From Paenibacillus tundrae (GTDB lineage Bacteria; Bacillota; Bacilli; Paenibacillales; Paenibacillaceae): a stretch of 64,000 nt of DNA. Under the pieces are notes generated by a model, which saw only the letters and a program-made list of their open reading frames with translations, was not told where the DNA came from and did no database searches. The position numbers and the translations under genes are program-made. Below, piece after piece: positions 1 to 64,000 of this stretch (position 1 is its first letter; every line of letters begins with the position of its first letter). The DNA is taken from assembly GCF_036884255.1 (NCBI RefSeq), contig NZ_CP145605.1, positions 6,013,001 through 6,077,000 on the forward strand, in the 5' to 3' direction.

Positions 1-957
1 GTTAGTGATATTCTCTGCCGTAACATTCATACAGTAATCGTACGCATTCTCCAGCAATTTGCCTTCCGTGTTCGTGGCTGAGATCAAGTGACACAGGTTA
101 AACGGTGGCAATGGCGAGTTAACGGTCAGGATATTACCGTACTTCTGAGTAAAACGTTCACCGCGGCTGTCCACGTTCATCCAGTAGTCCAGCTCTTTAA
201 GCGCAGCATAACCGTTCTTGCGGATATACTCCCGCGTATGCTCACTCAAGCTTTTGTTAGACAAGTTCACGTCTGGCGTGAACAGGTAGCCCAGTGTATT
301 GACGCGGTCGATCCCCGCTGAGCCATGATCACGTTCGATGATGCCACGCACAATATAGGAGATATCGAGGAAGCACCCACTGCCAGTACCCCCGGACAGA
401 CCTGTAAGCAGGAACACCATCAATTTCTTATTCGTACCTACGGAAAGGGTCTTAATCTTCTTATCGATGGCTTGCACCACTTGGTTGATCTTCGTGAACA
501 ATAGCAGACGACCTGCCTGACGAACGCCTGCAGCTCCGTTCATGCCATCCGTAATGCTCAGCTCTGGCGAGAGCCAGTCCGTAATATAAGGCTCCAGTAC
601 ACTGCGGTTCTGCAGCAATCCGCCAATCTCGGCATTGGACAGTAGCACAAATTCATTAATCGGGTCTAGACCGATTCCTTTATATCTCTTCGCACGATCC
701 TGTTCGTTCGTTTCGAATGCGAGAAACTCGACATTGTCTGGCTTCTCCATTTTCTTCTTAGACACTGGATCTTGAGGCAGCTTGAAGCGACGATTAATCT
801 GATACTTGAGACGAAGCAATGCATCGATCCCTGTTCCCCCAAGACCAATAATCAACATCGGGTTATCGATGGTATCAACCCTGATTTTTTCGCTGACAAT
901 TCCTCCGCCAAGCGATACATCCAGTTGCTGAATATGTTCTCTAACAATCGGTTTCAT
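1..957 (-). CDS. FtsZ/tubulin-like GTPase (Tubulin_2 type), 3' end outside window
   Basis: Translating the minus strand from the ATG at 957 gives 319 open codons running off the window, so the C-terminus is missing. The N-terminal part reads IIGLGGTG (residues 36-43), a Rossmann-like nucleotide loop, and later LTGLSGGTGSG (184-194), which matches the tubulin/FtsZ signature GGGTGSG that binds the GTP phosphates. AAAGGGAGG lies just upstream of the ATG. The protein belongs to the divergent bacterial tubulin-like proteins annotated as tubulin-like domain proteins; family members are thought to be nucleotide-dependent cytoskeletal or membrane-remodelling proteins. It lies 18 bp downstream of the VWA-domain gene and is probably co-transcribed with it. 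It is not FtsZ itself: the N-terminal extension and the spacing between the two loops differ. Polymerisation and partners are unknown. Confidence 0.82.
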   Translation of the reverse strand, partial: MKPIVREHIQQLDVSLGGGIVSEKIRVDTIDNPMLIIGLGGTGIDALLRLKYQINRRFKLPQDPVSKKKMEKPDNVEFLAFETNEQDRAKRYKGIGLDPINEFVLLSNAEIGGLLQNRSVLEPYITDWLSPELSITDGMNGAAGVRQAGRLLLFTKINQVVQAIDKKIKTLSVGTNKKLMVFLLTGLSGGTGSGCFLDISYIVRGIIERDHGSAGIDRVNTLGYLFTPDVNLSNKSLSEHTREYIRKNGYAALKELDYWMNVDSRGERFTQKYGNILTVNSPLPPFNLCHLISATNTEGKLLENAYDYCMNVTAENITN

Positions 958-975
958 TCCATGTCCTCCCTTTGG

Positions 976-2769
976 TTACTCTAAATATTCAATCAAAATT
1001 GTTTTATCCGCTTGTTGCAGTGGGATGCTCAGCCGATCACCGTTCTTCAGTTCAACGCCTGAGCTTGCATCAACCGCACGACCGGATTTCTCCAGCGTGC
1101 CTCCTGCCGTGTTGCGTATCATAATCCGGTCACCATTGCCGGGTGTAAATATATATTTTTCGGTTTCCTTAAGTTCAGGGTCTAGTTGCAGCAATTGATG
1201 TAGATGGAACTTGCCCCGGAACGATGCTAGCTTTTTGTATTGTGGATAGGACTTGTCTCCCGTGTTCTCATCACGAATCTCGACGACCATCTGACCGACA
1301 AACCCACGATTTTTACGTTTCAGCCAGCCCATCAGGAACCAGCCTCCAACCGCTACAACGATCAGAGCGATGACACCCAGAATGACCGGTAACCATGGGA
1401 ACGGCTTGTCCTCTCCACCGGCTGATGTCGTTGGCTGAGTTCCGCTTCCCGCTGCTCCGCCCGCATTAATGATGACTGGAGCGCTCTCGCGGTAAAAGCT
1501 ATCTTCCTCTGCCCGAATAACTAATTCATATTGATGGTTATCCGGAACGGTGAACGTACCAGCAAATCCATCTCCCGTGTTCTCGATTGGATGTTCCTCA
1601 CTTTTACCTGTATCCACATCGTTGATCACCAGCGTTGCCTTCATGTCCGCATACAAATCTTGATCCTGTAATGGTTGACCGCCATTCTCCAGCTTCGCGG
1701 TTAGATCGATCTTGTCGCCTTTTTTATAGGACTTGGTCTTAATTGGATCCACGACGAGTTGCAGATCGTAGTTAAACAGCAGATTGATATCGATACTGTC
1801 CTTCGGAGCCCCTTTGACTCGTAGCTTCCAATCTCCCTCCTCTGGTTTGAGCAGCTTCACCAAGGAATAGCTCTTCGAAGTGGATAGCTTGGCTGCATCG
1901 GAGTTCAGATCGACAGCCTTGCCAGCTGGATCGGTCAATTGAATCTCGACTAGCTTCGATGACATGATCGAGATATTAGCTTCTAACACACTATCATTCG
2001 GCACGTTCACGGTAACTTCCTGATAACTGCCGTTTCCCGTAATGGAAGGCAGCTTTACGACATTTAATTTGGCATGATCTGCGAATATTTCGCTAAGAAT
2101 CTGTGGCAGATCATCCGGCGTATCGGTGATAAAGGACTTACCGCCTGTCTGATCGGCTAGGTCAGCGAGTGCATCCTTGTTCAGTTTGCCATCGGCATTC
2201 AGACCGATTGTATACACGGGAATGCCTTGTGCTTGTGCTTCCTTAACGGCTATGTCCAGATCCGCATCGGACTGTGCCTGTGTACGCCCTTTTGTTTTGT
2301 TAAAATCGTTGTTACCATCCGCCAGTAGCACGATCATCGGGGAATGAGACGGGTCAGCACCATGATTCAGGATATTCACAGCCTCGGCGACACCTACTGA
2401 AATGTCGGTGTATGGCCCTCTGCCTAGCTGATCAATAAAGTCCTTCAGGTTGCTTTTGTCTGCATCTGACTGGATCTCTAGCATTGCCTTCTCCCGCTCC
2501 ACCTGATCGGTGTATGCGACAATCCCTACCTTGTCCCCTTGGACAGGTAACATATCAATAAACATTTTCATGGCTTCATTGCTAATCTTGTCACGATCAC
2601 TTGTGTTCATCGAATTACTTACATCGGCCACAAGTACCGCATCAATTCCGCTTGATTGTGTCTGAGCCGCTACCGCCTGAGGCAGTAACGTCGAAGGCAG
2701 CAGTAGCGTTAGTAATACCAGCAGAACCAAGGTTCCACTAAGCCAGCGTATTTTGCGTGTGCGCAGCAT
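976..2769 (-). CDS. Membrane-anchored VWA-domain protein
   Basis: 597-residue protein. A basic N-terminus and hydrophobic stretch (about 9-34) look like a signal peptide or anchor. A von Willebrand A domain follows (about 40-245) with a complete metal-ion-dependent adhesion site: DVSNS, a later Thr in PYTD, and LLADGNND. Next come Ig-like beta-rich extracellular regions, a Gly/Ser/Thr spacer, one strong transmembrane helix (about 460-485) and a ~110-residue beta-rich cytoplasmic tail that could be FHA-like. I start at the ATG at 2769 because GAAGGAG lies 8 bases upstream; the frame is open further to 2826 without a site. The arrangement suggests an external metal-dependent binding domain linked through the membrane to the tubulin-like protein encoded next. 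The partnership is inferred from adjacency only. Confidence 0.8.
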   Translation of the reverse strand: MLRTRKIRWLSGTLVLLVLLTLLLPSTLLPQAVAAQTQSSGIDAVLVADVSNSMNTSDRDKISNEAMKMFIDMLPVQGDKVGIVAYTDQVEREKAMLEIQSDADKSNLKDFIDQLGRGPYTDISVGVAEAVNILNHGADPSHSPMIVLLADGNNDFNKTKGRTQAQSDADLDIAVKEAQAQGIPVYTIGLNADGKLNKDALADLADQTGGKSFITDTPDDLPQILSEIFADHAKLNVVKLPSITGNGSYQEVTVNVPNDSVLEANISIMSSKLVEIQLTDPAGKAVDLNSDAAKLSTSKSYSLVKLLKPEEGDWKLRVKGAPKDSIDINLLFNYDLQLVVDPIKTKSYKKGDKIDLTAKLENGGQPLQDQDLYADMKATLVINDVDTGKSEEHPIENTGDGFAGTFTVPDNHQYELVIRAEEDSFYRESAPVIINAGGAAGSGTQPTTSAGGEDKPFPWLPVILGVIALIVVAVGGWFLMGWLKRKNRGFVGQMVVEIRDENTGDKSYPQYKKLASFRGKFHLHQLLQLDPELKETEKYIFTPGNGDRIMIRNTAGGTLEKSGRAVDASSGVELKNGDRLSIPLQQADKTILIEYLE

Positions 2770-3057
2770 GAGGTGTACTCCTTCACGTTTGAGATTAAAA
2801 TGGGAATAGTTTATTATAGGCGTCAAGCCTTAAGGAAATCTTAACAGTCTACTAATAAATTCTGAAAAGCACCCCTATCTTGAGTTACAATTCTGTAATG
2901 ACTGGCAAAAATCGACGATTTCAGCCTTTTTGTTGGAACAAATATTCCAACTATGGAAATATGATATAGTTATTGCCATCAAACCGCAATATAACAACGT
3001 AGCGTGCGATCACCTTTATTTGTACGCACAATAACGCTATCTAGAGAGGATCGAATT

Positions 3058-3201
3058 ATGGTTACATACGTATGTCTCACCATATTGTTTCTTTTTGTCC
3101 TAATTAGAGCAGTTCGATTCTATCTTCACAACCGGAAGCCTGTGACCCGAGAAGATTCAGATCGCACGCTGTACACTATACTGAACGGTGAGCGTGATTA
3201 G
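3058..3201 (+). CDS. Small single-pass membrane protein
   Basis: 47-residue protein with one hydrophobic helix at the N-terminus (TYVCLTILFLFVLI) followed by a basic, polar tail. The ATG at 3058 has AGAGAGG 8 bases upstream, which is why I prefer it to an in-frame upstream start at 3004. It is divergent from the VWA/tubulin-like pair and only 3 bp from the following zinc-ribbon gene, so those two are probably co-transcribed. No family is recognised. Confidence 0.6.
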   Translation: MVTYVCLTILFLFVLIRAVRFYLHNRKPVTREDSDRTLYTILNGERD

Positions 3202-3204
3202 AGC

Positions 3205-4137
3205 ATGAGCACAAAACAAGTGGTTTCTATTAGACCTTTTAACCGGACGACATATGCCTTTGAAAAGTTGCGTGTGTGCAAGCGATGTGGACAATATACC
3301 TGCTTATGGGAAGATGAATGCACATCCTGTGGCCGCAGCACACTGATTCATGTTCAGGTGCATGCTGGCTCACGGGTTAAGCGCCGGATCGCTCGTGATT
3401 TCCTATTTACGATTATTCTGGGGTCTGCTGCTACCTATTTTGGTGAGACGACTGACCAAACGATGCTAGCTGCAACCGTGTCTCTACTGCTCATCGGATG
3501 GCTCATCTATATTCATAAACGCGCCTTTCCTGTTCAACAACTCCGCCAGATGAAGCGGTTGTTGTACGAGGATCGGGAAAACATTCGTCAGGGCATCAAC
3601 CGCAACTGGGCGCTAGTCGCCGAAGCCCGCCAGGAGGATGAAGCTCTCGCATACGAGATGCTGCGTGAGATTGGCTCACTCGTATACAATGATCGAATTC
3701 GTCTCCAGCAAGTGGCTCTACTTCAATCCTTCGTCCTCCGCAGTGACATGGATTTACAGTTAAAACCACTGCTGCTTCGTAATTTTGAGCGGCTGCTCGC
3801 CGAATATATTGGTGAGATTGCTCGGATCAAGCCAGATCTGATTCGTGAAGATGCCATTCGTTACATCGCTACGTACGAGGTGCATATTTTACAGCTACAC
3901 AATGGCATTCAGATCCTAACTGCAGTGGCGGCCGCGGCTGTACGCAAAAGCAAATATATTGAGTTATTCCCTAGTCTTATTACCCGCTACGCCCGCTTTA
4001 TTCCCAAGGATCGCTTCATGCGCTTGTATCACACCATAGAACGCTACCCCCACAAAGCGCGAGGTGGACTGGCAGAATCAGTAGGTCGGATATATGACGA
4101 GAAATATCGAGATAATTACGCAGACGGGCATGTATAG
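3205..4137 (+). CDS. Zinc-ribbon membrane protein of unknown function
   Basis: 310 residues. The N-terminus holds a rubredoxin-like zinc ribbon with C25/C28 and C39/C42. Two closely spaced hydrophobic segments follow (about 68-105). The rest is a long, mostly helical cytoplasmic domain rich in Arg, Leu and Glu with no motif I recognise. The ATG is 3 bp past the stop of the preceding small gene and has no strong ribosome binding site of its own, which suggests translational coupling. Being divergent from the VWA/tubulin-like genes with a short shared upstream region, it may belong to the same system. A terminator hairpin follows about 60 bp downstream. Confidence 0.6.
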   Translation: MSTKQVVSIRPFNRTTYAFEKLRVCKRCGQYTCLWEDECTSCGRSTLIHVQVHAGSRVKRRIARDFLFTIILGSAATYFGETTDQTMLAATVSLLLIGWLIYIHKRAFPVQQLRQMKRLLYEDRENIRQGINRNWALVAEARQEDEALAYEMLREIGSLVYNDRIRLQQVALLQSFVLRSDMDLQLKPLLLRNFERLLAEYIGEIARIKPDLIREDAIRYIATYEVHILQLHNGIQILTAVAAAAVRKSKYIELFPSLITRYARFIPKDRFMRLYHTIERYPHKARGGLAESVGRIYDEKYRDNYADGHV

Positions 4138-4198
4138 AAATGAGATATGGACGATGTCATGTCATTTAGTACAAATTGACTCCCTGCATATAGACGAA

Positions 4199-4252
4199 TA
4201 AAAGTATACCCACCCCTGCAATTATATCGGCAACAGGTGTGGGATACTTTTA
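4199..4252. terminator. Bidirectional intrinsic terminator
   Basis: Inverted repeat AAAAGTATaCCCAC...GTGGGATACTTTT with A-rich and T-rich ends on the two sides, so it can act in both directions between the convergent zinc-ribbon gene and the cupin gene. The remaining part of this gap, up to 4500, shows no convincing gene or RNA; a 19-codon open frame near 4337 lacks a ribosome binding site. Confidence 0.7.
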
Positions 4253-4500
4253 ATCAGATACGAGGTGATGAAATAACACGATTCTACAAACAGTCCAGGA
4301 GTACTTTAATTCGCATTGTTCATCGAGTAGTATATATGCAGATTAAGAGGGACAGCATTTTGCGGAGGTTAAAGAGGCCAATAACGTTAAGGTAAGCAAA
4401 TTCTGACTTTTATAGTCCATAGAAGGATCAGGCTTTAGAGGCGAAACAACCCGTTATATTATCATTGTTAGCTCCTCATTTTCGTATCGGCATCGGCAAT

Positions 4501-4809
4501 TCAACGTTTAGGCTCTATTATCATGATGTGAGTTTCCTTTTCGGCAGAAGGCTTCTGTTCAGACCCTCCTGGGACAACAAAGAGCTCACCTTTAGAAATT
4601 TTCACTTGTCCATCACGAAAATCAATCAACATCTCCCCTTCAAGAACGATAAACACCTTATCATCACCTTCATGATTATGCCACTCAAAATCGCCCTGAA
4701 TTTTAACAAGCTTTAAATCATAGTCATTCAATTCACCAATAACTTTTGGAGACCAGAAATCGCTCATTTTAGAAAACTCGTTTTTTAGTTGAATGGATTG
4801 GTATTGCAT
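4501..4809 (-). CDS. Small single-domain cupin protein
   Basis: 102-residue protein with the cupin motif 1 pattern: WHNHEGDDKVFIVLEGE includes the His/His/Glu metal ligands, and a second beta strand pair FRDGQVKISKGELFVVPGG follows. It probably binds a metal and a small ligand; the substrate is unknown. The start at 4809 is favoured because AAGGAGG lies 7 bases upstream; the in-frame ATG two codons earlier would be too close to that site. It lies 44 bp downstream of the siderophore-binding lipoprotein gene on the same strand, so it may be co-transcribed. Confidence 0.75.
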   Translation of the reverse strand: MQYQSIQLKNEFSKMSDFWSPKVIGELNDYDLKLVKIQGDFEWHNHEGDDKVFIVLEGEMLIDFRDGQVKISKGELFVVPGGSEQKPSAEKETHIMIIEPKR

Positions 4810-4853
4810 CTTCATTCCTCCTTGTATTATGGACCGTTACAAACGCAAAAGAA

Positions 4854-5831
4854 TTATCGTAAGGAATTGATCATATTTCGTAACGCATATTCGGTAGCTA
4901 ATGGGCCGCCAGTAATCGCGGAAGTATCCATTAAATAGACATTGTCTTTCTTTACAGCATTAAGGCTGTTCCATACTTGGCTTTGTTCCAAGTTATTCAT
5001 CAGCGCTTCTTTTTTTGTAATATCACCAATCAGGAAAATATGGTCTGCTTCAATCGTCGAGATTCCTTCAAACGAAGCGAATTCATTATTATTCCCTTTA
5101 AATGTCTGATCTGGTGTGAGACCTAACCCCTTTTCTGGGTCAGACGCCAGTGTATAGACAGGGTTACCTTCACCTAGAACATTGAATGTTTTTCCATCCC
5201 AAGATACGATAAGCGCCACGGTTTCTCCTGCAATCGACTTCAATGTTTCGCGCCCAGTTGTAATTTCATTCATCATTTCATCTATTACTTTTTCCGCTTT
5301 GTCCTCTCTTCCGATGATCTCGGCTACGGTACGAAGTCCATATTGCCAATCTTCATAGATGGCCTTGGTTTGTAGTGTAATGACGGGTGCAATTTTTTCT
5401 AGCGCTTCATATTGATCCTCATGGTTTTCTGTGGCAATAATTAAATCGGGGTTCATAGAAATTATTTTTTCAATACTAGGGGACATTTTATCGCCTAATT
5501 CTTCAGTAGAATCCAGCTTTCCTTTTAAATAAGTCAGAGAAGAAAGATACTCTTTATCCGTTGAAGAAGCAGGCGGCTCTTCCAATGCAACTAATATCTC
5601 AGGATAAAAATACCAGAGTGCAGCTATGTTTTTGGGCTTTGCCTCGATAACAATCTCTTTGCCTAATCCATCCTTAAATGTTCTTGGCCAATCTGCTGCA
5701 TTTATTTGAACTTCTGATGTAGATCCTACATTGGCTACTGACCCTTTATTCTCAGCAGGTTTTTCATTACAACCTGTCAAAATACCTGCTAATACTATGA
5801 TTAAGATCGGTAGCACGTTAACTTTCGACAT
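4854..5831 (-). CDS. Iron-siderophore ABC transporter substrate-binding lipoprotein
   Basis: 325 residues with a lipoprotein signal peptide ending in the lipobox LTGC (Cys about 21) and the two-lobed periplasmic-binding TroA/FecB-type fold. Typical sequence stretches are NIAAL near residue 70, EKIISMNPDLIIAT (hinge entry) and the C-terminal NLEQSQVWNSLNAVKKDNVYLMD. It should tether outside the membrane and deliver ferric siderophore to a FeuBC/FhuBG-type permease, which is not in this window. GGAGG lies upstream of the ATG at 5831. The AraC regulator lies directly upstream, as in the Btr/Feu systems of Bacillus subtilis. The ligand is not predictable from sequence alone. Confidence 0.85.
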   Translation of the reverse strand: MSKVNVLPILIIVLAGILTGCNEKPAENKGSVANVGSTSEVQINAADWPRTFKDGLGKEIVIEAKPKNIAALWYFYPEILVALEEPPASSTDKEYLSSLTYLKGKLDSTEELGDKMSPSIEKIISMNPDLIIATENHEDQYEALEKIAPVITLQTKAIYEDWQYGLRTVAEIIGREDKAEKVIDEMMNEITTGRETLKSIAGETVALIVSWDGKTFNVLGEGNPVYTLASDPEKGLGLTPDQTFKGNNNEFASFEGISTIEADHIFLIGDITKKEALMNNLEQSQVWNSLNAVKKDNVYLMDTSAITGGPLATEYALRNMINSLR

Positions 5832-5890
5832 ATATTTATTCCTCCAATATATCCTCTGTTGTCTCCTCCCTTAGTGTAGTGCATATATTT

Positions 5891-6739
5891 TCAAATATGG
5901 ATGGATGCCTGTTGAATTGAGTATGGATTATCGATGAACTTTCCGCGATACTGCGTGGGGGATATGCCCACTCGCTTCTTAAACACCCTGCTAAAATAAA
6001 AGGGATCTGTGATTCCAACAGCTTGTGCAATTAGTTGTACAGGCACGTTGCTTGTAACTAGCATTTTTTGCGCAATCTTTATTCGATAGTTCAGTACATA
6101 TTCTGCTGGCCCCACACCTGCATGCCTTCTGAACACATAAGAAAGCCGGTTTCTATTTATATTATTTTGTTCTGTTAGTGAAGCTACTGTTATACTTTGA
6201 TCATAATATTCATGAATATAACTGGATATCCGTTCAAATATAGGAAGTGATTCGGTACTATTCTGCCTGTTCGCTACACATAACAGAGCTTCATTCAGCA
6301 ATTCTCGAAACAAAAGTTCTGCCTGAAATGAAGAGAGACCTCCTCGCTGATTATACGCATGCCACAGTCGCATCAATATTTCGACAAGCCGTGGAGACTG
6401 CCCTGTCAACAACTCAAAATGCTGCTGAGAAAAGCCAGCATGGTTAAAGTTATTCATCTGATATAGAACAAGGATATACTCCCAGTTCGATTCGCCAAAA
6501 ACTGTATGTGCAAGTTTCATTCTTGCACCGCCATGTACAACTTTCCCTGGTGAGAAAATATAGGGTGTCCCATTAAATTGAAATTGTGTCTTGCCTCTAA
6601 GTGGAAATACAAATCCGGGAAACGAATCTGTGTATTCTGCATGGGGAACACCTGGATTTTTAGCATAACGAAATATACCCTCGACTCGAAAAGGGTTTGC
6701 TGCAAGAAATTCAGCCAACTGATTAACGTCTATTTGCAC
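5891..6739 (-). CDS. AraC-family transcriptional regulator, Btr-like
   Basis: 282 residues. The N-terminal ~150 residues form a cupin-like ligand-sensing domain (FPGFVFPLRGKTQFQFNG, then FSPGKVVHGG). The C-terminal ~100 residues contain two helix-turn-helix motifs: SITVASLTEQNNINRNRLSYVFRR, and VQLIAQAVGITDPFYFSRVFKK followed by the family end PTQYRGKF. The likely start is the GTG at 6739 with GGGGAGG 8 bases upstream. Btr-like regulators sense a ferri-siderophore and activate the adjacent uptake genes, which fits the next gene downstream. A Fur-box-like sequence lies about 55 bp upstream. The effector is inferred. Confidence 0.85.
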   Translation of the reverse strand: MQIDVNQLAEFLAANPFRVEGIFRYAKNPGVPHAEYTDSFPGFVFPLRGKTQFQFNGTPYIFSPGKVVHGGARMKLAHTVFGESNWEYILVLYQMNNFNHAGFSQQHFELLTGQSPRLVEILMRLWHAYNQRGGLSSFQAELLFRELLNEALLCVANRQNSTESLPIFERISSYIHEYYDQSITVASLTEQNNINRNRLSYVFRRHAGVGPAEYVLNYRIKIAQKMLVTSNVPVQLIAQAVGITDPFYFSRVFKKRVGISPTQYRGKFIDNPYSIQQASIHI

Positions 6740-6791
6740 AAAGTATTCCTCCCCTCGCGATCAAATCTCTTATTCTGTATGGTAATTCAAA

Positions 6792-6812
6792 TGATTTTGA
6801 TTATCAATATCA
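6792..6812 (-). promoter_or_regulatory. Candidate Fur box
   Basis: On the minus strand the site reads TGATATTGATAATCA and overlaps a second half-shifted copy, TGATAATCAAAATCA. Both resemble the Bacillus 7-1-7 Fur element TGATAAT-N-ATTATCA, with 3-4 mismatches each. It lies 53 bp upstream of the AraC regulator start, where iron repression of that gene and the siderophore-binding lipoprotein would be expected. Confidence 0.55.
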
Positions 6813-6871
6813 TTACATGAGTACTATCCAACCTTTAAACAGTCCTATATGTCTACTAACAAAGAATCGCG

Positions 6872-6904
6872 AAAAAGGATTGCGACGAAATTCCTGTCGC
6901 GACC
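6872..6904 (-). terminator. Intrinsic terminator after the 6940-8142 gene
   Basis: On the minus strand GGTCGCGAC...GTCGCAATCC forms a stem followed by TTTTT, about 35 bp beyond the stop codon. Confidence 0.6.
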
Positions 6905-6939
6905 CTCGTTAGAGAACCATATAAAGAGAATATAAATGG

Positions 6940-8142
6940 TTATGAATGACTTAGGGATATGGATTCGTCCTGTCTACGACCATCTCTTCCTGCTCTGAGC
7001 GGATAGATGAGAATGTATGGAATCCAAACTAACACAGTACATAATATTGCACTACCGGATAAGGAAAGGTGCATCTGTCCAATCACTGTTGTCTCATCAC
7101 TTCCCCCCAGCAGGATGCTGGTACCTAGGAAATTTAGAAATGTACCGCCTGCGTAGAACAACATATGCTTCCACAGCAACCGTTTCACTAAAATATAGAA
7201 CAGTACACAACCGATCATGATGATAATAGACGGCATAAGCCATTGATCCGGTTCAATACTTCCAGCCTCTGCAGCTCTTCCCATGAAATAAGCAACGCAC
7301 CATTGCAGCACAAATACCAGCCAGCCTAGACCTACATTACGCGTTGATGAGTCTCGTCTCTCTTGCTCGTCTTCAGCACGCATTAGTGCGAGTAATTCTT
7401 CCTCTTCTTCCTCCGTTAATTCGTCATACTCATCGGCTTCCATTCGTTCTTCCACTCGCTCCAGATACATATCGTGCTGATGGCTCAATTGGTCTGTGTG
7501 CGAAAATGCTTCTTGATCCCGATCCATGCGGAGTCTCTTCAATAACTCTGCTTCAGGTACATAACCAACGGTATGGATCGTTGTAAACTTCAATTTGCCC
7601 GTTGGTGCAAGACGTTCGATCCATGCTTCAGCATCCTGCTCTTCATAAAATGGCACACTGTGAACTCGATCTTTCATGTTTTGCTGATATACCAAGTGAA
7701 TGATAGGCATGGTTTGCAGACCCGAAGGTGCTTTATGCACATAAGCATTAAGGCGATCTATCATACGTTTGCCGTAATACACCGTTTGAATCTGAGACCA
7801 ATCAAATTGGTTCTCCTCGTTCATTTTGGTATGTGGATTCCACTGGCTGTATCTAATTTGGTTATTATGCATCTGCGTCTGACTAAGGTGATTCTCCACC
7901 CACGTCTCCTGTTGTAATTGATGATAAGAACGATAGGCTAATACGCCGCCAAAAGGAATTGCACCAAGAAAGAACCACGTTAAAATGGATAGATCTACGA
8001 AAAGGAGAATAACAGGCGCAATCACGAGCAGAGCTCCGATAATCATATATGCATACAACGTGGCATAACGGAATTTCCGATACGAAGGTGACATGGATCG
8101 TTGCTTCTCGACGAGATCGTGCGAATGGGTATACATACTCAT
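6940..8142 (-). CDS. Multi-pass membrane protein, paralogue of the upstream gene
   Basis: 400 residues of unknown function. Two transmembrane helices lie near the N-terminus (about 28-80) and four lie in the C-terminal third (about 275-385). Between them is a cytoplasmic region of ~190 residues with a PH-like start (LSQTQMHNNQIRYSQWNP) and a very acidic Glu-rich stretch (about 240-252). It aligns over its whole length with the product of 8221-9414: matching openings (DLVEKQRSMSPSYR against GLIQEQRRIQPFYW), matching NVG(L/W)(G/A)WLVFVLQW helices and matching VWKH-type segments. AAGGAGG sits 7 bases before the ATG. The pair is probably an operon from tandem duplication. Confidence 0.6.
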   Translation of the reverse strand: MSMYTHSHDLVEKQRSMSPSYRKFRYATLYAYMIIGALLVIAPVILLFVDLSILTWFFLGAIPFGGVLAYRSYHQLQQETWVENHLSQTQMHNNQIRYSQWNPHTKMNEENQFDWSQIQTVYYGKRMIDRLNAYVHKAPSGLQTMPIIHLVYQQNMKDRVHSVPFYEEQDAEAWIERLAPTGKLKFTTIHTVGYVPEAELLKRLRMDRDQEAFSHTDQLSHQHDMYLERVEERMEADEYDELTEEEEEELLALMRAEDEQERRDSSTRNVGLGWLVFVLQWCVAYFMGRAAEAGSIEPDQWLMPSIIIMIGCVLFYILVKRLLWKHMLFYAGGTFLNFLGTSILLGGSDETTVIGQMHLSLSGSAILCTVLVWIPYILIYPLRAGRDGRRQDESISLSHS

Positions 8143-8220
8143 ACGAAGTCCTCCTTCTAAAAAGGCGTAAATATAAGCTTTAATTCTATATGTTTTATTT
8201 CACGATAATTCATTGTGATG

Positions 8221-9414
8221 TCACTTGTCTTGGGTAGTGGAGGATTGATCCTCATTTTTATACAGCAATCCTTTGCGCGCCGTTAGCCGATAGTGATAAG
8301 CGATTAAAGGCAAAGCAACAAATAAGACACCTAGGAAGCTCACAACACCCATAGTATCTAACATACGTGCACCGGCACTCATATCATCTGAAGAATAGAA
8401 TGAGACGCTGATAATAACCAGGTTAACCGCAGTGAATATACAATAGATCAACACATGCTTCCAGACAAAAGTCTTTGTTGACAAACCAAATATGACGCCG
8501 CCAATAACATAAACCACGATAGGAATAAGGGAAGATACCGGATTGAGATTACCTTGTTCTGCTTGCTCTTTGAGCAGTATGGCTATTCCCCATTGGAGTG
8601 CAAATACAAGCCAAGCCCAACCTACATTGCGAAAGGCTTTGACCTTCTTACGTGGAGCCTTTTTCTGTTTCTTTTCAATTTTCGCTGACTGAACACTCTC
8701 AATCTGATCCAGAATCATCTTCATCCTGCGCTCATGGTAAGCCTCGTATTGGAGCAGAACATTTCCCGTCCATGATGCCTCTTCCAGATACGGGTCTTCC
8801 TCTAGTCCGACGCTAAGCTCTTCTGAATCAAGCTTATCGTTAGAATACATCGTGAACGTTAGTGGAACATCCTGTGAGGACAGCTCATCTAACCATGCCT
8901 TAGCTTCAGTCCCTTCATAAAAACGGACGGTACAGATCTTGTTCTGCATCCCCTGACGGTAGATGATATGTATTTCCGGCAGAAACTGATAAAGCATCAC
9001 ATGCTCTCCAAACTTGGCCTTCTTATAGAAATGAGCATTTTTCATCGTATAACGACTCATATACACACGCTGAATAGCGGAACGGTCAAACACATCCTCT
9101 TCCGACTCACGGGTTTCCGGGTTCCACCGTATATACCGCACCTGGTAGTCGTCCATTTCCACACGATCCAAATGCCGATTCTTCCACGCATACCGACGCA
9201 ATGCTCGCCATAAGACGTAGAAAAGCCATAACCCCAACGGCAGCAGAATAAGTGTCAACCAAAGCCACTCTTCCGTAAATATGGTGACCAGATAGATCGG
9301 GCCTACAATCATTGCTAATGCAATAAGCATGCCTAATCCACTCATGAGCTGTGTAAATATCCAGTAGAAAGGTTGTATTCTCCGCTGTTCCTGAATCAAA
9401 CCATGTGTACTCAT
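8221..9414 (-). CDS. Multi-pass membrane protein, tandem paralogue
   Basis: 397 residues, same architecture as the following gene: two N-terminal helices, a soluble middle (VEMDDYQVRYIRWNPETRESEEDVFDRSAIQRVYMSRY) and four C-terminal helices (about 280-380). The middle linker is Lys-rich (EKKQKKAPRKKVK) where the paralogue is Glu-rich, so the two may carry opposite charge in that loop. The start is placed at the ATG at 9414 because AGGAGG lies 6 bases before it and because this start aligns with the paralogue; the frame is open upstream to 9498. No named family is recognised, though the soluble part resembles bacterial PH-like YcxB-type domains. Confidence 0.6.
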   Translation of the reverse strand: MSTHGLIQEQRRIQPFYWIFTQLMSGLGMLIALAMIVGPIYLVTIFTEEWLWLTLILLPLGLWLFYVLWRALRRYAWKNRHLDRVEMDDYQVRYIRWNPETRESEEDVFDRSAIQRVYMSRYTMKNAHFYKKAKFGEHVMLYQFLPEIHIIYRQGMQNKICTVRFYEGTEAKAWLDELSSQDVPLTFTMYSNDKLDSEELSVGLEEDPYLEEASWTGNVLLQYEAYHERRMKMILDQIESVQSAKIEKKQKKAPRKKVKAFRNVGWAWLVFALQWGIAILLKEQAEQGNLNPVSSLIPIVVYVIGGVIFGLSTKTFVWKHVLIYCIFTAVNLVIISVSFYSSDDMSAGARMLDTMGVVSFLGVLFVALPLIAYHYRLTARKGLLYKNEDQSSTTQDK

Positions 9415-9597
9415 GTATAACCTCCTAGCCATAAAACGTTCAATATACATAACCAAGATGGGCAATTTTCCCACTTCTTGTATACCCGCCTTCTCCACCT
9501 TTGCAACAATCCATCTCTATCCTCGTAAGTGCAGTTCATCTTATAAATAATCCATAACTATCCAATACGTACCAGGATACAAAGCGTTTCTCCCACG

Positions 9598-9635
9598 GAA
9601 AAAAGGGCCACGGCAAACCCCTGCCGTGACCCTTG
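9598..9635 (-). terminator. Intrinsic terminator of the DEAD-box helicase gene
   Basis: On the minus strand GGGTCACGGCA...TGCCGTGGCCC is followed by TTTTTT, about 115 bp beyond the helicase stop codon. It is a strong GC-rich stem with one mismatch. Confidence 0.8.
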
Positions 9636-9749
9636 TTCGAGAACTCGGTACCGTTGTACCGGAGTCCTCTCATATATGAGCCATGCTTACATCCAGCATG
9701 GCATCATCTCTACGCCAGCATAGTTGCACCACCGCTGGCGTAATCGATC

Positions 9750-11357
9750 TTACCGTCCGCGACGTGAATCGCGACGGTCACCCTTCGCTGCGCCGCGCCC
9801 AGCGTTGCGCGGGTCGGCACTGCGTCCACCCCAGCCGCCGCTGCTGCTGCGCCCATCGGCGCTACGGCCACCACTACGGCTGCTGCTACGCTCGTCGCCA
9901 CTACGACCACCGCGGCTGCTGCTACGCTCATCACCGCTGCGACCTGCGCCGCGTCCGCCTTGACCAGCGCCGCGACTGCTGTCGCTGCTGCGCGCAGAAC
10001 CACGTCCAGCGCTACGCTCGTCCCCACTGCGGCCACCACTACGGCCACCGCTACGTCCACCGCTGCGTCCACCTTCGCTGCCGCGGGAACCACGACCACC
10101 ACGACCGCCATCTCTGCGGTCGCTACGGCCTGCGCCGCGACGAGCACTGCCTGTACCAGCAGAACGTCCGCCTGAACGCTCGTCATCACCTTGACTGTTG
10201 ATGGTACGACGAGTTGCTCCAGTAGAAGCTACTGGTCCTTCACTCGTCCACTGAATACGGTTCAGCTTCTGATTCGTACCTTCTTCAATACGCGCAAGCT
10301 CCGGTCTATCATGCTGTGTTGCAAAGGTAACAGCAAGACCTGTTCCACCCGCACGACCAGTACGGCCGATTCGGTGAATATAGCTTTCCGCATCATGAGG
10401 AATATCGTAGTTGAATACATGTGTTACGCCTTCAACGTCCAGACCACGTGCCGCTACATCGGTAGCAACAAGGATCTGCAATTTGGCATCACGGAATGCT
10501 TTCATGACATTCTCACGCTTGGATTGGGACAGATCCCCGTGAAGCTCATCACTTTCGTACCCTGCTTCGCGCAGATCTTGATTCAGCTTGTTGGCACGAC
10601 GCTTCGTCCGACAGAAGATGATCGCGAGGTATGGGCGATACGTATCAATCATGCCACGAAGCGCATCAAACTTCCCACGATCCGTGCACTCCAGCACCTG
10701 CTGACGAATTTGATGGATCGGAATAACCGATTTCGAGGATACTTTGACATCCTCAGGGTCCTTCATGTAGTTCTTAGCCAGCATACGAATGCCCTTTGGC
10801 ATGGTTGCCGAGAACAGCATTGTCTGACGTTTGTGTGGCAGTTCACGAATAATCGTCTCCACATCATCCAAGAAGCCCATGTGCAGCATTTGGTCTGCTT
10901 CGTCCAGCACCAATTTTTTCACGTTATCCAGCTTCAATGTGCCACGGCGCAAGTGATCGAGCAGACGTCCCGGTGTACCAATCACGATCTGAGTACCGTT
11001 CTGCAATTTACGCAGCTGCTTCTCTACATCTTGTCCACCATATACAGCAAGCACATGCAGCTTATCATCAATAGCTGTCAGCTTCTTCGCTTCTTCTGTA
11101 ATCTGCAACGCGAGTTCACGCGTAGGCGCAATAATTAACGCTTGCGGTGAGCGGTCAGATACGTTGATTTTCTGAATAATCGGCAGCAAAAAAGCCAGCG
11201 TTTTCCCTGTGCCTGTCTGTGCCTCAGCAATAATATCGCGTCCTCCGAGTAGTACGGGAATCGAGCGTTCCTGTACCGGAGTCGCAACAGCGATTCCCTG
11301 ATGCTTCAGGATTTCGCACCATTCTGGACGAATGCCCAGTTGTTCAAAGTTTGCCAA
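9750..11357 (-). CDS. cshA: DEAD-box ATP-dependent RNA helicase with RGG/GRS-rich tail
   Basis: 535 residues. The helicase core has the standard motifs in order: Q motif (FEQLGI...ATPVQERSIP), Walker A AQTGTGKT (about 47-54), PTRELALQ, TPGRLLDH, DEAD (VLDEADQML, about 150), SAT, then ARGLDVEG and HRIGRTGRAG in the second RecA domain. Residues from about 375 onward are a ~150-residue low-complexity tail of Arg, Gly, Ser and Asp (SGGRSGGRSGGRSG, RGGRGSRG), probably for RNA binding. It should act in RNA folding, cold adaptation or mRNA decay. The start is a TTG at 11357 with GAGGTG 6 bases upstream. CshA assignment is by overall type; other Bacillus DEAD helicases (DeaD/YxiN, CshB) differ in the tail. 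Confidence 0.85.
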   Translation of the reverse strand: MANFEQLGIRPEWCEILKHQGIAVATPVQERSIPVLLGGRDIIAEAQTGTGKTLAFLLPIIQKINVSDRSPQALIIAPTRELALQITEEAKKLTAIDDKLHVLAVYGGQDVEKQLRKLQNGTQIVIGTPGRLLDHLRRGTLKLDNVKKLVLDEADQMLHMGFLDDVETIIRELPHKRQTMLFSATMPKGIRMLAKNYMKDPEDVKVSSKSVIPIHQIRQQVLECTDRGKFDALRGMIDTYRPYLAIIFCRTKRRANKLNQDLREAGYESDELHGDLSQSKRENVMKAFRDAKLQILVATDVAARGLDVEGVTHVFNYDIPHDAESYIHRIGRTGRAGGTGLAVTFATQHDRPELARIEEGTNQKLNRIQWTSEGPVASTGATRRTINSQGDDERSGGRSAGTGSARRGAGRSDRRDGGRGGRGSRGSEGGRSGGRSGGRSGGRSGDERSAGRGSARSSDSSRGAGQGGRGAGRSGDERSSSRGGRSGDERSSSRSGGRSADGRSSSGGWGGRSADPRNAGRGAAKGDRRDSRRGR

Positions 11358-11431
11358 TCGTTACACCTCTGTATATTCATTTAGATAAGTCCATTTCATA
11401 ATGACTCGCGTAATAAATTGAACCAGTTTAC

Positions 11432-11479
11432 TTTACAATGACCACTCCGGTGACTTAATAACCATCTAATCAGTGTAAA
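11432..11479. repeat. Reduced copy of the TTACAC palindromic repeat family
   Basis: 48-bp sequence bounded by TTTACA and TGTAAA, with an interior CCACTCCGGTGACTTAATAACC that matches the arm CCACTCCGATGACAGAATAACC of the full copies at 16287-16440 and 59879-60029. The central hairpin is absent. It lies upstream of the helicase gene in an otherwise featureless stretch (11358-11620). Confidence 0.55.
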
Positions 11480-11620
11480 ATGTCTATTTTCAACCTACAT
11501 AGTTTCTCTTATATCAATCATGATTATGAAATGAATTTTTGAAAAGCAATCCACACGTGCTCTTCTTCTCCATACCCTGTAGTTTACACGTTAGTCAAGC
11601 AAAACAAAAGGGGATACCGC

Positions 11621-11690
11621 TTTCCCCGCTAACTTGTATCACAAATCTCCGAGATTTGTAGCAGGCTGCATATAACGAAGCTATCCCGAA
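11621..11690. repeat. Hairpin-rich intergenic sequence beside the TAACGAA repeat
   Basis: Contains a perfect palindrome ACAAATCTCcGAGATTTGT (11640-11658) nested inside an imperfect outer stem GGGATA..GCTT with AAGC.TATCCC. It leads directly into the TAACGAA-motif repeat and may be part of it. Function unknown; it could form a cruciform or an RNA hairpin. Confidence 0.45.
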
Positions 11691-11775
11691 TTTCTAACGA
11701 ACCTAACGCACTCTATTCCAGCGTATTTAGCGATTTGTCATTTCTAACGAACTCCAGCCGCCCTATTACACGATA
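11691..11775. repeat. Left arm of a TAACGAA inverted repeat, split by the IS
   Basis: Holds TTTCTAACGAACCTAAC at 11691-11707 and TTTCTAACGAACT at 11741-11753, 50 bp apart. The same two motifs occur in reverse orientation, 49 bp apart, on the far side of the insertion sequence (13066-13185). This indicates one palindromic element of about 205 bp before the insertion. Confidence 0.6.
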
Positions 11776-11801
11776 TGGACCTATGTCAAGAAAGTAGACA
11801 C

Positions 11802-12638
11802 TTACGCGACGGATTTGTCCGTAAATTTCTTCGCAAAACGAGCAGGGGAAAGATAACCTAGCGCACCATGCATTCGCTTGCGGTTGTAATAGAACTCAAT
11901 GTACTGGTAAATGGTGTTATAAGCCTCTTCTGGATTCTTAAAACGAGGGTTACAGTGAATGAGTTCTTTCTTCAAAATACTGTGCCAAGACTCGATACAT
12001 GCGTTATCGTAACAGTTTCCTCGGCGGCTCATACTGAGCTCCATACCATACGATTTCAGTTGCTCCACGTATTCTTTTGACGTGTACTGCGAGCCACGAT
12101 CCGAGTGATGTAGCAGTCCTGGAGCGGGGCGTTTGGCCCGGTAAGCATCATTCAATGCACCTAGCACCAGACTCGTTTCCATATGGTTGTACAGACGCCA
12201 GCCTACAATTTCACGCGTACATAAATCCAGAACACTGGCGAGATATAACCGGCCTCCTCGGCAGGGAATGTAGGTGATATCGGTGACCCATACGGTGTTC
12301 GGTTTGGACGTTTGAAATTGCTGGTTCAGCGTATTTGGTGCAATGGGATGATGATGGTTAGAATCCGTCGTTTGGACACGATACCGAGGAGTGTGCACGG
12401 AACGAAGATTCATTTGACGCATGTATATACTGACGGTACGGGAAGAGATTCTGTATCCTTCCAGATGGAGCGCATACGTAATTTTCGGACTTCCACACCG
12501 CTTCTGGTGGTCGTAGAAATGAAATCGAATACGCTTCATGATCTCAGTTCTCCGGTGCTGCTGTTTACTTGTTCGATCCATCCGCCACTTGTAATATCCG
12601 CTCCGTGACACGTGTAACAGAGTGCACATCTTCTCCAA
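11802..12638 (-). CDS. IS3-family transposase OrfB (DDE integrase)
   Basis: 278 residues from the internal ATG. It has an HTH_21-like N-terminal part (VSRSGYYKWR...GSPKITYAL) and an rve integrase core. The DDE triad is visible: Asp in VTDITYIP, Asp in HHSDRGSQYTS and Glu in DNACIESWHS, followed by the usual YNRKRMHGALGYLSPARF end. The frame is open upstream of this ATG back to the A7 run in orfA, encoding SSAHLQQTKELRF-like residues typical of fused OrfAB. The active enzyme is therefore probably made by -1 frameshifting from orfA, and the listed start may only give a separate OrfB. Confidence 0.9.
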   Translation of the reverse strand: MEKMCTLLHVSRSGYYKWRMDRTSKQQHRRTEIMKRIRFHFYDHQKRCGSPKITYALHLEGYRISSRTVSIYMRQMNLRSVHTPRYRVQTTDSNHHHPIAPNTLNQQFQTSKPNTVWVTDITYIPCRGGRLYLASVLDLCTREIVGWRLYNHMETSLVLGALNDAYRAKRPAPGLLHHSDRGSQYTSKEYVEQLKSYGMELSMSRRGNCYDNACIESWHSILKKELIHCNPRFKNPEEAYNTIYQYIEFYYNRKRMHGALGYLSPARFAKKFTDKSVA

Positions 12639-12676
12639 AGAAAACAGGGAGCGATGGTTTTCCAGAAACTGAAACC

Positions 12677-12994
12677 TTAGCTCTTTGGTTTGCTGAAGAT
12701 GTGCACTGCTTTTTTTACAATAGCCAGTTCCTCTTGCGTGTCCGCAAGCGTATGCTCTTTCTCTTGAAGTAACCGGCGCATTTCTTTAAGCTCTGCTTCC
12801 AGTTCTTTCACTCGATCTACGCTAGCTACGGGCTCATGTTTAAGTTCGCGATACTTGCCCATCCACTGGTGTAATGTACTTTTTGGAATGTTGAGTTCTT
12901 CTGCCAAGTCTCCGAGTGTCTTGGTCTGTTCTTGGATAAATTTTACCGTTTGTTTCTTAAATTCTTCATTGTATCGTTGCCGCTGTTCTCCCAT
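12677..12994 (-). CDS. IS3-family transposase OrfA
   Basis: 105 residues: an HTH_Tnp_1 domain (YNEEFKKQTVKFIQ...LGDLAEELNIPKSTLHQWMGKYR) that recognises the element ends, then a leucine-zipper coiled coil (VKELEAELKEMRRLLQEKEHTL) for multimerisation. Its last codons carry the A7 slippery run at 12710-12716 used for the OrfAB fusion. It lies 36 bp upstream of the orfB ATG, in the +1 frame relative to it. Confidence 0.88.
   Translation of the reverse strand: MGEQRQRYNEEFKKQTVKFIQEQTKTLGDLAEELNIPKSTLHQWMGKYRELKHEPVASVDRVKELEAELKEMRRLLQEKEHTLADTQEELAIVKKAVHIFSKPKS
12710..12716 (-). other. Programmed -1 frameshift site (A7)
   Basis: In the orfA reading frame the site reads gtA AAA AAA Gca, 11 codons before the orfA stop. 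Slipping back one base enters the frame of orfB, which stays open from here to its end. Poly-A slippery heptamers of this kind are standard in IS3-family elements. Confidence 0.75.
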
Positions 12995-13065
12995 GTGGAC
13001 ACACCTCCGTTAGCCTTATTATCCTTCTGTCCGTTATTGGGTGTCCACTTTTTATTCTAGCTCCA

Positions 13066-13185
13066 ATATATCCGCAAAAACAGAGGACATACTGGCGATA
13101 ATGGCAAATTAACGTGCCTATGATTCGTTAGAAAAACAAAACCATGGACTATCCCCATATAAGACGTGTTAGGTTCGTTAAAACT
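13066..13185. repeat. Right arm of the TAACGAA inverted repeat
   Basis: Contains TTCGTTAGAAAAACAAA (13124-13140) and GTTAGGTTCGTTA (13168-13180), the reverse complements of the two motifs left of the insertion sequence with almost the same spacing. Similarity between arms is patchy outside these motifs. Confidence 0.55.
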
Positions 13186-13188
13186 AGA

Positions 13189-13235
13189 ACAGCGGCACCC
13201 TCTCCCAAGTTTACCCTGAGAGAAGTCACCGCTGT
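13189..13235 (-). terminator. Likely terminator of the SulP gene
   Basis: Hairpin ACAGCGG...CCGCTGT with an inner CTCTC/GAGAG pairing, followed on the minus strand by TCTAGTTTT. It lies about 90 bp past the SulP stop codon. The T-run is weak. Confidence 0.45.
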
Positions 13236-13324
13236 AAATAATTTGACTCCACCACTACCAAAACCACTTCATTTAGCTACAAATCATACCATTCTGCCGT
13301 GCTTCAAACGTAACTTCAAACGAT

Positions 13325-14776
13325 TTATGAACCATGCCCACCAGATGTGGCGAATCCGCTCCGCTCTAACAAACGTGAGCTTTCCTCATTCAGTCCACGC
13401 AGATGAACGGTTTTGCCAAGCTTCGCGTATTTGAACTTCACCTTGCCAATCGCAACAACCGCCGTGTTATCCCAGATATGTGATCCGCCAAAATCAATCG
13501 TAATTTCGTCCGGATCAGCCTCAGCGTTGAACTTATCAACAAAATGAGAGGATGAACCGAAGAAAAATGGTCCAACCACGCGGTAAATCTTCTGGCCTTG
13601 CTCTTGGCTTGTCTGTACACGGATTTTGGTCTGTTTCCAGCCGAAGTGTAGCACACTGAGTACAACCCCAACCATAACCCCGATCGACAGATCGTGTGTA
13701 TAGACTACAATTGCTACGGTAATTACCATGACAATGGCTTCTGCCCGAGGTACACGAGCAATATTTTTAACCGAACTCCAGTCAAAGGTTCCGATGCACA
13801 CCATAAACATGACCCCTACGAGCGCCCCCATTGGCACCTCCTTGACCACATCACTGAGAAGCAGCAACAGAATCGCCAGAAATGCTCCTGCAGTGAAGGT
13901 CGATAAGCGCCCACGTCCACCCGACTTCACATTAATGACCGATTGCCCGATCATGGCACAACCACCCATACCACCGAACAAGCCGTTAACAAAGTTAGCG
14001 ATCCCCTGCCCACGTACTTCTCGGTTTTTGCTACTCTTCGTCTCCGTCATCTCATCCACAATCGTTGCGGTCAATAGGGATTCTAGCAAACCTACCAGCG
14101 CCATAGTGAAGGAATAAGGTAACAGAATCATCAGCGTGTCCCACGTCCAAGCGATATTAGGCAAATGGAACATTGGAAGTGTACTAGTCAAATTGCCCAT
14201 ATTACCTACCGTTTTCACATCTAAGTGAAAGACCACGGTAATAATCGTCATGACAATGATCGCGATGAGCGGAGCCGGCACCCCTTTGAAGAATCTTGGC
14301 AAAATATAAACAATCGCCAACGTGCCCGCAACCATCGCATACATAATCCAGTTCGCGCCTGTAAAATGCGTGAGCTGTGCCATGAAAATGAGAATCGCCA
14401 GTGCATTCACAAATCCGGTCAATACTGAGTGCGGCACAAAGGTTATAAATCGACCAACTTTAAAGATACCTAAAATAAATTGAATAATCCCTGTCAGTAT
14501 GGTTGCCGCGAATAAATATTCCACGCCATAATCTTTGACGAGTCCAACCATGAGTACTGCCATAGCCCCCGTTGCGGCCGAGATCATACCCGGTCTGCCT
14601 CCTGCAATCGAAATCACGATAGCAATCGTAATGGAAGCGTACAATCCAACCATCGGATCGACACCTGCAATGATGGAGAAGGCAATCGCTTCAGGAATAA
14701 GTGCGAGCGCAACCGTAATACCTGCGAGCACATCTCCGCGAATGTTGCCAAACCATTGTTGTTTTAACGTATTCAT
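13325..14776 (-). CDS. SulP-family anion transporter
   Basis: 483 residues with about ten to twelve transmembrane segments. The N-terminus [34 protein letters not shown] is diagnostic of SulP proteins, and [24 protein letters not shown] is the conserved central loop. The C-terminal ~100 residues (from about 385) form a STAS-like domain. Members carry sulfate, bicarbonate or other oxyanions by symport with Na+ or H+; the substrate cannot be told here, and no carbonic anhydrase gene is adjacent. GGGAGG is 15 bases before the ATG, unusually far. The STAS domain end is short, so regulation by it may be limited. Confidence 0.88.
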
Positions 14777-14800
14777 ATGTTTCTTGCTGATCCTCCCGCT

Positions 14801-15054
14801 CTATAAAACCAAATTTATAATGAGTACCCGATCATCGAGAGAACGATTCATCACTGATTTACGAAGGCAACCAGCACAAAATAGCGGAATACACGATCCG
14901 CAAATGATCATCTGCACCTGTGGTATGACTTCATAACCATCCGAGACTACTGCACAGCAAAAATATGCAGGTCTACACCGACATCCGTTCCAGTGTGAAT
15001 CCACCTAAATTCCATCGTTTCAGTCCGGGCTTTGCAATACTGATGAGTCATCAT
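14801..15054 (-). pseudogene. Possible frameshifted small Cys-containing gene upstream of SulP
   Basis: Two minus-strand frames abut here. One (from ATG 15054 to a TAG at 14947) reads MMTHQYCKAR...DVGVDLHIFAV; the other, open to 14801, continues [20 protein letters not shown] and ends 24 bp before the SulP start. Joining them at the T5 run near 14960 gives one small protein with a CxxC pair near its end. No good ribosome binding site is seen before 15054. It may be a decayed gene, a sequencing error or chance. The rest of this ~630-bp gap is AT-rich upstream sequence with short hairpins (about 15060-15115). Confidence 0.25.
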
Positions 15055-15315
15055 GATACAAGACTAAGGCTTAAAGCTCATGATACTCTTGGTTTTCCCC
15101 TCTCAGAAAAACCGGATCCGTTATGTACTGACCTATTATTATAGACAAGGTGCCCTATATGTACGAATACGTTTATGCGGATATAATAACAAATTATCTT
15201 TTAATATCTTCCTTTTTCTATAAATTACTCCTATATGCTCTAATTAGTCAAAAAATATAACTTGCTCTTTATGCCGTCATGGTTTAGATTCATAAAAAAT
15301 ACCTTTTATAGTTAA

Positions 15316-15343
15316 TTACACATAACGATTTACATATTATAGA
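15316..15343 (+). promoter_or_regulatory. Possible sigma-A promoter for the 15404 gene
   Basis: TTACAC, 16 bases, then TATAGA in a very AT-rich stretch about 60 bp upstream of the coding start. The fit to TTGACA-N17-TATAAT is moderate. Confidence 0.35.
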
Positions 15344-15403
15344 ATTAACCGGTCTATCTTGCCTTGTGCCATTTTATATTTGCGATTTGGAGGATTATGT
15401 TTC

Positions 15404-15931
15404 ATGAAGAAAAGGGTAACGATCACCTTAGTGTTGACCATCGCACTGACAACAATTATCACATTTATTGTAGGTGTCACCTCAGATAGGTCACATTCCG
15501 GCAACTCACAAGACAGCATACTTCCAACGGAAACAACCTACTCGGTGATCCATACGTCCGCAGATGGAGGAGATGAGACTGACCCTTCTAGTAAGGATGC
15601 AGATTGGGAACATAAAGCGATTGGCGGTACTTCGGTTCCTAACGCATTTAACATAGATGCTGGTCGTGGACATCTTAAACTCATCATGAAAAATAATAGT
15701 ATCCATCCAGTCAAAGTCACCCTGACACATCAGGGGAAGACGGATAAAATCTATTTCGAGAAAATAATCGCTGCACACGATACTCTCATCTGGACTAATT
15801 TTGAAGAGGGGTATCCACAAGGCATGCGTGGCGGAAATTACGTCCTGCAATGGATCGGCGGTGAACACGCCGTGAATGGCGAGGTTTCGGGTAAGCTCGC
15901 ATCCAGCATTCATGATTTCTCATTGCGTTAA
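15404..15931 (+). CDS. Secreted or membrane-anchored protein of unknown function
   Basis: 175 residues. A Lys-Lys-Arg start and a hydrophobic segment (about 5-23) act as a signal or anchor. The exported part is polar, then has a beta-rich region (GHLKLIMKNNSIHPVKVTLTHQGKTDKIYFEKIIAAHDTLIW, about 85-127) and a Gly-rich end that reads like an immunoglobulin-like sandwich. GGAGG is 10 bases before the ATG at 15404, which decides this start over the earlier in-frame one at 15359. It stands alone between a SulP gene and repeats. No family is recognised. Confidence 0.55.
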   Translation: MKKRVTITLVLTIALTTIITFIVGVTSDRSHSGNSQDSILPTETTYSVIHTSADGGDETDPSSKDADWEHKAIGGTSVPNAFNIDAGRGHLKLIMKNNSIHPVKVTLTHQGKTDKIYFEKIIAAHDTLIWTNFEEGYPQGMRGGNYVLQWIGGEHAVNGEVSGKLASSIHDFSLR

Positions 15932-16009
15932 TTTAGCTAGCTGAAGCCTTCAAAAAAAGACCCATGCATGTGTATGGGCTTGGCGTTATAAAATGTTCGG
16001 TTTGAAGAA

Positions 16010-16050
16010 TAGAGCGGGCAGAAATAACATGAAGAAGCAAGGTATTTGCC
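16010..16050. repeat. Left-arm fragment of the palindromic repeat family
   Basis: GCAGAAATAACATGAAGAAG followed by CAAGGTATTTGCC, matching the left arm of the full copy at 16287-16440 (GACAGAAATAACATGAAGAAG, then CGAAGCGTTCGCC). The rest of the element has diverged or is missing. Together with 16287-16440 it fills most of the 536-bp gap 15932-16467. Confidence 0.55.
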
Positions 16051-16190
16051 TAAGAGCTTTCTGAAAGAAAGCTAAATGAGAAGCATATACCTATCATGCG
16101 ATATCCCCCTTATTGAAAGGCAACCCAAAAATTAGGAAAGTTTAGTCGGTCACGAACAGTCTTTCTTCACGCACTTCATAAAAAACTAAA

Positions 16191-16234
16191 CGAGGCTGTC
16201 TTCTAGTCACCTATGTGACTTTGAGACAGCCTCG
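16191..16234 (-). terminator. Strong terminator downstream of the UbiB-like gene
   Basis: On the minus strand CGAGGCTGTCT...AGACAGCCTCG with an inner GTCAC/GTGAC stem, followed by TTTAGTTTTTT. The perfect 11-bp outer stem makes this one of the best terminators in the window. It lies beyond the palindromic repeat that separates it from the stop codon at 16468. Confidence 0.8.
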
Positions 16235-16286
16235 TAATAGTTACTCCCCAATAAATCACGGTTCTACCTATATTTTTGAACTAAAC

Positions 16287-16440
16287 ATTTACACCATAAC
16301 GGAGAGGACAGAAATAACATGAAGAAGCGAAGCGTTCGCCTTTATCCCCGGATTTTCCCTTTGTAAAAGGGATTCAAAAAAATCTGGGGATAACAGCGAT
16401 CGGAAGGTTATTCTGTCATCGGAGTGGCTAGCGTGTAAAT
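16287..16440. repeat. Palindromic intergenic repeat, copy A (full)
   Basis: 154 bp bounded by ATTTACAC and GTGTAAAT. The arms pair: GACAGAAATAAC with GTTATTCTGTC, GCGTTCGCC..TATCCCCGGATTT with AAATCTGGGGATA..AGCGATCG, and a CCCTTT/AAAGGG tip. It is about 80% identical to 59879-60029 by eye. It contains no open frame of note and lies immediately downstream of the UbiB-like gene. Confidence 0.85.
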
Positions 16441-16467
16441 ACCCTTATTGTTTATTTCAATATTAGT

Positions 16468-18138
16468 CTAGAACCGCCCTGATTTAAATATCGAATAGAG
16501 CAGAAACGCCACCATCAGAATAGCCACGAGAAATCCAATCTCAATCACGGGAATGTCCCATAGCATCGTTGCTTGATGACTGATCGATGAACCGATAATA
16601 AGTCCAACCATAATGATACAGAAGGCAAGGAGTACGATACTGAATGATAGACGGTTACTGATCTGATCCAACCTTCGCAGCAGCGTCTCCAGTTCAGGCA
16701 CACTGACTTCCAATCGCAGCTTTCCTTTGCTGATAATAGAAGATAACTGTCGTAGCTGGCCTGGCAATCCAATTACACTCTCTGCCATATCGGCCGCACT
16801 GCGGAACAGTTTATTTTTGATCCTGCCTGGGCTGAATCGTTCCTTAATCAATTTACGTCCAAAGGGCTCAGCCATATCGACAATACTAAGGTTAGGATCG
16901 AGATGCTCGATCACACCTTCCATCGTCAGTAGCGACTTCCCTAACAGCAGTATATCCGCAGGCATCACCACACGGTGCCGCTGAGCCACACCAAACAGGT
17001 CATTGAGTGCCTCGCCTACACTGATCTTAGAGAATGGAATATCGTAATATTTTGTTCTGAGCTTGTCCAGATCGACATGTAGCCCCCGCAGATCCATATC
17101 ATCAGGCATCATGCCCAGCTTCTCAATGGAACGAACCATACTGTCCGTATCTTTGCGCATTAGTCCAATAATAAGTGTAGCTAGCTGTTGCTTCATCTCG
17201 TCACTCAGCGTTCCTACCATACCAAAGTCAATAAAGGCTAATCTACCATCCTTGAGCACCATCAGGTTACCTGGATGTGGGTCGGCATGGAAGAAGCCGT
17301 GAATGAAAATTTGATTCAATAACGAATCTACCAGCCGCTGTGCAATATCGTTCAGGTCATGTCCTTTTTTAACTAATTGTTCACGGTCATTCAGCTTGAT
17401 TCCTTCGATATACTCCATCGTCAGCACACGGGAGGACGTCTGATCCCAGTAAATCGTCGGAATCTTCACCTTCTCGTCCGGTTGATATTGCTGTGCAATC
17501 TTCTCGGTATTTCTCGCCTCGATGGTATAATCTAGCTCGGCCATAAGAGCCTGTGCATACTCCTCAACCATTTGCGGAATCTGATACTGCTTGACCCAAT
17601 CCCAGCGTTTCTCTGCCATCGCGGTCAATTCGCGTAAAATATCCAAATCTCGCTGCACAATTCGAGAGATGCCAGGTCGCTGAATTTTGATTGCAACCGC
17701 CTCACCGCTCTGAAGTTTACCCAAATGCACCTGACCAATACTGGCCGCAGCTACAGGGGTATCCTCGAACCGGGAGAAGATCTCTTCCAGCGGTATATCC
17801 AATTCCTGTTCCAAAATACCCCTGGCCGTCTCCGAAGAAAATGGCGGAACCTGATCCTGCAGTTTCACCAGTTCACGAATGACCGACTCAGGCAATAAAT
17901 CTGCCCGTGTGCTCGCCAATTGCCCCAGCTTAACGAAAGCCGGCCCCAGCTCCTGCAGCACTAGCCGTATACGCTCACTCAGTGTTTTGGTCGTGTGGGC
18001 TTCACGCGACATCCATCGGCGGGGTAAGGCGAGAATTTGGAACAATCCCAATTCCTCGACCATATAACCGAAGCCATGACGCACCAGCGCCATGGCAATT
18101 TCCCGGTATCTGCCGACATGTTTAATTCGTACAGCCAT
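16468..18138 (-). CDS. AarF/UbiB-family (ABC1) atypical protein kinase-like protein
   Basis: 556 residues. Typical features are the N-terminal KxGQ motif (FVKLGQLASTRADLLP), the AVAIKIQRPGI Lys of the kinase-like fold, a catalytic loop FHADPHPGNLMVLKDG and the metal-binding IDFGMVG. Two transmembrane helices lie at the C-terminus (about 500-550). The family has ATPase activity and supports isoprenoid quinone or lipid metabolism at the membrane; this organism would use menaquinone, so the exact role is open. The start ATG directly follows the stop of the phasin-like gene (TAGATG), so the two are translationally coupled. Confidence 0.88.
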   Translation of the reverse strand: MAVRIKHVGRYREIAMALVRHGFGYMVEELGLFQILALPRRWMSREAHTTKTLSERIRLVLQELGPAFVKLGQLASTRADLLPESVIRELVKLQDQVPPFSSETARGILEQELDIPLEEIFSRFEDTPVAAASIGQVHLGKLQSGEAVAIKIQRPGISRIVQRDLDILRELTAMAEKRWDWVKQYQIPQMVEEYAQALMAELDYTIEARNTEKIAQQYQPDEKVKIPTIYWDQTSSRVLTMEYIEGIKLNDREQLVKKGHDLNDIAQRLVDSLLNQIFIHGFFHADPHPGNLMVLKDGRLAFIDFGMVGTLSDEMKQQLATLIIGLMRKDTDSMVRSIEKLGMMPDDMDLRGLHVDLDKLRTKYYDIPFSKISVGEALNDLFGVAQRHRVVMPADILLLGKSLLTMEGVIEHLDPNLSIVDMAEPFGRKLIKERFSPGRIKNKLFRSAADMAESVIGLPGQLRQLSSIISKGKLRLEVSVPELETLLRRLDQISNRLSFSIVLLAFCIIMVGLIIGSSISHQATMLWDIPVIEIGFLVAILMVAFLLYSIFKSGRF

Positions 18139-18516
18139 CTACTCGATCTCGTTTCCTTTGAGAGGAGGGACTTCAAGTGGAGCAGGGGAGCTATCCGTTT
18201 GAAGCTGTGGTGTCTGGTTCAGTTCTGCAAGTTTCTTCTCAAGGAGCGCTACACGTTGCTCTAGACTTGTTACTTCATCTTTTGAAGGTACGCCCACTTC
18301 CTGCAGCACACGTTTAACCTGTTCGTGAATCACTCTCTTCAACTGGCCTTGCTCCTCGTCGCCTCGTTCCATCAGACGCTCAACCAGAGCTTTGGATTCA
18401 CCCGGCGCGAGTTCACCGCGTTTTACTAGATCATCCACTGTTTTTTCAATCTTTTCCTTGCTTACGACGGTAAGACCTAGCCCTAATGAAATCGCCTTTT
18501 TGAACAAATCGCTCAT
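18139..18516 (-). CDS. Phasin-related (PhaF/PhaI-like) small coiled-coil protein
   Basis: 125 residues. The N-terminus (SDLFKKAISLGLGLTVVSKEKIEKTVDDLVKRGELAPGESKALVERLMERG) matches the polyhydroxyalkanoate synthesis regulator/phasin-like family. The rest is an amphipathic helix and a coiled coil (EVTSLEQRVALLEKKLAEL) with a Pro-rich end. The start at 18516 is preferred: GAGGGGG lies 9 bases before it, whereas the in-frame ATG three codons upstream abuts that site. These genes are often paired with UbiB-like genes, as here. No PHA synthase gene is present, so a granule role is not supported locally. Confidence 0.75.
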   Translation of the reverse strand: MSDLFKKAISLGLGLTVVSKEKIEKTVDDLVKRGELAPGESKALVERLMERGDEEQGQLKRVIHEQVKRVLQEVGVPSKDEVTSLEQRVALLEKKLAELNQTPQLQTDSSPAPLEVPPLKGNEIE

Positions 18517-18615
18517 TCCTGTCATCCCCCTCTTTCATTAATGCATATATTATACCCCTATTAGAGGTCGTTCAAAAAGTTCGTACACTTAAGTAACACA
18601 ACATACACCGATATG

Positions 18616-19254
18616 TTACACGTAACGTGCAGCCCATTTGCCTGCTTGGAAGATCAACTTCCGATACGTCTCATGGGCAAACGTTGGCACATGATGTCCT
18701 GGCATCAAGTACACAATCCGTCCCAAACCATATCTATGCGCCCAAGCCGCTGGTTTCGGCCCTTCTTCCGATTGATACTCAAGCAATACTTTTGTTTCGG
18801 AGAAAGAACCAAACTCAAACTGATAAGGCTCTTCTTCCAGCGCAAATCCGGTAATGCCTTCTGTCACAGGATGTGATTCCGCAGTGACCGTGAATTCCAG
18901 CGGAGCATACGGTGGATGCTGCAAAAATTTGGCACCAATCATCTGCTTGAGTTCGTATCTGTTTTGGAGCGAGATTCCGTTATGCAAAATAACCAAACCT
19001 CCGCCATTGCTTACATAGGACAGTAATCCTGCTGTCTGCTGCGGAGAGACTTTTCCCTTCCAATCGTCCATATATGAAATACACACATCAAACCCTGTGA
19101 TATTTTCTTGTAGTAACATATTGCGGTTCTCACTGCATTGCACAGTCATAATATCATGAAAAATCCGGCTGATCTCAGCATCCACACCCTGAAGCGGGTG
19201 CCAATCGGGATGTGTGTAATCGCCGAGCAATAATGCCTTTTTACGATGATCCAT
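18616..19254 (-). CDS. ThuA-like glutamine-amidotransferase-fold protein
   Basis: 212 residues matching the ThuA domain: an N-terminal ALLLGDYTHPDWHP strand-loop, SNGGGLVILHNGI at the position of the class I amidotransferase nucleophile elbow (without the catalytic Cys), SHPVTEGITGFALEEEPYQF, and a C-terminal GLGRIVYLMPGHH. Family members act in sugar metabolism (trehalose utilisation, 3-keto sugar pathways) but the biochemical activity is poorly defined. It stands alone, 419 bp from cbiA on the same strand, with no sugar genes beside it. Confidence 0.8.
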   Translation of the reverse strand: MDHRKKALLLGDYTHPDWHPLQGVDAEISRIFHDIMTVQCSENRNMLLQENITGFDVCISYMDDWKGKVSPQQTAGLLSYVSNGGGLVILHNGISLQNRYELKQMIGAKFLQHPPYAPLEFTVTAESHPVTEGITGFALEEEPYQFEFGSFSETKVLLEYQSEEGPKPAAWAHRYGLGRIVYLMPGHHVPTFAHETYRKLIFQAGKWAARYV

Positions 19255-19673
19255 TACATGTAATCCCCTTTCTAATTCCTATAATAAAGTGACCGAAAAA
19301 GCATGTCCCCCTTGCAATCCAAATAAGCAGGTTAATCCTCTTCAAAACCTCACGACGGTAAGCCCAGTATACCTAATCTACGAGATGCTATGCCTATAGT
19401 TCAGATTCGCGGACATGTTCACTACTACTTCTTAGTATAGCCGCATTATTCATAAGCATATCCCGAAATTCCGTTACCCTTTAGAGAGTTTGTCCCAAGA
19501 GAGCCACAGGTGCACTCATCAATTGTCTATATGTCATCACTGACCAGTCCAGCATCCACAGATGCTCTGGGCAGTATTTAAGTGATTCCACATATGCAGG
19601 CAAAAACCTTTAATTCTGATGATCAGCAACCAACTTCACGACCAAAGTCTCAGATAATTGAACAAGGATAGAG
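19255..19673. other. 419-bp gap without recognised features
   Basis: Contains only short imperfect repeats. No convincing open frame, RNA gene or terminator was seen between the end of cbiA and the ThuA-like gene, although the cobalamin operon must end here or run on. Confidence 0.5.
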
Positions 19674-21239
19674 TCACTCTACATCCTTCTGCTTACTTTG
19701 TCGATACATGCGACCATGCTCTACCCATCTGTTAGCAACTGCGGGGTTAGAACCAAGATGCACATGGGTGTACCCAGCTAGAATATGACCTGAATTGTAT
19801 CCCTCTGGCTTCAACCCTCGCATCCCTTTAGTTTCATAGGCATATGGAATCGTATCTGAATCGTGATAGGTCATCGTAGAATAATGGAATTCATGACCTC
19901 GCAGTGTATCTCCCTTTTCCAGCAAAAATGAATCCTGAACAGCACTTGCCTCACGATATCCAAGGGCTGCGCGCTTAGTTTGCATCTGCACATGTGCAGG
20001 AACAATACCCGCCATGTTAAACGTTACCCCTTGGCGATCCGTTAACGTTTCGGCAAGCACCATATAACCTCCGCACTCGGCAAACACAGGCATATGCTGA
20101 CGCGCAGCCTGACGCAGCCCTTCTAGAAACAGCTTATTCGTGGCAATAGCTTCAGCAAATTCCTCTGGAAAACCACCGCCCAGATAGATGCTATCTGCAT
20201 CCGCTGGAATACCTTCACCCGCGATTGGACTGAAATAAGTAAGCTTCGCGCCAGCTTCCTCAAGCAACTCCAGGTTATCCGGATAATAAAAGTTAAACGC
20301 CGCATCCCGTGCAATTGCGATGACAGGACGCGCTTGATGAGCTTGATCGTCTTGGTGCTCCCTATGTTCTTGGTGTTCTTGGTGTTCTTGGTGTTCTTGG
20401 TGTCCTCGATGATCTTGATGCTCCTGTTCAACCTCTTTATTTTGTTGATTTTGTTGCTGTTGTTCAGGAACCTGCAGCTGTTCAAGTTCAGATATGTTAT
20501 CGTTGGATTCTAGCGGAGGTGCTGCGCCAGCTATCTTCAGAAGTAAGTCCAGATCCGTACCCTCACTCAATACATCGGCCACTCGTTGGAATAACGGGTC
20601 AAGTTCACCCCGCTCGATTGCAGGAACCAGACCAAGATGACGCTCCGGAATCGACATGTCATCCTCTCGTTTCAGCCAGCCTACCACAGGGATGTCGCAC
20701 ATTTGCTCAATCGCCTTCTTCACAATCTGGTAGTGTCCTGCACTCCCACAGCGGTTAACAATGACTCCTGCAATATTCAGCTCAGGCTCCAACTGTTGAA
20801 ACCCAAGCACAATCGCTGCCGCACTGCGTGCCATACTCCGAACATCCACAACCAGGATCACTGGTGTCTGTGTGACCATCGCAATCTCGGCAGTCGAGCC
20901 GGTATTGCTGAGGGGGTCTTTGCCATCGTACAATCCCATGACTCCTTCAATGATCGAAATATCCTGCCCATCCGCTGCGTGCACAAATGTATGACGTACA
21001 TACTCCGGTGAGGTCATCCATGCATCCAGATTGCGAGATGCCCTGCCGGTCACCGCCGTATGATAGGTGGGATCGATGTAGTCTGGGCCGCACTTGAAGC
21101 CCTGTACACGTAGTCCCCGCTCAGCGAGAGCTTTCATTAAACCTAGCGTTACCGTTGTTTTGCCTGCACCACTTCCTGTCCCCGCAATAATTAGCCGAGG
21201 TCTGACATGTGTAGCATGTTGTTTATCACTTGTCATCAT
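19674..21239 (-). CDS. cbiA: Cobyrinate a,c-diamide synthase with His/Gln/Glu-rich insert
   Basis: 521 residues; the usual length is about 450-460. The N-terminal ATP-binding half has the P-loop-like IAGTGSGAGKTTVTLGLM (about 17-34) and FKCGPDYIDP. The C-terminal half has the class I amidotransferase nucleophile in VFAECGGYMVL. The enzyme amidates the a and c side chains of cobyrinate using glutamine and ATP. Between the halves (about 255-305) lies a low-complexity insert of Gln, His, Glu and Asp built from HQE/HQD-like triplet repeats (tandem TTGGTGTTC on the plus strand, 20333-20470). It is the last pathway gene of the operon and starts at ATGATG with AAGGTAGGG upstream. Confidence 0.93.
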   Translation of the reverse strand: MMTSDKQHATHVRPRLIIAGTGSGAGKTTVTLGLMKALAERGLRVQGFKCGPDYIDPTYHTAVTGRASRNLDAWMTSPEYVRHTFVHAADGQDISIIEGVMGLYDGKDPLSNTGSTAEIAMVTQTPVILVVDVRSMARSAAAIVLGFQQLEPELNIAGVIVNRCGSAGHYQIVKKAIEQMCDIPVVGWLKREDDMSIPERHLGLVPAIERGELDPLFQRVADVLSEGTDLDLLLKIAGAAPPLESNDNISELEQLQVPEQQQQNQQNKEVEQEHQDHRGHQEHQEHQEHQEHREHQDDQAHQARPVIAIARDAAFNFYYPDNLELLEEAGAKLTYFSPIAGEGIPADADSIYLGGGFPEEFAEAIATNKLFLEGLRQAARQHMPVFAECGGYMVLAETLTDRQGVTFNMAGIVPAHVQMQTKRAALGYREASAVQDSFLLEKGDTLRGHEFHYSTMTYHDSDTIPYAYETKGMRGLKPEGYNSGHILAGYTHVHLGSNPAVANRWVEHGRMYRQSKQKDVE

Positions 21240-21290
21240 ATGAATTCCCTACCTTATCTGCATATTTCGTGCACAAAGACTGATATAACA

Positions 21291-21317
21291 AAACCGCACC
21301 GAATACCGATGCGGTTA
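21291..21317 (-). terminator. Hairpin between cbiG and cbiA
   Basis: On the minus strand AACCGCATCGG...GGTGCGGTT followed by TTG. The T-run is short, so it may be an attenuating or mRNA-stabilising hairpin rather than a full terminator. The cbiA gene downstream probably still depends on read-through. Confidence 0.5.
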
Positions 21318-21333
21318 TCTATATAACTTTAGT

Positions 21334-22425
21334 TCAAGGGTTAAATGGGATGCGTGCGATAGAAATCGTCAGATTCCCGCTTTTCTTCTTCTCCAGCAAC
21401 CAATGGTCTGCCCCAGAGGAGAGCAGTGCCGCTGGCTCACTGACGCCATAAGCACCCGTATATTTGAATACCGTCTCAGACGGATTCGGTAGGGTAACCG
21501 TGTTCAGTTCAGCAGGGGCATAGGTAACCAGCTCCCAGCCATACTTTTGGCAAAGCGCGAGCAAGCCTTCCTCATCCTTTTTCAAATCGATGGTGGCTAC
21601 GTTACGCACACTCTTCACGGAAAGAGACTGTTCTGCAAGCGTCGCAAGAACCTCCTGCTCCAATTCCTCCAAGGATGTTCCCCGGTTGCAGCCCATGCCT
21701 AACACTAGACTTTTGGGACGATACAACACACCATTGCTCATGAATCGCTGTTTTTCATCATCGGTAAGCAATCGATCACTAATCACGAGTGCCGCATTGA
21801 AGGCAAACTCCTCTGTCTCTGCCATGCTACCAAAAACGCGAATATGATCAGGGACTGGCTTATCGTATTTCCACCAATTCCGCTCTCCCGTCTCCTGAAT
21901 CAGTGCAATTGGCTCCTCATTCACAACCGCTGCACTCACGGGCGTAGCCTTATCGAAGCTGTCTACGATCCAGCCAAGCTCACGTCCAAACAGATCCACC
22001 GGGATTGTCCCCTGCACATCCGAAGCCGTCGTAATCACCGGGCGTGCGCCAAGAACCTCTGCCACCTGGCGGGTCAGCTCATTGGCACCGCCTAAATGAC
22101 CGGACAGCACGCTGATAACATGTTCTCCGCGATCATCAATGACCAGAACAGCCGGATCAACTTTTTTGTCCACTAATATCGGCGCAATCATGCGTACTAC
22201 AGCACCTAGAGATATGAATAAAATAATGCCATTATAGCGTTTGAACAAGTCCGGTAGAATCAGCTTCACGGAGCCCTCGAACATGTTGTAGCCAAGCTGC
22301 TGCTCATCTCCACGGGCGAACTTCGTCATATAATAAACATCCGTTCCCGGGAATTGTCCAGCCATGTTGCGTACCATCTCAACCCCATGCTTGGTGATGG
22401 CTACCGCTGCATATGGATTACTCAC
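21334..22425 (-). CDS. cbiG: Cobalt-precorrin-5A hydrolase
   Basis: 363 residues with both CbiG halves. The N-terminal part has FISLGAVVRMIAPILVDKKVDPAVLVIDDRGEHVISVLSGHLGGANELT, the central and C-terminal parts have VLGMGCNRGTS and the CobE-like end YTGAYGVSEPAALLSSG. The enzyme opens the delta-lactone of cobalt-precorrin-5A, releasing acetaldehyde, a step specific to the anaerobic pathway. The start is a GTG at 22425 with AAAGGAG 9 bases upstream; it overlaps the end of cbiF by 8 bp. Confidence 0.93.
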   Translation of the reverse strand: MSNPYAAVAITKHGVEMVRNMAGQFPGTDVYYMTKFARGDEQQLGYNMFEGSVKLILPDLFKRYNGIILFISLGAVVRMIAPILVDKKVDPAVLVIDDRGEHVISVLSGHLGGANELTRQVAEVLGARPVITTASDVQGTIPVDLFGRELGWIVDSFDKATPVSAAVVNEEPIALIQETGERNWWKYDKPVPDHIRVFGSMAETEEFAFNAALVISDRLLTDDEKQRFMSNGVLYRPKSLVLGMGCNRGTSLEELEQEVLATLAEQSLSVKSVRNVATIDLKKDEEGLLALCQKYGWELVTYAPAELNTVTLPNPSETVFKYTGAYGVSEPAALLSSGADHWLLEKKKSGNLTISIARIPFNP

Positions 22426-23215
22426 CGGACTTCACTCCTTTGCGGTACCCATGGGTGAAGGATTTGTCATACAGCTTGGAGCGGTGCGCATCCCGATTCA
22501 CAAGGTCTGGGTCAAGCGCCCAGCCAGCAAGAATCATCGCATGCATTGTAATGCCAGCGGCGCGCAGGTCAGCGGCAAGATTAGCCAGCGTTGTACGCAC
22601 AATTTTCTGATCTGGCCACGTAGCACGTTGCACCACCGCAACCGGTGTATCCTCACTCCAGCCTGCGGCGAGAAATTCAACGACGACTTTCTTCGCAAGT
22701 GTTGCACTCAGGAACAGCGCAACGGTACAGTGATGTGATGCGAGGTCACGCAGCTTCTCCCGTTCCGGTACAGGCGTACGTCCTTCTGCACGGGTCAGAA
22801 TAACAGTCTGAGTCAGCTCAGGCACAGTCAGTTCTGCCCCTAATGCCGCTGCTGAAGCAAAGACCGAGCTAACGCCAGGAATAATCTCATAGTCCACACC
22901 TTGCTGCTTGAGCAACACCATCTGCTCTAAAATTGCCCCGTACATTGCTGGGTCTCCTGTATGTACGCGAGCTACGCTACGCCCATTGCGCGTTGCCTCC
23001 GTCATTAGCTCAACTTGACGCTCTAGATCCATGCCTGAGCTTTGCAACACTTCCGCTTCCGGCTTCGCCGTAGCAATAAGCTCATCATTCACGAGTGAAT
23101 CGGTATAGAGCACCAGATCGGCACTTCGCAAAATATTCGAGCCTTTGACAGTAATCAGCTCCGGGTCTCCTGGGCCTGCACCTACGATATATACTTTCGG
23201 TTCCAATGTTTTCAT
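22418..23215 (-). CDS. cbiF: Cobalt-precorrin-4 C11-methyltransferase
   Basis: 265 residues, tetrapyrrole methylase fold. It starts with VYIVGAGPGDPELITVKG (GAGPGDP is the SAM/substrate loop), then YTDSLV, RVHTGDPAMYGAILEQM and PGVSSVFASAAALGAELTVPE, which together fit CbiF/CobM. It methylates C11 using SAM. The ATG overlaps the cbiL stop (ATGA), so translation is coupled. The C-terminal ~20 residues are basic and extend past the usual end. Confidence 0.92.
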   Translation of the reverse strand: MKTLEPKVYIVGAGPGDPELITVKGSNILRSADLVLYTDSLVNDELIATAKPEAEVLQSSGMDLERQVELMTEATRNGRSVARVHTGDPAMYGAILEQMVLLKQQGVDYEIIPGVSSVFASAAALGAELTVPELTQTVILTRAEGRTPVPEREKLRDLASHHCTVALFLSATLAKKVVVEFLAAGWSEDTPVAVVQRATWPDQKIVRTTLANLAADLRAAGITMHAMILAGWALDPDLVNRDAHRSKLYDKSFTHGYRKGVKSGE

Positions 23216-23928
23216 TTGCTCACCACCATCAGGCTCAGATATTCCAGCTCCTGTCCCTTCAGTTCACGGGCATCACGCCAGATCAGTTCATATGGAGAAG
23301 TGACTTTGGTAACGACCGAGGCTTTGCCGCCGAGACCCATCTCCTCCAGCAGTTCCAGCATGAGGTCAAGCACCTTCGCCACTTTGATAAATACAATCGT
23401 ATCGTGATGCTCAATCGCTTGTCGCATAGCCTCTTTATCTGCTGTGGCTGGGATGATGCCCACCTGCTCGTCACCATCCGCCAGATGGATATCCAGCGCT
23501 GCCGCTGCTCCTAGTACAGATGAGATACCCGGAATAGAAGAGATTGGCACTTCAGGGTGCAACTCACGCATCAGACGTGCCAAGTGAATAAATGTGCTGT
23601 ATAGATTCGGGTCTCCTTCGGTCACAAAAGCAACGTCTTTCCCTTCCTTCAACGCACCCCAACATGCCTCAACGGTTTTACCCCATTCACGTTCTAGTAC
23701 GACAGGGTCTTTCGTCATCGGGAAGATCAGACCGAGCATTTCCTTCTCTTCTGGATTCACGTACAACTCCACGATCTCATGGGCGTAGGATTTACCACCC
23801 TTGCGTTTCTTCGGATAAGCGACTACAGGGCATTCCCTGATCATGCGGTATGCTTTGACGGTAATCAGCTCCGGGTCACCTGGCCCCACACCCACGCCAT
23901 ATAGTGTGCCTACTGCTCCCATGCTCAT
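23212..23928 (-). CDS. cbiL: Cobalt-precorrin-2 C20-methyltransferase
   Basis: 238 residues, tetrapyrrole methylase family: YGVGVGPGDPELITVKAYRMI, VAYPKKRKGGKSYAHEIV (a CbiL/CobI-specific stretch), FVTEGDPNLYSTFIHL, IPGISSVLGAAAALDIHLADGDE. It adds a methyl group at C20 of cobalt-precorrin-2. I start at the ATG at 23928 because AAGGGGG lies 9 bases before it; the frame is open to 23964 and would overlap cbiET. Confidence 0.92.
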   Translation of the reverse strand: MSMGAVGTLYGVGVGPGDPELITVKAYRMIRECPVVAYPKKRKGGKSYAHEIVELYVNPEEKEMLGLIFPMTKDPVVLEREWGKTVEACWGALKEGKDVAFVTEGDPNLYSTFIHLARLMRELHPEVPISSIPGISSVLGAAAALDIHLADGDEQVGIIPATADKEAMRQAIEHHDTIVFIKVAKVLDLMLELLEEMGLGGKASVVTKVTSPYELIWRDARELKGQELEYLSLMVVSK

Positions 23929-23960
23929 GTTGTTATCCCCCTTGTTCTGTCCTTCAACGA

Positions 23961-25262
23961 TCATTCTGCCGCTCCTGCTGCTGTTCCCGCCGTTTTTGCT
24001 TCTATAGCCTCTGTAACAACATACTGTCCTGTAATCACATAAATCGGGTTCAGTCCGTCAAAACGAGTCATGTTCAAAATCGGCTTGCTGCGCGCCGTCT
24101 GAAGCAACGTCACCGATGCGTCCATGCCTGCTTCGCGCATCGCCTTCATGCTGTCATGCAGCGTCTCAATCGTCGCTGCATTCACCACGATGCGTCCCTC
24201 CGGGCGCAGCCGGGACGCACATAGGGCGATCAGCTGCGCCAGTTCTCCGCCGCTGCCGCCGATGAACACCGCATCCGGATTCGGTAGTTCGTCCAGCCCT
24301 GCTGGTGCTTTGGCATGAAGGACAGTAAAGTCCGTCCGGAATTTCACCCGATTGGCCTCGATGTTGACGAGGTCACCTTCATTTTTTTCAATGGCGAAGA
24401 CCTGCCCCTTCGGCGCGAGCCGTGTACACTCTACAGCCACCGACCCTGAGCCTGCGCCGATATCCCAGACAATGCTATCCTCTGCGAGCTGCAGCTCGGA
24501 TAAGCTGAACACACGCACTTCGCGTTTCGTGATTAGTCCTTTCTCCGGCTTGCGCTGGTGGAACTCTTCATCCGCGAAGCCAAATCCTTTGCGTGGTGCG
24601 GGTGCATCCTTGCGGCGCAGCAATATAACTACATTTAGTGGGCTGCATTCGGCTACCGCTAGCTCGTCCAATGTATAATGACGGGCACGTTCATCTGCCG
24701 CGCCCAGATTCTCAGCCACGTAGGCGTCATATTCGGTCATGCCGAATTGTTGCAGATAAGCTGCAATGACCGCCGGGCTGTTCTGCTCGTCGGTGAGCAG
24801 CGCAACTTTGGCTTTGCCATCGATGCGCTGTGCGAGTCCCTTGAGCGGGCGTCCGTGCACACTTTCAAGCACGGTGTCCTGCCAGCTCTCGCCGAGCTGG
24901 GCAAATGCGAGCTGCAGCGAGCTCAGATGAGGTCGGATCTGCAATTGATCCGAGCCAAGCTTACGCGCCAGATACCCGGCAATGCCGTAGAACAGCGGGT
25001 CTCCTGAAGCCAGCACAACAACATGGTGTGTGGCGTGAAGCGCTTTTATTTTCACAACAAGATCACTTAAACCGCTCTTAATTACAAGCTTCTCGCCTGC
25101 AAATGCAGGGAAATGTTGCAGTAGACGTTCACCGCCAACAAGTACGTTAGCTGCTTGGATCATGTCTAAACATTCGGATGTCAGCCCCGCTGCTCCGTCT
25201 TCGCCTATCCCAATGATGTGGATTTTACGATCCTTTACTCCAGTTGTTGTCGTCAAGTTCAC
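23961..25262 (-). CDS. cbiET: Bifunctional cobalt-precorrin-6B/7 methyltransferase-decarboxylase CbiET
   Basis: 433 residues. The N-terminal half (about 10-210) is a CbiE tetrapyrrole methylase (IHIIGIGEDGAAGLTSEC, VVLASGDPLFYGIAGYLA). The C-terminal half (about 235-425) is a CbiT Rossmann methyltransferase (GLITKREVRVFSL, VWDIGAGSGSVAVECTRLAP, VFIGGSGGEL). Together they methylate C5 and C15 and decarboxylate the C12 acetate. The likely start is the GTG at 25262, with GGGAGGG 9 bases upstream; a TTG at 25280 would place that site inside the gene. It overlaps the end of cbiD by 38 bp. Confidence 0.92.
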   Translation of the reverse strand: MNLTTTTGVKDRKIHIIGIGEDGAAGLTSECLDMIQAANVLVGGERLLQHFPAFAGEKLVIKSGLSDLVVKIKALHATHHVVVLASGDPLFYGIAGYLARKLGSDQLQIRPHLSSLQLAFAQLGESWQDTVLESVHGRPLKGLAQRIDGKAKVALLTDEQNSPAVIAAYLQQFGMTEYDAYVAENLGAADERARHYTLDELAVAECSPLNVVILLRRKDAPAPRKGFGFADEEFHQRKPEKGLITKREVRVFSLSELQLAEDSIVWDIGAGSGSVAVECTRLAPKGQVFAIEKNEGDLVNIEANRVKFRTDFTVLHAKAPAGLDELPNPDAVFIGGSGGELAQLIALCASRLRPEGRIVVNAATIETLHDSMKAMREAGMDASVTLLQTARSKPILNMTRFDGLNPIYVITGQYVVTEAIEAKTAGTAAGAAE

Positions 25263-26376
25263 TGATTTCCGCCCTCCCAAGTTCCATTCCTTTCATCGTT
25301 ACCAAGACCACTTCCACCGTCATACCACCGCCTGCATGCTCCAAACAGTGCCGACAAGCATATGTACATAACCGCTCAAAATAGGGCAAATACCCTGCTT
25401 CGGTCATCATATCTGCTACCTGAGTCGCCGTGTTGGCTTCCTCGATCGCTTGCGCCAGCTCATCTCCGGCTCCCGTCTCCCGAGCGACGGACGCAAGAAA
25501 TCCAAAATCCACCGGCGCACTCTTGGAATGCACCATCATGACACCTTGTGCCACCTTGGCAAACTTACCCGGCATGCCGACCAGACTGATGCGTTTCATC
25601 CCTAGCCGCTTGCCATGCTTGATCGCAAACCCAACAAAATCACCCATCTGAATAAAAGCTTCCTCCGGCAGTTCAGGCATCATCTTCATCGCGTATTTCT
25701 CACTGCTGCCCCCAGTGGTCAGGACGATATGATCGCAACCGGAAGCCTGGGCTACCGAGATCGCCTGCACGACACTGGCTTTGTACGCCGATGTGGAGAA
25801 GGGCACTACAACGCCCCGTGTACCTAAGATCGAGATGCCTCCGAGAATGCCAAGGCGGGAATTCAGCGTTTTTTTCGCGATCTCTTCCCCTTCTGGCACG
25901 CTGATCACCACGCGTACCCCTCGCGCTGTGCCGTGTTCGGCGAGGACTTGCGTTACCGCTTCGGTGATCATCCGGCGCGGAACAGGGTTAATCGCTGCTT
26001 CGCCCACGGGGACAGGCAATCCTGGCTTCGTCACACGCCCAACGCCGATCCCGCCGTCCAGCTCCATCCCAGGCTCATCTCGCCAGGATACGTGGGCAAT
26101 GATCTTAGCGAGATGTGTGGCGTCCGGGTCATCGCCGGCATCCTTGATCGTGGCACAGGTCGCCACCCCATCCTCCAACCCTTGTTCGATCAGTTCGAAC
26201 GAATGGTCAAAGCCCGCAGGAAGGGATACGACAGCTTGCTCAGGCACCGTTCCGGTTAGCAGTAATTGCGTTGCCCCTTTAGCAACGGCTGTGGCACACG
26301 CGCCGGTGGTGAAGCCGGAACGCATCGGTTTGTCGGGGTCTGGCGCTTCACCACTTTTCATGCGTTTCTTCTCCAT
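25225..26376 (-). CDS. cbiD: Cobalt-precorrin-5B C1-methyltransferase
   Basis: 383 residues. The signature RSGFTTGACATAVAKGA begins at about residue 18; later come KDAGDDPDATH, GIGVGRVTKPGL, GILGGISILGTRGVVVPFSTSAYKAS and IVLTTGGSSEKYA, all characteristic of CbiD. It methylates C1 in the anaerobic pathway. GGGAGG lies 9 bases before the ATG at 26376, which is chosen over the earlier in-frame ATG at 26406. Confidence 0.93.
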   Translation of the reverse strand: MEKKRMKSGEAPDPDKPMRSGFTTGACATAVAKGATQLLLTGTVPEQAVVSLPAGFDHSFELIEQGLEDGVATCATIKDAGDDPDATHLAKIIAHVSWRDEPGMELDGGIGVGRVTKPGLPVPVGEAAINPVPRRMITEAVTQVLAEHGTARGVRVVISVPEGEEIAKKTLNSRLGILGGISILGTRGVVVPFSTSAYKASVVQAISVAQASGCDHIVLTTGGSSEKYAMKMMPELPEEAFIQMGDFVGFAIKHGKRLGMKRISLVGMPGKFAKVAQGVMMVHSKSAPVDFGFLASVARETGAGDELAQAIEEANTATQVADMMTEAGYLPYFERLCTYACRHCLEHAGGGMTVEVVLVTMKGMELGRAEISELDDNNWSKGS

Positions 26377-26470
26377 GGTCTCTGACCTCCCGTCCTTTCT
26401 TATCATTTAAATTGTCGGATGTACTTGGGGTAACTACGTTTGCCGCAGAGGGCGGAGACTCCGGGGTGGA

Positions 26471-26600
26471 CGCTCCGGGAACGGATCGTTCTTTCGATCG
26501 CCGTTGTCCCCAGATTTCTTTGATTCCCCTTATGCTAGGGAGAAATCCGGGGACAAATGCGACCGCTCCGCTTCTACAGAATCGATTCCGTTCCCTCCGC
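26471..26600 (-). repeat. Palindromic intergenic repeat, copy C, within the cobalamin cluster
   Basis: Read on the minus strand it carries the same core as copies A and B (TTTGTCCCCGGATTTCTCCC ... AAATCTGGGGACAAC, GCGATCG). The outer stem has a different sequence, GGGAACGGAATCG pairing with CGATCCGTTCCC, yet it remains complementary. It separates cbiD from cbiC. No terminal ATTTACAC is visible in this copy. Confidence 0.75.
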
Positions 26601-26673
26601 TACCTCCTACGTCTCTGGCACACTTCGTTAGTACAGTACATTCCTCCAGCCCTGATTTAAATCACTAAACCTG

Positions 26674-26925
26674 GGCTGGAGGGCGTTTGTGGTAACTATT
26701 CATTCACCGCTACTAGAAGTTCGCGGTGAATGGAGTTACTAGTCTACAGACCTCGCAGCCATTCTGACCTTGGCACGTAGAGACATTACAGCCATGGATT
26801 ATATGGCTGACCTTGGCTGGAATGCATTTGGGTAACTATTCATTCACCGCTACTAATAGATCGCGGTGAATGGAGTTACTAATCTCCAGACCTTGCTACC
26901 ATTCTGACCTTGATGATAGCTTGTT
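26674..26925. repeat. Two tandem ~140-bp hairpin repeats
   Basis: Two units, starting near 26674 and 26815, share GGCTGGA..GC(G/A)TTTG, GGTAACTATTCATTCACCGC, GCGGTGAATGGAGTTACTA and CCATTCTGACCTTG. In each unit TAACTATTCATTCACCGC pairs with GCGGTGAATGGAGTTA to form a long hairpin. The second unit is cut short. They lie between cbiC and cbiD and have no open frame. Nothing in known riboswitch classes fits them. Confidence 0.8.
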
Positions 26926-26982
26926 AGTTCAAACCTTGTAATTGATGAAACATGTGTCGATTGAGTAATCAAACAAGAAGTC

Positions 26983-27630
26983 TTAGGATTTCATTGCCAT
27001 GATTGAGATCGCGTTGAGGGCAGCGACTACGATGGTGCTGCCGCCTTTGCGTCCAATATTCGTGATGAATGGGATATCCAGTTTACGCAGCTCGTCCTTC
27101 GACTCAGCAGCGGACACGAATCCTACAGGCATACCAATGATCAAGCCTGGCTTCGCTTCGCCTTCTTTAACCAAACGGATCAGTTCCAGCAGTGCAGTTG
27201 GCGCGTTACCAATCGCATAGATTCCACCTTCGTAGGCTTGAGTTGCTTTACGCGTAGAGATAATAGCACGCGTTGTATTTAATCTCTTCGCTTCCTCCAT
27301 CACGTCTGGATCAGAGATATGTACATGCACGTCTCCGCCGAAGCTGCGAATACGGTCTTTGCTCACTCCCGCTTGAATCATCTGTACATCGGCAATGACG
27401 GATTGACCAGCACGCAGTGCTGCAATCCCGGCTTGGATCGCATCAGGGTGAAACACCATGCTCCGTCCCAGTTCAAAGTCAGCTGATGCATGAATGACAC
27501 GTTGCACGACTGGGTATTGCTCGTCCGTGAATGGGTGCTCGCCCAGCTCCTCGGTGATCATCTCGAAGCTTTTGCCTTCAATCTCCTGTGGCTGTACTGT
27601 CAACGGTTTGAAATCTGTTTTGAAATCCAT
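26983..27630 (-). CDS. cbiC: Cobalt-precorrin-8 methylmutase
   Basis: 215 residues. Motifs of the CbiC/CobH family are visible: RVIHASADFELGRSMVFHPDAI (the catalytic His region), VIADVQMIQAGVSK, IYAIGNAPTALLELI and GLIIGMPVGFVSAAESK, GRKGGSTIVVAALNAI. It moves the methyl group from C11 to C12, giving cobyrinate. The start at 27630 has AGGAG 10 bases upstream; the frame is open to 27669. Confidence 0.93.
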   Translation of the reverse strand: MDFKTDFKPLTVQPQEIEGKSFEMITEELGEHPFTDEQYPVVQRVIHASADFELGRSMVFHPDAIQAGIAALRAGQSVIADVQMIQAGVSKDRIRSFGGDVHVHISDPDVMEEAKRLNTTRAIISTRKATQAYEGGIYAIGNAPTALLELIRLVKEGEAKPGLIIGMPVGFVSAAESKDELRKLDIPFITNIGRKGGSTIVVAALNAISIMAMKS

Positions 27631-27748
27631 CCTGCATTCACTCCTAAAAGGGATTATGAAATCATTCATTTAAAATTAAATGTTGAAAATTTGGACTATA
27701 TGTGCGCAATCAAAAGCGGACTTTTGGAACAACCTCTGTATGTGCGGA

Positions 27749-28519
27749 TTATGGCACCAGTACACGGCTCAGCTCGCCCAGTACACCTTCAAATTCATCA
27801 AATACCGTTCCAAACTCCGCCTCAGGACGTGAGATCAGCACCACATGAATATCCAGCTCCAACGCAGATTGAATTTTCTCATCAACCGCTCCCGTTTTGC
27901 CGCTCTCCTTGGTCACCATAACGGTTGTGGCGTAGTGCTTGTACAAAGCTTCATTCAGCTCACGTGAAAATGGCCCCTGCATCGCAATAATATTGCGTTG
28001 TTCCATCCCTAACTCATTACATTTCTCCATATTATCGAGACGGGGAAGCATACGAGCAACGAGGCGAATATCTGGGTCTCCGAGCAGGTGCTTCGTGAAA
28101 ATTTGTAGTGTTTTGCTGCCTGTCGTTAGCATCACAGAGCCCTTGAGCTCTTTCGCTCGCTGTGCCGCTTCATCATAAGAAGAAACCACATGTAGCAACG
28201 GGTGGTCGTCGTAGGCAAGTCCTGTACGCTCATAACGAATGTATGGAATACCCGCTTGTTTGGCTGCCTCCATTGCATTGGCATGCGCCTCTTCAGCAAA
28301 TGGGTGGCTCGCATCTACGATGGCTCGACTTCCTTGTTTTTGCACCAGTTCTACCATCGCTTGAATCGTCAAACGACCTGTACGTACCGGCAAACCTGCC
28401 TCTGACAGACTATTCGCCGCGCTCTCGGTCACTACAGATGTCAGCACCTCTGTACCTTGCTGCTGAATTTGTAATGCGAGCTCCCGTGCATCACTTGTTC
28501 CACATAACATGAAGATCAT
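27749..28519 (-). CDS. cbiJ: Cobalt-precorrin-6A reductase
   Basis: 256 residues: N-terminal LCGTSDARELALQIQQQG nucleotide-binding turn, VDASHPFAEEAHANAMEAA and PYIRYERTGL, MLTTGSKTL, MQGPFSRELNEAL, VTKESGKTGAVDEKI. These are the CbiJ/CobK landmarks. It reduces the macrocycle with NAD(P)H. The ATG overlaps the stop of cbiX (ATGA), so translation is coupled. Confidence 0.92.
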   Translation of the reverse strand: MIFMLCGTSDARELALQIQQQGTEVLTSVVTESAANSLSEAGLPVRTGRLTIQAMVELVQKQGSRAIVDASHPFAEEAHANAMEAAKQAGIPYIRYERTGLAYDDHPLLHVVSSYDEAAQRAKELKGSVMLTTGSKTLQIFTKHLLGDPDIRLVARMLPRLDNMEKCNELGMEQRNIIAMQGPFSRELNEALYKHYATTVMVTKESGKTGAVDEKIQSALELDIHVVLISRPEAEFGTVFDEFEGVLGELSRVLVP

Positions 28520-29760
28520 GAGCCCTTCACCTGCTCCTCCGCGACAGCAATCTGTGCGTTAGTTGTCTGCTCATCTGTCTCGGCATGTGAAGGCAGATCA
28601 TGGTGGTGACCGGAAATGATTTCTTGATCATGATGAGTATGATGTAACTCGCCATCGTGATCGTGATGGAAATCAGGCGCTAGCTTTTGTTCAGCCTTCT
28701 CGTGTTCATTTCCCGCATGCACATGGAGATGATCATGGTGGTCGTGCGTATGTTCATGATGGTGATCGTGTGCATGAGTCTCTTCGTCGTGATGTGTATG
28801 CACATGATCGTGATGGTGATGGTCGTGATCATGATGGTGGTCGTGATGATGATCGTGATCATGATGGTGGTCATGGTCGTGGTCGTGATCATGGTCATGA
28901 TCGTGGTGATGATGGTGATGTTTCGCCGCTTCCAGTCTGAACTGGCAATTATCACAGTTGGCAGCTACGCGTCCATATAAGCCCTCGTTAGCTCGTTCTA
29001 GCACGACTTCCACCAGTTGTGGATGTAAACCGAAATATCCCCCGATCTCAACCTGAACTTCTGGATGTGCTGCTGCAAATTCTGCCGTCATCTCATCAAT
29101 ACGTTTAATGAGCACACCTGTGAACAGGAAGTACGGCATCACGATAATTTTCTTCGCTCCAAGCAGAAGGCAACGTTGCAGTCCATCCGGAAAGGAAGGC
29201 TGAGTTACACCGATAAAGCTACTTTCGGCCCACTTGTAGGGCAACTTCTCCCACAACATCCGCGTCATTTTGAAAAAGTCACTGTTCGCATCAGGGTCAC
29301 TACTGCCGCGCCCCAGCACTAGGATCGCCGTCTCTTCGTCCGTTGCTACCGGTGCAGTCGCTACAGCCGTTCCTCCGCCGGAACTTGCATGCACAGGCTG
29401 TGCTTCCTGCAAACGGGTCTGCATAATCTGAATAACTTTCTCATGTACACCAATAGGACGGCCATAGATAAACTCCACTTGCGGATAACGCGCTTTGGCA
29501 CGGTCAATGGCATTTGGAATATCGATTTTGGCATGACCTGCTGCGAACAAAATAATGGGTACGAGCACGACGCGTGTCGCGCCCTTATCTACACATGCCG
29601 TTACACCTTGGGCAATACCTGGTTTAGCTAACTCCAAAAAACAAGTTTCCACAATCGTATTCTTCGGTGTCTTCTCTGCCACTGAGTTTGCAAACTCCAT
29701 TAACTCCCGGTTTCCCTCGGGATCACGGCTACCGTGTCCCACCAGCAATATCGCATTCAT
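28516..29760 (-). CDS. cbiX: Sirohydrochlorin cobaltochelatase with a His/Asp-rich tail
   Basis: 414 residues. Two CbiX-type halves: AILLVGHGSRDPEGNRELM...(about 1-130) and AILVLGRGSSDPDANSDFFKM (about 145-260), with metal-binding HGS/H..K residues such as AGHAKIDIP. It then has CDNCQFR, a Cys pair seen in CbiX long forms that hold an Fe-S cluster, and a ~110-residue tail dominated by His and Asp (HHDHDHDH) with a few Glu. The enzyme inserts cobalt into sirohydrochlorin early in the anaerobic pathway; the tail may store or deliver cobalt. Start ATG 29760. Confidence 0.93.
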   Translation of the reverse strand: MNAILLVGHGSRDPEGNRELMEFANSVAEKTPKNTIVETCFLELAKPGIAQGVTACVDKGATRVVLVPIILFAAGHAKIDIPNAIDRAKARYPQVEFIYGRPIGVHEKVIQIMQTRLQEAQPVHASSGGGTAVATAPVATDEETAILVLGRGSSDPDANSDFFKMTRMLWEKLPYKWAESSFIGVTQPSFPDGLQRCLLLGAKKIIVMPYFLFTGVLIKRIDEMTAEFAAAHPEVQVEIGGYFGLHPQLVEVVLERANEGLYGRVAANCDNCQFRLEAAKHHHHHHDHDHDHDHDHDHHHDHDHHHDHHHDHDHHHHDHVHTHHDEETHAHDHHHEHTHDHHDHLHVHAGNEHEKAEQKLAPDFHHDHDGELHHTHHDQEIISGHHHDLPSHAETDEQTTNAQIAVAEEQVKGS

Positions 29761-30038
29761 CTCCGGATAATTCCTCCCTAGCCTGATCTACGGATCTAGG
29801 CATCTCATCAGATAGTGTTTGTGTTCCATTCATTGCACATCAACAATTGCATGTTTCTACATTTTCATATCACGATATAGTCCAGCTACTCTCTTCTATA
29901 TAACAACGTGTTGGTATCACTCGATTCAGGGTTATCCAGTTCGAACTGAAAGGTGATTTATATTGCATTCTCTGCAAAAAAGGATCTTATTGAACACACA
30001 CTTACAACCTTGTGAGTTCTGTTCTGTCTCGCAGAAAA

Positions 30039-31970
30039 TTAGTCGCCACAGATCGGATTAACTTCCACCGTAACGGGTGCATCCACATGACGGAAGCCTT
30101 GAATCACGCCAACACGTTTGAAAAATTTATGGAAACGTTCATTCGGATGTCCTTTTTCTCGATACTCTGCGACAATCCGTTCCACAATGCCGCCAATCTC
30201 ATCTCCCGTAATGCCTTCAGCCACGGGTTGTGCAGGATGTGCATTACGTCCGAATTTCTTACCGCCAAGGAACAGGTCATACCCACCTTTGCGGTACACA
30301 ATACCGATATCCTCAAGCACCGCACCATAACAAGCCATCCCACATCCATTGAGGGCAACGCTTGTTTCCTTCGGAGCATTTAATCCGCCAATAACGGCTT
30401 GCAAATGATTAGCCATCGGCACAGCATCATCCTTCTCCATGTCACAGAAGTCACATGCTTTCACTTTAATGACATCCCCGATCGGTACTACGATAAAATT
30501 AGCTGCCCGCAGCTCGTCTACCAGCTGATCCGGCTCAAAGGTTGGCACTCGCAAAATAATCTGGTGCTCTGGTGTATACTCCAGCTCCCCATCTTCACTC
30601 GCGCACTGTGCAAGCAGTGCCATCTGCACAGCAGTGAACTTCTTGTTGCCGACGCCAGGCGATACGCCAACTTCGAACAGCGGCGGCTTCTGCCCTGGTG
30701 CAGGCGCAGTGCGAACTGCCGTAGCGACTGCGGCCTGCGGTGCTTCGCCGCTCACGCCAGGCGCAGCAGGCGCCGCGCCCAGCCAGCGGCGAGCGGACTC
30801 GCCCGCCAGGGCACCGCCTACCGCGAGCCGCGTTAGCGCTTCCGCCGCCAGCGCAGCGGCGCCCGCTTGCGACGCAGCAACCGCTACGCGCGGCGCGGCT
30901 TCTGCCGGCACTGACGCTGGCCGCTCGCCAGCGAGCACGGCGGTGCCGCCGCCAGCCGGGTGCGATGCCTGCGCAGCAGAGGCTCCTGCACCGGCAGGCG
31001 GCTGGCTCTGCGGAGCTGGGCCTGTTCCGGCGCTAACGCCGGGCATGGCTGGCTCCGCCTGGGGCTTTGCGGCTTGTGCTTCGCGAGCCGCGTCCGAGCC
31101 CGCTACCTCACCAGAGGTGGTAGCGCGGGCTTCTCTTGCGCCGAGCGACCATGGCTCGGCTTCGGTGCGAAGTCGCTCATGAGGTCTGAGCGACTGTTCT
31201 GCGGTATTCAGCGTATATTTGCGCTGATACCCACGCGGAGTGACCATGAGCCCTTCGTACATCATGGTCGAGGAGTTACCGATGATCACCGTGGTCAGCA
31301 TACCGATCTCATGATTAAGCATGTCTTCCAGGGTAGTCATGACAACGTCCTGACGATCCCGGTAAGCGCTTTTGACCAATCCAACTGGAGTCTTGGGATC
31401 ACGGTAACGAAGCAGCATTTCCTGTGTCTCGACAATTTGACGTGTTCTCCGCCCACTGCGCGGGTTATAGAGTGCAATAACAAAGTCTGCTGATGCCGCT
31501 GCTTCAACCCGGCGAATAATCGTATCCCATGGGGTAAGGTGGTCACTTAAGCTGATCGTACACGCATCATGCATCACCGGTGCGCCAAGTAGCGATGCAC
31601 AGGAATTGATAGCCGATACACCTGGGATGACTTCAACGGCAACGCCACTCTCAGGCTTCCATCCCTGTTCCATCAACACCTCATAGACTAGACCTGCCAT
31701 ACCGTATACACCGGCGTCACCACTGGAGATTACCGCAACAATTTTGCCCATTTCGGCCTGTCTAACCGCTTCTTGAGCCCGGCTTACTTCCTCTGTCATC
31801 CCCGTCCGCACGATCGCTTGTCCGTTTAATAACGGCCGAATGAGATCGACATACGTGTTGTAGCCGATGATAACCTCACTCTCCTGAAGCGCCTCCAGTG
31901 CACGATTCGTAATATGTTCCATCGCGCCTGGGCCAAATCCGATGACCAGCAACTTACCTTGACCTTGCAT
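30039..31970 (-). CDS. cbiH60: CbiH60-type precorrin-3B C17-methyltransferase fused to an Fe-S domain
   Basis: 643 residues. The N-terminal domain (about 1-250) is a CbiH/CobJ tetrapyrrole methylase (VIGFGPGAMEHITNRALEAL, ISSGDAGVYGMAGLVYEV, PGVSAINSCASLLGAPVMHD). The C-terminal domain (about 435-643) resembles a nitrite/sulfite reductase half with VKACDFCDMEK and NGCGMACYG cluster cysteines. This matches CbiH60 of Bacillus megaterium, which does the ring contraction. Between them lies a ~165-residue Ala/Pro/Gly/Ser linker, far longer than needed and very GC-rich. The start at 31970 is fixed by GGAGGAGGAGAAGCG directly before ATG. It is the first gene after the riboswitch. Confidence 0.92.
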   Translation of the reverse strand: MQGQGKLLVIGFGPGAMEHITNRALEALQESEVIIGYNTYVDLIRPLLNGQAIVRTGMTEEVSRAQEAVRQAEMGKIVAVISSGDAGVYGMAGLVYEVLMEQGWKPESGVAVEVIPGVSAINSCASLLGAPVMHDACTISLSDHLTPWDTIIRRVEAAASADFVIALYNPRSGRRTRQIVETQEMLLRYRDPKTPVGLVKSAYRDRQDVVMTTLEDMLNHEIGMLTTVIIGNSSTMMYEGLMVTPRGYQRKYTLNTAEQSLRPHERLRTEAEPWSLGAREARATTSGEVAGSDAAREAQAAKPQAEPAMPGVSAGTGPAPQSQPPAGAGASAAQASHPAGGGTAVLAGERPASVPAEAAPRVAVAASQAGAAALAAEALTRLAVGGALAGESARRWLGAAPAAPGVSGEAPQAAVATAVRTAPAPGQKPPLFEVGVSPGVGNKKFTAVQMALLAQCASEDGELEYTPEHQIILRVPTFEPDQLVDELRAANFIVVPIGDVIKVKACDFCDMEKDDAVPMANHLQAVIGGLNAPKETSVALNGCGMACYGAVLEDIGIVYRKGGYDLFLGGKKFGRNAHPAQPVAEGITGDEIGGIVERIVAEYREKGHPNERFHKFFKRVGVIQGFRHVDAPVTVEVNPICGD

Positions 31971-32124
31971 CGCTTCTCCTCCTCCATCACCCTGAGTAAA
32001 CCTACACATTCCATAATTCCGTTCAGCAACTTCTATATAAATAGGCTTCATGAAACAGCTTTTTGTTCAAAAATGGATAAGTACATTCGATCCACAACGA
32101 TTCATTTCTCATTCTCTTAAAATC

Positions 32125-32155
32125 AAAAAAATCCCATCCTACAATCGGATGGGAT
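32125..32155 (-). terminator. Intrinsic terminator of the cobalamin riboswitch
   Basis: On the minus strand ATCCCATCC, 7-base loop, GGATGGGAT, then TTTTTT: a perfect 9-bp stem. It lies between the aptamer and cbiH60, so it is the probable off-state structure when cobalamin is bound. Sequence just upstream (AACAAC...GTTGTT near 32175-32220) can form a competing hairpin. Confidence 0.8.
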
Positions 32156-32318
32156 ACGTATGTACGTACACTCAAGAAAACAACTACAACACTTGAATAC
32201 ACAGAGTCGTCGAGTTGTTGAATACGCCAAATAAAAGGCCTACCAGGCGAACCGTCTGTCCGCCTGTTTCCTGATTATTCGTACACCTTTCCTTTCCGCG
32301 AAGGGTTTGGTGACACAT

Positions 32319-32481
32319 GCAAGGTAGGTCTCCTGGCTCTGGATCATCAGCTTCTTCTTCTGTCTTCCCCGAATAACGAGTGACTTCAATCAAAAAAGAG
32401 CTTCACCATTACAGTGGCGGGACCGCTCGGGATTTGCACCCGATTCCCTGTTACCTCTTGCTTGACGCAAGAGCACCTTGC
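32319..32481 (-). promoter_or_regulatory. Cobalamin (B12) riboswitch
   Basis: On the minus strand the aptamer starts with GCAAGGT (P1, 32481), runs through AACAGGGAA, GGTGCAAATCCCGAGC, GGTCCCGCCACTGTAA and ends with the B12 box AGCCAGGAGACCTACC, closing P1 with ACCTTGC (32319). All main conserved blocks of the class are present in the right order. It leads into a terminator and then the cbi operon, so coenzyme B12 should shut the operon off by premature termination. It is separated from the upstream hemD by that gene's own terminator. Confidence 0.95.
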
Positions 32482-32702
32482 TTGTTTTCAATATGTAATT
32501 CAGCATACTATCCACGAGATCGGTCAGATCAAACCTGATAATGTTGAACGTTCCCCGTATAGGCTGGAATGAGCACCATGCCAAATCATTTGTTTGTATC
32601 ATAACATCGCTCAGGAAAAAATGTCCATGTTTAAGATCAGGATAAACCGCTTACCTTTTCTCCAAACTTTAGAATAAATCCATTCACGAAACTAGAGAAC
32701 AG

Positions 32703-32734
32703 CAAAAATCCTGACCCATGCAATGGATCAGGAT
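32703..32734 (-). terminator. Terminator of hemD
   Basis: On the minus strand ATCCTGA...TCAGGAT followed by TTTTTG, about 90 bp past the hemD stop. It isolates hemD from the riboswitch-controlled operon. Confidence 0.7.
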
Positions 32735-32824
32735 AACGTATATAGAAGTACGGTATGGTCTACAACAAGTACGTCCGTTTTACGGTGTCTATCGATATCT
32801 CTTCATACCTATTATGATTTGAAG

Positions 32825-33649
32825 TTATGCTTTGTCTACTTGTGCAGCAGCATAATAACGTCCTAGCTCCACGATCAGGGCACCCATCTTCTCTTCTTCT
32901 GGCACAACAAGTGCCTCAATGCCCTCTTCACGCATCGCATTCGCCGTCACTTTACCTACAGAAGCAGGAACGACCCCTTCACGAAAGGCCTGCAGCATCT
33001 GCTCTAGCTTCCCTTGGGATGTGGCATATGCCGTCAAAAAGCGAACTTGGGGTCCACTTGTAAAAGCTACTGCATCAACCTCACGATTCACAATCTCATT
33101 CAATAGCTGTTCCAACTCATGATCCTCTGGAGGGACGTGGCGGTAAGGCAATACTTGTCGAACCTCTGCACCTTGCTCTTGCAGCCAGTTTACCAGCTTC
33201 GGTGCTGTCTCACCATGTAGCTGTAGTATTACTTTTTTCCCTGCAAGATCATGTGATTCCAATTCCCGAATCAACCCATCTGTACTGCCATCATCATCCC
33301 GAACTAATGGATTGAGCTTCCGCTTGCGAAGTGCATTCACCGTCTTGTATCCACGCGCTGCAATGGATGATTCAGATAAAGAGTCCAATAATTGACCCGC
33401 AACTTCCATATCCTCTGCCATATCAAATAGCGCATCCAAACCCATACCTGTTGTCAGTACAGCCCAATCCGGTGTATCAGAGATCCAAGATACGAGGCCA
33501 TCGCGAATATTCCGATCATCCAAAAACACGGTTCCCTGTGCAGGTCGCACGAGTGGGATTCCACCCATTTTCTCGACGAGCAGGGACATTTCCTTCGATT
33601 TGCGTGGTCCTGTAAGTGCTACACGTATGCCTGCCAAATGTTGAGCCAT
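32825..33649 (-). CDS. hemD: Uroporphyrinogen-III synthase
   Basis: 274 residues with the HemD two-lobed fold: RVALTGPRKSKEMSLLVEKMGGIPLVRP at the N-terminus, IAARGYKTVNALRKR, LHGETAPKLVNWLQEQGAEVRQVLPYRHVPP, VDAVAFTSGPQVRFL and VGKVTANAMREEGIEALVVPEE near the end, which are hallmark HemD/Fre-like motifs. It closes the first tetrapyrrole ring, uroporphyrinogen III, the shared precursor of haem, sirohaem and cobalamin. Its place next to the cobalamin operon suggests it supplies that pathway; a second copy with haem genes may exist elsewhere. GGGG lies 7 bases before the ATG. Confidence 0.85.
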   Translation of the reverse strand: MAQHLAGIRVALTGPRKSKEMSLLVEKMGGIPLVRPAQGTVFLDDRNIRDGLVSWISDTPDWAVLTTGMGLDALFDMAEDMEVAGQLLDSLSESSIAARGYKTVNALRKRKLNPLVRDDDGSTDGLIRELESHDLAGKKVILQLHGETAPKLVNWLQEQGAEVRQVLPYRHVPPEDHELEQLLNEIVNREVDAVAFTSGPQVRFLTAYATSQGKLEQMLQAFREGVVPASVGKVTANAMREEGIEALVVPEEEKMGALIVELGRYYAAAQVDKA

Positions 33650-33781
33650 TCAAGTTCCCCCCAGTTCGTTCAGCCGAACGTTCTTCAGTCTGACTACAGT
33701 ATACAGGGTAGTCCTGTGGAGGGAAACCTTGTTCATGCCATTTGGTGCATGTTCAGCTATAACGTTTTTTTATGAAAAGGA

Positions 33782-34984
33782 TCAGGAAGGCTGAAGCTCT
33801 CCCGTTTGATGATCTGTATCCTCATCACTTTTCTTCGGATCTTTCGAAGTGGATTCTTTTGAATCCGGCTTATGCTTCTGTCCTCCACTATTGCCACTAT
33901 CCTTAGCTGCAGAGGGTTGTCGATCTTGTTTGCGAGGATGCAGAAACAGAAATATTAGAATCGGTAACAGCACCTCAAACAAAATGGCGACCCACGTCCA
34001 TTCTCTAGTAAATCGAAAGAGTTGAATTGCATTCCGGAAGAACCAGAACGCACAGACAAAACCAAGCAAAGCAATCGGCCCAGTTAACACCTTACCGGAT
34101 ACTTTTGGAATCATTCGTTTCATCCCCCAGCAGATAAAGTAGAGATCAAACGCAATTTTCGTAATCATGGTCGGTAGTGTTGCCGCAGCTAACGCTAGAT
34201 CAAACCGATCAAGAAAGTCACTCACTTGTAGCTGCCTCGCTAATTCATACGAAGGATATACTAGCCTCGATGCAATAGGAACCCCAATCGATGTGATCGT
34301 TTCAACCAGGATTAGCATCATTAACAGCGCAGCAATCGTTACTCCCCAGAACACGGATTTAAACCGAAAGTCACTGCCTTTCACCACAAACGGCAAGGCC
34401 ACCATCTCTCCGAAAAAGGACATGAGGTACCAACTACCCTTGCCAACACCGCCCATATCGATATCAAAATACGGCATCAAATTATCCAAGTCGATCTGCT
34501 GGATGAGCATAAAGGGGACGATGATGGAATTCACCAGAAATAATGTGATGTACAGCTCTGACATCCCGATTAACGAGCCCAGCCCACCCCTTACAATAAA
34601 TACAGCCATGACCATCAGCGTTAGAATGATGATGGATATCGGTGTAGTCTCTAGCAAGGTGATGCTAACGTAGTCACCAATTAACCGAATATCCCGAGCA
34701 AATATGAAAAGGAAAAACATGATGTACAACAGAGCCGTCACCCGACCCATAAACGGATGTCGTACAACGAGTGATTCAAATAAATCTTGATTCGGAAACC
34801 GCCGCTGGACTCGACTCAACATCCACAAAACAGAAATCATCACCAAAAACACGGGTATATAAGACAGATACGCATGCTGTTCAGCATAATAGATCGCCTG
34901 TGCATGCGGCTGTATCAATGTAGTCGTGATACTAAGCAGCATGACCAACAGAATCAGTTGACGATGGGTGACTGCCTGATTCAT
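33782..34984 (-). CDS. gerAB: Spore germination receptor B subunit (GerAB-type permease)
   Basis: 400 residues with ten transmembrane segments of the GerAB/ArcD/ProY permease family, beginning VTHRQLILLVMLLSITTTLIQPHA, and with FFGEMVALPFVVKG in the middle. It is likely to bind or pass the germinant, since GerAB-type subunits carry the ligand pocket. After the last helix it has an unusual ~50-residue charged tail rich in Ser, Lys and Asp (SKDPKKSDEDTDH). AAGGAG lies 7 bases before the ATG. Last gene of the ger operon. The symbol denotes the family. Confidence 0.88.
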   Translation of the reverse strand: MNQAVTHRQLILLVMLLSITTTLIQPHAQAIYYAEQHAYLSYIPVFLVMISVLWMLSRVQRRFPNQDLFESLVVRHPFMGRVTALLYIMFFLFIFARDIRLIGDYVSITLLETTPISIIILTLMVMAVFIVRGGLGSLIGMSELYITLFLVNSIIVPFMLIQQIDLDNLMPYFDIDMGGVGKGSWYLMSFFGEMVALPFVVKGSDFRFKSVFWGVTIAALLMMLILVETITSIGVPIASRLVYPSYELARQLQVSDFLDRFDLALAAATLPTMITKIAFDLYFICWGMKRMIPKVSGKVLTGPIALLGFVCAFWFFRNAIQLFRFTREWTWVAILFEVLLPILIFLFLHPRKQDRQPSAAKDSGNSGGQKHKPDSKESTSKDPKKSDEDTDHQTGELQPS

Positions 34985-35030
34985 AACATGTCTCCTTTCT
35001 TACGGATATGATCATCCCGGTTGAAATCAA

Positions 35031-35252
35031 TTAAGGTAGTGGCAACCAGTGTTGAATGAAGTGGGTTAGCCATACAGAAATGAAGAACGTTTTGCTTAAA
35101 TGGGTGACGTAGAAAAAGATCCCCGTACTAAACCCAATGATGCTATACGATATCCAGCGATTAATCGCCGCCGCCTGCTTCAGATGTTTGAAGTCCATCA
35201 AGAGCACGAGCACAACCATGAACAAATAGGTGAAGAGAAGTGGTTTAATCAT
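35031..35252 (-). CDS. Small two-helix membrane protein of the germinant receptor (D-subunit-like)
   Basis: 73 residues with two hydrophobic helices (LLFTYLFMVVLVLLM and ISYSIIGFSTGIFFYV) separated by a short polar loop (KHLKQAAAINRW), and a hydrophobic C-terminus. Its size, topology and position between the C and B genes match the D subunits known from several Bacillus ger operons, which modulate receptor strength. GGAGG lies 9 bases before the ATG at 35252, which overlaps the end of the gerC-type gene by 8 bp. Family assignment is by context and topology. Confidence 0.65.
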   Translation of the reverse strand: MIKPLLFTYLFMVVLVLLMDFKHLKQAAAINRWISYSIIGFSTGIFFYVTHLSKTFFISVWLTHFIQHWLPLP

Positions 35253-36441
35253 GAACGATCTCCTCCTCACCAACACCAATCGGTTTGTTCACAATGCCAA
35301 CATTTTCAATGATGATATGTGGCTCAACGATCACTTTCACGTCAGGGTACACATCGCTCCAGCGATCCTTCATCTTCTCCCATTCTTTGGGGAGCTGCTG
35401 ATGAATAGACCGACCAAGACCGAGGATATCCGCATTGTATTTGGTTTGTATTAGTCGTACACCTTCATCAATGTCCTGCTTGATCTTCGCGTGAACAGCT
35501 TCAGTTAATTTCGTAAGCTCGCTCTCTCGGAGGTCGCCATAATTGGATTCGTTATCAACCAATACTCCCTTGGCATACATTTTGATGGTCACGGTGACTT
35601 CTCCATTTTTAATCTGAGGATCAAACGCAGAATTGTTCTCATTCAGCTTAACGAACAGGTTTCCTTCCCCGCGGGGAGCCTTGATCATAACTTCCGGGGC
35701 ATTGGCTTCACCCATCGCCAGAATCAGTGCGTCCGCAGCTTCCTTTTCAACCATACCCACCAGCTTGTCTTTCTTGAAAACCGCTAGCCCATCCAGCTTA
35801 ATATTGGTTTTGACGTTCTTCCAGTCTTTAGGAACATTCTCGACTACGGAAGCGATGGGAAGAAACGGATCTATGCCTTCGGCAAGAATGGCATCGATAA
35901 AAATTTTGAGCGAACGAGGCGTACGCATGTTCAGGAAGCACAGCTCACGCACCATCTCTGAAGGGAACTTCTCGATAGGTGCATCTGTATCCAAAACCTT
36001 ATAAGCAGGACCCCTCGTTACAATAGGCATCGCTGACAGACGATTGAGCGGATAACGTGTTAATAAATCCAGCATGGGGGCAACACCATCGCGAGCCAGA
36101 TCCTCGCCAATCATTAATGTTCGGCGGTGTGCATAGTACAGCTGACGCGAAAGTGCCTTCTGTCCTTTGTTAGAGGTTCCCCGTAACGTCTCGGCGGTAT
36201 TGGACAACATAAACCATGGTTTATCACCGTTCGTGCCTCCACCGCCCCCTTCACTTCCCGAAGCCCCTGATTGTCCGGGTAAGGCAATCTGTAAGCTTGT
36301 TCGATATAGCTGTTCTTCCTTATCCACCGCAATCCCAATGACAAAGGCAACATCATTAATTTCTCTTCGATCCCAGCATCCCGTCAGAAGAGTGCTCAGC
36401 AACAATATTCCTACTAGAAGATATCTTCGTATGAATAACAT
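35245..36441 (-). CDS. gerAC: Spore germination receptor C subunit (GerAC-type lipoprotein)
   Basis: 398 residues. The lipoprotein signal ends in LLTGC, followed by WDRREINDVAFVIGIAVD, the standard GerAC opening. Later GMVEKEAADALILAMGEAN and the long C-terminal helical part (about 280-380, EAVHAKIKQDIDEGV) fit GerC. It is anchored on the outer face of the inner spore membrane and is needed for receptor function. It lies 4 bp after the gerA-type stop. A GGAGGGGGTGG-like poly-Gly stretch (about 60-70) is unusual. Confidence 0.9.
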   Translation of the reverse strand: MLFIRRYLLVGILLLSTLLTGCWDRREINDVAFVIGIAVDKEEQLYRTSLQIALPGQSGASGSEGGGGGTNGDKPWFMLSNTAETLRGTSNKGQKALSRQLYYAHRRTLMIGEDLARDGVAPMLDLLTRYPLNRLSAMPIVTRGPAYKVLDTDAPIEKFPSEMVRELCFLNMRTPRSLKIFIDAILAEGIDPFLPIASVVENVPKDWKNVKTNIKLDGLAVFKKDKLVGMVEKEAADALILAMGEANAPEVMIKAPRGEGNLFVKLNENNSAFDPQIKNGEVTVTIKMYAKGVLVDNESNYGDLRESELTKLTEAVHAKIKQDIDEGVRLIQTKYNADILGLGRSIHQQLPKEWEKMKDRWSDVYPDVKVIVEPHIIIENVGIVNKPIGVGEEEIVHD

Positions 36442-36445
36442 GCAC

Positions 36446-38029
36446 TCACCACCCCTCTTCGGATTCAGGCGTACCGTTAATATTCGTATTCATTCTCTTC
36501 TGATCACGGTGCACGGTTGAAGGGCGGTTAATCATCCGCCACCAAGGCGCACGCATGACAATATCTTTGGTATCTGTCTTGCTATATGGGCTAAGACCGG
36601 ATAAATACGGAACGCCGAAGGAGGTCATCTGGGTTAGATGCACCGAGATTAAAACCAGTCCAATGACAATGCCATACAATCCGAGTGCACCCGCAAGTAG
36701 CATGATCGGAAAGCGTAATAAACGAACCGTAATGGCAAAGTTGAAGCGAGGAATGGTAAACGATGCAATCCCTGTCATCGAAACGATAATAACCATCGGT
36801 GCAGATACAATCCCTGCCTGAACAGCTGCTTGCCCGATTACCAAAGCACCGAGGATACTGACGGCTTGGCCTACTGTTTTGGGTAACCTAACCCCGGCTT
36901 CCCGCAGAGCTTCGAAGGATAATTCCATAATGAGCGCTTCAACTAAGGCTGGAAATGGAATGGCCTCCCTAGCCCCGGCAATACTTAGTATTAAAGTCGT
37001 TGGCAACATATCCTGATGGAAGGTCGTAATTGAGATATAAAGAGCGGGCAAAAACAAAGCAATCGCCACAAAGATAAACCGAATCCAGCGAATAAGATTA
37101 CTGATGAAGAACCGTTCATAATAATCCTCGCTCGCCTGAAGCATCTGCCACATCGTCACTGGTCCAATTAAGGCAAATGGACTTCCATCTACGAAAATGG
37201 CGAACCGACCTTCCAGTAAATTACCTGCAACCGTATCCGGTCGTTCGGTGTAATGCATCTGTGGAAATGGGGAATACGGATGGTCTTCGATCAGTTCCTC
37301 TATATATCCCGTTTCCAGAATCCCATCGATCTTAATCTTGTTAAGACGCTTCTTCACATCCATAATCAGCTTCGGATCTGCAACATCATCCAGATAGGTC
37401 AACACCACATTGGTTTTGGTGTCCGATCCGATGGTCATGCTCAGCATTTTAAGCGTAGGTGTCTTGAGCTTAAACCGCAGCAACGCGGTATTTACACGTA
37501 GTGTCTCCGTGAATCCTTCCCGCGGACCACGAATAACCGATTCTGTCTGAGGCTCCTCGACACCGCGGCGGACGCCGCCTTTGACATTGAACAGCCAAGC
37601 CTCCTTGCTGCCATTGATCAACAGTAGTGCTGAGGATTCCAATACACCGTCAGCAGCTTCTGCCCAAGTTGCCACTTTCTTCACCTGGGACAGGGCCACG
37701 CGGGTATCATCCAGAGGAGCTTCGGGTTCATTCGTTCGCTGCTCCACCAGACCACGAATGAGCGGACGTAACATATGCTCCTGAATATCTGTGGAGTTAA
37801 CGATACCTTCAATATATACAATGACGCCCTGAACCTCAGGTGAGATCATCACATTGCGAAAGACCACATCTGAGCAATCCGAGAAAATGTCCTTAACCGC
37901 CAGCATATGGCTTTCATGTGTCAGACCAATCGGCTGTCGTAAAATGGGCGGGGACGGTAATCCCAATGGGATATGAGTCTTCTCTTCTGCGTGCCGGGAA
38001 CCGCTTTTCCCCGATGTATGATCCGCCAT
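36446..38029 (-). CDS. gerAA: Spore germination receptor A subunit (GerAA)
   Basis: 527 residues. The N-terminal ~260 residues are the soluble GerAA domain (SDCSDVVFRNVMI, GIVNSTDIQEHMLRPLI, LLINGSKEAWLFNVKGG). A run of about five membrane helices starts near residue 310, with DGSPFALIGPVTMWQMLQ, IRFIFVAIALFLPALYISITTFHQDMLPT and PFPALVEALIMELSFEALREAGVRLP, typical of the GerA family. It opens the operon gerA-gerC-D-gerB in the minus direction. GAGAGGAGGG lies upstream of the ATG. The ligand is unknown. Confidence 0.92.
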   Translation of the reverse strand: MADHTSGKSGSRHAEEKTHIPLGLPSPPILRQPIGLTHESHMLAVKDIFSDCSDVVFRNVMISPEVQGVIVYIEGIVNSTDIQEHMLRPLIRGLVEQRTNEPEAPLDDTRVALSQVKKVATWAEAADGVLESSALLLINGSKEAWLFNVKGGVRRGVEEPQTESVIRGPREGFTETLRVNTALLRFKLKTPTLKMLSMTIGSDTKTNVVLTYLDDVADPKLIMDVKKRLNKIKIDGILETGYIEELIEDHPYSPFPQMHYTERPDTVAGNLLEGRFAIFVDGSPFALIGPVTMWQMLQASEDYYERFFISNLIRWIRFIFVAIALFLPALYISITTFHQDMLPTTLILSIAGAREAIPFPALVEALIMELSFEALREAGVRLPKTVGQAVSILGALVIGQAAVQAGIVSAPMVIIVSMTGIASFTIPRFNFAITVRLLRFPIMLLAGALGLYGIVIGLVLISVHLTQMTSFGVPYLSGLSPYSKTDTKDIVMRAPWWRMINRPSTVHRDQKRMNTNINGTPESEEGW

Positions 38030-38184
38030 ATACCGTCCCTCCTCTCTTGTTTTTATACAAGGTAGCTTGTGCCAGAAAGAACGGAATTATGTGGACTGAT
38101 CTAAAACTTCGGTAGATCCATGTCGTAGCCTGAGAATGTATATAATACTCACCTGAGAATTCAGCTTCTAACATTTCGGAATAA

Positions 38185-38218
38185 CAAAAAAAGGAACCCT
38201 GAACATTCAGGATTCCTC
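38185..38218 (-). terminator. Terminator of the 38283-38618 gene
   Basis: On the minus strand AGGAATCCTGAATGTTCAGGGTTCCT followed by TTTTTTT, about 65 bp past the stop codon. Strong 11-bp stem with one mismatch. Confidence 0.8.
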
Positions 38219-38282
38219 ACGTTATCGAAAACTCGGCCATTCACTTTAAATCGCTCTGATTGATTCGTTCGATCATACTGGT

Positions 38283-38618
38283 TTAGTCTGCAAAATAGTC
38301 TTCAGGCACATAACGAATCTCTGAACCTGCAAATATAGTAAGTGCTTGACTTTCCTTGTTGTACTCCACCTTGTCCCCTTGTACATAATACCAATGCTTC
38401 ACCAGGGGCTGATCTTTACGTTGTACAAATCGAAATACATTCAGCTCCTGTCTGAGCTCCAGAATCTGCTCGACGGTCTGCTTGTCTAACCCTGTGACAG
38501 TAAAAATAAAGTGGGTTCCATCATGCTGATACCGATAGGACGACGTATCTGTTTTACTATTCACCAGCCCTCGCCCTGTCACTGCATGTTTAATCATAAA
38601 CCACTCTTGCTGAGTCAT
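38283..38618 (-). CDS. Small protein of unknown function
   Basis: 111 residues, mixed alpha-beta and hydrophilic, with no signal, membrane helix or motif recognised. The sequence YYVQGDKVEYNKESQALTIFAG near the end reads like a beta-hairpin-rich domain. AGGGGA lies 7 bases before the ATG. It is 46 bp downstream of the pirin gene stop and may form a unit with it, with a strong terminator behind. Confidence 0.6.
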   Translation of the reverse strand: MTQQEWFMIKHAVTGRGLVNSKTDTSSYRYQHDGTHFIFTVTGLDKQTVEQILELRQELNVFRFVQRKDQPLVKHWYYVQGDKVEYNKESQALTIFAGSEIRYVPEDYFAD

Positions 38619-38664
38619 ATACGCATCCCCTATTCTTCGAATTTATCCAAGCCAGTTCGATTCA

Positions 38665-39366
38665 TTAAGGTAGATCAATCAACATGAAAAATACATTCTC
38701 GCTCGCTTCAAGCTCCAACGATGGCGTCTCTTCTACACGAGCGGTATCACCGGTAGACAGGTGGAATTCTCCGTTCAACTCAAGCTTGCCTTCAATGGCA
38801 AAAATGTAGCTGCGCCGACCAGCTGCCTGCTGAAATGACAGCGTATCCCCTTTACTCAAACGACTGAGATAAATGGTCATGTCCTGCTGGATGGATGCAA
38901 TTCGAGGCCCGCCCTCTGCAGATACGATGGGAACAAGTTGACCCGTAAGCGCATCTGGATCAAACGAAGTCGTCTCATAGGATGGTTTCAGCCCTCTGGT
39001 GTGCGGCATAAACCAGAGCTGGAGTAAGCGTACCTCCTCCTGATCTGAAGCATTATGCTCGGTGTGAATGACTCCACTACCCGCAGACATCCGTTGAATG
39101 CCACCAAATGATGTGACCGCTACATTACCCAAATTATCCTCATGGCGTAGTTTACCGTTTAATACAATCGATACGATCTCCATATCACTATGCGGATGTG
39201 CGCCGAAACCACGACCTGGAGCAATGACATCGTCGTTAGCTACGCGCATTGGACCAAAAGCAGTGTTCTTAGGATCTTGATATTCTCCAAAAGAAAAGCT
39301 GTGACTACCACGTAACCAGCCCCGATCAAAGCTTGAACGGGCATCAGATGGAATAAGGTTAATCAT
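38665..39366 (-). CDS. Pirin-family bicupin protein
   Basis: 233 residues. The pirin opening SFDRGWLRGSHSFSFGEYQDP is followed by the metal-ligand pattern GFGAHPHSDMEIVSIVLNGKLRHEDNLGN with two His and one Glu, then MSAGSGVIHTEHNAS. The C-terminal half is a second cupin. Related bacterial proteins such as YhhW have quercetin dioxygenase activity, but the physiological role is unclear. GAGGAGG lies 9 bases before the ATG at 39366, preferred over the upstream start at 39387. Confidence 0.9.
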   Translation of the reverse strand: MINLIPSDARSSFDRGWLRGSHSFSFGEYQDPKNTAFGPMRVANDDVIAPGRGFGAHPHSDMEIVSIVLNGKLRHEDNLGNVAVTSFGGIQRMSAGSGVIHTEHNASDQEEVRLLQLWFMPHTRGLKPSYETTSFDPDALTGQLVPIVSAEGGPRIASIQQDMTIYLSRLSKGDTLSFQQAAGRRSYIFAIEGKLELNGEFHLSTGDTARVEETPSLELEASENVFFMLIDLP

Positions 39367-39459
39367 GGAGCGCATCCTCCTCAACATTCTTATTTTTTCT
39401 TAGTAGCATACTTATTCTCATTGTACCAAAAACGTAGTCCCATCGTCCAAAATAAAAAA

Positions 39460-39523
39460 AGCCTTGTCCACTTATCTTCATTCCCGTAATATTACCCGGA
39501 ATTCCGACAAGCGAGGCAAGGCT
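39460..39523 (-). terminator. Likely terminator of the DoxX-like gene
   Basis: On the minus strand AGCCTTG...CAAGGCT with a long loop that can form an inner GACAAG-type pairing, followed by TTTTTT. About 90 bp past the DoxX-like stop codon. Confidence 0.6.
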
Positions 39524-39611
39524 GACTTTCACGATACATAATAACGATATTATTCTTGCTAACCTACCAGATCATAGCAATCAACTTTTACTTTAGACTC
39601 ATAAGCTTAAG

Positions 39612-40025
39612 TTATGCACTCACGTTCTGACGTACATTGCTCTGTCTGGATAAGATCTGATCCAATGCCAAGAAGCGGCTACCCGCAAACAGCAAAGTTA
39701 GAGAACCTGCCAGAAGCATATAATCTAGTTCGGTTCCGTTCAAGAACGGTGCGCCCACTTTGGCTGTGAACAGTACACCTACCATAATAGCAACAAATGC
39801 TGCAGCAAATACACGTGTGCCTAGACCAAGGATCATCGCTGCCCCGCCAGCCAGCTCAATGACCGCCACAACCGAGGCGAGGAAACCAGGGACACCAATG
39901 CTCTCAAAGAAACCTACCGTACCGCTAATCCCACCTTCGAATTTGCTCCAGCCGTGCAATACAAAGATCAATCCAATCATAATTCTAGAAAAGAACAATC
40001 CGATCTCTACGGTTCTCGCATTCAT
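39612..40025 (-). CDS. DoxX-family membrane protein
   Basis: 137 residues, four transmembrane helices, with the typical FSRIMIGLIFVLHGWSKFEG opening, VIELAGGAAMILGLGTR and a conserved GAPFL loop. DoxX/CatD-type proteins are linked to thiol or oxidative stress handling at the membrane, and the family is broad. AGGAGG lies 9 bases before the ATG at 40025; the ATG three codons earlier is too close to that site. It lies 245 bp from the pirin gene, and such genes often occur together. Confidence 0.85.
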   Translation of the reverse strand: MNARTVEIGLFFSRIMIGLIFVLHGWSKFEGGISGTVGFFESIGVPGFLASVVAVIELAGGAAMILGLGTRVFAAAFVAIMVGVLFTAKVGAPFLNGTELDYMLLAGSLTLLFAGSRFLALDQILSRQSNVRQNVSA

Positions 40026-40081
40026 ATCAATCATCCTCCTAAATATTCATATCGTTTCAAGTGACATCTTCTCCATGTATC

Positions 40082-40942
40082 TCACCCAATGGACCAAACA
40101 AACAGGACGGAAAGTAACAAGATTACGGTAGCCGAAGTCAGAACTGCATAACGTGGCAGAATCAATCTGACATCTTGTTCGGGATCCAGCAGTCTAGATA
40201 TACGGACATTGACCGACGTATCAGCGAATGACGATTGAGCCGCCATTCCTTCGGCATGCCATTGTTCTGGATAGGCACGGATAAGCTTGAGCAAGGCACT
40301 GCCAATCCCCGCTGCATTACCCGTACGTTCGATAGCTTCATTATCTGCCAAAATCTCTCTAACCACATGGTAGTGCTTGGACGTATGCTTCAATACAGGC
40401 AGGTACGGCATCATGATGGCAAACACCGACAACAACGTTGTTTTTAGTGGATCGCGGTGCCATAGATGGTGAATCTCATGATATACCACTGCAGTTTCTT
40501 CCTCAGCATCCAGCATACTTAGCAGTCCAGTAGATAACACAATATAAGGTTTCCAGAGGCCGATCGTAAATGCAACTGGTGACCGCTTGTCCACGATAAT
40601 AAAGCCTGGGCGTTTCAGATGTTGATACGTTGCTTCAAATTCCCTCGACAGTGCCACATTCTCCAGCGTACGAAGCTTCTGAATTGCTGCTCGTGTCTGC
40701 ATGATCCGATCCAATAACAACCAACCTGTTCCAGCAAATGTGAGACACACCAACACGAGCAGAACATGTCCTACGGATACCCAGCCTAACCGGCTCATCC
40801 AGTGATTGCATAGCCAGAGTAGATTAAACGGGATATCCCACTCGAAAATTTTGTACATCGCGTACATAAACATCTGCATGAACACAAACAACGGAATGCC
40901 AATGCCGACGGTAAACAGTAGCTTCGAGCGAGCTCTCCACAT
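40082..40942 (-). CDS. M56-family membrane zinc metallopeptidase (BlaR1-type)
   Basis: 286 residues with three to four transmembrane helices and the zinc motif HEIHHLWHRDPLKT (HExxH). An internal LLKLIRAYPEQWHAEGM and the final membrane helix fit M56. There is no C-terminal penicillin-binding sensor domain as in BlaR1, so what activates it is unknown. It overlaps the stop of the BlaI-type repressor gene (TGAcATG), so the two form a coupled pair. Such peptidases typically cleave the partner repressor. Confidence 0.85.
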   Translation of the reverse strand: MWRARSKLLFTVGIGIPLFVFMQMFMYAMYKIFEWDIPFNLLWLCNHWMSRLGWVSVGHVLLVLVCLTFAGTGWLLLDRIMQTRAAIQKLRTLENVALSREFEATYQHLKRPGFIIVDKRSPVAFTIGLWKPYIVLSTGLLSMLDAEEETAVVYHEIHHLWHRDPLKTTLLSVFAIMMPYLPVLKHTSKHYHVVREILADNEAIERTGNAAGIGSALLKLIRAYPEQWHAEGMAAQSSFADTSVNVRISRLLDPEQDVRLILPRYAVLTSATVILLLSVLFVWSIG

Positions 40943-40943
40943 G

Positions 40944-41360
40944 TCAGTTGCTATCCTTTTTCCATTGTTTAATCTTCTGCTCCAGTCGTTCAATCAAACT
41001 TGAATCTGCTTCCTCCAATGCATCCAGCATATGATTCAACGCCAGAGCACCAAATTCATCCACTAGTTCATGGGACAGCTCTTTGGATTGGTTGTTCATG
41101 AACTCCTCCTTGCTCTGTACTGGCTGGTACAATGACGTTCTACCCTTCTGCGTCTTGCCAAGCAGCCCCTTGTCCACGAGCCGATTCATAACCGTCATCA
41201 CCGTATTGAAATTAACATCCTTGTCCTTCTCCAGTGCGGCTTGAACCTCGCGGATACTGCTTCCCGGGCGAGCCCACAAAATATCCATAATCTTCGCTTC
41301 CAGTGGACCAAAGAAACGATTCAGCCCACGTTCACCTACTTTGAAATTATTTATTCTCAT
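40944..41360 (-). CDS. BlaI/MecI-family winged-helix repressor
   Basis: 138 residues: GLNRFFGPLEAKIMDILWARPGSSIREVQAALEKDKDVNFNTVMTVMNRLVDKGLLGKTQKGRTSLYQP is the winged helix-turn-helix, followed by the dimerisation tail. It presumably represses the operon until the M56 peptidase cleaves it. The start at 41360 has GAGGGG 8 bases upstream. No beta-lactamase gene is adjacent, so the regulated target lies elsewhere or is the pair itself. Confidence 0.85.
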   Translation of the reverse strand: MRINNFKVGERGLNRFFGPLEAKIMDILWARPGSSIREVQAALEKDKDVNFNTVMTVMNRLVDKGLLGKTQKGRTSLYQPVQSKEEFMNNQSKELSHELVDEFGALALNHMLDALEEADSSLIERLEQKIKQWKKDSN

Positions 41361-41503
41361 TTCCGACACCCCTCACACTACCCATTGTAGTGCCATCAAG
41401 TAAGAAGTCAACCTTTATGTCAGCTATTTATTGTAAATGATTTGTAAATATGTTTTCCATTTCAGTGCAATGGCTAGAGCTTATAGGGTGACTCTTGATT
41501 CCC

Positions 41504-41557
41504 AAAAAAAGCACGAAGACCAAGCAGTTCCGCAAGCGATGCGGTTCTACCTGGTCT
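41504..41557 (-). terminator. Likely terminator of catalase
   Basis: On the minus strand AGACCAGGTAGAACCGC...GCGGAACTGCTTGGTCT, then TTTTTTT six bases later. It lies about 50 bp past the catalase stop. Confidence 0.65.
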
Positions 41558-41605
41558 ATATATCAATATCTTATCTTATGACTATAATGAGAAAATTAGT
41601 TCATA

Positions 41606-43066
41606 TTACCGATTTTGTGGCGGCATATGAGCCGAAATATCTACGCCAAGCCCTTGAGCTAACCGAGCGCCGAATTGTCCATCTGCTCGGAAGAAGTGAC
41701 ATAGTGCACGCATTTGAGTATCTACAGGCACGCCCTTCAGATCATTAATCAAATTATCTAATAGATGTTGCTGCTCTACAGGAGTAAATGAGCGATACAG
41801 CTCCCCTGCCTGCGTGTAATCATCCGTCTTCTCCAGCTTCTCCCGTGTAACCTCACCATGCAGTGGAGCCCGGCTATCCCTATAGGTAGCATCCTCCTGT
41901 GGGCTGCTGCTAGAGCTGTTCGGTTCATAGTTTACCGGGGAAGGATCCTGGTTCACATTCATGAGTCCATCTCGCTGGTGATTGCGTACTGGTGCGTACG
42001 GGCAATTCACTGGAATTTGCAAATAATTCGGCCCCAGACGATGGCGCTGCGTATCCGGGTAAGAGAACAGACGGCCTTGCAACAATTTATCCTCCGACGG
42101 CTCAATGCCTGGTACTAAAGCACTTGGTGAAAAGGCAGCTTGCTCTACTTCGGCAAAGAAATTCTGCGGATTACGATTCAATGTCATCGTTCCTACCGTT
42201 TGGAATGGAATGACGTCTTCTGGCCACGTTTTGGTTGGATCAAGTGGATCAAAAGCAAAGTCATCCATTTGCTCTGGTTTTAACAACTGTACCTGCAGCT
42301 TCCACTGCGGGTATTGCCCGTTCTTGATATGATCGTGTAAATCCCGAGTCGCATGATTAAAGTCCTGTCCCTGAACCTCGGCAACCTCCTGACGCGAGAA
42401 GCCACGAACACCTTGGGCAGACTCCCATTTGTATTTTACATAATGAACCTCTCCTTGGGCATTAATCCATTTGAACGCATGCACGCCGAATCCATCCATC
42501 TCACGATAATTAGCGGGTGTACCCAGATCAGAGAACAACCATGTCATCATATGCGTTGACTCTGGGGTAAGAGTCATAAAGTCCCAGTATCTCGCTGGAT
42601 CTTGAATATTCGTATCTGGTGCAGGCTTCAATGAGTGAACCATATCAGGGAACTTCATCGCATCACGAATAAAAAATACAGGTAGATGATTGCCTACAAG
42701 ATCGTAATTACCTTCACGTGTGTAGAACTTAACAGCAAATCCACGTGGATCACGAGCCGTTTCTGGTGATCCTGTGCCATGAATAACGGTGGAGAATCGA
42801 ACGAGTACATCCGTCTCGTTCCCCGGTTCCTGAAGGAAATCTGCGGTCGTATATGCCTTCATGCTGTGCTCCAGCGTAAATACACCATGTGCACCTGCAC
42901 CTCTTGCATGTACTACACGTTCTGGGATACGTTCACGGTCAAAATGGGCGATCTTCTCCAACAGATGATAATCCTCAAGCAACGTTGGCCCTCTCCTGCC
43001 TGCTGTACGGGAATTCTGGTTGTCACCTACAGGTGCACCTTGATTGGTTGTCATACGTTCTGTCAT
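41606..43066 (-). CDS. katA: Monofunctional haem catalase
   Basis: 486 residues, the length of small-subunit catalases. The catalase core begins GAPVGDNQNSRTAGRRGPTLLEDYHLLEKIAHFDRERIPERVVHARGAGAHG, in which the His of VVHARG is the distal haem residue. The proximal haem-ligand Tyr is in RLFSYPDTQRHRLG. It disproportionates hydrogen peroxide in the cytoplasm. GAGGAGG lies 8 bases before the ATG. A good Per-box-like site lies about 100 bp upstream and PerR is encoded nearby, so peroxide induction is expected. Confidence 0.95.
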   Translation of the reverse strand: MTERMTTNQGAPVGDNQNSRTAGRRGPTLLEDYHLLEKIAHFDRERIPERVVHARGAGAHGVFTLEHSMKAYTTADFLQEPGNETDVLVRFSTVIHGTGSPETARDPRGFAVKFYTREGNYDLVGNHLPVFFIRDAMKFPDMVHSLKPAPDTNIQDPARYWDFMTLTPESTHMMTWLFSDLGTPANYREMDGFGVHAFKWINAQGEVHYVKYKWESAQGVRGFSRQEVAEVQGQDFNHATRDLHDHIKNGQYPQWKLQVQLLKPEQMDDFAFDPLDPTKTWPEDVIPFQTVGTMTLNRNPQNFFAEVEQAAFSPSALVPGIEPSEDKLLQGRLFSYPDTQRHRLGPNYLQIPVNCPYAPVRNHQRDGLMNVNQDPSPVNYEPNSSSSSPQEDATYRDSRAPLHGEVTREKLEKTDDYTQAGELYRSFTPVEQQHLLDNLINDLKGVPVDTQMRALCHFFRADGQFGARLAQGLGVDISAHMPPQNR

Positions 43067-43167
43067 CTTGTTTTCCTCCTCATGTTGGTTTCACGCTTGC
43101 TCTGTGCTCTATGATAAAGATCATATTCAACATTTGATCGAATATACATTTAGACTTGATCTAACTG

Positions 43168-43182
43168 TTAAAATGATTCTAA
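43168..43182 (-). promoter_or_regulatory. Candidate Per box of katA
   Basis: On the minus strand TTAGAATCATTTTAA matches the Bacillus Per box TTATAAT-N-ATTATAA with two mismatches in 14 positions. It lies 102 bp upstream of the catalase start. Confidence 0.7.
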
Positions 43183-43313
43183 CATGTCTACTTTGTCGCT
43201 TGCATGAGGTTTACATGAGCATAAGATGAGGGTCACATGGCTTTCGCATGAACGAACTTCATGTTTATGGAGGCAGTTCAAGAGGTCGTTTTTGAACACG
43301 CACATATAGGCAC

Positions 43314-43336
43314 AAAAAAAAGCGGACTAATCCGCT
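43314..43336 (-). terminator. Terminator overlapping the end of the 43327 gene
   Basis: On the minus strand AGCGGA-TTAG-TCCGCT then TTTTTTT. The stop codon lies in its loop, so termination is built into the last codons of the gene. Confidence 0.75.
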
Positions 43337-44133
43337 AGGCGGTAGCCCACTCCTCTTACCGTTACAATATATTTGGGGGAAGCCGCGTTATCGCCCAATT
43401 TTTTGCGCAAGCTTTTGATATGCACATCGACGACATTACTTCCTCCTGTGAAATCTGTCTCCCAAATATCGCTAAGCATCTCTTCACGGGAAATGACTGC
43501 GCCCTTGGCATCGATCAGCTTAAGCAAAAGATCATATTCCGTCTTGGTGAGATGAATTCGATCCTCATCCCGCTGCACGCTCATCCGCTCCCGATCCAGC
43601 CATAGATCTTTGAACCCGATCCGTTGCCCTTCCTTAGGCAAAAACCCACGCTTCGGCACAGCCGGGCTGTTGCCGATCATCCGCTGCACGCGGTATAGAG
43701 CTTCCTGCGGTCGCGCTGGCCAGACCAACAACTCTTCCTGAAGCATCGGGCCGCTAGCATTGCCAATCATTTTCTCCCCTACAAGGTACAAACATGGCGT
43801 TGTATACTCTGCTTCTCGATTCAAACGACTGCTGATTCCAGCAAAGGCGTCAATTGTTCCTGCAACAGAAAGATCATAGACGAGAAGATCAAAATCAAGA
43901 CGTTCATGCAAATCTGGTTCCCAGCGATGGAATACAAGCACATCGAAGCAACTATCCGTCAATGCTTTGACAAGTTCGTGAACCTGACCTGGCATAGGGC
44001 TAATGAGAATAACACGCCTGGTGATCGGACAAGCTTCTGCCAATGGAGCTGGATCTGTCAGAGCCGGCTTCACCCGAAGTGGTAAACGCCGACCAGACAG
44101 GTTGATTTTTACTTGATCCGTTTGTTTTTGCAT
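43327..44133 (-). CDS. OmpR-type regulator with a degenerate receiver domain
   Basis: 268 residues. The C-terminal ~105 residues are a winged helix DNA-binding domain (MSVQRDEDRIHLTKTEYDLLLKLI ... VVDVHIKSLRKKLG ... VRGVGYRLAD). The N-terminal domain has the receiver-like fold but lacks the acidic pair at the start (VILISPMPG instead of VDDD) and has no Lys at the usual place (WPARP instead of KP). Only one Asp, in VYDLS, sits at the phosphoacceptor position. It is therefore an atypical or orphan regulator, probably not phosphorylated in the normal way. It overlaps perR by 25 bp; no kinase gene is adjacent. Confidence 0.75.
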   Translation of the reverse strand: MQKQTDQVKINLSGRRLPLRVKPALTDPAPLAEACPITRRVILISPMPGQVHELVKALTDSCFDVLVFHRWEPDLHERLDFDLLVYDLSVAGTIDAFAGISSRLNREAEYTTPCLYLVGEKMIGNASGPMLQEELLVWPARPQEALYRVQRMIGNSPAVPKRGFLPKEGQRIGFKDLWLDRERMSVQRDEDRIHLTKTEYDLLLKLIDAKGAVISREEMLSDIWETDFTGGSNVVDVHIKSLRKKLGDNAASPKYIVTVRGVGYRLAD

Positions 44134-44504
44134 TCCCCGCAGACACCTCCAAAGACCACATGAGCGTGGTCAATTGCATATCCGGTTTCTTCAGCCACCT
44201 GCTTCATCCATTGTGCGGGGACCTCCGTCATAACCTCGTCCACTTTACCACAAACTTCACACATAATATGTTGATGGTCGTCCATTCGGGCATCGTAACG
44301 ACTTGCCGTCTCACCGAGTTTAAGCTCCCGAATCAATTCTTTATCCGTTAAATAGCGAAGTGAATTATATACCGTACCATAGGCAAGGTTATAACCTTGC
44401 TCTACAAGACGGTTCATTACGTCTGCCGCTGTAGGATGATCCTCTGAATGACGGACTACATCATACACGGCCTGTCGTTGTATAGTCAGATTTAGGGTTC
44501 TCAC
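44109..44504 (-). CDS. perR: PerR/Fur-family peroxide repressor
   Basis: 131 residues: winged helix with PTAADVMNRLVEQGYNLAYGTVYNSLRYLTDKELI, then the metal-sensing RYDARMDDHQHIMCEVCGKVDEV. The structural zinc Cys pairs are CEVC and CGEC. The regulatory His/Asp ligands of PerR are compatible with H37/D85/H91/H93 type, but they were not aligned precisely, so a general Fur paralogue is possible. The start is a GTG at 44504 with AAAGGAG 8 bases upstream. It lies next to the catalase gene and has a Per-box-like site upstream, consistent with PerR autoregulation. Confidence 0.8.
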   Translation of the reverse strand: MRTLNLTIQRQAVYDVVRHSEDHPTAADVMNRLVEQGYNLAYGTVYNSLRYLTDKELIRELKLGETASRYDARMDDHQHIMCEVCGKVDEVMTEVPAQWMKQVAEETGYAIDHAHVVFGGVCGECKNKRIK

Positions 44505-44579
44505 AAGCCATTCTCCTTTATTCCCATTCTATAGAAGGACACAGTCTATAAATACTGTGACACACAGAAACATTTTGAT

Positions 44580-44594
44580 TTAGATTAAGTATAA
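44580..44594 (-). promoter_or_regulatory. Possible Per/Fur-type box upstream of perR
   Basis: Plus-strand TTAGATTAAGTATAA shows three mismatches to TTATAAT-N-ATTATAA and lies about 75 bp upstream of perR, in an AT-rich region that also serves the divergent diguanylate cyclase gene. Weak alone. Confidence 0.4.
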
Positions 44595-44753
44595 ATCTTA
44601 ATGTATAATGAAGTCAACATCAGTGGCTACTCTAGAATTCAACGAATTTTCTATAATTCCCAGTACTCACATCCACTATTTGGGATAAAATGGTTCGCTA
44701 CTAGCTTCGTTTTCAGATAAAATATAACAATGTGTGTAAAGGGGGGATGCTCA

Positions 44754-45878
44754 TTGTTCAGCACGTTCTTTGTTAATCTTTGTATCATGATCACATTTAT
44801 GTACGTGTCCGGGATTATCGCTAAATTCTATAGCATCCGTGTTCCCTTTCCATCCATACGTGTGCAACTGATCGGGGGTATCCTGTTCGGTATATATGGT
44901 ACAGTACTCATGAATTATTCCTTCAGCATCAATGAAAGTACGATTGTAGATCTAAGACATCTTGCGATCATAACAGCCGCCGTATATTTAGGTGGAATGG
45001 CCTCCTTCATCTCAGGACTCGTAATCTCCATCCTGCGTGTAGTGATCTTTGGTCTATCCTCCTCTGCTATAGATGCAGCATTTGTCATGGTCCTCATCGG
45101 TCTAGCTGGGGTATATTTCTCTTATGCTTCTTGGTCTAGATTAACTAAAATCTTGACGATGAACTTATTTTCTATGGCATTAATTTTTATTATTCTACTG
45201 ATGAATACAACAAGCATTAATGAATTTATGAAAATATATCCCGTGCAATTAACCATCTCATTCATCGGCGGAATCTTTATTTACTTTATTGCCGAATTTA
45301 TTAACAAATCGAATGAATTGTTATTTACGCTGGAACGAAGGGCTTCAACCGATCATCTGACGAGCTTGAATAACCGGCTTCAATTTGAGAAATCACTTAA
45401 ATTCCAACTGGAATATGCTCGAGAACATCAGAAGAAATTGTCCTTACTGGTGATTGATATCGATCGCTTCAAAAGAGTAAATGACACGTTCGGCCATACC
45501 TCAGGTGATGCCGTTCTGAAGCAACTGGGGCGGCTTCTCATTGAACATGCACGCCCTGTGGACATTGTCTCCCGTAACGGGGGCGAGGAATTTGCCATTT
45601 TGCTGGTCGATTGCGATCAGCAACAAGCTCTGGCCGTTGCGGAACGGATACGGAAGGCTGTGGAGAGATATCTCTTTTCTCTTCCCGACGGAAATACAAC
45701 ACGTCTAACCGTTTCAATCGGTGTGGCCGTGTTTCCAGATAACTGCGACGACAAAGATGACGATGACTTCTTCGAACAGGCGGATCGTGGCTTGTACGAG
45801 GCCAAAAATACAGGACGGAATCGGGTATGTGTTATGAAGAAGCGCTCACTGCCACTTCCTGTGCAACATAGGTTATAG
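44754..45878 (+). CDS. Diguanylate cyclase with 5TM-5TMR_LYT-like membrane sensor
   Basis: 374 residues. Six hydrophobic segments up to about residue 190 form a 5TMR_LYT-type sensor (IRVQLIGGILFGIYGTVLMNYSF). A GGDEF domain follows with STDHLTSLNNRLQFEKSL, IDIDRFKRVNDTFGHTSGD and the active-site signature NGGEEF, so it should make cyclic di-GMP. No I-site RxxD is obvious just upstream (RPVDIVSR). I start at the TTG at 44754, which has AAGGGGGG 7 bases upstream; the ATG at 44730 lacks a site and would add eight residues. It is divergent from perR. Confidence 0.85.
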   Translation: MFSTFFVNLCIMITFMYVSGIIAKFYSIRVPFPSIRVQLIGGILFGIYGTVLMNYSFSINESTIVDLRHLAIITAAVYLGGMASFISGLVISILRVVIFGLSSSAIDAAFVMVLIGLAGVYFSYASWSRLTKILTMNLFSMALIFIILLMNTTSINEFMKIYPVQLTISFIGGIFIYFIAEFINKSNELLFTLERRASTDHLTSLNNRLQFEKSLKFQLEYAREHQKKLSLLVIDIDRFKRVNDTFGHTSGDAVLKQLGRLLIEHARPVDIVSRNGGEEFAILLVDCDQQQALAVAERIRKAVERYLFSLPDGNTTRLTVSIGVAVFPDNCDDKDDDDFFEQADRGLYEAKNTGRNRVCVMKKRSLPLPVQHRL

Positions 45879-45904
45879 TGTCTCGTTATACAAATGAACT
45901 AAAG

Positions 45905-45959
45905 AATCTTACACTTACCACTCCGATGACAGAGTAACCTTCCGATCACGAATAAGATT
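45905..45959. repeat. Half-copy of the palindromic repeat family
   Basis: TTACACTTACCACTCCGATG followed by ACAGAGTAACCTTCCGATCA matches the reverse complement of the right arm in copy B (59879-60029) almost base for base. The central hairpin and other arm are missing; instead short AATCTT/AAGATT ends flank it. Confidence 0.65.
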
Positions 45960-46013
45960 AAAAGGGATGTCCTCTCGTCCGTCCATCTAGACGGCTTGAG
46001 AGTGCATCCCTTT
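45958..46013. terminator. Bidirectional terminator
   Basis: AAAGGGATG..CTCTC...GAGAG..CATCCCTTT with A-rich and T-rich ends. It lies between the convergent diguanylate cyclase and aldo/keto reductase genes. Confidence 0.75.
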
Positions 46014-46054
46014 CTTCATTTCATATCGTTCAGAAGCCGATAGGCCACTTCATA

Positions 46055-46993
46055 TTAAGCCAAAATTTGCTCGATCTCTTCAATAATGGTTGCATCCAGC
46101 TTCACACCGGAAGCTACAACGTTCTCCTTCACTTGTTCTGGACGACTTGCGCCTACAAGTGCACTAGATACGTTTTGTTGACGCAAAATCCAAGCAAGTG
46201 CCAGTTGACCCACCTTCAGATCTAGCTTGTCTGCCACCTCGATTAGTTGGCGAACTTTACCGATTCGATCTGCATTAATCTTGCCTTCGTCCCAGCCGAG
46301 CTTGGCTGCACGGCTATTCTCAGGAATATCCGATATCGACGTGTATTTCCCGGTCAATAAGCCTTGAGCAAGCGGGGAGTAAACAACTTGTCCAATGCCT
46401 TTTTGTTCACCTAGTGGAATGATCTCCTTCTCGATGTATCGATCAAACATATTATATACCGGTTGGTTCACCACGATGTGATCCAATAATAAACGATCTG
46501 CTGTACCTAGCGCCGCCTCCATCTGAGCTGCCGTCCATTGGCTGACACCTACATACAGCACCTTACCTTGACGTACCAGATCATCTAGCGCGCGCAGTGT
46601 CTCTTCAATCGGTGTTTCTGTATGGTAGCGATGGCAATAGTAAATGTCCACATAATCGGCTCCAAGACGCTTCAAGCTCGCGTCACATTGCTCCATAATA
46701 TGTTTGCGGGATAATCCCTGGTCATTAGGACCGTCGCCCATTTTGCCAAATACTTTTGTTGCCAGAACATAAGAATCACGAGAGTACGCTTTCAACGTCT
46801 GACCCAGTAGCTCCTCTGCTGCGCCACGCTCATACACGTTAGCTGTATCAAAAAAGTTAATACCTTCATCGAATGCGGTTTCAATCGATTTCACCGCATT
46901 TTCACGTTCCACATATCCTCCGTATGTCAGCCAGCTACCCAAGCTGATTTCGCTTACTTTCAGTCCGCTTCCACCTAATCTGCGATACTCCAT
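46055..46993 (-). CDS. Aldo/keto reductase (voltage-gated K+ channel beta-type)
   Basis: 312 residues. TIM-barrel AKR landmarks are YRRLGGSGLKVSEISLGSWLTYGG, NFFDTANVYERGAAEELLGQTL (catalytic Asp, Tyr), DYVDIYYCHRYHTETPIEETL, LLDHIVVNQPVYNMFDRYIEKEIIP and LAQGLLTGKY, VSSALVGASRPEQVKEN. Substrate unknown; it uses NADPH. The start at 46993 is fixed by AAGGAGG 11 bases before ATG; the open frame extends to 47092. Confidence 0.9.
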   Translation of the reverse strand: MEYRRLGGSGLKVSEISLGSWLTYGGYVERENAVKSIETAFDEGINFFDTANVYERGAAEELLGQTLKAYSRDSYVLATKVFGKMGDGPNDQGLSRKHIMEQCDASLKRLGADYVDIYYCHRYHTETPIEETLRALDDLVRQGKVLYVGVSQWTAAQMEAALGTADRLLLDHIVVNQPVYNMFDRYIEKEIIPLGEQKGIGQVVYSPLAQGLLTGKYTSISDIPENSRAAKLGWDEGKINADRIGKVRQLIEVADKLDLKVGQLALAWILRQQNVSSALVGASRPEQVKENVVASGVKLDATIIEEIEQILA

Positions 46994-47089
46994 TGATTGC
47001 ACATCCTCCTTGTATAAATCTTTATGATGACGTTCCCTTTCTATTGTAACGCAACTATACACGTTAAACGAATCATTTTGACCAGACTC

Positions 47090-47126
47090 CAAAAAGAAAT
47101 AAGCGCACCTGATGAACAGATGCGCT
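47090..47126 (-). terminator. Terminator after the hybrid kinase gene
   Basis: On the minus strand AGCGCA...TGCGCT followed by a T-rich TATTTCTTTTT. It begins about 20 bp past the stop. Confidence 0.55.
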
Positions 47127-47147
47127 GTATATCTTATATATCGATCT

Positions 47148-48791
47148 CTAGTGCAAGATGACGCTTAATGCGTTCAATAGATCAGCCTGTCTCACGGGTT
47201 TCGTTAGAACGGCGTCAAATACTTCTGCCTCTTGGGGGTTAATATGCATACCATAGGGCACGAGTACGATAATCGGCAGTGCGTGAGCACGAGATTTCAG
47301 GTTATGCACGAAATCGACCGCACCACCTTCGACCAATCCCATATCAATTACCGCTACATCCGGACTGAAGCCTTCTTCCATCCAGCTATATGCCTCTGCT
47401 GAGCCTGAGGTCATATGCACATCCATCTTCCATCTTCGCATCAAGGAAGATACACCCTGCAAGATGTCCGGGTCTTTGGCAAGTAACACCTTCGTTCCCT
47501 TCAATCGCTGCTGGATGCTGGTAAGCTGAGGTAACTCCCAATGTCTAAGCAGTGGCAGCCTAATCTGGAATTCCGTCTCGTCTTCCCCTAAGCTGTTGAT
47601 CTGAATACTGCCATTCATCAGAATCGCCAGATTCTGACTCACTGCTAACCCCAGATTCGTACCAACGATCCGCTGTGTGCTGATACTGCCGTCTGAAGTA
47701 TGAAGCACCTGTCGCATCTTGTCCGCAGGCAGCATCTTGCCGCTATACTTCACATTCAACAGGAGTACAGCTTGGTTGTCCGAACCTGTACTCTCTTCAT
47801 CCACAACGGCCGTGATTAGCACCGAACCAGTACGTGTATAGTCAATAGCGTATTGCAGCACATGTGCCAGCAATTGCCCAATCTTGATCTCATCCCCTAC
47901 AAATACTTGGGATACATTCATCTCCAGGTTCAAACCAACCTCAATGCCCTTGCTGATTGCCTGTCCAACATGAAGATACACCGTATTCTCAATGGTAGAC
48001 ACCAGATCAAATGGATCATCGTGTACAACCGTTTTGCCAGTATCATTGATGTTGAAGTTCATCATGTTGTTCAGTAGGGATAATAATATATTGCCACTTG
48101 TCTCAATCATGTTCACATACTCCAGATGCTCTTCGGGCATATCTGGCGTCCGCATGAGATCCGTCAACCCCAGAATCCCGTTCAATGGATTGCGGATTTC
48201 GTGGCTCATTAACGCAAGCATCTGCGTTTTGGTCATGGCCTCGGACTCGGCTCGTTCCTTCTCTGCTTGCAACTGTGCCTTCAGTTGTTCCGTATCACTC
48301 AGCTTCTGCTCCTGCACCAACAGGCTATCTTCGAGATCAATGACGTATCCGAGAAAAACAGCCATTGCTTTTAGTGTTTTCATATCCGTTTCGTTTAGTT
48401 GGTAATCCGGGTTGTCCATTAGGCATATGGTGCCAAACGCATCACCCGATCGCCGCAAAATAGGGACTCCGATGAAGAATCGACTCCCCAAACCATCCGT
48501 CACATCCATAAAACGTGTTAATGGATGCTGCGCCGTATCTTTAATGGTTAGCTCACTGCTTTTATCTTGCAAAACCAAACTACAGTAGGATGTCTCAAAT
48601 GGAAGCTCGCTACCTTTAGTGACCAACTGCTCATGGCGGTTAAATGCCTCAAGAATCACATTCGTCATGCCATCATTGCTGGCAACGAAGATGGTATTTA
48701 CCTGCAGAATCCCACTTAATACGTCCACGATGTGGGTCGCAGCTTCCTGTATATTTTCATAAAAGCCCCTTGCAACACCTGTGGTTCCCAT
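47148..48791 (-). CDS. GAF-histidine kinase-receiver protein with degraded ATP-binding domain
   Basis: 547 residues: a GAF domain (about 5-155), a coiled segment, then a HisKA dimerisation/phosphoacceptor helix with intact H-box MSHEIRNPLNGILG (about 195). The catalytic domain that follows keeps the fold order but lacks key residues: the N-box reads HVLQYAIDYT without Asn and the G1 box is VKYSGKML instead of DxGxG; only GTNLGLAVS recalls G2. The C-terminal receiver (about 425-547) has the phosphoacceptor Asp (VAVIDMGL) and Lys (LTKPV). It may act as a phosphate acceptor or scaffold rather than an autokinase. GAGGGG lies before the ATG. Confidence 0.75.
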   Translation of the reverse strand: MGTTGVARGFYENIQEAATHIVDVLSGILQVNTIFVASNDGMTNVILEAFNRHEQLVTKGSELPFETSYCSLVLQDKSSELTIKDTAQHPLTRFMDVTDGLGSRFFIGVPILRRSGDAFGTICLMDNPDYQLNETDMKTLKAMAVFLGYVIDLEDSLLVQEQKLSDTEQLKAQLQAEKERAESEAMTKTQMLALMSHEIRNPLNGILGLTDLMRTPDMPEEHLEYVNMIETSGNILLSLLNNMMNFNINDTGKTVVHDDPFDLVSTIENTVYLHVGQAISKGIEVGLNLEMNVSQVFVGDEIKIGQLLAHVLQYAIDYTRTGSVLITAVVDEESTGSDNQAVLLLNVKYSGKMLPADKMRQVLHTSDGSISTQRIVGTNLGLAVSQNLAILMNGSIQINSLGEDETEFQIRLPLLRHWELPQLTSIQQRLKGTKVLLAKDPDILQGVSSLMRRWKMDVHMTSGSAEAYSWMEEGFSPDVAVIDMGLVEGGAVDFVHNLKSRAHALPIIVLVPYGMHINPQEAEVFDAVLTKPVRQADLLNALSVILH

Positions 48792-49154
48792 GACTCACCC
48801 CTCTTGTCTAAGCTGCGCTTCAAATTAGAATCAATCCATAAAGATATATGAGGGTAAAAAAAACTCCTGAACCAGTTGTCACAACCTGTACATATATGTT
48901 TTAACACCACGGACATTCAGAAGAATCACACAGGCGATTTCAGGATGGCTGCTCTTTCTGAGAAGCTCCTGTTTCGCTGGATCTCCACGCTAGGAATGGC
49001 CGATAATCATCTACCATTGCTCCTAGATTCTGTGTCCGTGAGCGAGATGTTTTGACGCGGTGTAGCATAAAAAGAAATTATACTCTTCGAATTCAACTTT
49101 GGAAACCTTTATCCACATTCTACAAGCACATCTTCTGTTCAGCCACGATTACGA
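48792..49154. other. Divergent gap upstream of nrdD, no gene seen
   Basis: AT-rich spacer between the divergent kinase and nrdDG genes, without a convincing ORF or RNA structure. The regulatory sites of nrdD follow at 49155-49225. Confidence 0.45.
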
Positions 49155-49170
49155 TGTGATCATTATCACA
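49155..49170 (+). promoter_or_regulatory. Fnr/CRP-type palindrome upstream of nrdD
   Basis: TGTGATCATTATCACA is a perfect TGTGA-N6-TCACA, the binding sequence of Bacillus Fnr. It lies 103 bp upstream of the anaerobic ribonucleotide reductase gene, where activation under anaerobiosis would be expected. Confidence 0.75.
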
Positions 49171-49177
49171 CCCAAAA

Positions 49178-49225
49178 ATCCATATATAGTTTATAACTGG
49201 ATAATGAAAAACTACATGTAGTATT
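49178..49225 (+). promoter_or_regulatory. Candidate tandem NrdR boxes
   Basis: Two near-palindromes, ATCCATATATAGTTT (centre 49185) and AACTACATGTAGTATT (centre about 49216), both resembling the NrdR box ACAcwATATwtTGTgt-type pattern loosely. Their centres are ~31 bp apart, three helical turns, the spacing known for NrdR pairs. They lie about 50-90 bp before the nrdD start. Confidence 0.5.
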
Positions 49226-49272
49226 TAATCAGGCTTAGCCAATATATACTCTCATTATAGGAGGAACCTTAA

Positions 49273-51234
49273 ATGAATATGCTTGAATGTGCCTCTCCAC
49301 CAGCAAACGACCTACTTTCTGACCTTGGCAGACGAATAATTGGGGCTGAGGATGCGGATACGTTAAGGGAGAATGCCAACCTGAATGGAGATTCATTTAG
49401 TGGAAAAATGAGCCGGCTCGGTTCAGAGACAGCAAAGTGGCATGCTGTTCGCCATGTCCTGCCCGAAGGGCTCGCACAAGCTGTGGAGCATGGAGACCTC
49501 TATGTTCATGACCTTGATCAGTATGGACTTGGCACAACCAACTGTATCTTCATTCCATTTGACCGACTGCTCGCCTCTGGCTTCAATACGGGTAACGGTT
49601 CAGTCCGTACTCCCCAGACGATCATGTCAGCGATGGCATTGGTAGCTATTATTTTTCAGTCTCAACAAAATAGCCAATATGGCGGTGTATCTGCCAATAA
49701 AATAGATTGGGATCTTGCACCTTATGTGCGACGCTCCTTCCGGAAGCATTATCGTAAAGGGCAACGGCTCTTTGGAGAGCATGCTTACATTCCGGATGAG
49801 CAACTGTATCTGGATAGTGCCGAAGCACAGGAGCAATGCCCACGTGCCTATGATTTTGCCATGGATGAGACGATCCTAGAGACCGAACAAGCTGCTGAAT
49901 CATTGATCCATAACCTTAATACTATGAGCAGCCGTGCTGGAGGACAAATTCCGTTCACATCACTTAATTACGGAATCTGCACATCGGCCGAAGGACGACT
50001 CGTATCTCGCTCGTTGCTAGAAGCGACCATCCGTGGTCTAGGAAACGGGGAGACACCTGTATTCCCGCAGCATATTTTCCAGTGCAAACAAGGGGTTAAT
50101 CAGGCTCCTGGAGAGCCCAACTATGATCTATTCCAGCTTGCCGTCACCTGTTCTTCGCGCCGTATGTACCCTAACTTCGTTAATGTGGATGCTTCGTTCA
50201 ATCTGCCGTTCTATCAGCCAGACGACCCGGACACCATTATCGCTACGATGGGCTGCCGTACACGTACGCTGGCAGATCGGTTCGGACGTAACCGTCAGAG
50301 TGGAAAAGGTAATCTGTCCTTCAATACGATCAACTTGGTTAAACTAGGTATTCGGTTCGGCATCTGTCAGGGAACACGCGCTGTAGCCGATCGGACAGGC
50401 TTCTATGCTGCACTTCAATCGGTTATGGAGCAAGCAGCTTCAGGTCTGCTTCATCGATATCTGATTCAGAAGGCGCAGCCAGCTAAAGCCTCGGACTTTA
50501 TGATGCGTGAGGGTGTATGGGAAGGTGGTAAACAATTAGATCCCGATGAACCGGTGGCTGATCTCTTGAAACATGGTACATTATCGATTGGTTTCATCGG
50601 TCTTGCGGAGTGTATGACTGCCCTATATGGACGACACCATGGTCAAGATCCTCATATTCATCAAGAAGCAGTAAATGTCATTCGTACGATGCGTGAATTC
50701 TGCGACCGAATGAGTGAACTACATAACTTGAACATTACGCTTTTCGCTACACCTGCCGAGGGTTTATCCGGTAAATTCACAACGATTGATCGTAAGCGAT
50801 TCGGTTCGATTGCAGGTGTTAATGACCGTGAGTATTACACGAATTCGTTCCATGTGCCTGTATATTACAATCTACCTGCCTACCGCAAGATTGAACTTGA
50901 GGCACCTTTCCATACACTATGTAACGCTGGAGCAATCTCCTATGTTGAGCTTGATGGGAATGTGCGAGCCAACACGAAGGCTTTCCAGCGAATTGTGCAA
51001 TATGCATTGGCACAAGATATTGGCTACTTCTCCATCAATCATCCCATTGATCGCTGCCCATCTTGCGGCTATGAAGGTGTCATTGGAGAGAGCTGCCCAA
51101 ACTGTGGCATTCACGAGAACAACATGCATTTCCAACGTCTACGCCGGGTTACCGGTTATCTCACCGGGGATTACAAAGTGCGATTCAATGGTGCCAAACA
51201 AGCTGAAGTTCGAGATCGGGTGAAGCATAAGTGA
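49273..51234 (+). CDS. nrdD: Anaerobic (class III) ribonucleoside-triphosphate reductase
   Basis: 653 residues. It makes deoxyribonucleotides without oxygen through a glycyl radical. Visible are QNSQYGGVSANKIDWDLAPYVRRSF, GGQIPFTSLNYGIC, LSFNTINLVKLGI, MNLFATPAEGLSGKF-like NLNITLFATPAEG, the zinc site CPSCGYEG..ESCPNCG and the C-terminal glycyl-radical loop RRVTGYLTGDYKVRF. The residue before the radical Gly is Thr where enterobacterial NrdD has Cys. AGGAGG lies 8 bases before the ATG. It overlaps nrdG by 4 bp, and Fnr- and NrdR-like sites lie upstream. Confidence 0.95.
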   Translation: MNMLECASPPANDLLSDLGRRIIGAEDADTLRENANLNGDSFSGKMSRLGSETAKWHAVRHVLPEGLAQAVEHGDLYVHDLDQYGLGTTNCIFIPFDRLLASGFNTGNGSVRTPQTIMSAMALVAIIFQSQQNSQYGGVSANKIDWDLAPYVRRSFRKHYRKGQRLFGEHAYIPDEQLYLDSAEAQEQCPRAYDFAMDETILETEQAAESLIHNLNTMSSRAGGQIPFTSLNYGICTSAEGRLVSRSLLEATIRGLGNGETPVFPQHIFQCKQGVNQAPGEPNYDLFQLAVTCSSRRMYPNFVNVDASFNLPFYQPDDPDTIIATMGCRTRTLADRFGRNRQSGKGNLSFNTINLVKLGIRFGICQGTRAVADRTGFYAALQSVMEQAASGLLHRYLIQKAQPAKASDFMMREGVWEGGKQLDPDEPVADLLKHGTLSIGFIGLAECMTALYGRHHGQDPHIHQEAVNVIRTMREFCDRMSELHNLNITLFATPAEGLSGKFTTIDRKRFGSIAGVNDREYYTNSFHVPVYYNLPAYRKIELEAPFHTLCNAGAISYVELDGNVRANTKAFQRIVQYALAQDIGYFSINHPIDRCPSCGYEGVIGESCPNCGIHENNMHFQRLRRVTGYLTGDYKVRFNGAKQAEVRDRVKHK

Positions 51235-51740
51235 ACCTGCACGGTTACATCCCTGAATCCGTCAATGAAGGCCCCGGCTTACGTGCAGTGTTGTTCATCA
51301 GTGGTTGTCGCCATGCTTGTTCAGGCTGTTTCAGCCCAGACTCATGGAGCTTTCGCTCAGGTGAGCCGTTTACGGAGGAGAAGCAGCAGGAAATCATGCA
51401 TGAGGTTACAACCCACCCTCTGCTGGATGGCGTAACCTTATGTGGTGGCGACCCTTTTTTCTCGGCAGCCGATCTGATCCCTTGGGTTCAACAATTTCGA
51501 GCACGACGCCCCGACCTGTCTGTCTGGGCATACACCGGATTTACGTATGAAGAACTGGTGCTGGAGCCGTCTCGGGCAGCACTAGCCGAATTATGTGACG
51601 TCATTATCGATGGGCGTTATGTCGCCGCCGAACGAGATGTTTCTTTAGTTTATCGCGGTAGCCGTAACCAACGAATTATTGATGTGAGAGCAACACAAAT
51701 GAACGAGAAGATCGTTACCTTGCAGATGGATGCATCGTAA
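51231..51740 (+). CDS. nrdG: Anaerobic ribonucleotide reductase activating protein (radical SAM)
   Basis: 169 residues. It carries the radical SAM cluster motif CRHACSGC (CxxxCxxC, about 27-34), followed by TLCGGDPFF, the SAM-binding GGE-like motif. It generates the glycyl radical on NrdD using S-adenosylmethionine. The GTG start overlaps the nrdD TGA, so translation is coupled. Confidence 0.94.
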   Translation: MNLHGYIPESVNEGPGLRAVLFISGCRHACSGCFSPDSWSFRSGEPFTEEKQQEIMHEVTTHPLLDGVTLCGGDPFFSAADLIPWVQQFRARRPDLSVWAYTGFTYEELVLEPSRAALAELCDVIIDGRYVAAERDVSLVYRGSRNQRIIDVRATQMNEKIVTLQMDAS

Positions 51741-51895
51741 CGGTCTTTTTTTCTTATATAGGTATACCTCATAAGTTTTACGCAATATCTGTTCTGACCT
51801 ACTATTCACTCTCTTAAGTGACGATATATAATATAAACATGTACTAAAACTATTGCTGGTATTTCATTTGAAGTCATTTAGGAGGATCATTACAT

Positions 51896-52735
51896 ATGGA
51901 TATTGTTCAAGCACTAATTGCAGTTATGCCTTATTTTCGAGTGGCCATGCGTCAAGATGTAACCCTTTCCATTATCGATCATGAGAAATTTTTGTATTTT
52001 TCTGCGGGAGAATCACTGAAGCAACTGAATTACCAAGCTGGAGACCCTCTGCTGGAATCCAATACGAATTTTCAAGATCTGAAAGGCGGTACAGAGAAAC
52101 GATGGGATCACTATCCTAAAGAGTTATTCGGAATCCCTTTTGATGTTGCTTTTATTCCCATCAAAGATACTCAAGGGAACATCCTGGCTCTGTTAAACAT
52201 CCTGTATAGCATGGATGACCAAGATCAGCTTCAACAACTTATGGATGCAGCTGACAACCTTACTAGCCAACTCATGGACAGCGTACAGCATGTCGCTGCA
52301 CACTCGGAAGAACTTAGTGCCACGACGGAGGAGATTTTGAACAATTCCAAAGAAGCGGTGCAGAAATCGAGTAACGTCAATCAGGTTGCCAGCTTTATTC
52401 GCGAAATATCCGAGCAGACGAACCTGCTTGGCTTAAATGCGGCCATTGAAGCTGCTCGTGTAGGCGAGGCAGGTGCAGGATTTGGAGTCGTTGCTAAGGA
52501 GATTCGCAAGCTGTCTGTAGATACCAAGGATGCAACCACTCGCATTGAAGAATCTCTTCTAGCTGTTCGGCAATCGATACAGGGAATGGAAAATGAGATT
52601 GGTGAGATTAGTGCCAGTTCGCAAGAACAGGCAGAACTCGTTAACAATTTTATGACGACGATCGATGAATTAAATGCAACCAATCAACAGCTCAAACAAT
52701 TTATTGATAAAATTATTAAAACGGAAGCACAATAG
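51896..52735 (+). CDS. Soluble MCP-like signalling protein
   Basis: 279 residues without a membrane helix. The N-terminal ~115 residues are a cytoplasmic sensor domain of unrecognised type ([36 protein letters not shown]). The C-terminal half is a shortened methyl-accepting signalling hairpin with the tip [39 protein letters not shown]. The start has TAGGAGG 10 bases upstream. Such short soluble MCPs occur in Bacillus and relatives; the stimulus is not known. It stands alone, convergent with the GH3 gene. Confidence 0.85.
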
Positions 52736-52825
52736 CAAATTGATTTGATGATTAAAGCAGCCTTGCCTATAAGGCACATTTTAGAATGATCCAACTACAA
52801 TTCTCATGTGTTATATAAGCCATAC

Positions 52826-52872
52826 AAAAAGAACCTTCGAGCCCACCATACACGTGGTTTCGAAGGTTCTTT
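52826..52872. terminator. Bidirectional terminator
   Basis: AAAGAACCTTCGA...TCGAAGGTTCTTT, a perfect 13-bp stem with A- and T-rich ends, between the convergent MCP-like and GH3 genes. Confidence 0.85.
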
Positions 52873-52899
52873 GCATTAGATTAATAGGATTCAGCGCAA

Positions 52900-55719
52900 T
52901 TATCGAATCTGAAATTGGCTGAGACGCACTCCGGCTGATAACAGGATATATACATCCTGTACGCCTGTTGCACCCTTAAGCTCAGCTTTCACCGAAGACC
53001 ATTGTTGGGCTCCGCCTTGTGCCAGCTCAGTACGCCCTGCCAATGTACCGTCAGGGGCACCCAATCGAACTTCCACTACAGCACCTTCCTGTTCGGAGGA
53101 TACGCGCGCTTCCAGTTCAGTCGTTTCACTGCCGAGATCTGCATCCTTATACAGAACCCATCCCTGTTTTCCAAGCGCGCGGATAGCTGTTCCGCCTTCT
53201 TTGCTCTCATCCAGATCTACACTGAGGTACGCATCATAGTTCTCAGCTCGTGTGGAGACACTCAAGTTTCGGGCTGGAATTGTCTCTCCCTCAACCGTCA
53301 GATCGGCAACAAGCTGAATATCCGAAGAGGATTTTCCCACCATAATTGCATAGGTTCCAGACTCCACCACATAGCGATCCTGAGTCACGTCCCAGAAGGC
53401 CAATTCTTGAACCGGAAGCTTGAAGCTCACGTTAACGGTTGCTCCGGCTTCAATATGAAGGCGACGGAATCCTTTTAACGTTTTGAGCGGACGTTTCACA
53501 CGAGATTTGCCTGCACGTACATACAATTGTACAACCTCATCGCTCGCGATTGTGCCCGTGTTCGTGACATCCACTGTTACCGTGATATCATCTTCTGTTC
53601 CTGCCTGTGCAGGTGTCAGCTCTAGATTGCTGTATTTGAATGCTGCATACGTCAATCCATGTCCGAACGGATACAATACATTTCCTTCAAAATATTGATA
53701 CGTACGGCCTGATTGAATAATATCGTAGTCTTTAATATCTGTAAGTTGATCTGCGGACTGTACCCATGTCATGTTCAGACGACCTGCTGGAGCGTAATCG
53801 GCATACAGTACATCGGCAAGTGCATTTCCTAGCTCCTGTCCTGCATGAGACGTATACAATACGGCTGGAATGTTCTCTTGCACCCAATTGGAAGTGAACG
53901 GATAGCTGCCTACAATGACAACAATCGTATTCGGATTAGCAGCATACACGGCTTCCACTAAGCGTTGCTGGGATTCGGCCAGATCCAGACTTGGACGGTC
54001 GATCTCTTCTTTGCCGTTCACCAGCGGGTTATTACCTACAAATACAATAGCCGTTTCCGCTTCCTTCGCTGCTGCAACCGCTTCTTCCACACCATTCACA
54101 ACGACGTCCTTCTGGAATGTCTCCGCTCTGCCAAAGGACTTCAGCTCTTCCGAAACGGCGAATGCATCGTTCCCATCGTTCGGTGCAGTTACCGTCTTGC
54201 CATTCCATGTCGTTAAGCCTACGCTACCGTCAGGCTGTGGCAACAGATGGAATACTTCCTTCACGAACCAGCCGTATACTTCGTTCGCAGATGCCGTTAC
54301 CTTTTCTTCATCCGTGGTCACATATTTACCATTGCGTTCCGATTGCAGCGTGTAGCTGCCAAATCCCCAGTCCGTAAGCGTAAAAGTATCTGCTTCTCCG
54401 GAAGCAATTAGTGGTGAATTCTCCTCTTCAGCCAGACCAACTGCCTTGCCGTTCGCTACGGAAGTCAGCGTAATTCGATCATTTCCATCCTGGAAGAGCA
54501 CGTTGTCGCTGCCCACTTTGCTCTGAATCGCCTCTAGTGGTGAGACACTATATGGCATGGTGCCTGCATACCAATCTCGATATACGGTGCCGCCCAGTGT
54601 ACCAATGACCGCCACTTTGCCCGCTTTGGTTTTGTCCAATGGCAACGTGCCATTCTCGTTTTTGAGCAATACAACCTGCTCTCTTGCTGCTCTCAGTGAC
54701 AACGCTTTGGCTTTGTCCGTCATCATCGCTTCTTCTCCAATGGATGCATACGGGTTGCCTTCCTCTGGATCGAACTCACCTAGACGGAAGCGAACACGGA
54801 AGGTGTTGAATAGCGCGTGGTCGATATCCTCCCATGCAAGTATGCCCTGCTCCAACCCTTCGCGAAGAGCTTGCTTGGACAGATCAGCATCATCGGTAAT
54901 GCTGTCGATCCCTGCTTTGACCGACTCTACGGTACCTGGTGTATGCGAATCATAGTACTTATGATCATTCTTAATTCCCATCACATCGCCTGCATCGCTG
55001 ACAACAAAACCATCCATTCCCCATTCACCCTTAACAATCTCATTCACATAAGGATGTAATAGAGCCGGCGTACCGTTGATGGAGTTATATGCCGTCATCA
55101 TGGACTGCGCGCCACCTTCTTTGAATGGCTTCTCAAACGCTTTCAGGTAATATTCACGCATATTACGCGGATCAATGCTGGACGAGCCACTGCCACGATC
55201 TACTTCATTATTGTTCGCAAGGAAGTGCTTCAGCGTTGCAACTGCCTTGTAATACTTCGGATGGTCACCTTGAATCCCTTTAACAAGTGCTGTAGACAGC
55301 TCTCCTGTAAGTTCAGGGTCTTCGCCATATGCTTCCTCATTCCGTCCCCAACGTGGATCACGCTCCATATCAACCGTCGGCGCCCAGAGCGTAAGACCGT
55401 TCACTGCTGGATTGCGTTTATAAAATACACGTGCCTCGTCCCCGATAACGGAGCCGATCTCTTTCATCAGATCGGTGTCCCATGTACATGCCAGCCCTAC
55501 CGGTTGTGGGAACGATGTTGCTTCCCCCAGCCATGCCAAACCATGAGCAGCTTCAGTACCATGTTTATATGCAGCAACACCGAGTCGTTCTACCGCTGGC
55601 TGATACTGTAACATGGATTCAATTTTCTCATCTTCGGTTAGACGGGATACAAGGTCTTTCACGCGGGAGTCTAGTTCTAATGACGTATCTTGAAAAGGAT
55701 ATTTTGTTTGGTTGGTCAT
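52900..55719 (-). CDS. Family 3 glycoside hydrolase with fascin-like insert and CBM6-like C-terminus
   Basis: 939 residues. The GH3 N-terminal barrel (KHGTEAAHGLAWLGEATSFPQPVGLACTWD, then DMERDPRWGRNEEAYGEDPEL, and the nucleophile motif FVVSDAGDV at about 240) is followed by the second GH3 domain. Between about 420 and 540 is a beta-trefoil fascin-like insert (NGKYVTTDEEKVTAS). A fibronectin III-like domain follows, and the last ~120 residues resemble CBM6 (VEVRLGAPDGTLAGRTEL, ATGVQDVYILLSAG). It has no signal peptide, so it probably acts in the cytoplasm on xylo- or gluco-oligosaccharides. AAAGGAG lies 10 bases before the ATG. Confidence 0.9.
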   Translation of the reverse strand: MTNQTKYPFQDTSLELDSRVKDLVSRLTEDEKIESMLQYQPAVERLGVAAYKHGTEAAHGLAWLGEATSFPQPVGLACTWDTDLMKEIGSVIGDEARVFYKRNPAVNGLTLWAPTVDMERDPRWGRNEEAYGEDPELTGELSTALVKGIQGDHPKYYKAVATLKHFLANNNEVDRGSGSSSIDPRNMREYYLKAFEKPFKEGGAQSMMTAYNSINGTPALLHPYVNEIVKGEWGMDGFVVSDAGDVMGIKNDHKYYDSHTPGTVESVKAGIDSITDDADLSKQALREGLEQGILAWEDIDHALFNTFRVRFRLGEFDPEEGNPYASIGEEAMMTDKAKALSLRAAREQVVLLKNENGTLPLDKTKAGKVAVIGTLGGTVYRDWYAGTMPYSVSPLEAIQSKVGSDNVLFQDGNDRITLTSVANGKAVGLAEEENSPLIASGEADTFTLTDWGFGSYTLQSERNGKYVTTDEEKVTASANEVYGWFVKEVFHLLPQPDGSVGLTTWNGKTVTAPNDGNDAFAVSEELKSFGRAETFQKDVVVNGVEEAVAAAKEAETAIVFVGNNPLVNGKEEIDRPSLDLAESQQRLVEAVYAANPNTIVVIVGSYPFTSNWVQENIPAVLYTSHAGQELGNALADVLYADYAPAGRLNMTWVQSADQLTDIKDYDIIQSGRTYQYFEGNVLYPFGHGLTYAAFKYSNLELTPAQAGTEDDITVTVDVTNTGTIASDEVVQLYVRAGKSRVKRPLKTLKGFRRLHIEAGATVNVSFKLPVQELAFWDVTQDRYVVESGTYAIMVGKSSSDIQLVADLTVEGETIPARNLSVSTRAENYDAYLSVDLDESKEGGTAIRALGKQGWVLYKDADLGSETTELEARVSSEQEGAVVEVRLGAPDGTLAGRTELAQGGAQQWSSVKAELKGATGVQDVYILLSAGVRLSQFQIR

Positions 55720-56079
55720 CGTATGGAATCTCCTTTGAGTTCAAAATGATAGCGAATACATAATAAGTGAAAGCATATCTACTCAATTGTACCTAATGGA
55801 TAGGTATATGAACAATGAAGTCCTTATACACCCTATGTTTTGTTACCCTTTTTCCACTATAAAATAAATTACCTAAAACGATTTCGATAATACTCTTATC
55901 ATATAGTATGTTCATCAAAAAAAATAGAGGTTACCACAGGAAAATATGAATATTCCTCGGAAAGTCCGTCATGTATTGTTTTTTTCTCGCTTAGTGTGGC
56001 AATCATGGTAGAAGGTTGATTTACTGCGCCTTTACATCTAGAACCCATGGATTTAAGAGAAGATACAGGAGGAATAGAT
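55720..56079. other. Divergent intergenic region, nothing recognised
   Basis: 360 bp between the divergent GH3 and FAD-Rieske genes. AT-rich promoter-like sequence is seen, but no convincing regulator site was identified; an in-frame ATG at 56047 precedes the next gene. Confidence 0.4.
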
Positions 56080-57624
56080 ATGAGTGATCAGCAACAACCC
56101 CCGGTGGGACTGCCTCCCATCCCGGAATCCCTATGGAGAGCTACGCACGCCTTCGATTCATATCCCAAACTGGAAGAAGATACAACAGCGGATGTAGCCA
56201 TTATCGGTGCAGGGATTGCAGGTATCACAACAGCATATTTGCTATCCCAAAAAGGGCTGCGTGTTGTGGTTCTGGAAGCAGGTAAGGTGCTGGATGGAAC
56301 AACTGGACACACCACGGCGAAGGTATCTGCACAGCATGGCGTCATATTCAACGAGTTAATGCAGCACTTCGGACACGAACAGGCACGTATGTACTATGAA
56401 GGTAATGCGAAGGCTGCAAGCTGGATGCGTGAGCTGGTGAAGTCACACAAGATTGATTGTCAGTGGGCCGACGAGGATGCTTACGTGTATATCCAATCCG
56501 AAGAAAACTTGAAGAAGCTTGAGATTGAGCTGACAGCCTATGGGAAGCTCGATATCCCTGGTCAATGGGTGGATCCACTCCCTATTGATGTTCCATCAAG
56601 AGCAGGCATCAAGATGCCAGGACAAGCTCGCTTTGATCCACTAGCTTACCTGCATTTTCTACTGGACTCCGCTGTGAAAAATGGAGTTCGCATCTTCGAG
56701 CATACAACGGTAACGGATGTGGAAGAAGACGCTGCTCTGCATGTTAGAACCTATGGGAATGGCCCTTCGGTTACAGCGGAGCATGTGGTTGTTGCCTCCC
56801 ATTTTCCGGTGTATGATCCTGGTTTTTATTTTACGAGACTTCATGCCGAGCGATCTTATGCTCTAGCCGTCGAGCCGTTAAAATCCTTTGCTGGCGGTAT
56901 GTACATCTCTGATGATGAACCATCCCGTTCATTGCGTGCTGTCCTGCATGAAGGAAAAGAATTGATTCTCTTTGGCGGAGAGAACCATAAAACCGGTCAA
57001 GGCATCTGTACATTTGGTCATTACGAGCGGTTAGAACGCTACGCCGCAGATACTTATGGCATTCGCAACATCCCGTTCCGCTGGTCTGCACAGGATCTCA
57101 TCTCACTCGATAAGGTTCCTTACATCGGTCCAATCACCGGAAGACATGAGCGTGTCTACGTAGCTACCGGTTTTGCCAAATGGGGTATGACCACAGGTAC
57201 GATGGCCGGGCGTCTGCTTGCCGATCGAATTACGGGTGTAGAGAATCCACATGCTGAGATATTCCATCCAGCAAGATTCAAGAGTGATCCAGGTATCAAG
57301 AATTTTATTGTGGAAAATGTTAATGTTGCCAAAGAATTAATCTCTGGCAAAGTAGGCATCGTGCACAAACATGTGAATGAGCTCGGCAATGATGAAGGCT
57401 CAGTTGTCCGTCATGATGGCAAACGTGCCGGAGCATATAAAGATGCTTCCGGAAAGCTCTTCCTGGTTGATACCACCTGCACCCACCTTGGGTGTGAAGT
57501 GGAATGGAATGAAGGCGAACGCTCATGGGATTGCCCATGCCATGGTTCACGATTTAATTATGCAGGGGAAGTCATCGAGGGGCCTGCAGTCAAGGATCTC
57601 AAAGTGCTCGAAGCAACGGAATAA
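56080..57624 (+). CDS. FAD-dependent oxidoreductase with C-terminal Rieske domain
   Basis: 514 residues. The N-terminal FAD-binding Rossmann fold has ADVAIIGAGIAGITTAYLLSQKGLRVVVLEAG; a DAO-like fold follows to about 400. The C-terminal ~90 residues are a Rieske [2Fe-2S] domain with both ligand pairs, CTHLGC and CPCHGS. Related Bacillus proteins are annotated as FAD-dependent oxidoreductase/Rieske fusions without a defined substrate. CAGGAGG lies 7 bases before the ATG at 56080; the open frame starts earlier, at 56047. No redox partner genes are adjacent. Confidence 0.85.
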   Translation: MSDQQQPPVGLPPIPESLWRATHAFDSYPKLEEDTTADVAIIGAGIAGITTAYLLSQKGLRVVVLEAGKVLDGTTGHTTAKVSAQHGVIFNELMQHFGHEQARMYYEGNAKAASWMRELVKSHKIDCQWADEDAYVYIQSEENLKKLEIELTAYGKLDIPGQWVDPLPIDVPSRAGIKMPGQARFDPLAYLHFLLDSAVKNGVRIFEHTTVTDVEEDAALHVRTYGNGPSVTAEHVVVASHFPVYDPGFYFTRLHAERSYALAVEPLKSFAGGMYISDDEPSRSLRAVLHEGKELILFGGENHKTGQGICTFGHYERLERYAADTYGIRNIPFRWSAQDLISLDKVPYIGPITGRHERVYVATGFAKWGMTTGTMAGRLLADRITGVENPHAEIFHPARFKSDPGIKNFIVENVNVAKELISGKVGIVHKHVNELGNDEGSVVRHDGKRAGAYKDASGKLFLVDTTCTHLGCEVEWNEGERSWDCPCHGSRFNYAGEVIEGPAVKDLKVLEATE

Positions 57625-57722
57625 AGCTGTGTTAGGACGTGTCTCAAAACTCGCTGAAATACATCTGTTACGGCCTTTTCACACCCTGCTGCGTCACTTT
57701 CCCTTGATGCGCTAGCAAAAAT

Positions 57723-57790
57723 CAGTATGCAGACCTGGATAGAGTTCCGTCTTCAGACGGAGGCATCTTATCCGGGTTTTGCGTATACTG
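57723..57790. repeat. Long three-stem hairpin after the Rieske gene
   Basis: CAGTATGC pairs with GCGTATACTG, CCTGGATA with TATCCGGG, and CCGTCT with AGACGG around a TC loop, giving one 68-base hairpin with small bulges. There is no clear T-run, so it may be a terminator, a structured RNA or a mobile palindrome. It sits in the 378-bp gap 57625-58002, where nothing else is recognised. Confidence 0.5.
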
Positions 57791-58002
57791 AGGTAATAGA
57801 TCATACATACATAAATTTACATTTAGTATAATAGATTGGATTAGAATCTATCATTAGCACGAGAACGTACAGCATAAAGCTGTGTTCCAGAACTATTTTA
57901 AAATCACTACCTTGCATTATACAGTACTGAGTGCTATTCTATATCCACAGCTACTGAACAATACACACTAGTGATTGAATACGGAATGAAGGAGGAACCT
58001 GT

Positions 58003-58332
58003 GTGAATGTAAATATCCAGTTCAAAAAAGGAGTATTGGAGCTATGCGTCCTGGTGCTAATCAACCGTCAGGATCGTTATGGCTACGAACTGGCTCAGGC
58101 GGTCTCCAAACATATTGAAGTGGCCGAAGGTGCACTATACCCGCTTCTACGCAGGCTTGTGAATGATGGCTACTGTACGACCTATTTGCAGGAATCAACG
58201 GAGGGGCCTCCACGCAAGTACTATAAGTTGTCTGATGAAGGTCGTGTTTACATGGATACCCTCACCAATGAATGGAATGAATTTGTGCGTAATGTCGCAC
58301 ATCTTATTGAGGATGGTAACTCGAATGAATAA
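58003..58332 (+). CDS. PadR-family transcriptional regulator
   Basis: 109 residues, a small winged helix protein: LELCVLVLINRQDRYGYELAQAVSKHIEVAEGALYPLLRRLVNDGYCTTYLQESTEGPPRKYYKLSDEGRVYMD. The start is a GTG at 58003 with GGAGG 7 bases upstream. It overlaps the following HAAS gene by 8 bp. It probably represses its own operon; the effector is unknown. Confidence 0.9.
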   Translation: MNVNIQFKKGVLELCVLVLINRQDRYGYELAQAVSKHIEVAEGALYPLLRRLVNDGYCTTYLQESTEGPPRKYYKLSDEGRVYMDTLTNEWNEFVRNVAHLIEDGNSNE

Positions 58333-58915
58333 ACAACAATTTATGCAACTTATGGAGCTGCAGCTTAGCGCTATGGACCCGCAAGAACGAGCAGAGTTAC
58401 TTGCTGACTACGAACAGCATTTTGAGCTTGGGCTTGTGGATGGACGCACGGAGGAAGACATTGCCCGCGAGCTTGGGCAACCAGAGGAAATCGCACGTGA
58501 GGCACTTGGTGACCGGTATGTCATGGATACGATGTTTACGGACCATGCCTATAGTGTTATGCCAACGAACGCCCCTCCACCACAGAGCAGTACAACGGCA
58601 CGTAATGTGTTCACTGGGATCGGACTCTTTTTCCTAAATCTCATGTTAGGTCTCCCGCTTGGACTACTCTTGTGGTCCGTCTGGCTCACGGTTGCTGGCT
58701 TCTCTCTTCTCGCCTTAACGCCTATAGCTGCTGTGATTGATGTCTTATTCTTTGGAGAATATGTGCCCTCGAAGCTGTTCTTCTCGGTTGCAGCCTGTGG
58801 TATAGGCATTCTGTTTGCTATGTTGGCCAAATACCTTTTCAAAGCCTTCAGCTCCGTGACACTTCAATACGTAAGATGGAACAAAAAAACGATACAAGGG
58901 GAGTATAATGGATGA
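58325..58915 (+). CDS. HAAS-domain (DUF1700-like) membrane protein
   Basis: 196 residues. The first ~75 residues form the HAAS helical signature (MNKQQFMQLMELQLSAMDPQERAELLADYEQHFELGLVDGRTEEDIARELGQPEEIA), then a Pro-rich spacer and about three membrane helices (about 100-180). The start ATG lies inside the end of the PadR gene; the frame is open further upstream but in antiphase overlap with PadR. PadR/HAAS/DUF4097 is a recurrent operon in Bacillota. Confidence 0.85.
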   Translation: MNKQQFMQLMELQLSAMDPQERAELLADYEQHFELGLVDGRTEEDIARELGQPEEIAREALGDRYVMDTMFTDHAYSVMPTNAPPPQSSTTARNVFTGIGLFFLNLMLGLPLGLLLWSVWLTVAGFSLLALTPIAAVIDVLFFGEYVPSKLFFSVAACGIGILFAMLAKYLFKAFSSVTLQYVRWNKKTIQGEYNG

Positions 58916-59811
58916 CTACAAAAAAATGGTTCGTCACAGCCTTGTTATGTATTCTGATTGGTCTGGTTGGCGTATCGGTATACGGTGTTGAATTCGGGAA
59001 TCAACGTGAAGACTATTCCAAACGATGGGACTTTAAGAATGATGAATTGCAGCGGCTGCTGATTGATGCCAATCTCAATGCCAACATTCAATTCATTGTG
59101 AGTCCTGAATCTGAGGGCTATATTGAAGCAGAGGGCAAATGGGATAAGGAAAGCATTGAAAGTCTGGAGAATGCTACATTATCCGGTGGTACGTTCAATC
59201 TCGTCAAACCCGATCGTGTCCGCATTGAATTTTTCAATTTCAATTGGAGCAACTCGAAGCCAACCTTAACCGTTGCCATTCCTGAAGGGCATACGCTAGA
59301 TGAAGTGAAGCTCACTTCTTCCTCCACGGACTACAACCTAGCAGGACTGCATGCCAACACACTGGATATCACGAATACATCTGGCGAACTTCGATTGAAG
59401 GACATTACCGTCCCCCGCATTGAACTTAGTCTTACCTCTGGAGATATCTCTGGCTCAGGGATCGAAGGCGATATGAATGTGAAAATGACCTCAGGCAGCT
59501 TCAAGATGGACGCTGTTACTGGAAATGTCACCAGTGATCTGACATCCGGCGATTTTCAGATTAAAGAACTCGCAGGTGCAGCTAATGTAACGTTTACCTC
59601 AGGAACGGTAAGAATTGAGCAGACGACTGTAGCCCCGATTGATGTGTCAGGGCAATCTGGCGATATTACCATCAAAGCCGCACCTGAATTTGCAGGTTTC
59701 TATGATGTTAAGGTTACTTCGGGAGATATTAACATTCCGGAATCCCCGATGACCAGCACAGATGTAATCAAGGCAAGAGCAACTTCAGGCAGCATTAAGA
59801 TCACACAATAA
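58912..59811 (+). CDS. DUF4097-family beta-helical cell-surface protein
   Basis: 299 residues. N-terminal membrane anchor (WFVTALLCILIGLVGVSVYG), then a DUF4097 beta-helix of short repeats with the recurring pattern TSGxxxIxx (TSGDISGSGIEGD, TSGSFKMDAV, TSGDFQIKEL, TSGTVRIEQ). The stem appears exported. The ATG overlaps the HAAS stop (ATGA) and has AAGGGGAG 8 bases upstream. The operon looks like a membrane stress-sensing module, but the function is unknown. Confidence 0.85.
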   Translation: MTTKKWFVTALLCILIGLVGVSVYGVEFGNQREDYSKRWDFKNDELQRLLIDANLNANIQFIVSPESEGYIEAEGKWDKESIESLENATLSGGTFNLVKPDRVRIEFFNFNWSNSKPTLTVAIPEGHTLDEVKLTSSSTDYNLAGLHANTLDITNTSGELRLKDITVPRIELSLTSGDISGSGIEGDMNVKMTSGSFKMDAVTGNVTSDLTSGDFQIKELAGAANVTFTSGTVRIEQTTVAPIDVSGQSGDITIKAAPEFAGFYDVKVTSGDINIPESPMTSTDVIKARATSGSIKITQ

Positions 59812-59878
59812 TGATGAAGGAAATATCCGAACCGTGGGTAATATAGTATAATCAAATGCTATACAAATTGAACTATAC

Positions 59879-60029
59879 ATTTACACGGGAACGGAGAGGG
59901 CAGAAATAACCTGAAGAAGCGTAGCGTTCGCCTTTATCCCCGGATTTCTCCTTTAAGGAAAAATTCAAAAAAATCTGGGGATAACAGCGATCGGAAGGTT
60001 GTTCTGTCATCGGAGTGGCAAGTGTAAAT
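59879..60029. repeat. Palindromic intergenic repeat, copy B (full)
   Basis: 151 bp bounded by ATTTACAC and GTGTAAAT, with the same inner hairpin as copy A (TATCCCCGGATTT / AAATCTGGGGATA) and the arm GCAGAAATAACC pairing with GGTTGTTCTGTC. It lies between the DUF4097 gene and the short-chain dehydrogenase gene. Confidence 0.85.
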
Positions 60030-60078
60030 ATTCTTTAGTTTAATTTTTATAGATCATCTCGAAGGAGGAATTACCCAC

Positions 60079-60798
60079 ATGGAACTTAAGAATAGAACAG
60101 CGATCATCACTGGTGCAGGTAAAGGGATTGGTCGTGCCATCGCAGAGGCACTTGCCAAAGAAGGTGTGCATCTTGGACTGATCGCCCGCACAGCTTCGGA
60201 TTTGCAAGCACTCCAACAATCGCTTAGTCAAGAGCATGGTGTCAAAGTAACCAGCGCTATTGCTGATATCTCAGATCGTACACAGGCTGAGGCAGCTGTT
60301 GCTGCCATCGAGATGGAGCTTGGTGCCATCGATATTCTCATCAATAACGCAGGTATTGCTACCTTCGGCACGCTATTAGATATGGACCCAGAGGAATGGG
60401 AGCGCATCTTGCATGTCAACGTCATGGGTACATATTATGTAACACGTGCTGTACTGCCAAGCATGATTAAAGAGAGCAGCGGAAGCATTATCAATATCGC
60501 GTCTACGGCAGGTGAGCGCGGATTCGCTACAGGTTCAGCGTACTGTGCATCCAAGTTCGCCCTGCTCGGTATGACCGAGTCCCTCATGCAGGAAGTACGC
60601 AAATCCAATATCCGCGTAACAGCTCTAACGCCAAGTACGGTAAATACAGAGCTTGCTACGAATGCAGGCCTGAAAGTCGGCGACGAAGATCGCATGATGC
60701 AAGCGGAAGATGTAGCTGAACTTGCTTTGGCAACGCTGAAGCTTTCGGATCGTGTATTTGTCAAAGCTGCGGGCATCTGGACAACGAATCCACAATAA
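60079..60798 (+). CDS. Short-chain dehydrogenase/reductase (FabG-like)
   Basis: 239 residues. Classical SDR landmarks: the cofactor turn TGAGKGIGRAIAEALA (about 11-26), NNAGIA at about 90, and the catalytic Ser-Tyr-Lys as NIASTAGERGFATGSAYCASKFAL. It fits 3-oxoacyl-ACP reductase-like (YmfI/YvaG-type) enzymes that use NADPH; substrate unknown. GAAGGAGG lies about 9 bases before the ATG and a terminator follows. Confidence 0.88.
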   Translation: MELKNRTAIITGAGKGIGRAIAEALAKEGVHLGLIARTASDLQALQQSLSQEHGVKVTSAIADISDRTQAEAAVAAIEMELGAIDILINNAGIATFGTLLDMDPEEWERILHVNVMGTYYVTRAVLPSMIKESSGSIINIASTAGERGFATGSAYCASKFALLGMTESLMQEVRKSNIRVTALTPSTVNTELATNAGLKVGDEDRMMQAEDVAELALATLKLSDRVFVKAAGIWTTNPQ

Positions 60799-60832
60799 AA
60801 CAACTACATAAGGTACATCGCCTTATGCAAAT

Positions 60833-60865
60833 GAGGCCGTCAGAGCTATTCTGGCGGCCTTTTTG
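60833..60865 (+). terminator. Intrinsic terminator of the SDR gene
   Basis: GAGGCCG.CAGA...TCTG.CGGCCT followed by TTTTTG, 35 bp past the stop codon. Strong stem-loop with a T-run. Confidence 0.85.
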
Positions 60866-60940
60866 TCTTGCTCTCATTTAGTATTCCTTGCTCTCTCTGT
60901 CATCGTTCTACACTATATCGGGCTACACAGGGCACAGGGG

Positions 60941-61489
60941 CTAGGCATTCCACAATTGATCCAAATCCAGCTCCTTCGATACGGCGATTAACACAATGGC
61001 CGGTTCATCTCCGATGTTGGCGACCTCATGCGGCACGATGGCATTCCAAGTGAAGGAATCACCTTCTTCAAGCAGCTCAACGTCCTCGCCCTGCTCTGCG
61101 CGAATTTTGCCCTGTAAAATAAGATGGCTCTCTTCTCCCACATGTTTGCTAATACCTGTCGACGCTCCCGGCGGAAGTTCCACGATGGACATGCGCATGG
61201 CACCCTTGGCGGTGAGATGCTGTACCTTGATCTGCCCACTACCCGCAGTGGTCTCCTGGCGTTCATGCTTGCGTACCACGTTCATCCGTTGTTCTGGTGT
61301 CAGCAACAGATAAGGAAGTGGCACGTTAAGATAATCGGCTATACTTTCGAGCGTAGCGATTGATGGTGATGTTTTATTATTTTCCACATTGCTAATAAAT
61401 CCTTTGGACAAGCCTGTACCTTCACACATTTGCATAATGGTAATCTGTTTCTGTTTGCGGATCGTACGAATGGCTGAGCCAATATCCAT
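60941..61489 (-). CDS. XRE-family regulator with C-terminal cupin
   Basis: 182 residues. HTH_3 (IGSAIRTIRKQKQITIMQMCEGTGLSKGFISNVENNKTSPSIATLESIADYL) followed by a linker and a cupin_2 domain (MSIVELPPGASTGISKHVGEESHLILQGKIRAEQGEDVELLEEGDSFTWNAIVPHEVANIG). It probably senses a small molecule and represses a nearby gene. GGGGGAG lies 4 bases before the ATG. Confidence 0.88.
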   Translation of the reverse strand: MDIGSAIRTIRKQKQITIMQMCEGTGLSKGFISNVENNKTSPSIATLESIADYLNVPLPYLLLTPEQRMNVVRKHERQETTAGSGQIKVQHLTAKGAMRMSIVELPPGASTGISKHVGEESHLILQGKIRAEQGEDVELLEEGDSFTWNAIVPHEVANIGDEPAIVLIAVSKELDLDQLWNA

Positions 61490-61521
61490 ATCGCTCCCCC
61501 TTCCTTCCCTGTATAAACGAT

Positions 61522-61887
61522 CTACTCCGTCATGGTCTGAGCAAAAATAATTCGGTTACCAAACGGATCAGTTACAGTCATCTCCCTTGAATGCCAAGGC
61601 GTGTCCTCAACACCAGGTCGGGCATATTTGTAGTTGGAGAGTTGAAGTTGCTGATGCAACGCTTGCACATCGTCTGTCTCTACTCGTAGCGCCGCTCCGG
61701 GCGTACAATCCCCATGATGCTCCGATAGATGGATGATAATTGTATCACGCGAAATCTGCATATATAAGGGCATATCCGGCTCAAATCGATGCTCCCAATC
61801 CAATTGAAAACCGAGGTAGTTCAGGTAGAATTCTTTTGCCTTGTTCTCATCAAACATCCTCAGAATAGGGACAATACCTTTTAACAT
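61522..61887 (-). CDS. VOC-family (glyoxalase/bleomycin resistance-like) protein
   Basis: 121 residues with the beta-alpha-beta fold of vicinal oxygen chelate proteins: GIVPILRMFDENKAKEFYLNYLGFQLDWEHRF, then DTIIIHLSEHHGDCTPGAALRVETDDVQALHQQL, ending VTDPFGNRIIFAQT. The closest well-known relative by pattern is the bleomycin resistance/glyoxalase superfamily protein of this length; activity unknown. The start at 61887 has AAGGA 10 bases upstream. Confidence 0.85.
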   Translation of the reverse strand: MLKGIVPILRMFDENKAKEFYLNYLGFQLDWEHRFEPDMPLYMQISRDTIIIHLSEHHGDCTPGAALRVETDDVQALHQQLQLSNYKYARPGVEDTPWHSREMTVTDPFGNRIIFAQTMTE

Positions 61888-62114
61888 GCTTATCACGTCC
61901 TTGATCATAAGTTGTAAACCCATTGAAATGACCCAAACCTATCTCCACCAATATTCCCTATACACAACATAGTTCTATAATACAAAAAAGGTATTGACCT
62001 CACAATGGATGCATGATAAATTTTGTTCATAAATAAGAATAATTATTTCATATTGGTGAACTTTCAGTTTTGAAAATAGAATCTACTCATTTCTTACCAA
62101 GGTGGTGTTTTTCA

Positions 62115-62789
62115 ATGCAATCAACGTATATTCATGAAGTCCGTCTTCCTGCTCATTACAATGCAGATCAACAATATCCCGTCATCTTCGCTCTGCACGG
62201 CATGGGGTCAGATGAACAAGATATGCTCCGTTTGATGGAGCCCTTGCAGTCTGATTTTATTATCGTGGCGGTGCGTGGGCCGATCGTTCAAGGTGGCGGT
62301 TATGCATTTTTTCAGATCAAGAGCATTGGCAATCCAATCCGTGAATTATATGATGCGTCCGTTGAAGGACTACAGCAATTAATAGTTGAACTGTCCTCCA
62401 AGTATGCTATTGACCCTTCGAGACGTTATATTGCCGGGTTCAGCCAAGGCGCTATTATGGCGATGACTCTTGCCCTCGTGATGGGAGATGCCATCAAAGG
62501 CATTGTCGCGATGAGTGGTTATCTACCGCAATTTGTGAAAAGCGAATACACGCTTCAACCGAATCCAGCATTATCTGCGTTTATCTCCCATGGTGATCAG
62601 GATCATCTATTCCCACTGCAGTTGGGTGAAGATAATGCGAATTTCTTCCGTCAATATACCGATCACGTCACCTACGTACCTTATCACGGCGGTCATCATG
62701 TGACTCCCGAGCTATACCAACAATTCCAACACTTCCTTCGGACAGATGCGATCCTGCTAACCGAAGAACCGAAAGGACTGAATTCATAA
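62115..62789 (+). CDS. Carboxylesterase/phospholipase-type alpha/beta hydrolase
   Basis: 224 residues. Alpha/beta hydrolase landmarks: FALHGMGSDEQDML (oxyanion strand), GFSQGAIMAM with the catalytic Ser at about 108, FISHGDQDHLFPLQ with the Asp, and YHGGHHVTPE with the His. It fits the LYsophospholipase/YsdC-like carboxylesterase family. The start at 62115 has AAGGTGG 8 bases upstream. It overlaps the next gene by one base (TAATG). Confidence 0.85.
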   Translation: MQSTYIHEVRLPAHYNADQQYPVIFALHGMGSDEQDMLRLMEPLQSDFIIVAVRGPIVQGGGYAFFQIKSIGNPIRELYDASVEGLQQLIVELSSKYAIDPSRRYIAGFSQGAIMAMTLALVMGDAIKGIVAMSGYLPQFVKSEYTLQPNPALSAFISHGDQDHLFPLQLGEDNANFFRQYTDHVTYVPYHGGHHVTPELYQQFQHFLRTDAILLTEEPKGLNS

Positions 62790-63559
62790 TGATGCCATCT
62801 CTATTTATTGCACACGGTGCCCCGTCCCTTGCATTGGAGGAAAATGCATACACTGAATTTTTGCAGGAACTCGGACAAACGCTACCTAAACCTAAAGCGA
62901 TCGTTTTGTTCTCCGCTCACTGGGAAGCAACGACGCAACAAGTCTCTTCTGTCGCGGAGTATGAGACAATTTATGATTTTGGCGGATTCCAGCCTGAATT
63001 GTATCAGATCAAATATCCTGCTCAGGGACATGCTGAGACCACCGCTGAGGTTGAACGTCTATTCACGGAAGCCGGAATACCGGTGCAGACAGATGATGTA
63101 CGCGGATTGGATCACGGGGCATGGGTTGTGCTTCGTCTGCTCTACCCCGAAGCCGACATTCCTGTTGTCACTTTATCTGTAAACCGATATCTGACAGGAC
63201 AACAACAGTATCAGGTAGGACAAGCACTCGGTTCCTTGCGCGAGCAAGATGTTCTTGTTATTGGCAGCGGCGGAACTGTGCATAATCTCCGTCGTCTAAA
63301 CTGGGGCAGCAACGAAATAGACCCTTGGGCGCTGGAGTTCGACAATTGGTTACAGGACAAATTGGAGAACTGGGATACCGAGTCTCTGTTTGCCTACGAT
63401 ACACTTGCTCCTTCTGCGCAAGCAGCCGTGCCTACACCAGAACACTTCGTACCTTTGCTACTTGCAATGGGTGCTGGGGATCGCAACAAGCAGGCGACCT
63501 TGATGTTCAAAGCCTATCAGCTGGGCAATCTAAGTCTGTCCTGTTGGAAGTTTGATTAA
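62789..63559 (+). CDS. Class III extradiol ring-cleavage dioxygenase-like protein (LigB/YgiD type)
   Basis: 256 residues. PSLFIAHGAPSLALEENAYTEF at the start and IVLFSAHWEATTQQVSS supply the Fe-ligand His pair; GLDHGAWVVLRLLYPEADIPVVTLSVN carries the catalytic His, and VIGSGGTVHNLRRLNWG the second-domain motif. These match 4,5-DOPA-dioxygenase-like YgiD proteins. It is probably an Fe(II) dioxygenase for catechol-like compounds. ATG at 62789 overlaps the esterase stop codon; a terminator follows. Confidence 0.9.
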   Translation: MMPSLFIAHGAPSLALEENAYTEFLQELGQTLPKPKAIVLFSAHWEATTQQVSSVAEYETIYDFGGFQPELYQIKYPAQGHAETTAEVERLFTEAGIPVQTDDVRGLDHGAWVVLRLLYPEADIPVVTLSVNRYLTGQQQYQVGQALGSLREQDVLVIGSGGTVHNLRRLNWGSNEIDPWALEFDNWLQDKLENWDTESLFAYDTLAPSAQAAVPTPEHFVPLLLAMGAGDRNKQATLMFKAYQLGNLSLSCWKFD

Positions 63560-63591
63560 ATCATTGGATCGAAAAGGATATGAATAAAATA

Positions 63592-63633
63592 AAGCGTGAG
63601 CACAGGTATCTTCCCTGTCGCTCACGCTTTTTT
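63592..63633 (+). terminator. Intrinsic terminator
   Basis: GCGTGAGC...GCTCACGC followed by TTTTTT, 35 bp past the dioxygenase stop codon. Confidence 0.85.
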
Positions 63634-63801
63634 GGGTTGTTACGGGTGCTAAAACCTGAGACCAATGTAGCATATAGACAAGGACTCGCGATTCTTGTGA
63701 GACGTTCCGGATTATACCTATAATCTGAGGTGAAATCAGACGAGGCTTATTTTGTACATCATTCACTGCTTGGTTCTCAATAGTTCACTGGAGGGATTGG
63801 C

Positions 63802-64000
63802 ATGTCGGAACAACGAATATATGCATTGATGGACGAGCTTGATGCTATGTTGGATGAGAAAGTACAGGATGAGGAAAATGAAGAGCTACTTGCCGCCTAT
63901 CGTGAGCTAGACGGTGTCACAGACGAACAGTTGGATGCATTCGAGCAGGAATATGGTGTGCGTTTGCCCGCGGATTTTCGTGCATTTTACAAACGCAAAA
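63802..64000 (+). CDS. SMI1/KNR4 (SUKH) family protein, 3' end outside window
   Basis: Only 66 codons are visible. The start ATG at 63802 has GAGGG upstream. After an acidic helix (MDELDAMLDEKVQDEENEELLA) the SUKH opening TDEQLDAFEQEYGVRLPADFRAFY appears. SUKH proteins are often immunity proteins to contact-dependent or polymorphic toxins, but many are housekeeping; without the neighbouring genes no partner can be named. Confidence 0.8.
   Translation, partial: MSEQRIYALMDELDAMLDEKVQDEENEELLAAYRELDGVTDEQLDAFEQEYGVRLPADFRAFYKRK

Follow-up and report, generated by a model that had tools for sequence, protein, structure and literature searches.

A two-tubulin GAP1-N2/DO-GTPase locus of Paenibacillus tundrae with two divergent membrane-protein genes as very likely members

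For over fifteen years, no function has been assigned to a widespread family of bacterial tubulins, one of whose genes lies at the left edge of the DNA analysed here, a stretch of 64,000 nucleotides from Paenibacillus tundrae (the window, G000:C1:6013001-6077000). Which genes work together with this tubulin, and what might they do? In the original prediction, the tubulin gene, an adjacent VWA gene and two small divergent genes were proposed to form an uncharacterised, possibly nucleotide-driven membrane or cell-envelope system. The locus is read here, with a probability of about 0.5, as a two-tubulin Firmicute GAP1-N2/DO-GTPase/FtsZl1 system that consists of nine genes in Bacilli and may work by envelope signalling.

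Nine genes at the locus and their published relatives

All four predicted genes were found in their predicted places. The N-terminal 319 aa of the tubulin-like protein (TUB, Tubulin_2/FtsZl1 family) are encoded at positions 1..957 of the window on the minus strand (PF13809, E=1.1e-75), and the full-length gene is located on the same strand at L002:10568-13957 (G000:C1:6010568-6013957). VWA1 (976..2769, minus strand) has an ATG at 2769, a GGAG-type ribosome site and a PF00092 match (E=2e-13). On the plus strand are sm47 (3058..3201), which encodes a 47-aa single-TM protein from an ATG at 3058 with an AGAGAGG ribosome site and stops 3 nt before the next gene, and ZnR (3205..4137, 310 aa), whose product begins with a CxxC-x10-CxxC zinc ribbon.

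Because the window starts inside an operon, the rest of TUB and further operon genes lie outside it, and only four of the nine genes were available to the prediction; the four do belong together, but the true unit is nine genes. In the full genome, seven genes form a minus-strand operon in the order VWA1 (597 aa), TUB (1129 aa), TUB2 (805 aa), VWA2 (431 aa), FN-like (215 aa), DO-GTPase (421 aa) and GAP1-N2 (1059 aa), with intergenic gaps of about 0-63 bases, and two genes are divergent on the plus strand. The full Bacilli set is these seven operon genes with sm47 and ZnR; a tenth gene, DIV3 (~600 aa), is missing in the genus of the window. A further gene downstream of GAP1, LP170 (L002:904-1416), was not accepted into the set, as only one genus relative has it among 20 family loci.

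The seven-gene core is of an already described kind, and the word uncharacterised, taken as undescribed, had to be given up. The FtsZl1 family with VWA and GTPase partners was described by Makarova and Koonin in 2010 (PMC2875224), with Brevibacillus brevis among the examples and with membrane remodelling as the proposed role. The exact Firmicute gene set was presented by Kaur, Burroughs, Iyer and Aravind in 2020 (eLife, PMC7159879) as the 'tubulin theme' of the GAP1-N2/DO-GTPase systems, for which a conflict or immune role was predicted; according to its main text, the set holds two tubulin genes, a VWA of YtkA type and another with several TM helices, an FNIII protein, and a GAP1 that carries a polar extension. 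The present locus is like that system in GAP1-N2/GAP1-M, the N-terminal zinc-ribbon DO-GTPase, the two tubulins, the Ig/YtkA-type VWA, the multi-TM VWA, a putative FN-like protein, and a GAP1 that has a TM segment and is extended by a polar C-terminus, whereas sm47, ZnR, DIV3 and the missing GTP loop of TUB2 are features of the locus on which the 2020 main text is silent. TUB and the FtsZl1 family, as presented in 2010, have in common a tubulin-superfamily N-terminal domain, a GGTGSG loop, a long C-terminal region and an operon with VWA and GTPase genes; as a difference, the present locus has neither OmpA nor a protein kinase. The 2010 main text likewise makes no mention of sm47, ZnR or DIV3; ZnR could be one of its unnamed FtsZl1-associated families (A1-A2/B1-B9). 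Judged from the two main texts, sm47 and ZnR as parts of the system are new. No functional experiments on the tubulin/GTPase system were found in the literature searched.

The divergent genes sm47 and ZnR

In a survey of 350 genomes spread over Bacilli, full-length TUB (defined as E<1e-70) and ZnR were detected in the identical 54 genomes, which come from four families, and in none other; the two genes were divergent in every case, at a distance of about 3-5 kb. ZnR was present in 49 of the 101 genomes of the family sample, each time with a nearby TUB on the opposite strand (49/49), and 49 of the 50 genomes with TUB had ZnR; the exception (G087) has a 26%-identical tubulin in a different neighbourhood, with none of the other eight genes found by sequence match. 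Shared ancestry alone would inflate such simple counts, and it therefore matters that presence and absence of ZnR and TUB coincide within single genera (g9, g15 and g16). Among 80 named loci, VWA1 was located on the opposite strand in 80, TUB in 79 (one contig ends first), and sm47 directly before ZnR in 80. Of 20 family loci, 18 have all nine genes in identical order (the other two are without the system), as do 8 loci from other families. The proposed grouping had been expected to fail if the VWA and zinc-ribbon genes did not recur beside the tubulin family; they clearly do recur, and the predicted unit is a conserved one. Since sm47 and ZnR were present in every Bacilli relative checked, both are very likely members of the tubulin/GTPase system. 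In a wider phylum sample, the tubulin genomes G622, G487 and G671 are without ZnR, so the divergent sm47-ZnR pair marks the Bacilli type.

Short as it is, sm47 is a real gene under purifying selection, with a pN/pS of 0.23 in frame, against values of 1.2 and 2.5 for the two shifted frames (21 genus relatives). It is alignable end to end across genera, has an AAGGA-type ribosome site and abuts or overlaps ZnR. Brevibacillus-type loci also carry it (E 1e-5 to 1e-12), and the diverged copies of two of 18 family loci (L069 and L080), which were missed by plain search, were recovered by translation or profile search. The probable promoter of sm47 and ZnR, drawn from a genus alignment, is an extended -10 element, which reads TGATATAGT at 2962..2970 on the plus strand of the window and TGATATAAT in most relatives; the latter 9-mer was found upstream of sm47 in 43 of 53 non-genus Paenibacillus loci versus 0.15 expected in shuffles. 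A palindrome, TTAAG-N5-CTTAA (2830..2844, strand not assigned), lies in the strongly conserved VWA1 leader of 25/27 genus loci and in only 5/53 elsewhere, and is a possible operator. The promoter region is in part genus-specific, and a scan for consensus promoters and terminators gave results at chance level.

ZnR is conserved across several families, is 96-97% identical to the proteins of P. tundrae and P. sp. Root52, and keeps all four cysteines invariant in alignment A1. Its AlphaFold2 model (mean pLDDT 90) consists of the zinc ribbon, a two-helix membrane hairpin (~57-110) and a C-terminal alpha-helical domain, and the basic residues flanking the hairpin suggest that both of its ends are cytoplasmic. 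The model had no match in the PDB at E<0.001, and the top structures (designed helical and 14-3-3 proteins) were set aside as uninformative, with TM-scores of about 0.3 or less; the ZnR profile matched only generic zinc ribbons among PDB sequences (L40e and Nop10, E>0.1). Where DIV3 is present, it follows ZnR on the same strand (36/53 non-genus Paenibacillus loci and 7/7 other-family loci, L084-L090) and encodes a ~580-640-aa protein that has a membrane helix at its N-terminus and no Pfam match. It was detected in 28 of the 101 family genomes, in every one of which ZnR lies next to it (the G057 copy is a decayed remnant), and is absent from the genus of the window, including the rest of the window's genome.

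Two tubulins and their operon partners

Two tubulin-domain genes, both with long helical C-termini, are present at the locus. The GGTGSG loop of TUB, which fits the tubulin-superfamily pattern GG(G)TG(S/T)G, is preserved in 19/19 copies from Paenibacillaceae and in every additional copy checked, other families included, and the protein is 94-98% identical within the genus. In TUB2, GGTGSG was found in 0/19 copies and in none of the further loci checked, and the loop position is occupied by TRx(D/E)DPxN in 17 of the 19. The Tubulin_2 match of TUB2 is weak in the window's genome (E=0.006) and over the cut-off in two relatives (G097 and G078). Its structure model (pLDDT 71) has a TubZ/CetZ-like fold (Foldseek probability 1.00/0.98, but E 0.04), TubZ and CetZ being the best structural relatives as ranked by probability; the TUB2 model has its fold class in common with these solved structures, and TUB2 differs from them in the missing nucleotide loop, in the long helical C-terminal region and in an identity of only ~10-14%. 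A profile comparison of TUB with TUB2 gave a probability of 76%, for the downstream part only, and the TUB profile had nothing beyond chance matches among PDB sequences. A GTP-binding TUB next to a loop-less TUB2 suggests that the two form a hetero-assembly. Weak Tubulin_2 matches were also obtained for ORFs of roughly 280-460 aa (G245, G132, G255, G160, G308 and G029); they were not counted with the tubulin/GTPase system, because the loci read (L079, L091 and L092) hold none of its genes.

VWA1 has, as predicted, an extracytoplasmic VWA domain with conserved MIDAS residues (DVSNS, YTD and ADGNN), one TM helix (residues 462-480) and a cytoplasmic tail, here of ~110 aa; it also has a signal peptide and an Ig/MG2-like region. 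Conservation of the tail equals that of the VWA domain (0.77 each, versus 0.50 for the TM helix); the tail had no match in the PDB, and no fold is therefore claimed for it. A VWA domain was recognised by Pfam in both VWA1 and VWA2, the latter with 6 TM-like segments; a YtkA domain was matched in neither, and only a weak MG2 match was obtained. The FN-like 215-aa protein is encoded at the expected position in all loci, but without a Pfam match. The DO-GTPase was assigned by PF19993 (DO-GTPase2, E=6.9e-7, over the cut-off) and has the motifs GASQVGKS, DVAGEG and TKSD together with two CxxC pairs. GAP1 contains GAP1-N2 (PF20013, E=2.8e-41) and GAP1-M (PF20014, E=5.8e-25); its membrane helix spans 808-826, and its tail is polar. 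In agreement with the prediction, the parts are mostly membrane-linked or nucleotide-driven.

A proposed envelope-signalling role and alternative readings

The simplest reading is a signal that would run from outside to inside and, by way of a GTPase switch, lead to the assembly of tubulin. The VWA domains outside the membrane would bind a cell-wall or surface ligand via their metal site; the signal would pass the membrane through the tail of VWA1 and the membrane helix of GAP1, and the DO-GTPase would be switched. The latter would control the assembly of TUB, with its intact GTP loop, with the loop-less TUB2 beneath the membrane, where the ZnR hairpin protein and sm47 may anchor both tubulins. 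The purpose would be envelope surveillance or maintenance. In this complete form, with an asymmetric tubulin pair under the membrane, ZnR and sm47 as an undescribed anchor module, and an envelope-spanning machine by which an outside signal leads to GTP-switched polymer assembly, the model is put forward tentatively.

Evidence on the purpose is mixed. Within the genus, the GTPase is 99% and TUB 96.5% identical, versus 87-94% for neighbouring housekeeping genes, and GAP1, TUB2, FN-like and ZnR evolve faster (73-83% identity), which would equally suit a sensor in a conflict. On the maintenance side stand the conserved GTPase and TUB, the common downstream neighbours, the presence in all 16 genus genomes and the lack of phage copies; on the conflict side stand the published classification, the fast-evolving GAP1 and its partners, and the patchy presence at the family level. 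The most serious alternative, possible although not favoured here, is a biological conflict (immune) system as conceived by Kaur et al., in which the DO-GTPase/GAP1 switch senses an invader and tubulin-like superstructures disable the cell or the invader. The gene set is that of the GAP1-N2 tubulin theme as given in PMC7159879, GAP1, FN-like and TUB2 evolve fast, and the locus is patchy among the genera of the family; but no PADLOC-DB 2023 model matched any of the nine proteins, the locus was found on no phage and on no close plasmid relative (one remote plasmid match only), an obvious toxic effector is absent, and the engine genes are 96-99% identical. Moreover, the locus is present in 16/16 genomes of the window's genus among common chromosomal neighbours, one downstream neighbour being common to 27/27 genus loci and several to most. 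Envelope surveillance or maintenance is thus modestly favoured over a phage arms race.

Membrane remodelling, in which the tubulin would be a force-generating filament for vesicles or invaginations as proposed by Makarova and Koonin, is regarded as improbable: a tubulin-superfamily GTPase is indeed accompanied by VWA, GTPase and membrane partners, and several parts are membrane-embedded, but according to the same paper (PMC2875224) FtsZl1 is without the recognisable T6-H7 elements required by standard filaments, and localisation problems were pointed out by its reviewer. That sm47 and ZnR are mere neighbours outside the seven-gene system is very hard to credit, for although their transcription points away from the operon and both published main texts pass over them, ZnR and TUB co-occur in 54/54 genomes over four Bacilli families with no ZnR outside, and their absences coincide within three genera, while the genes further downstream differ between the two Paenibacillus groups.

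The two obligate membrane proteins, one of them of only 47 aa, are missed by simple annotation, and work built on the seven-gene set of the published main text alone would probably be incomplete. The complete Bacilli parts list, with two obligate membrane proteins and a loop-less tubulin partner, gives this tubulin family a concrete complex for experiments.

Tubulin-like proteins outside the operon

Partial matches to Tubulin_2 (PF13809), each marginally above the cut-off, were obtained in three compared genomes (G245:C11:6567-6869, G132:C1:3523127-3523588 and G255:C8:53102-53398). The ORFs concerned (~390-460 aa) covered only part of Tubulin_2 and were rejected as system members; they are a separate tubulin-like family outside the system. 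A distinct Tubulin_2 subtype was located at L082:5282-17460 in G087, a genome from the same family as the window's organism, in the order VWA-like (747 aa), tubulin carrying GGTGSG (1123 aa), membrane protein (728 aa) and 1407-aa protein; no sequence match to GAP1, DO-GTPase or ZnR was found in this locus.

The ~600-aa gene 3′ of ZnR

An unnamed ~600-aa family with a single N-terminal membrane helix and no Pfam match follows ZnR, in the same orientation, at L122:10952-12691, in 35 further Paenibacillus loci and in L084-L090. These Paenibacillus loci lie outside the window's genus, from which the gene is absent. In G057 the gene is decaying.

Riboswitch and VWA1 leader

A cobalamin riboswitch (Rfam RF00174, 118.8 bits; window 32306-32495, minus strand) lies upstream of a cobalamin-biosynthesis cluster (~19.7-32 kb), an ordinary arrangement. 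VWA1 is tandemly duplicated in G059 (L093:2901-6571). The VWA1 leader (window 2770-2880), which includes the palindrome TTAAG-N5-CTTAA, showed nearly no variation among the aligned species of the genus, a conservation exceeding that expected for a plain promoter.
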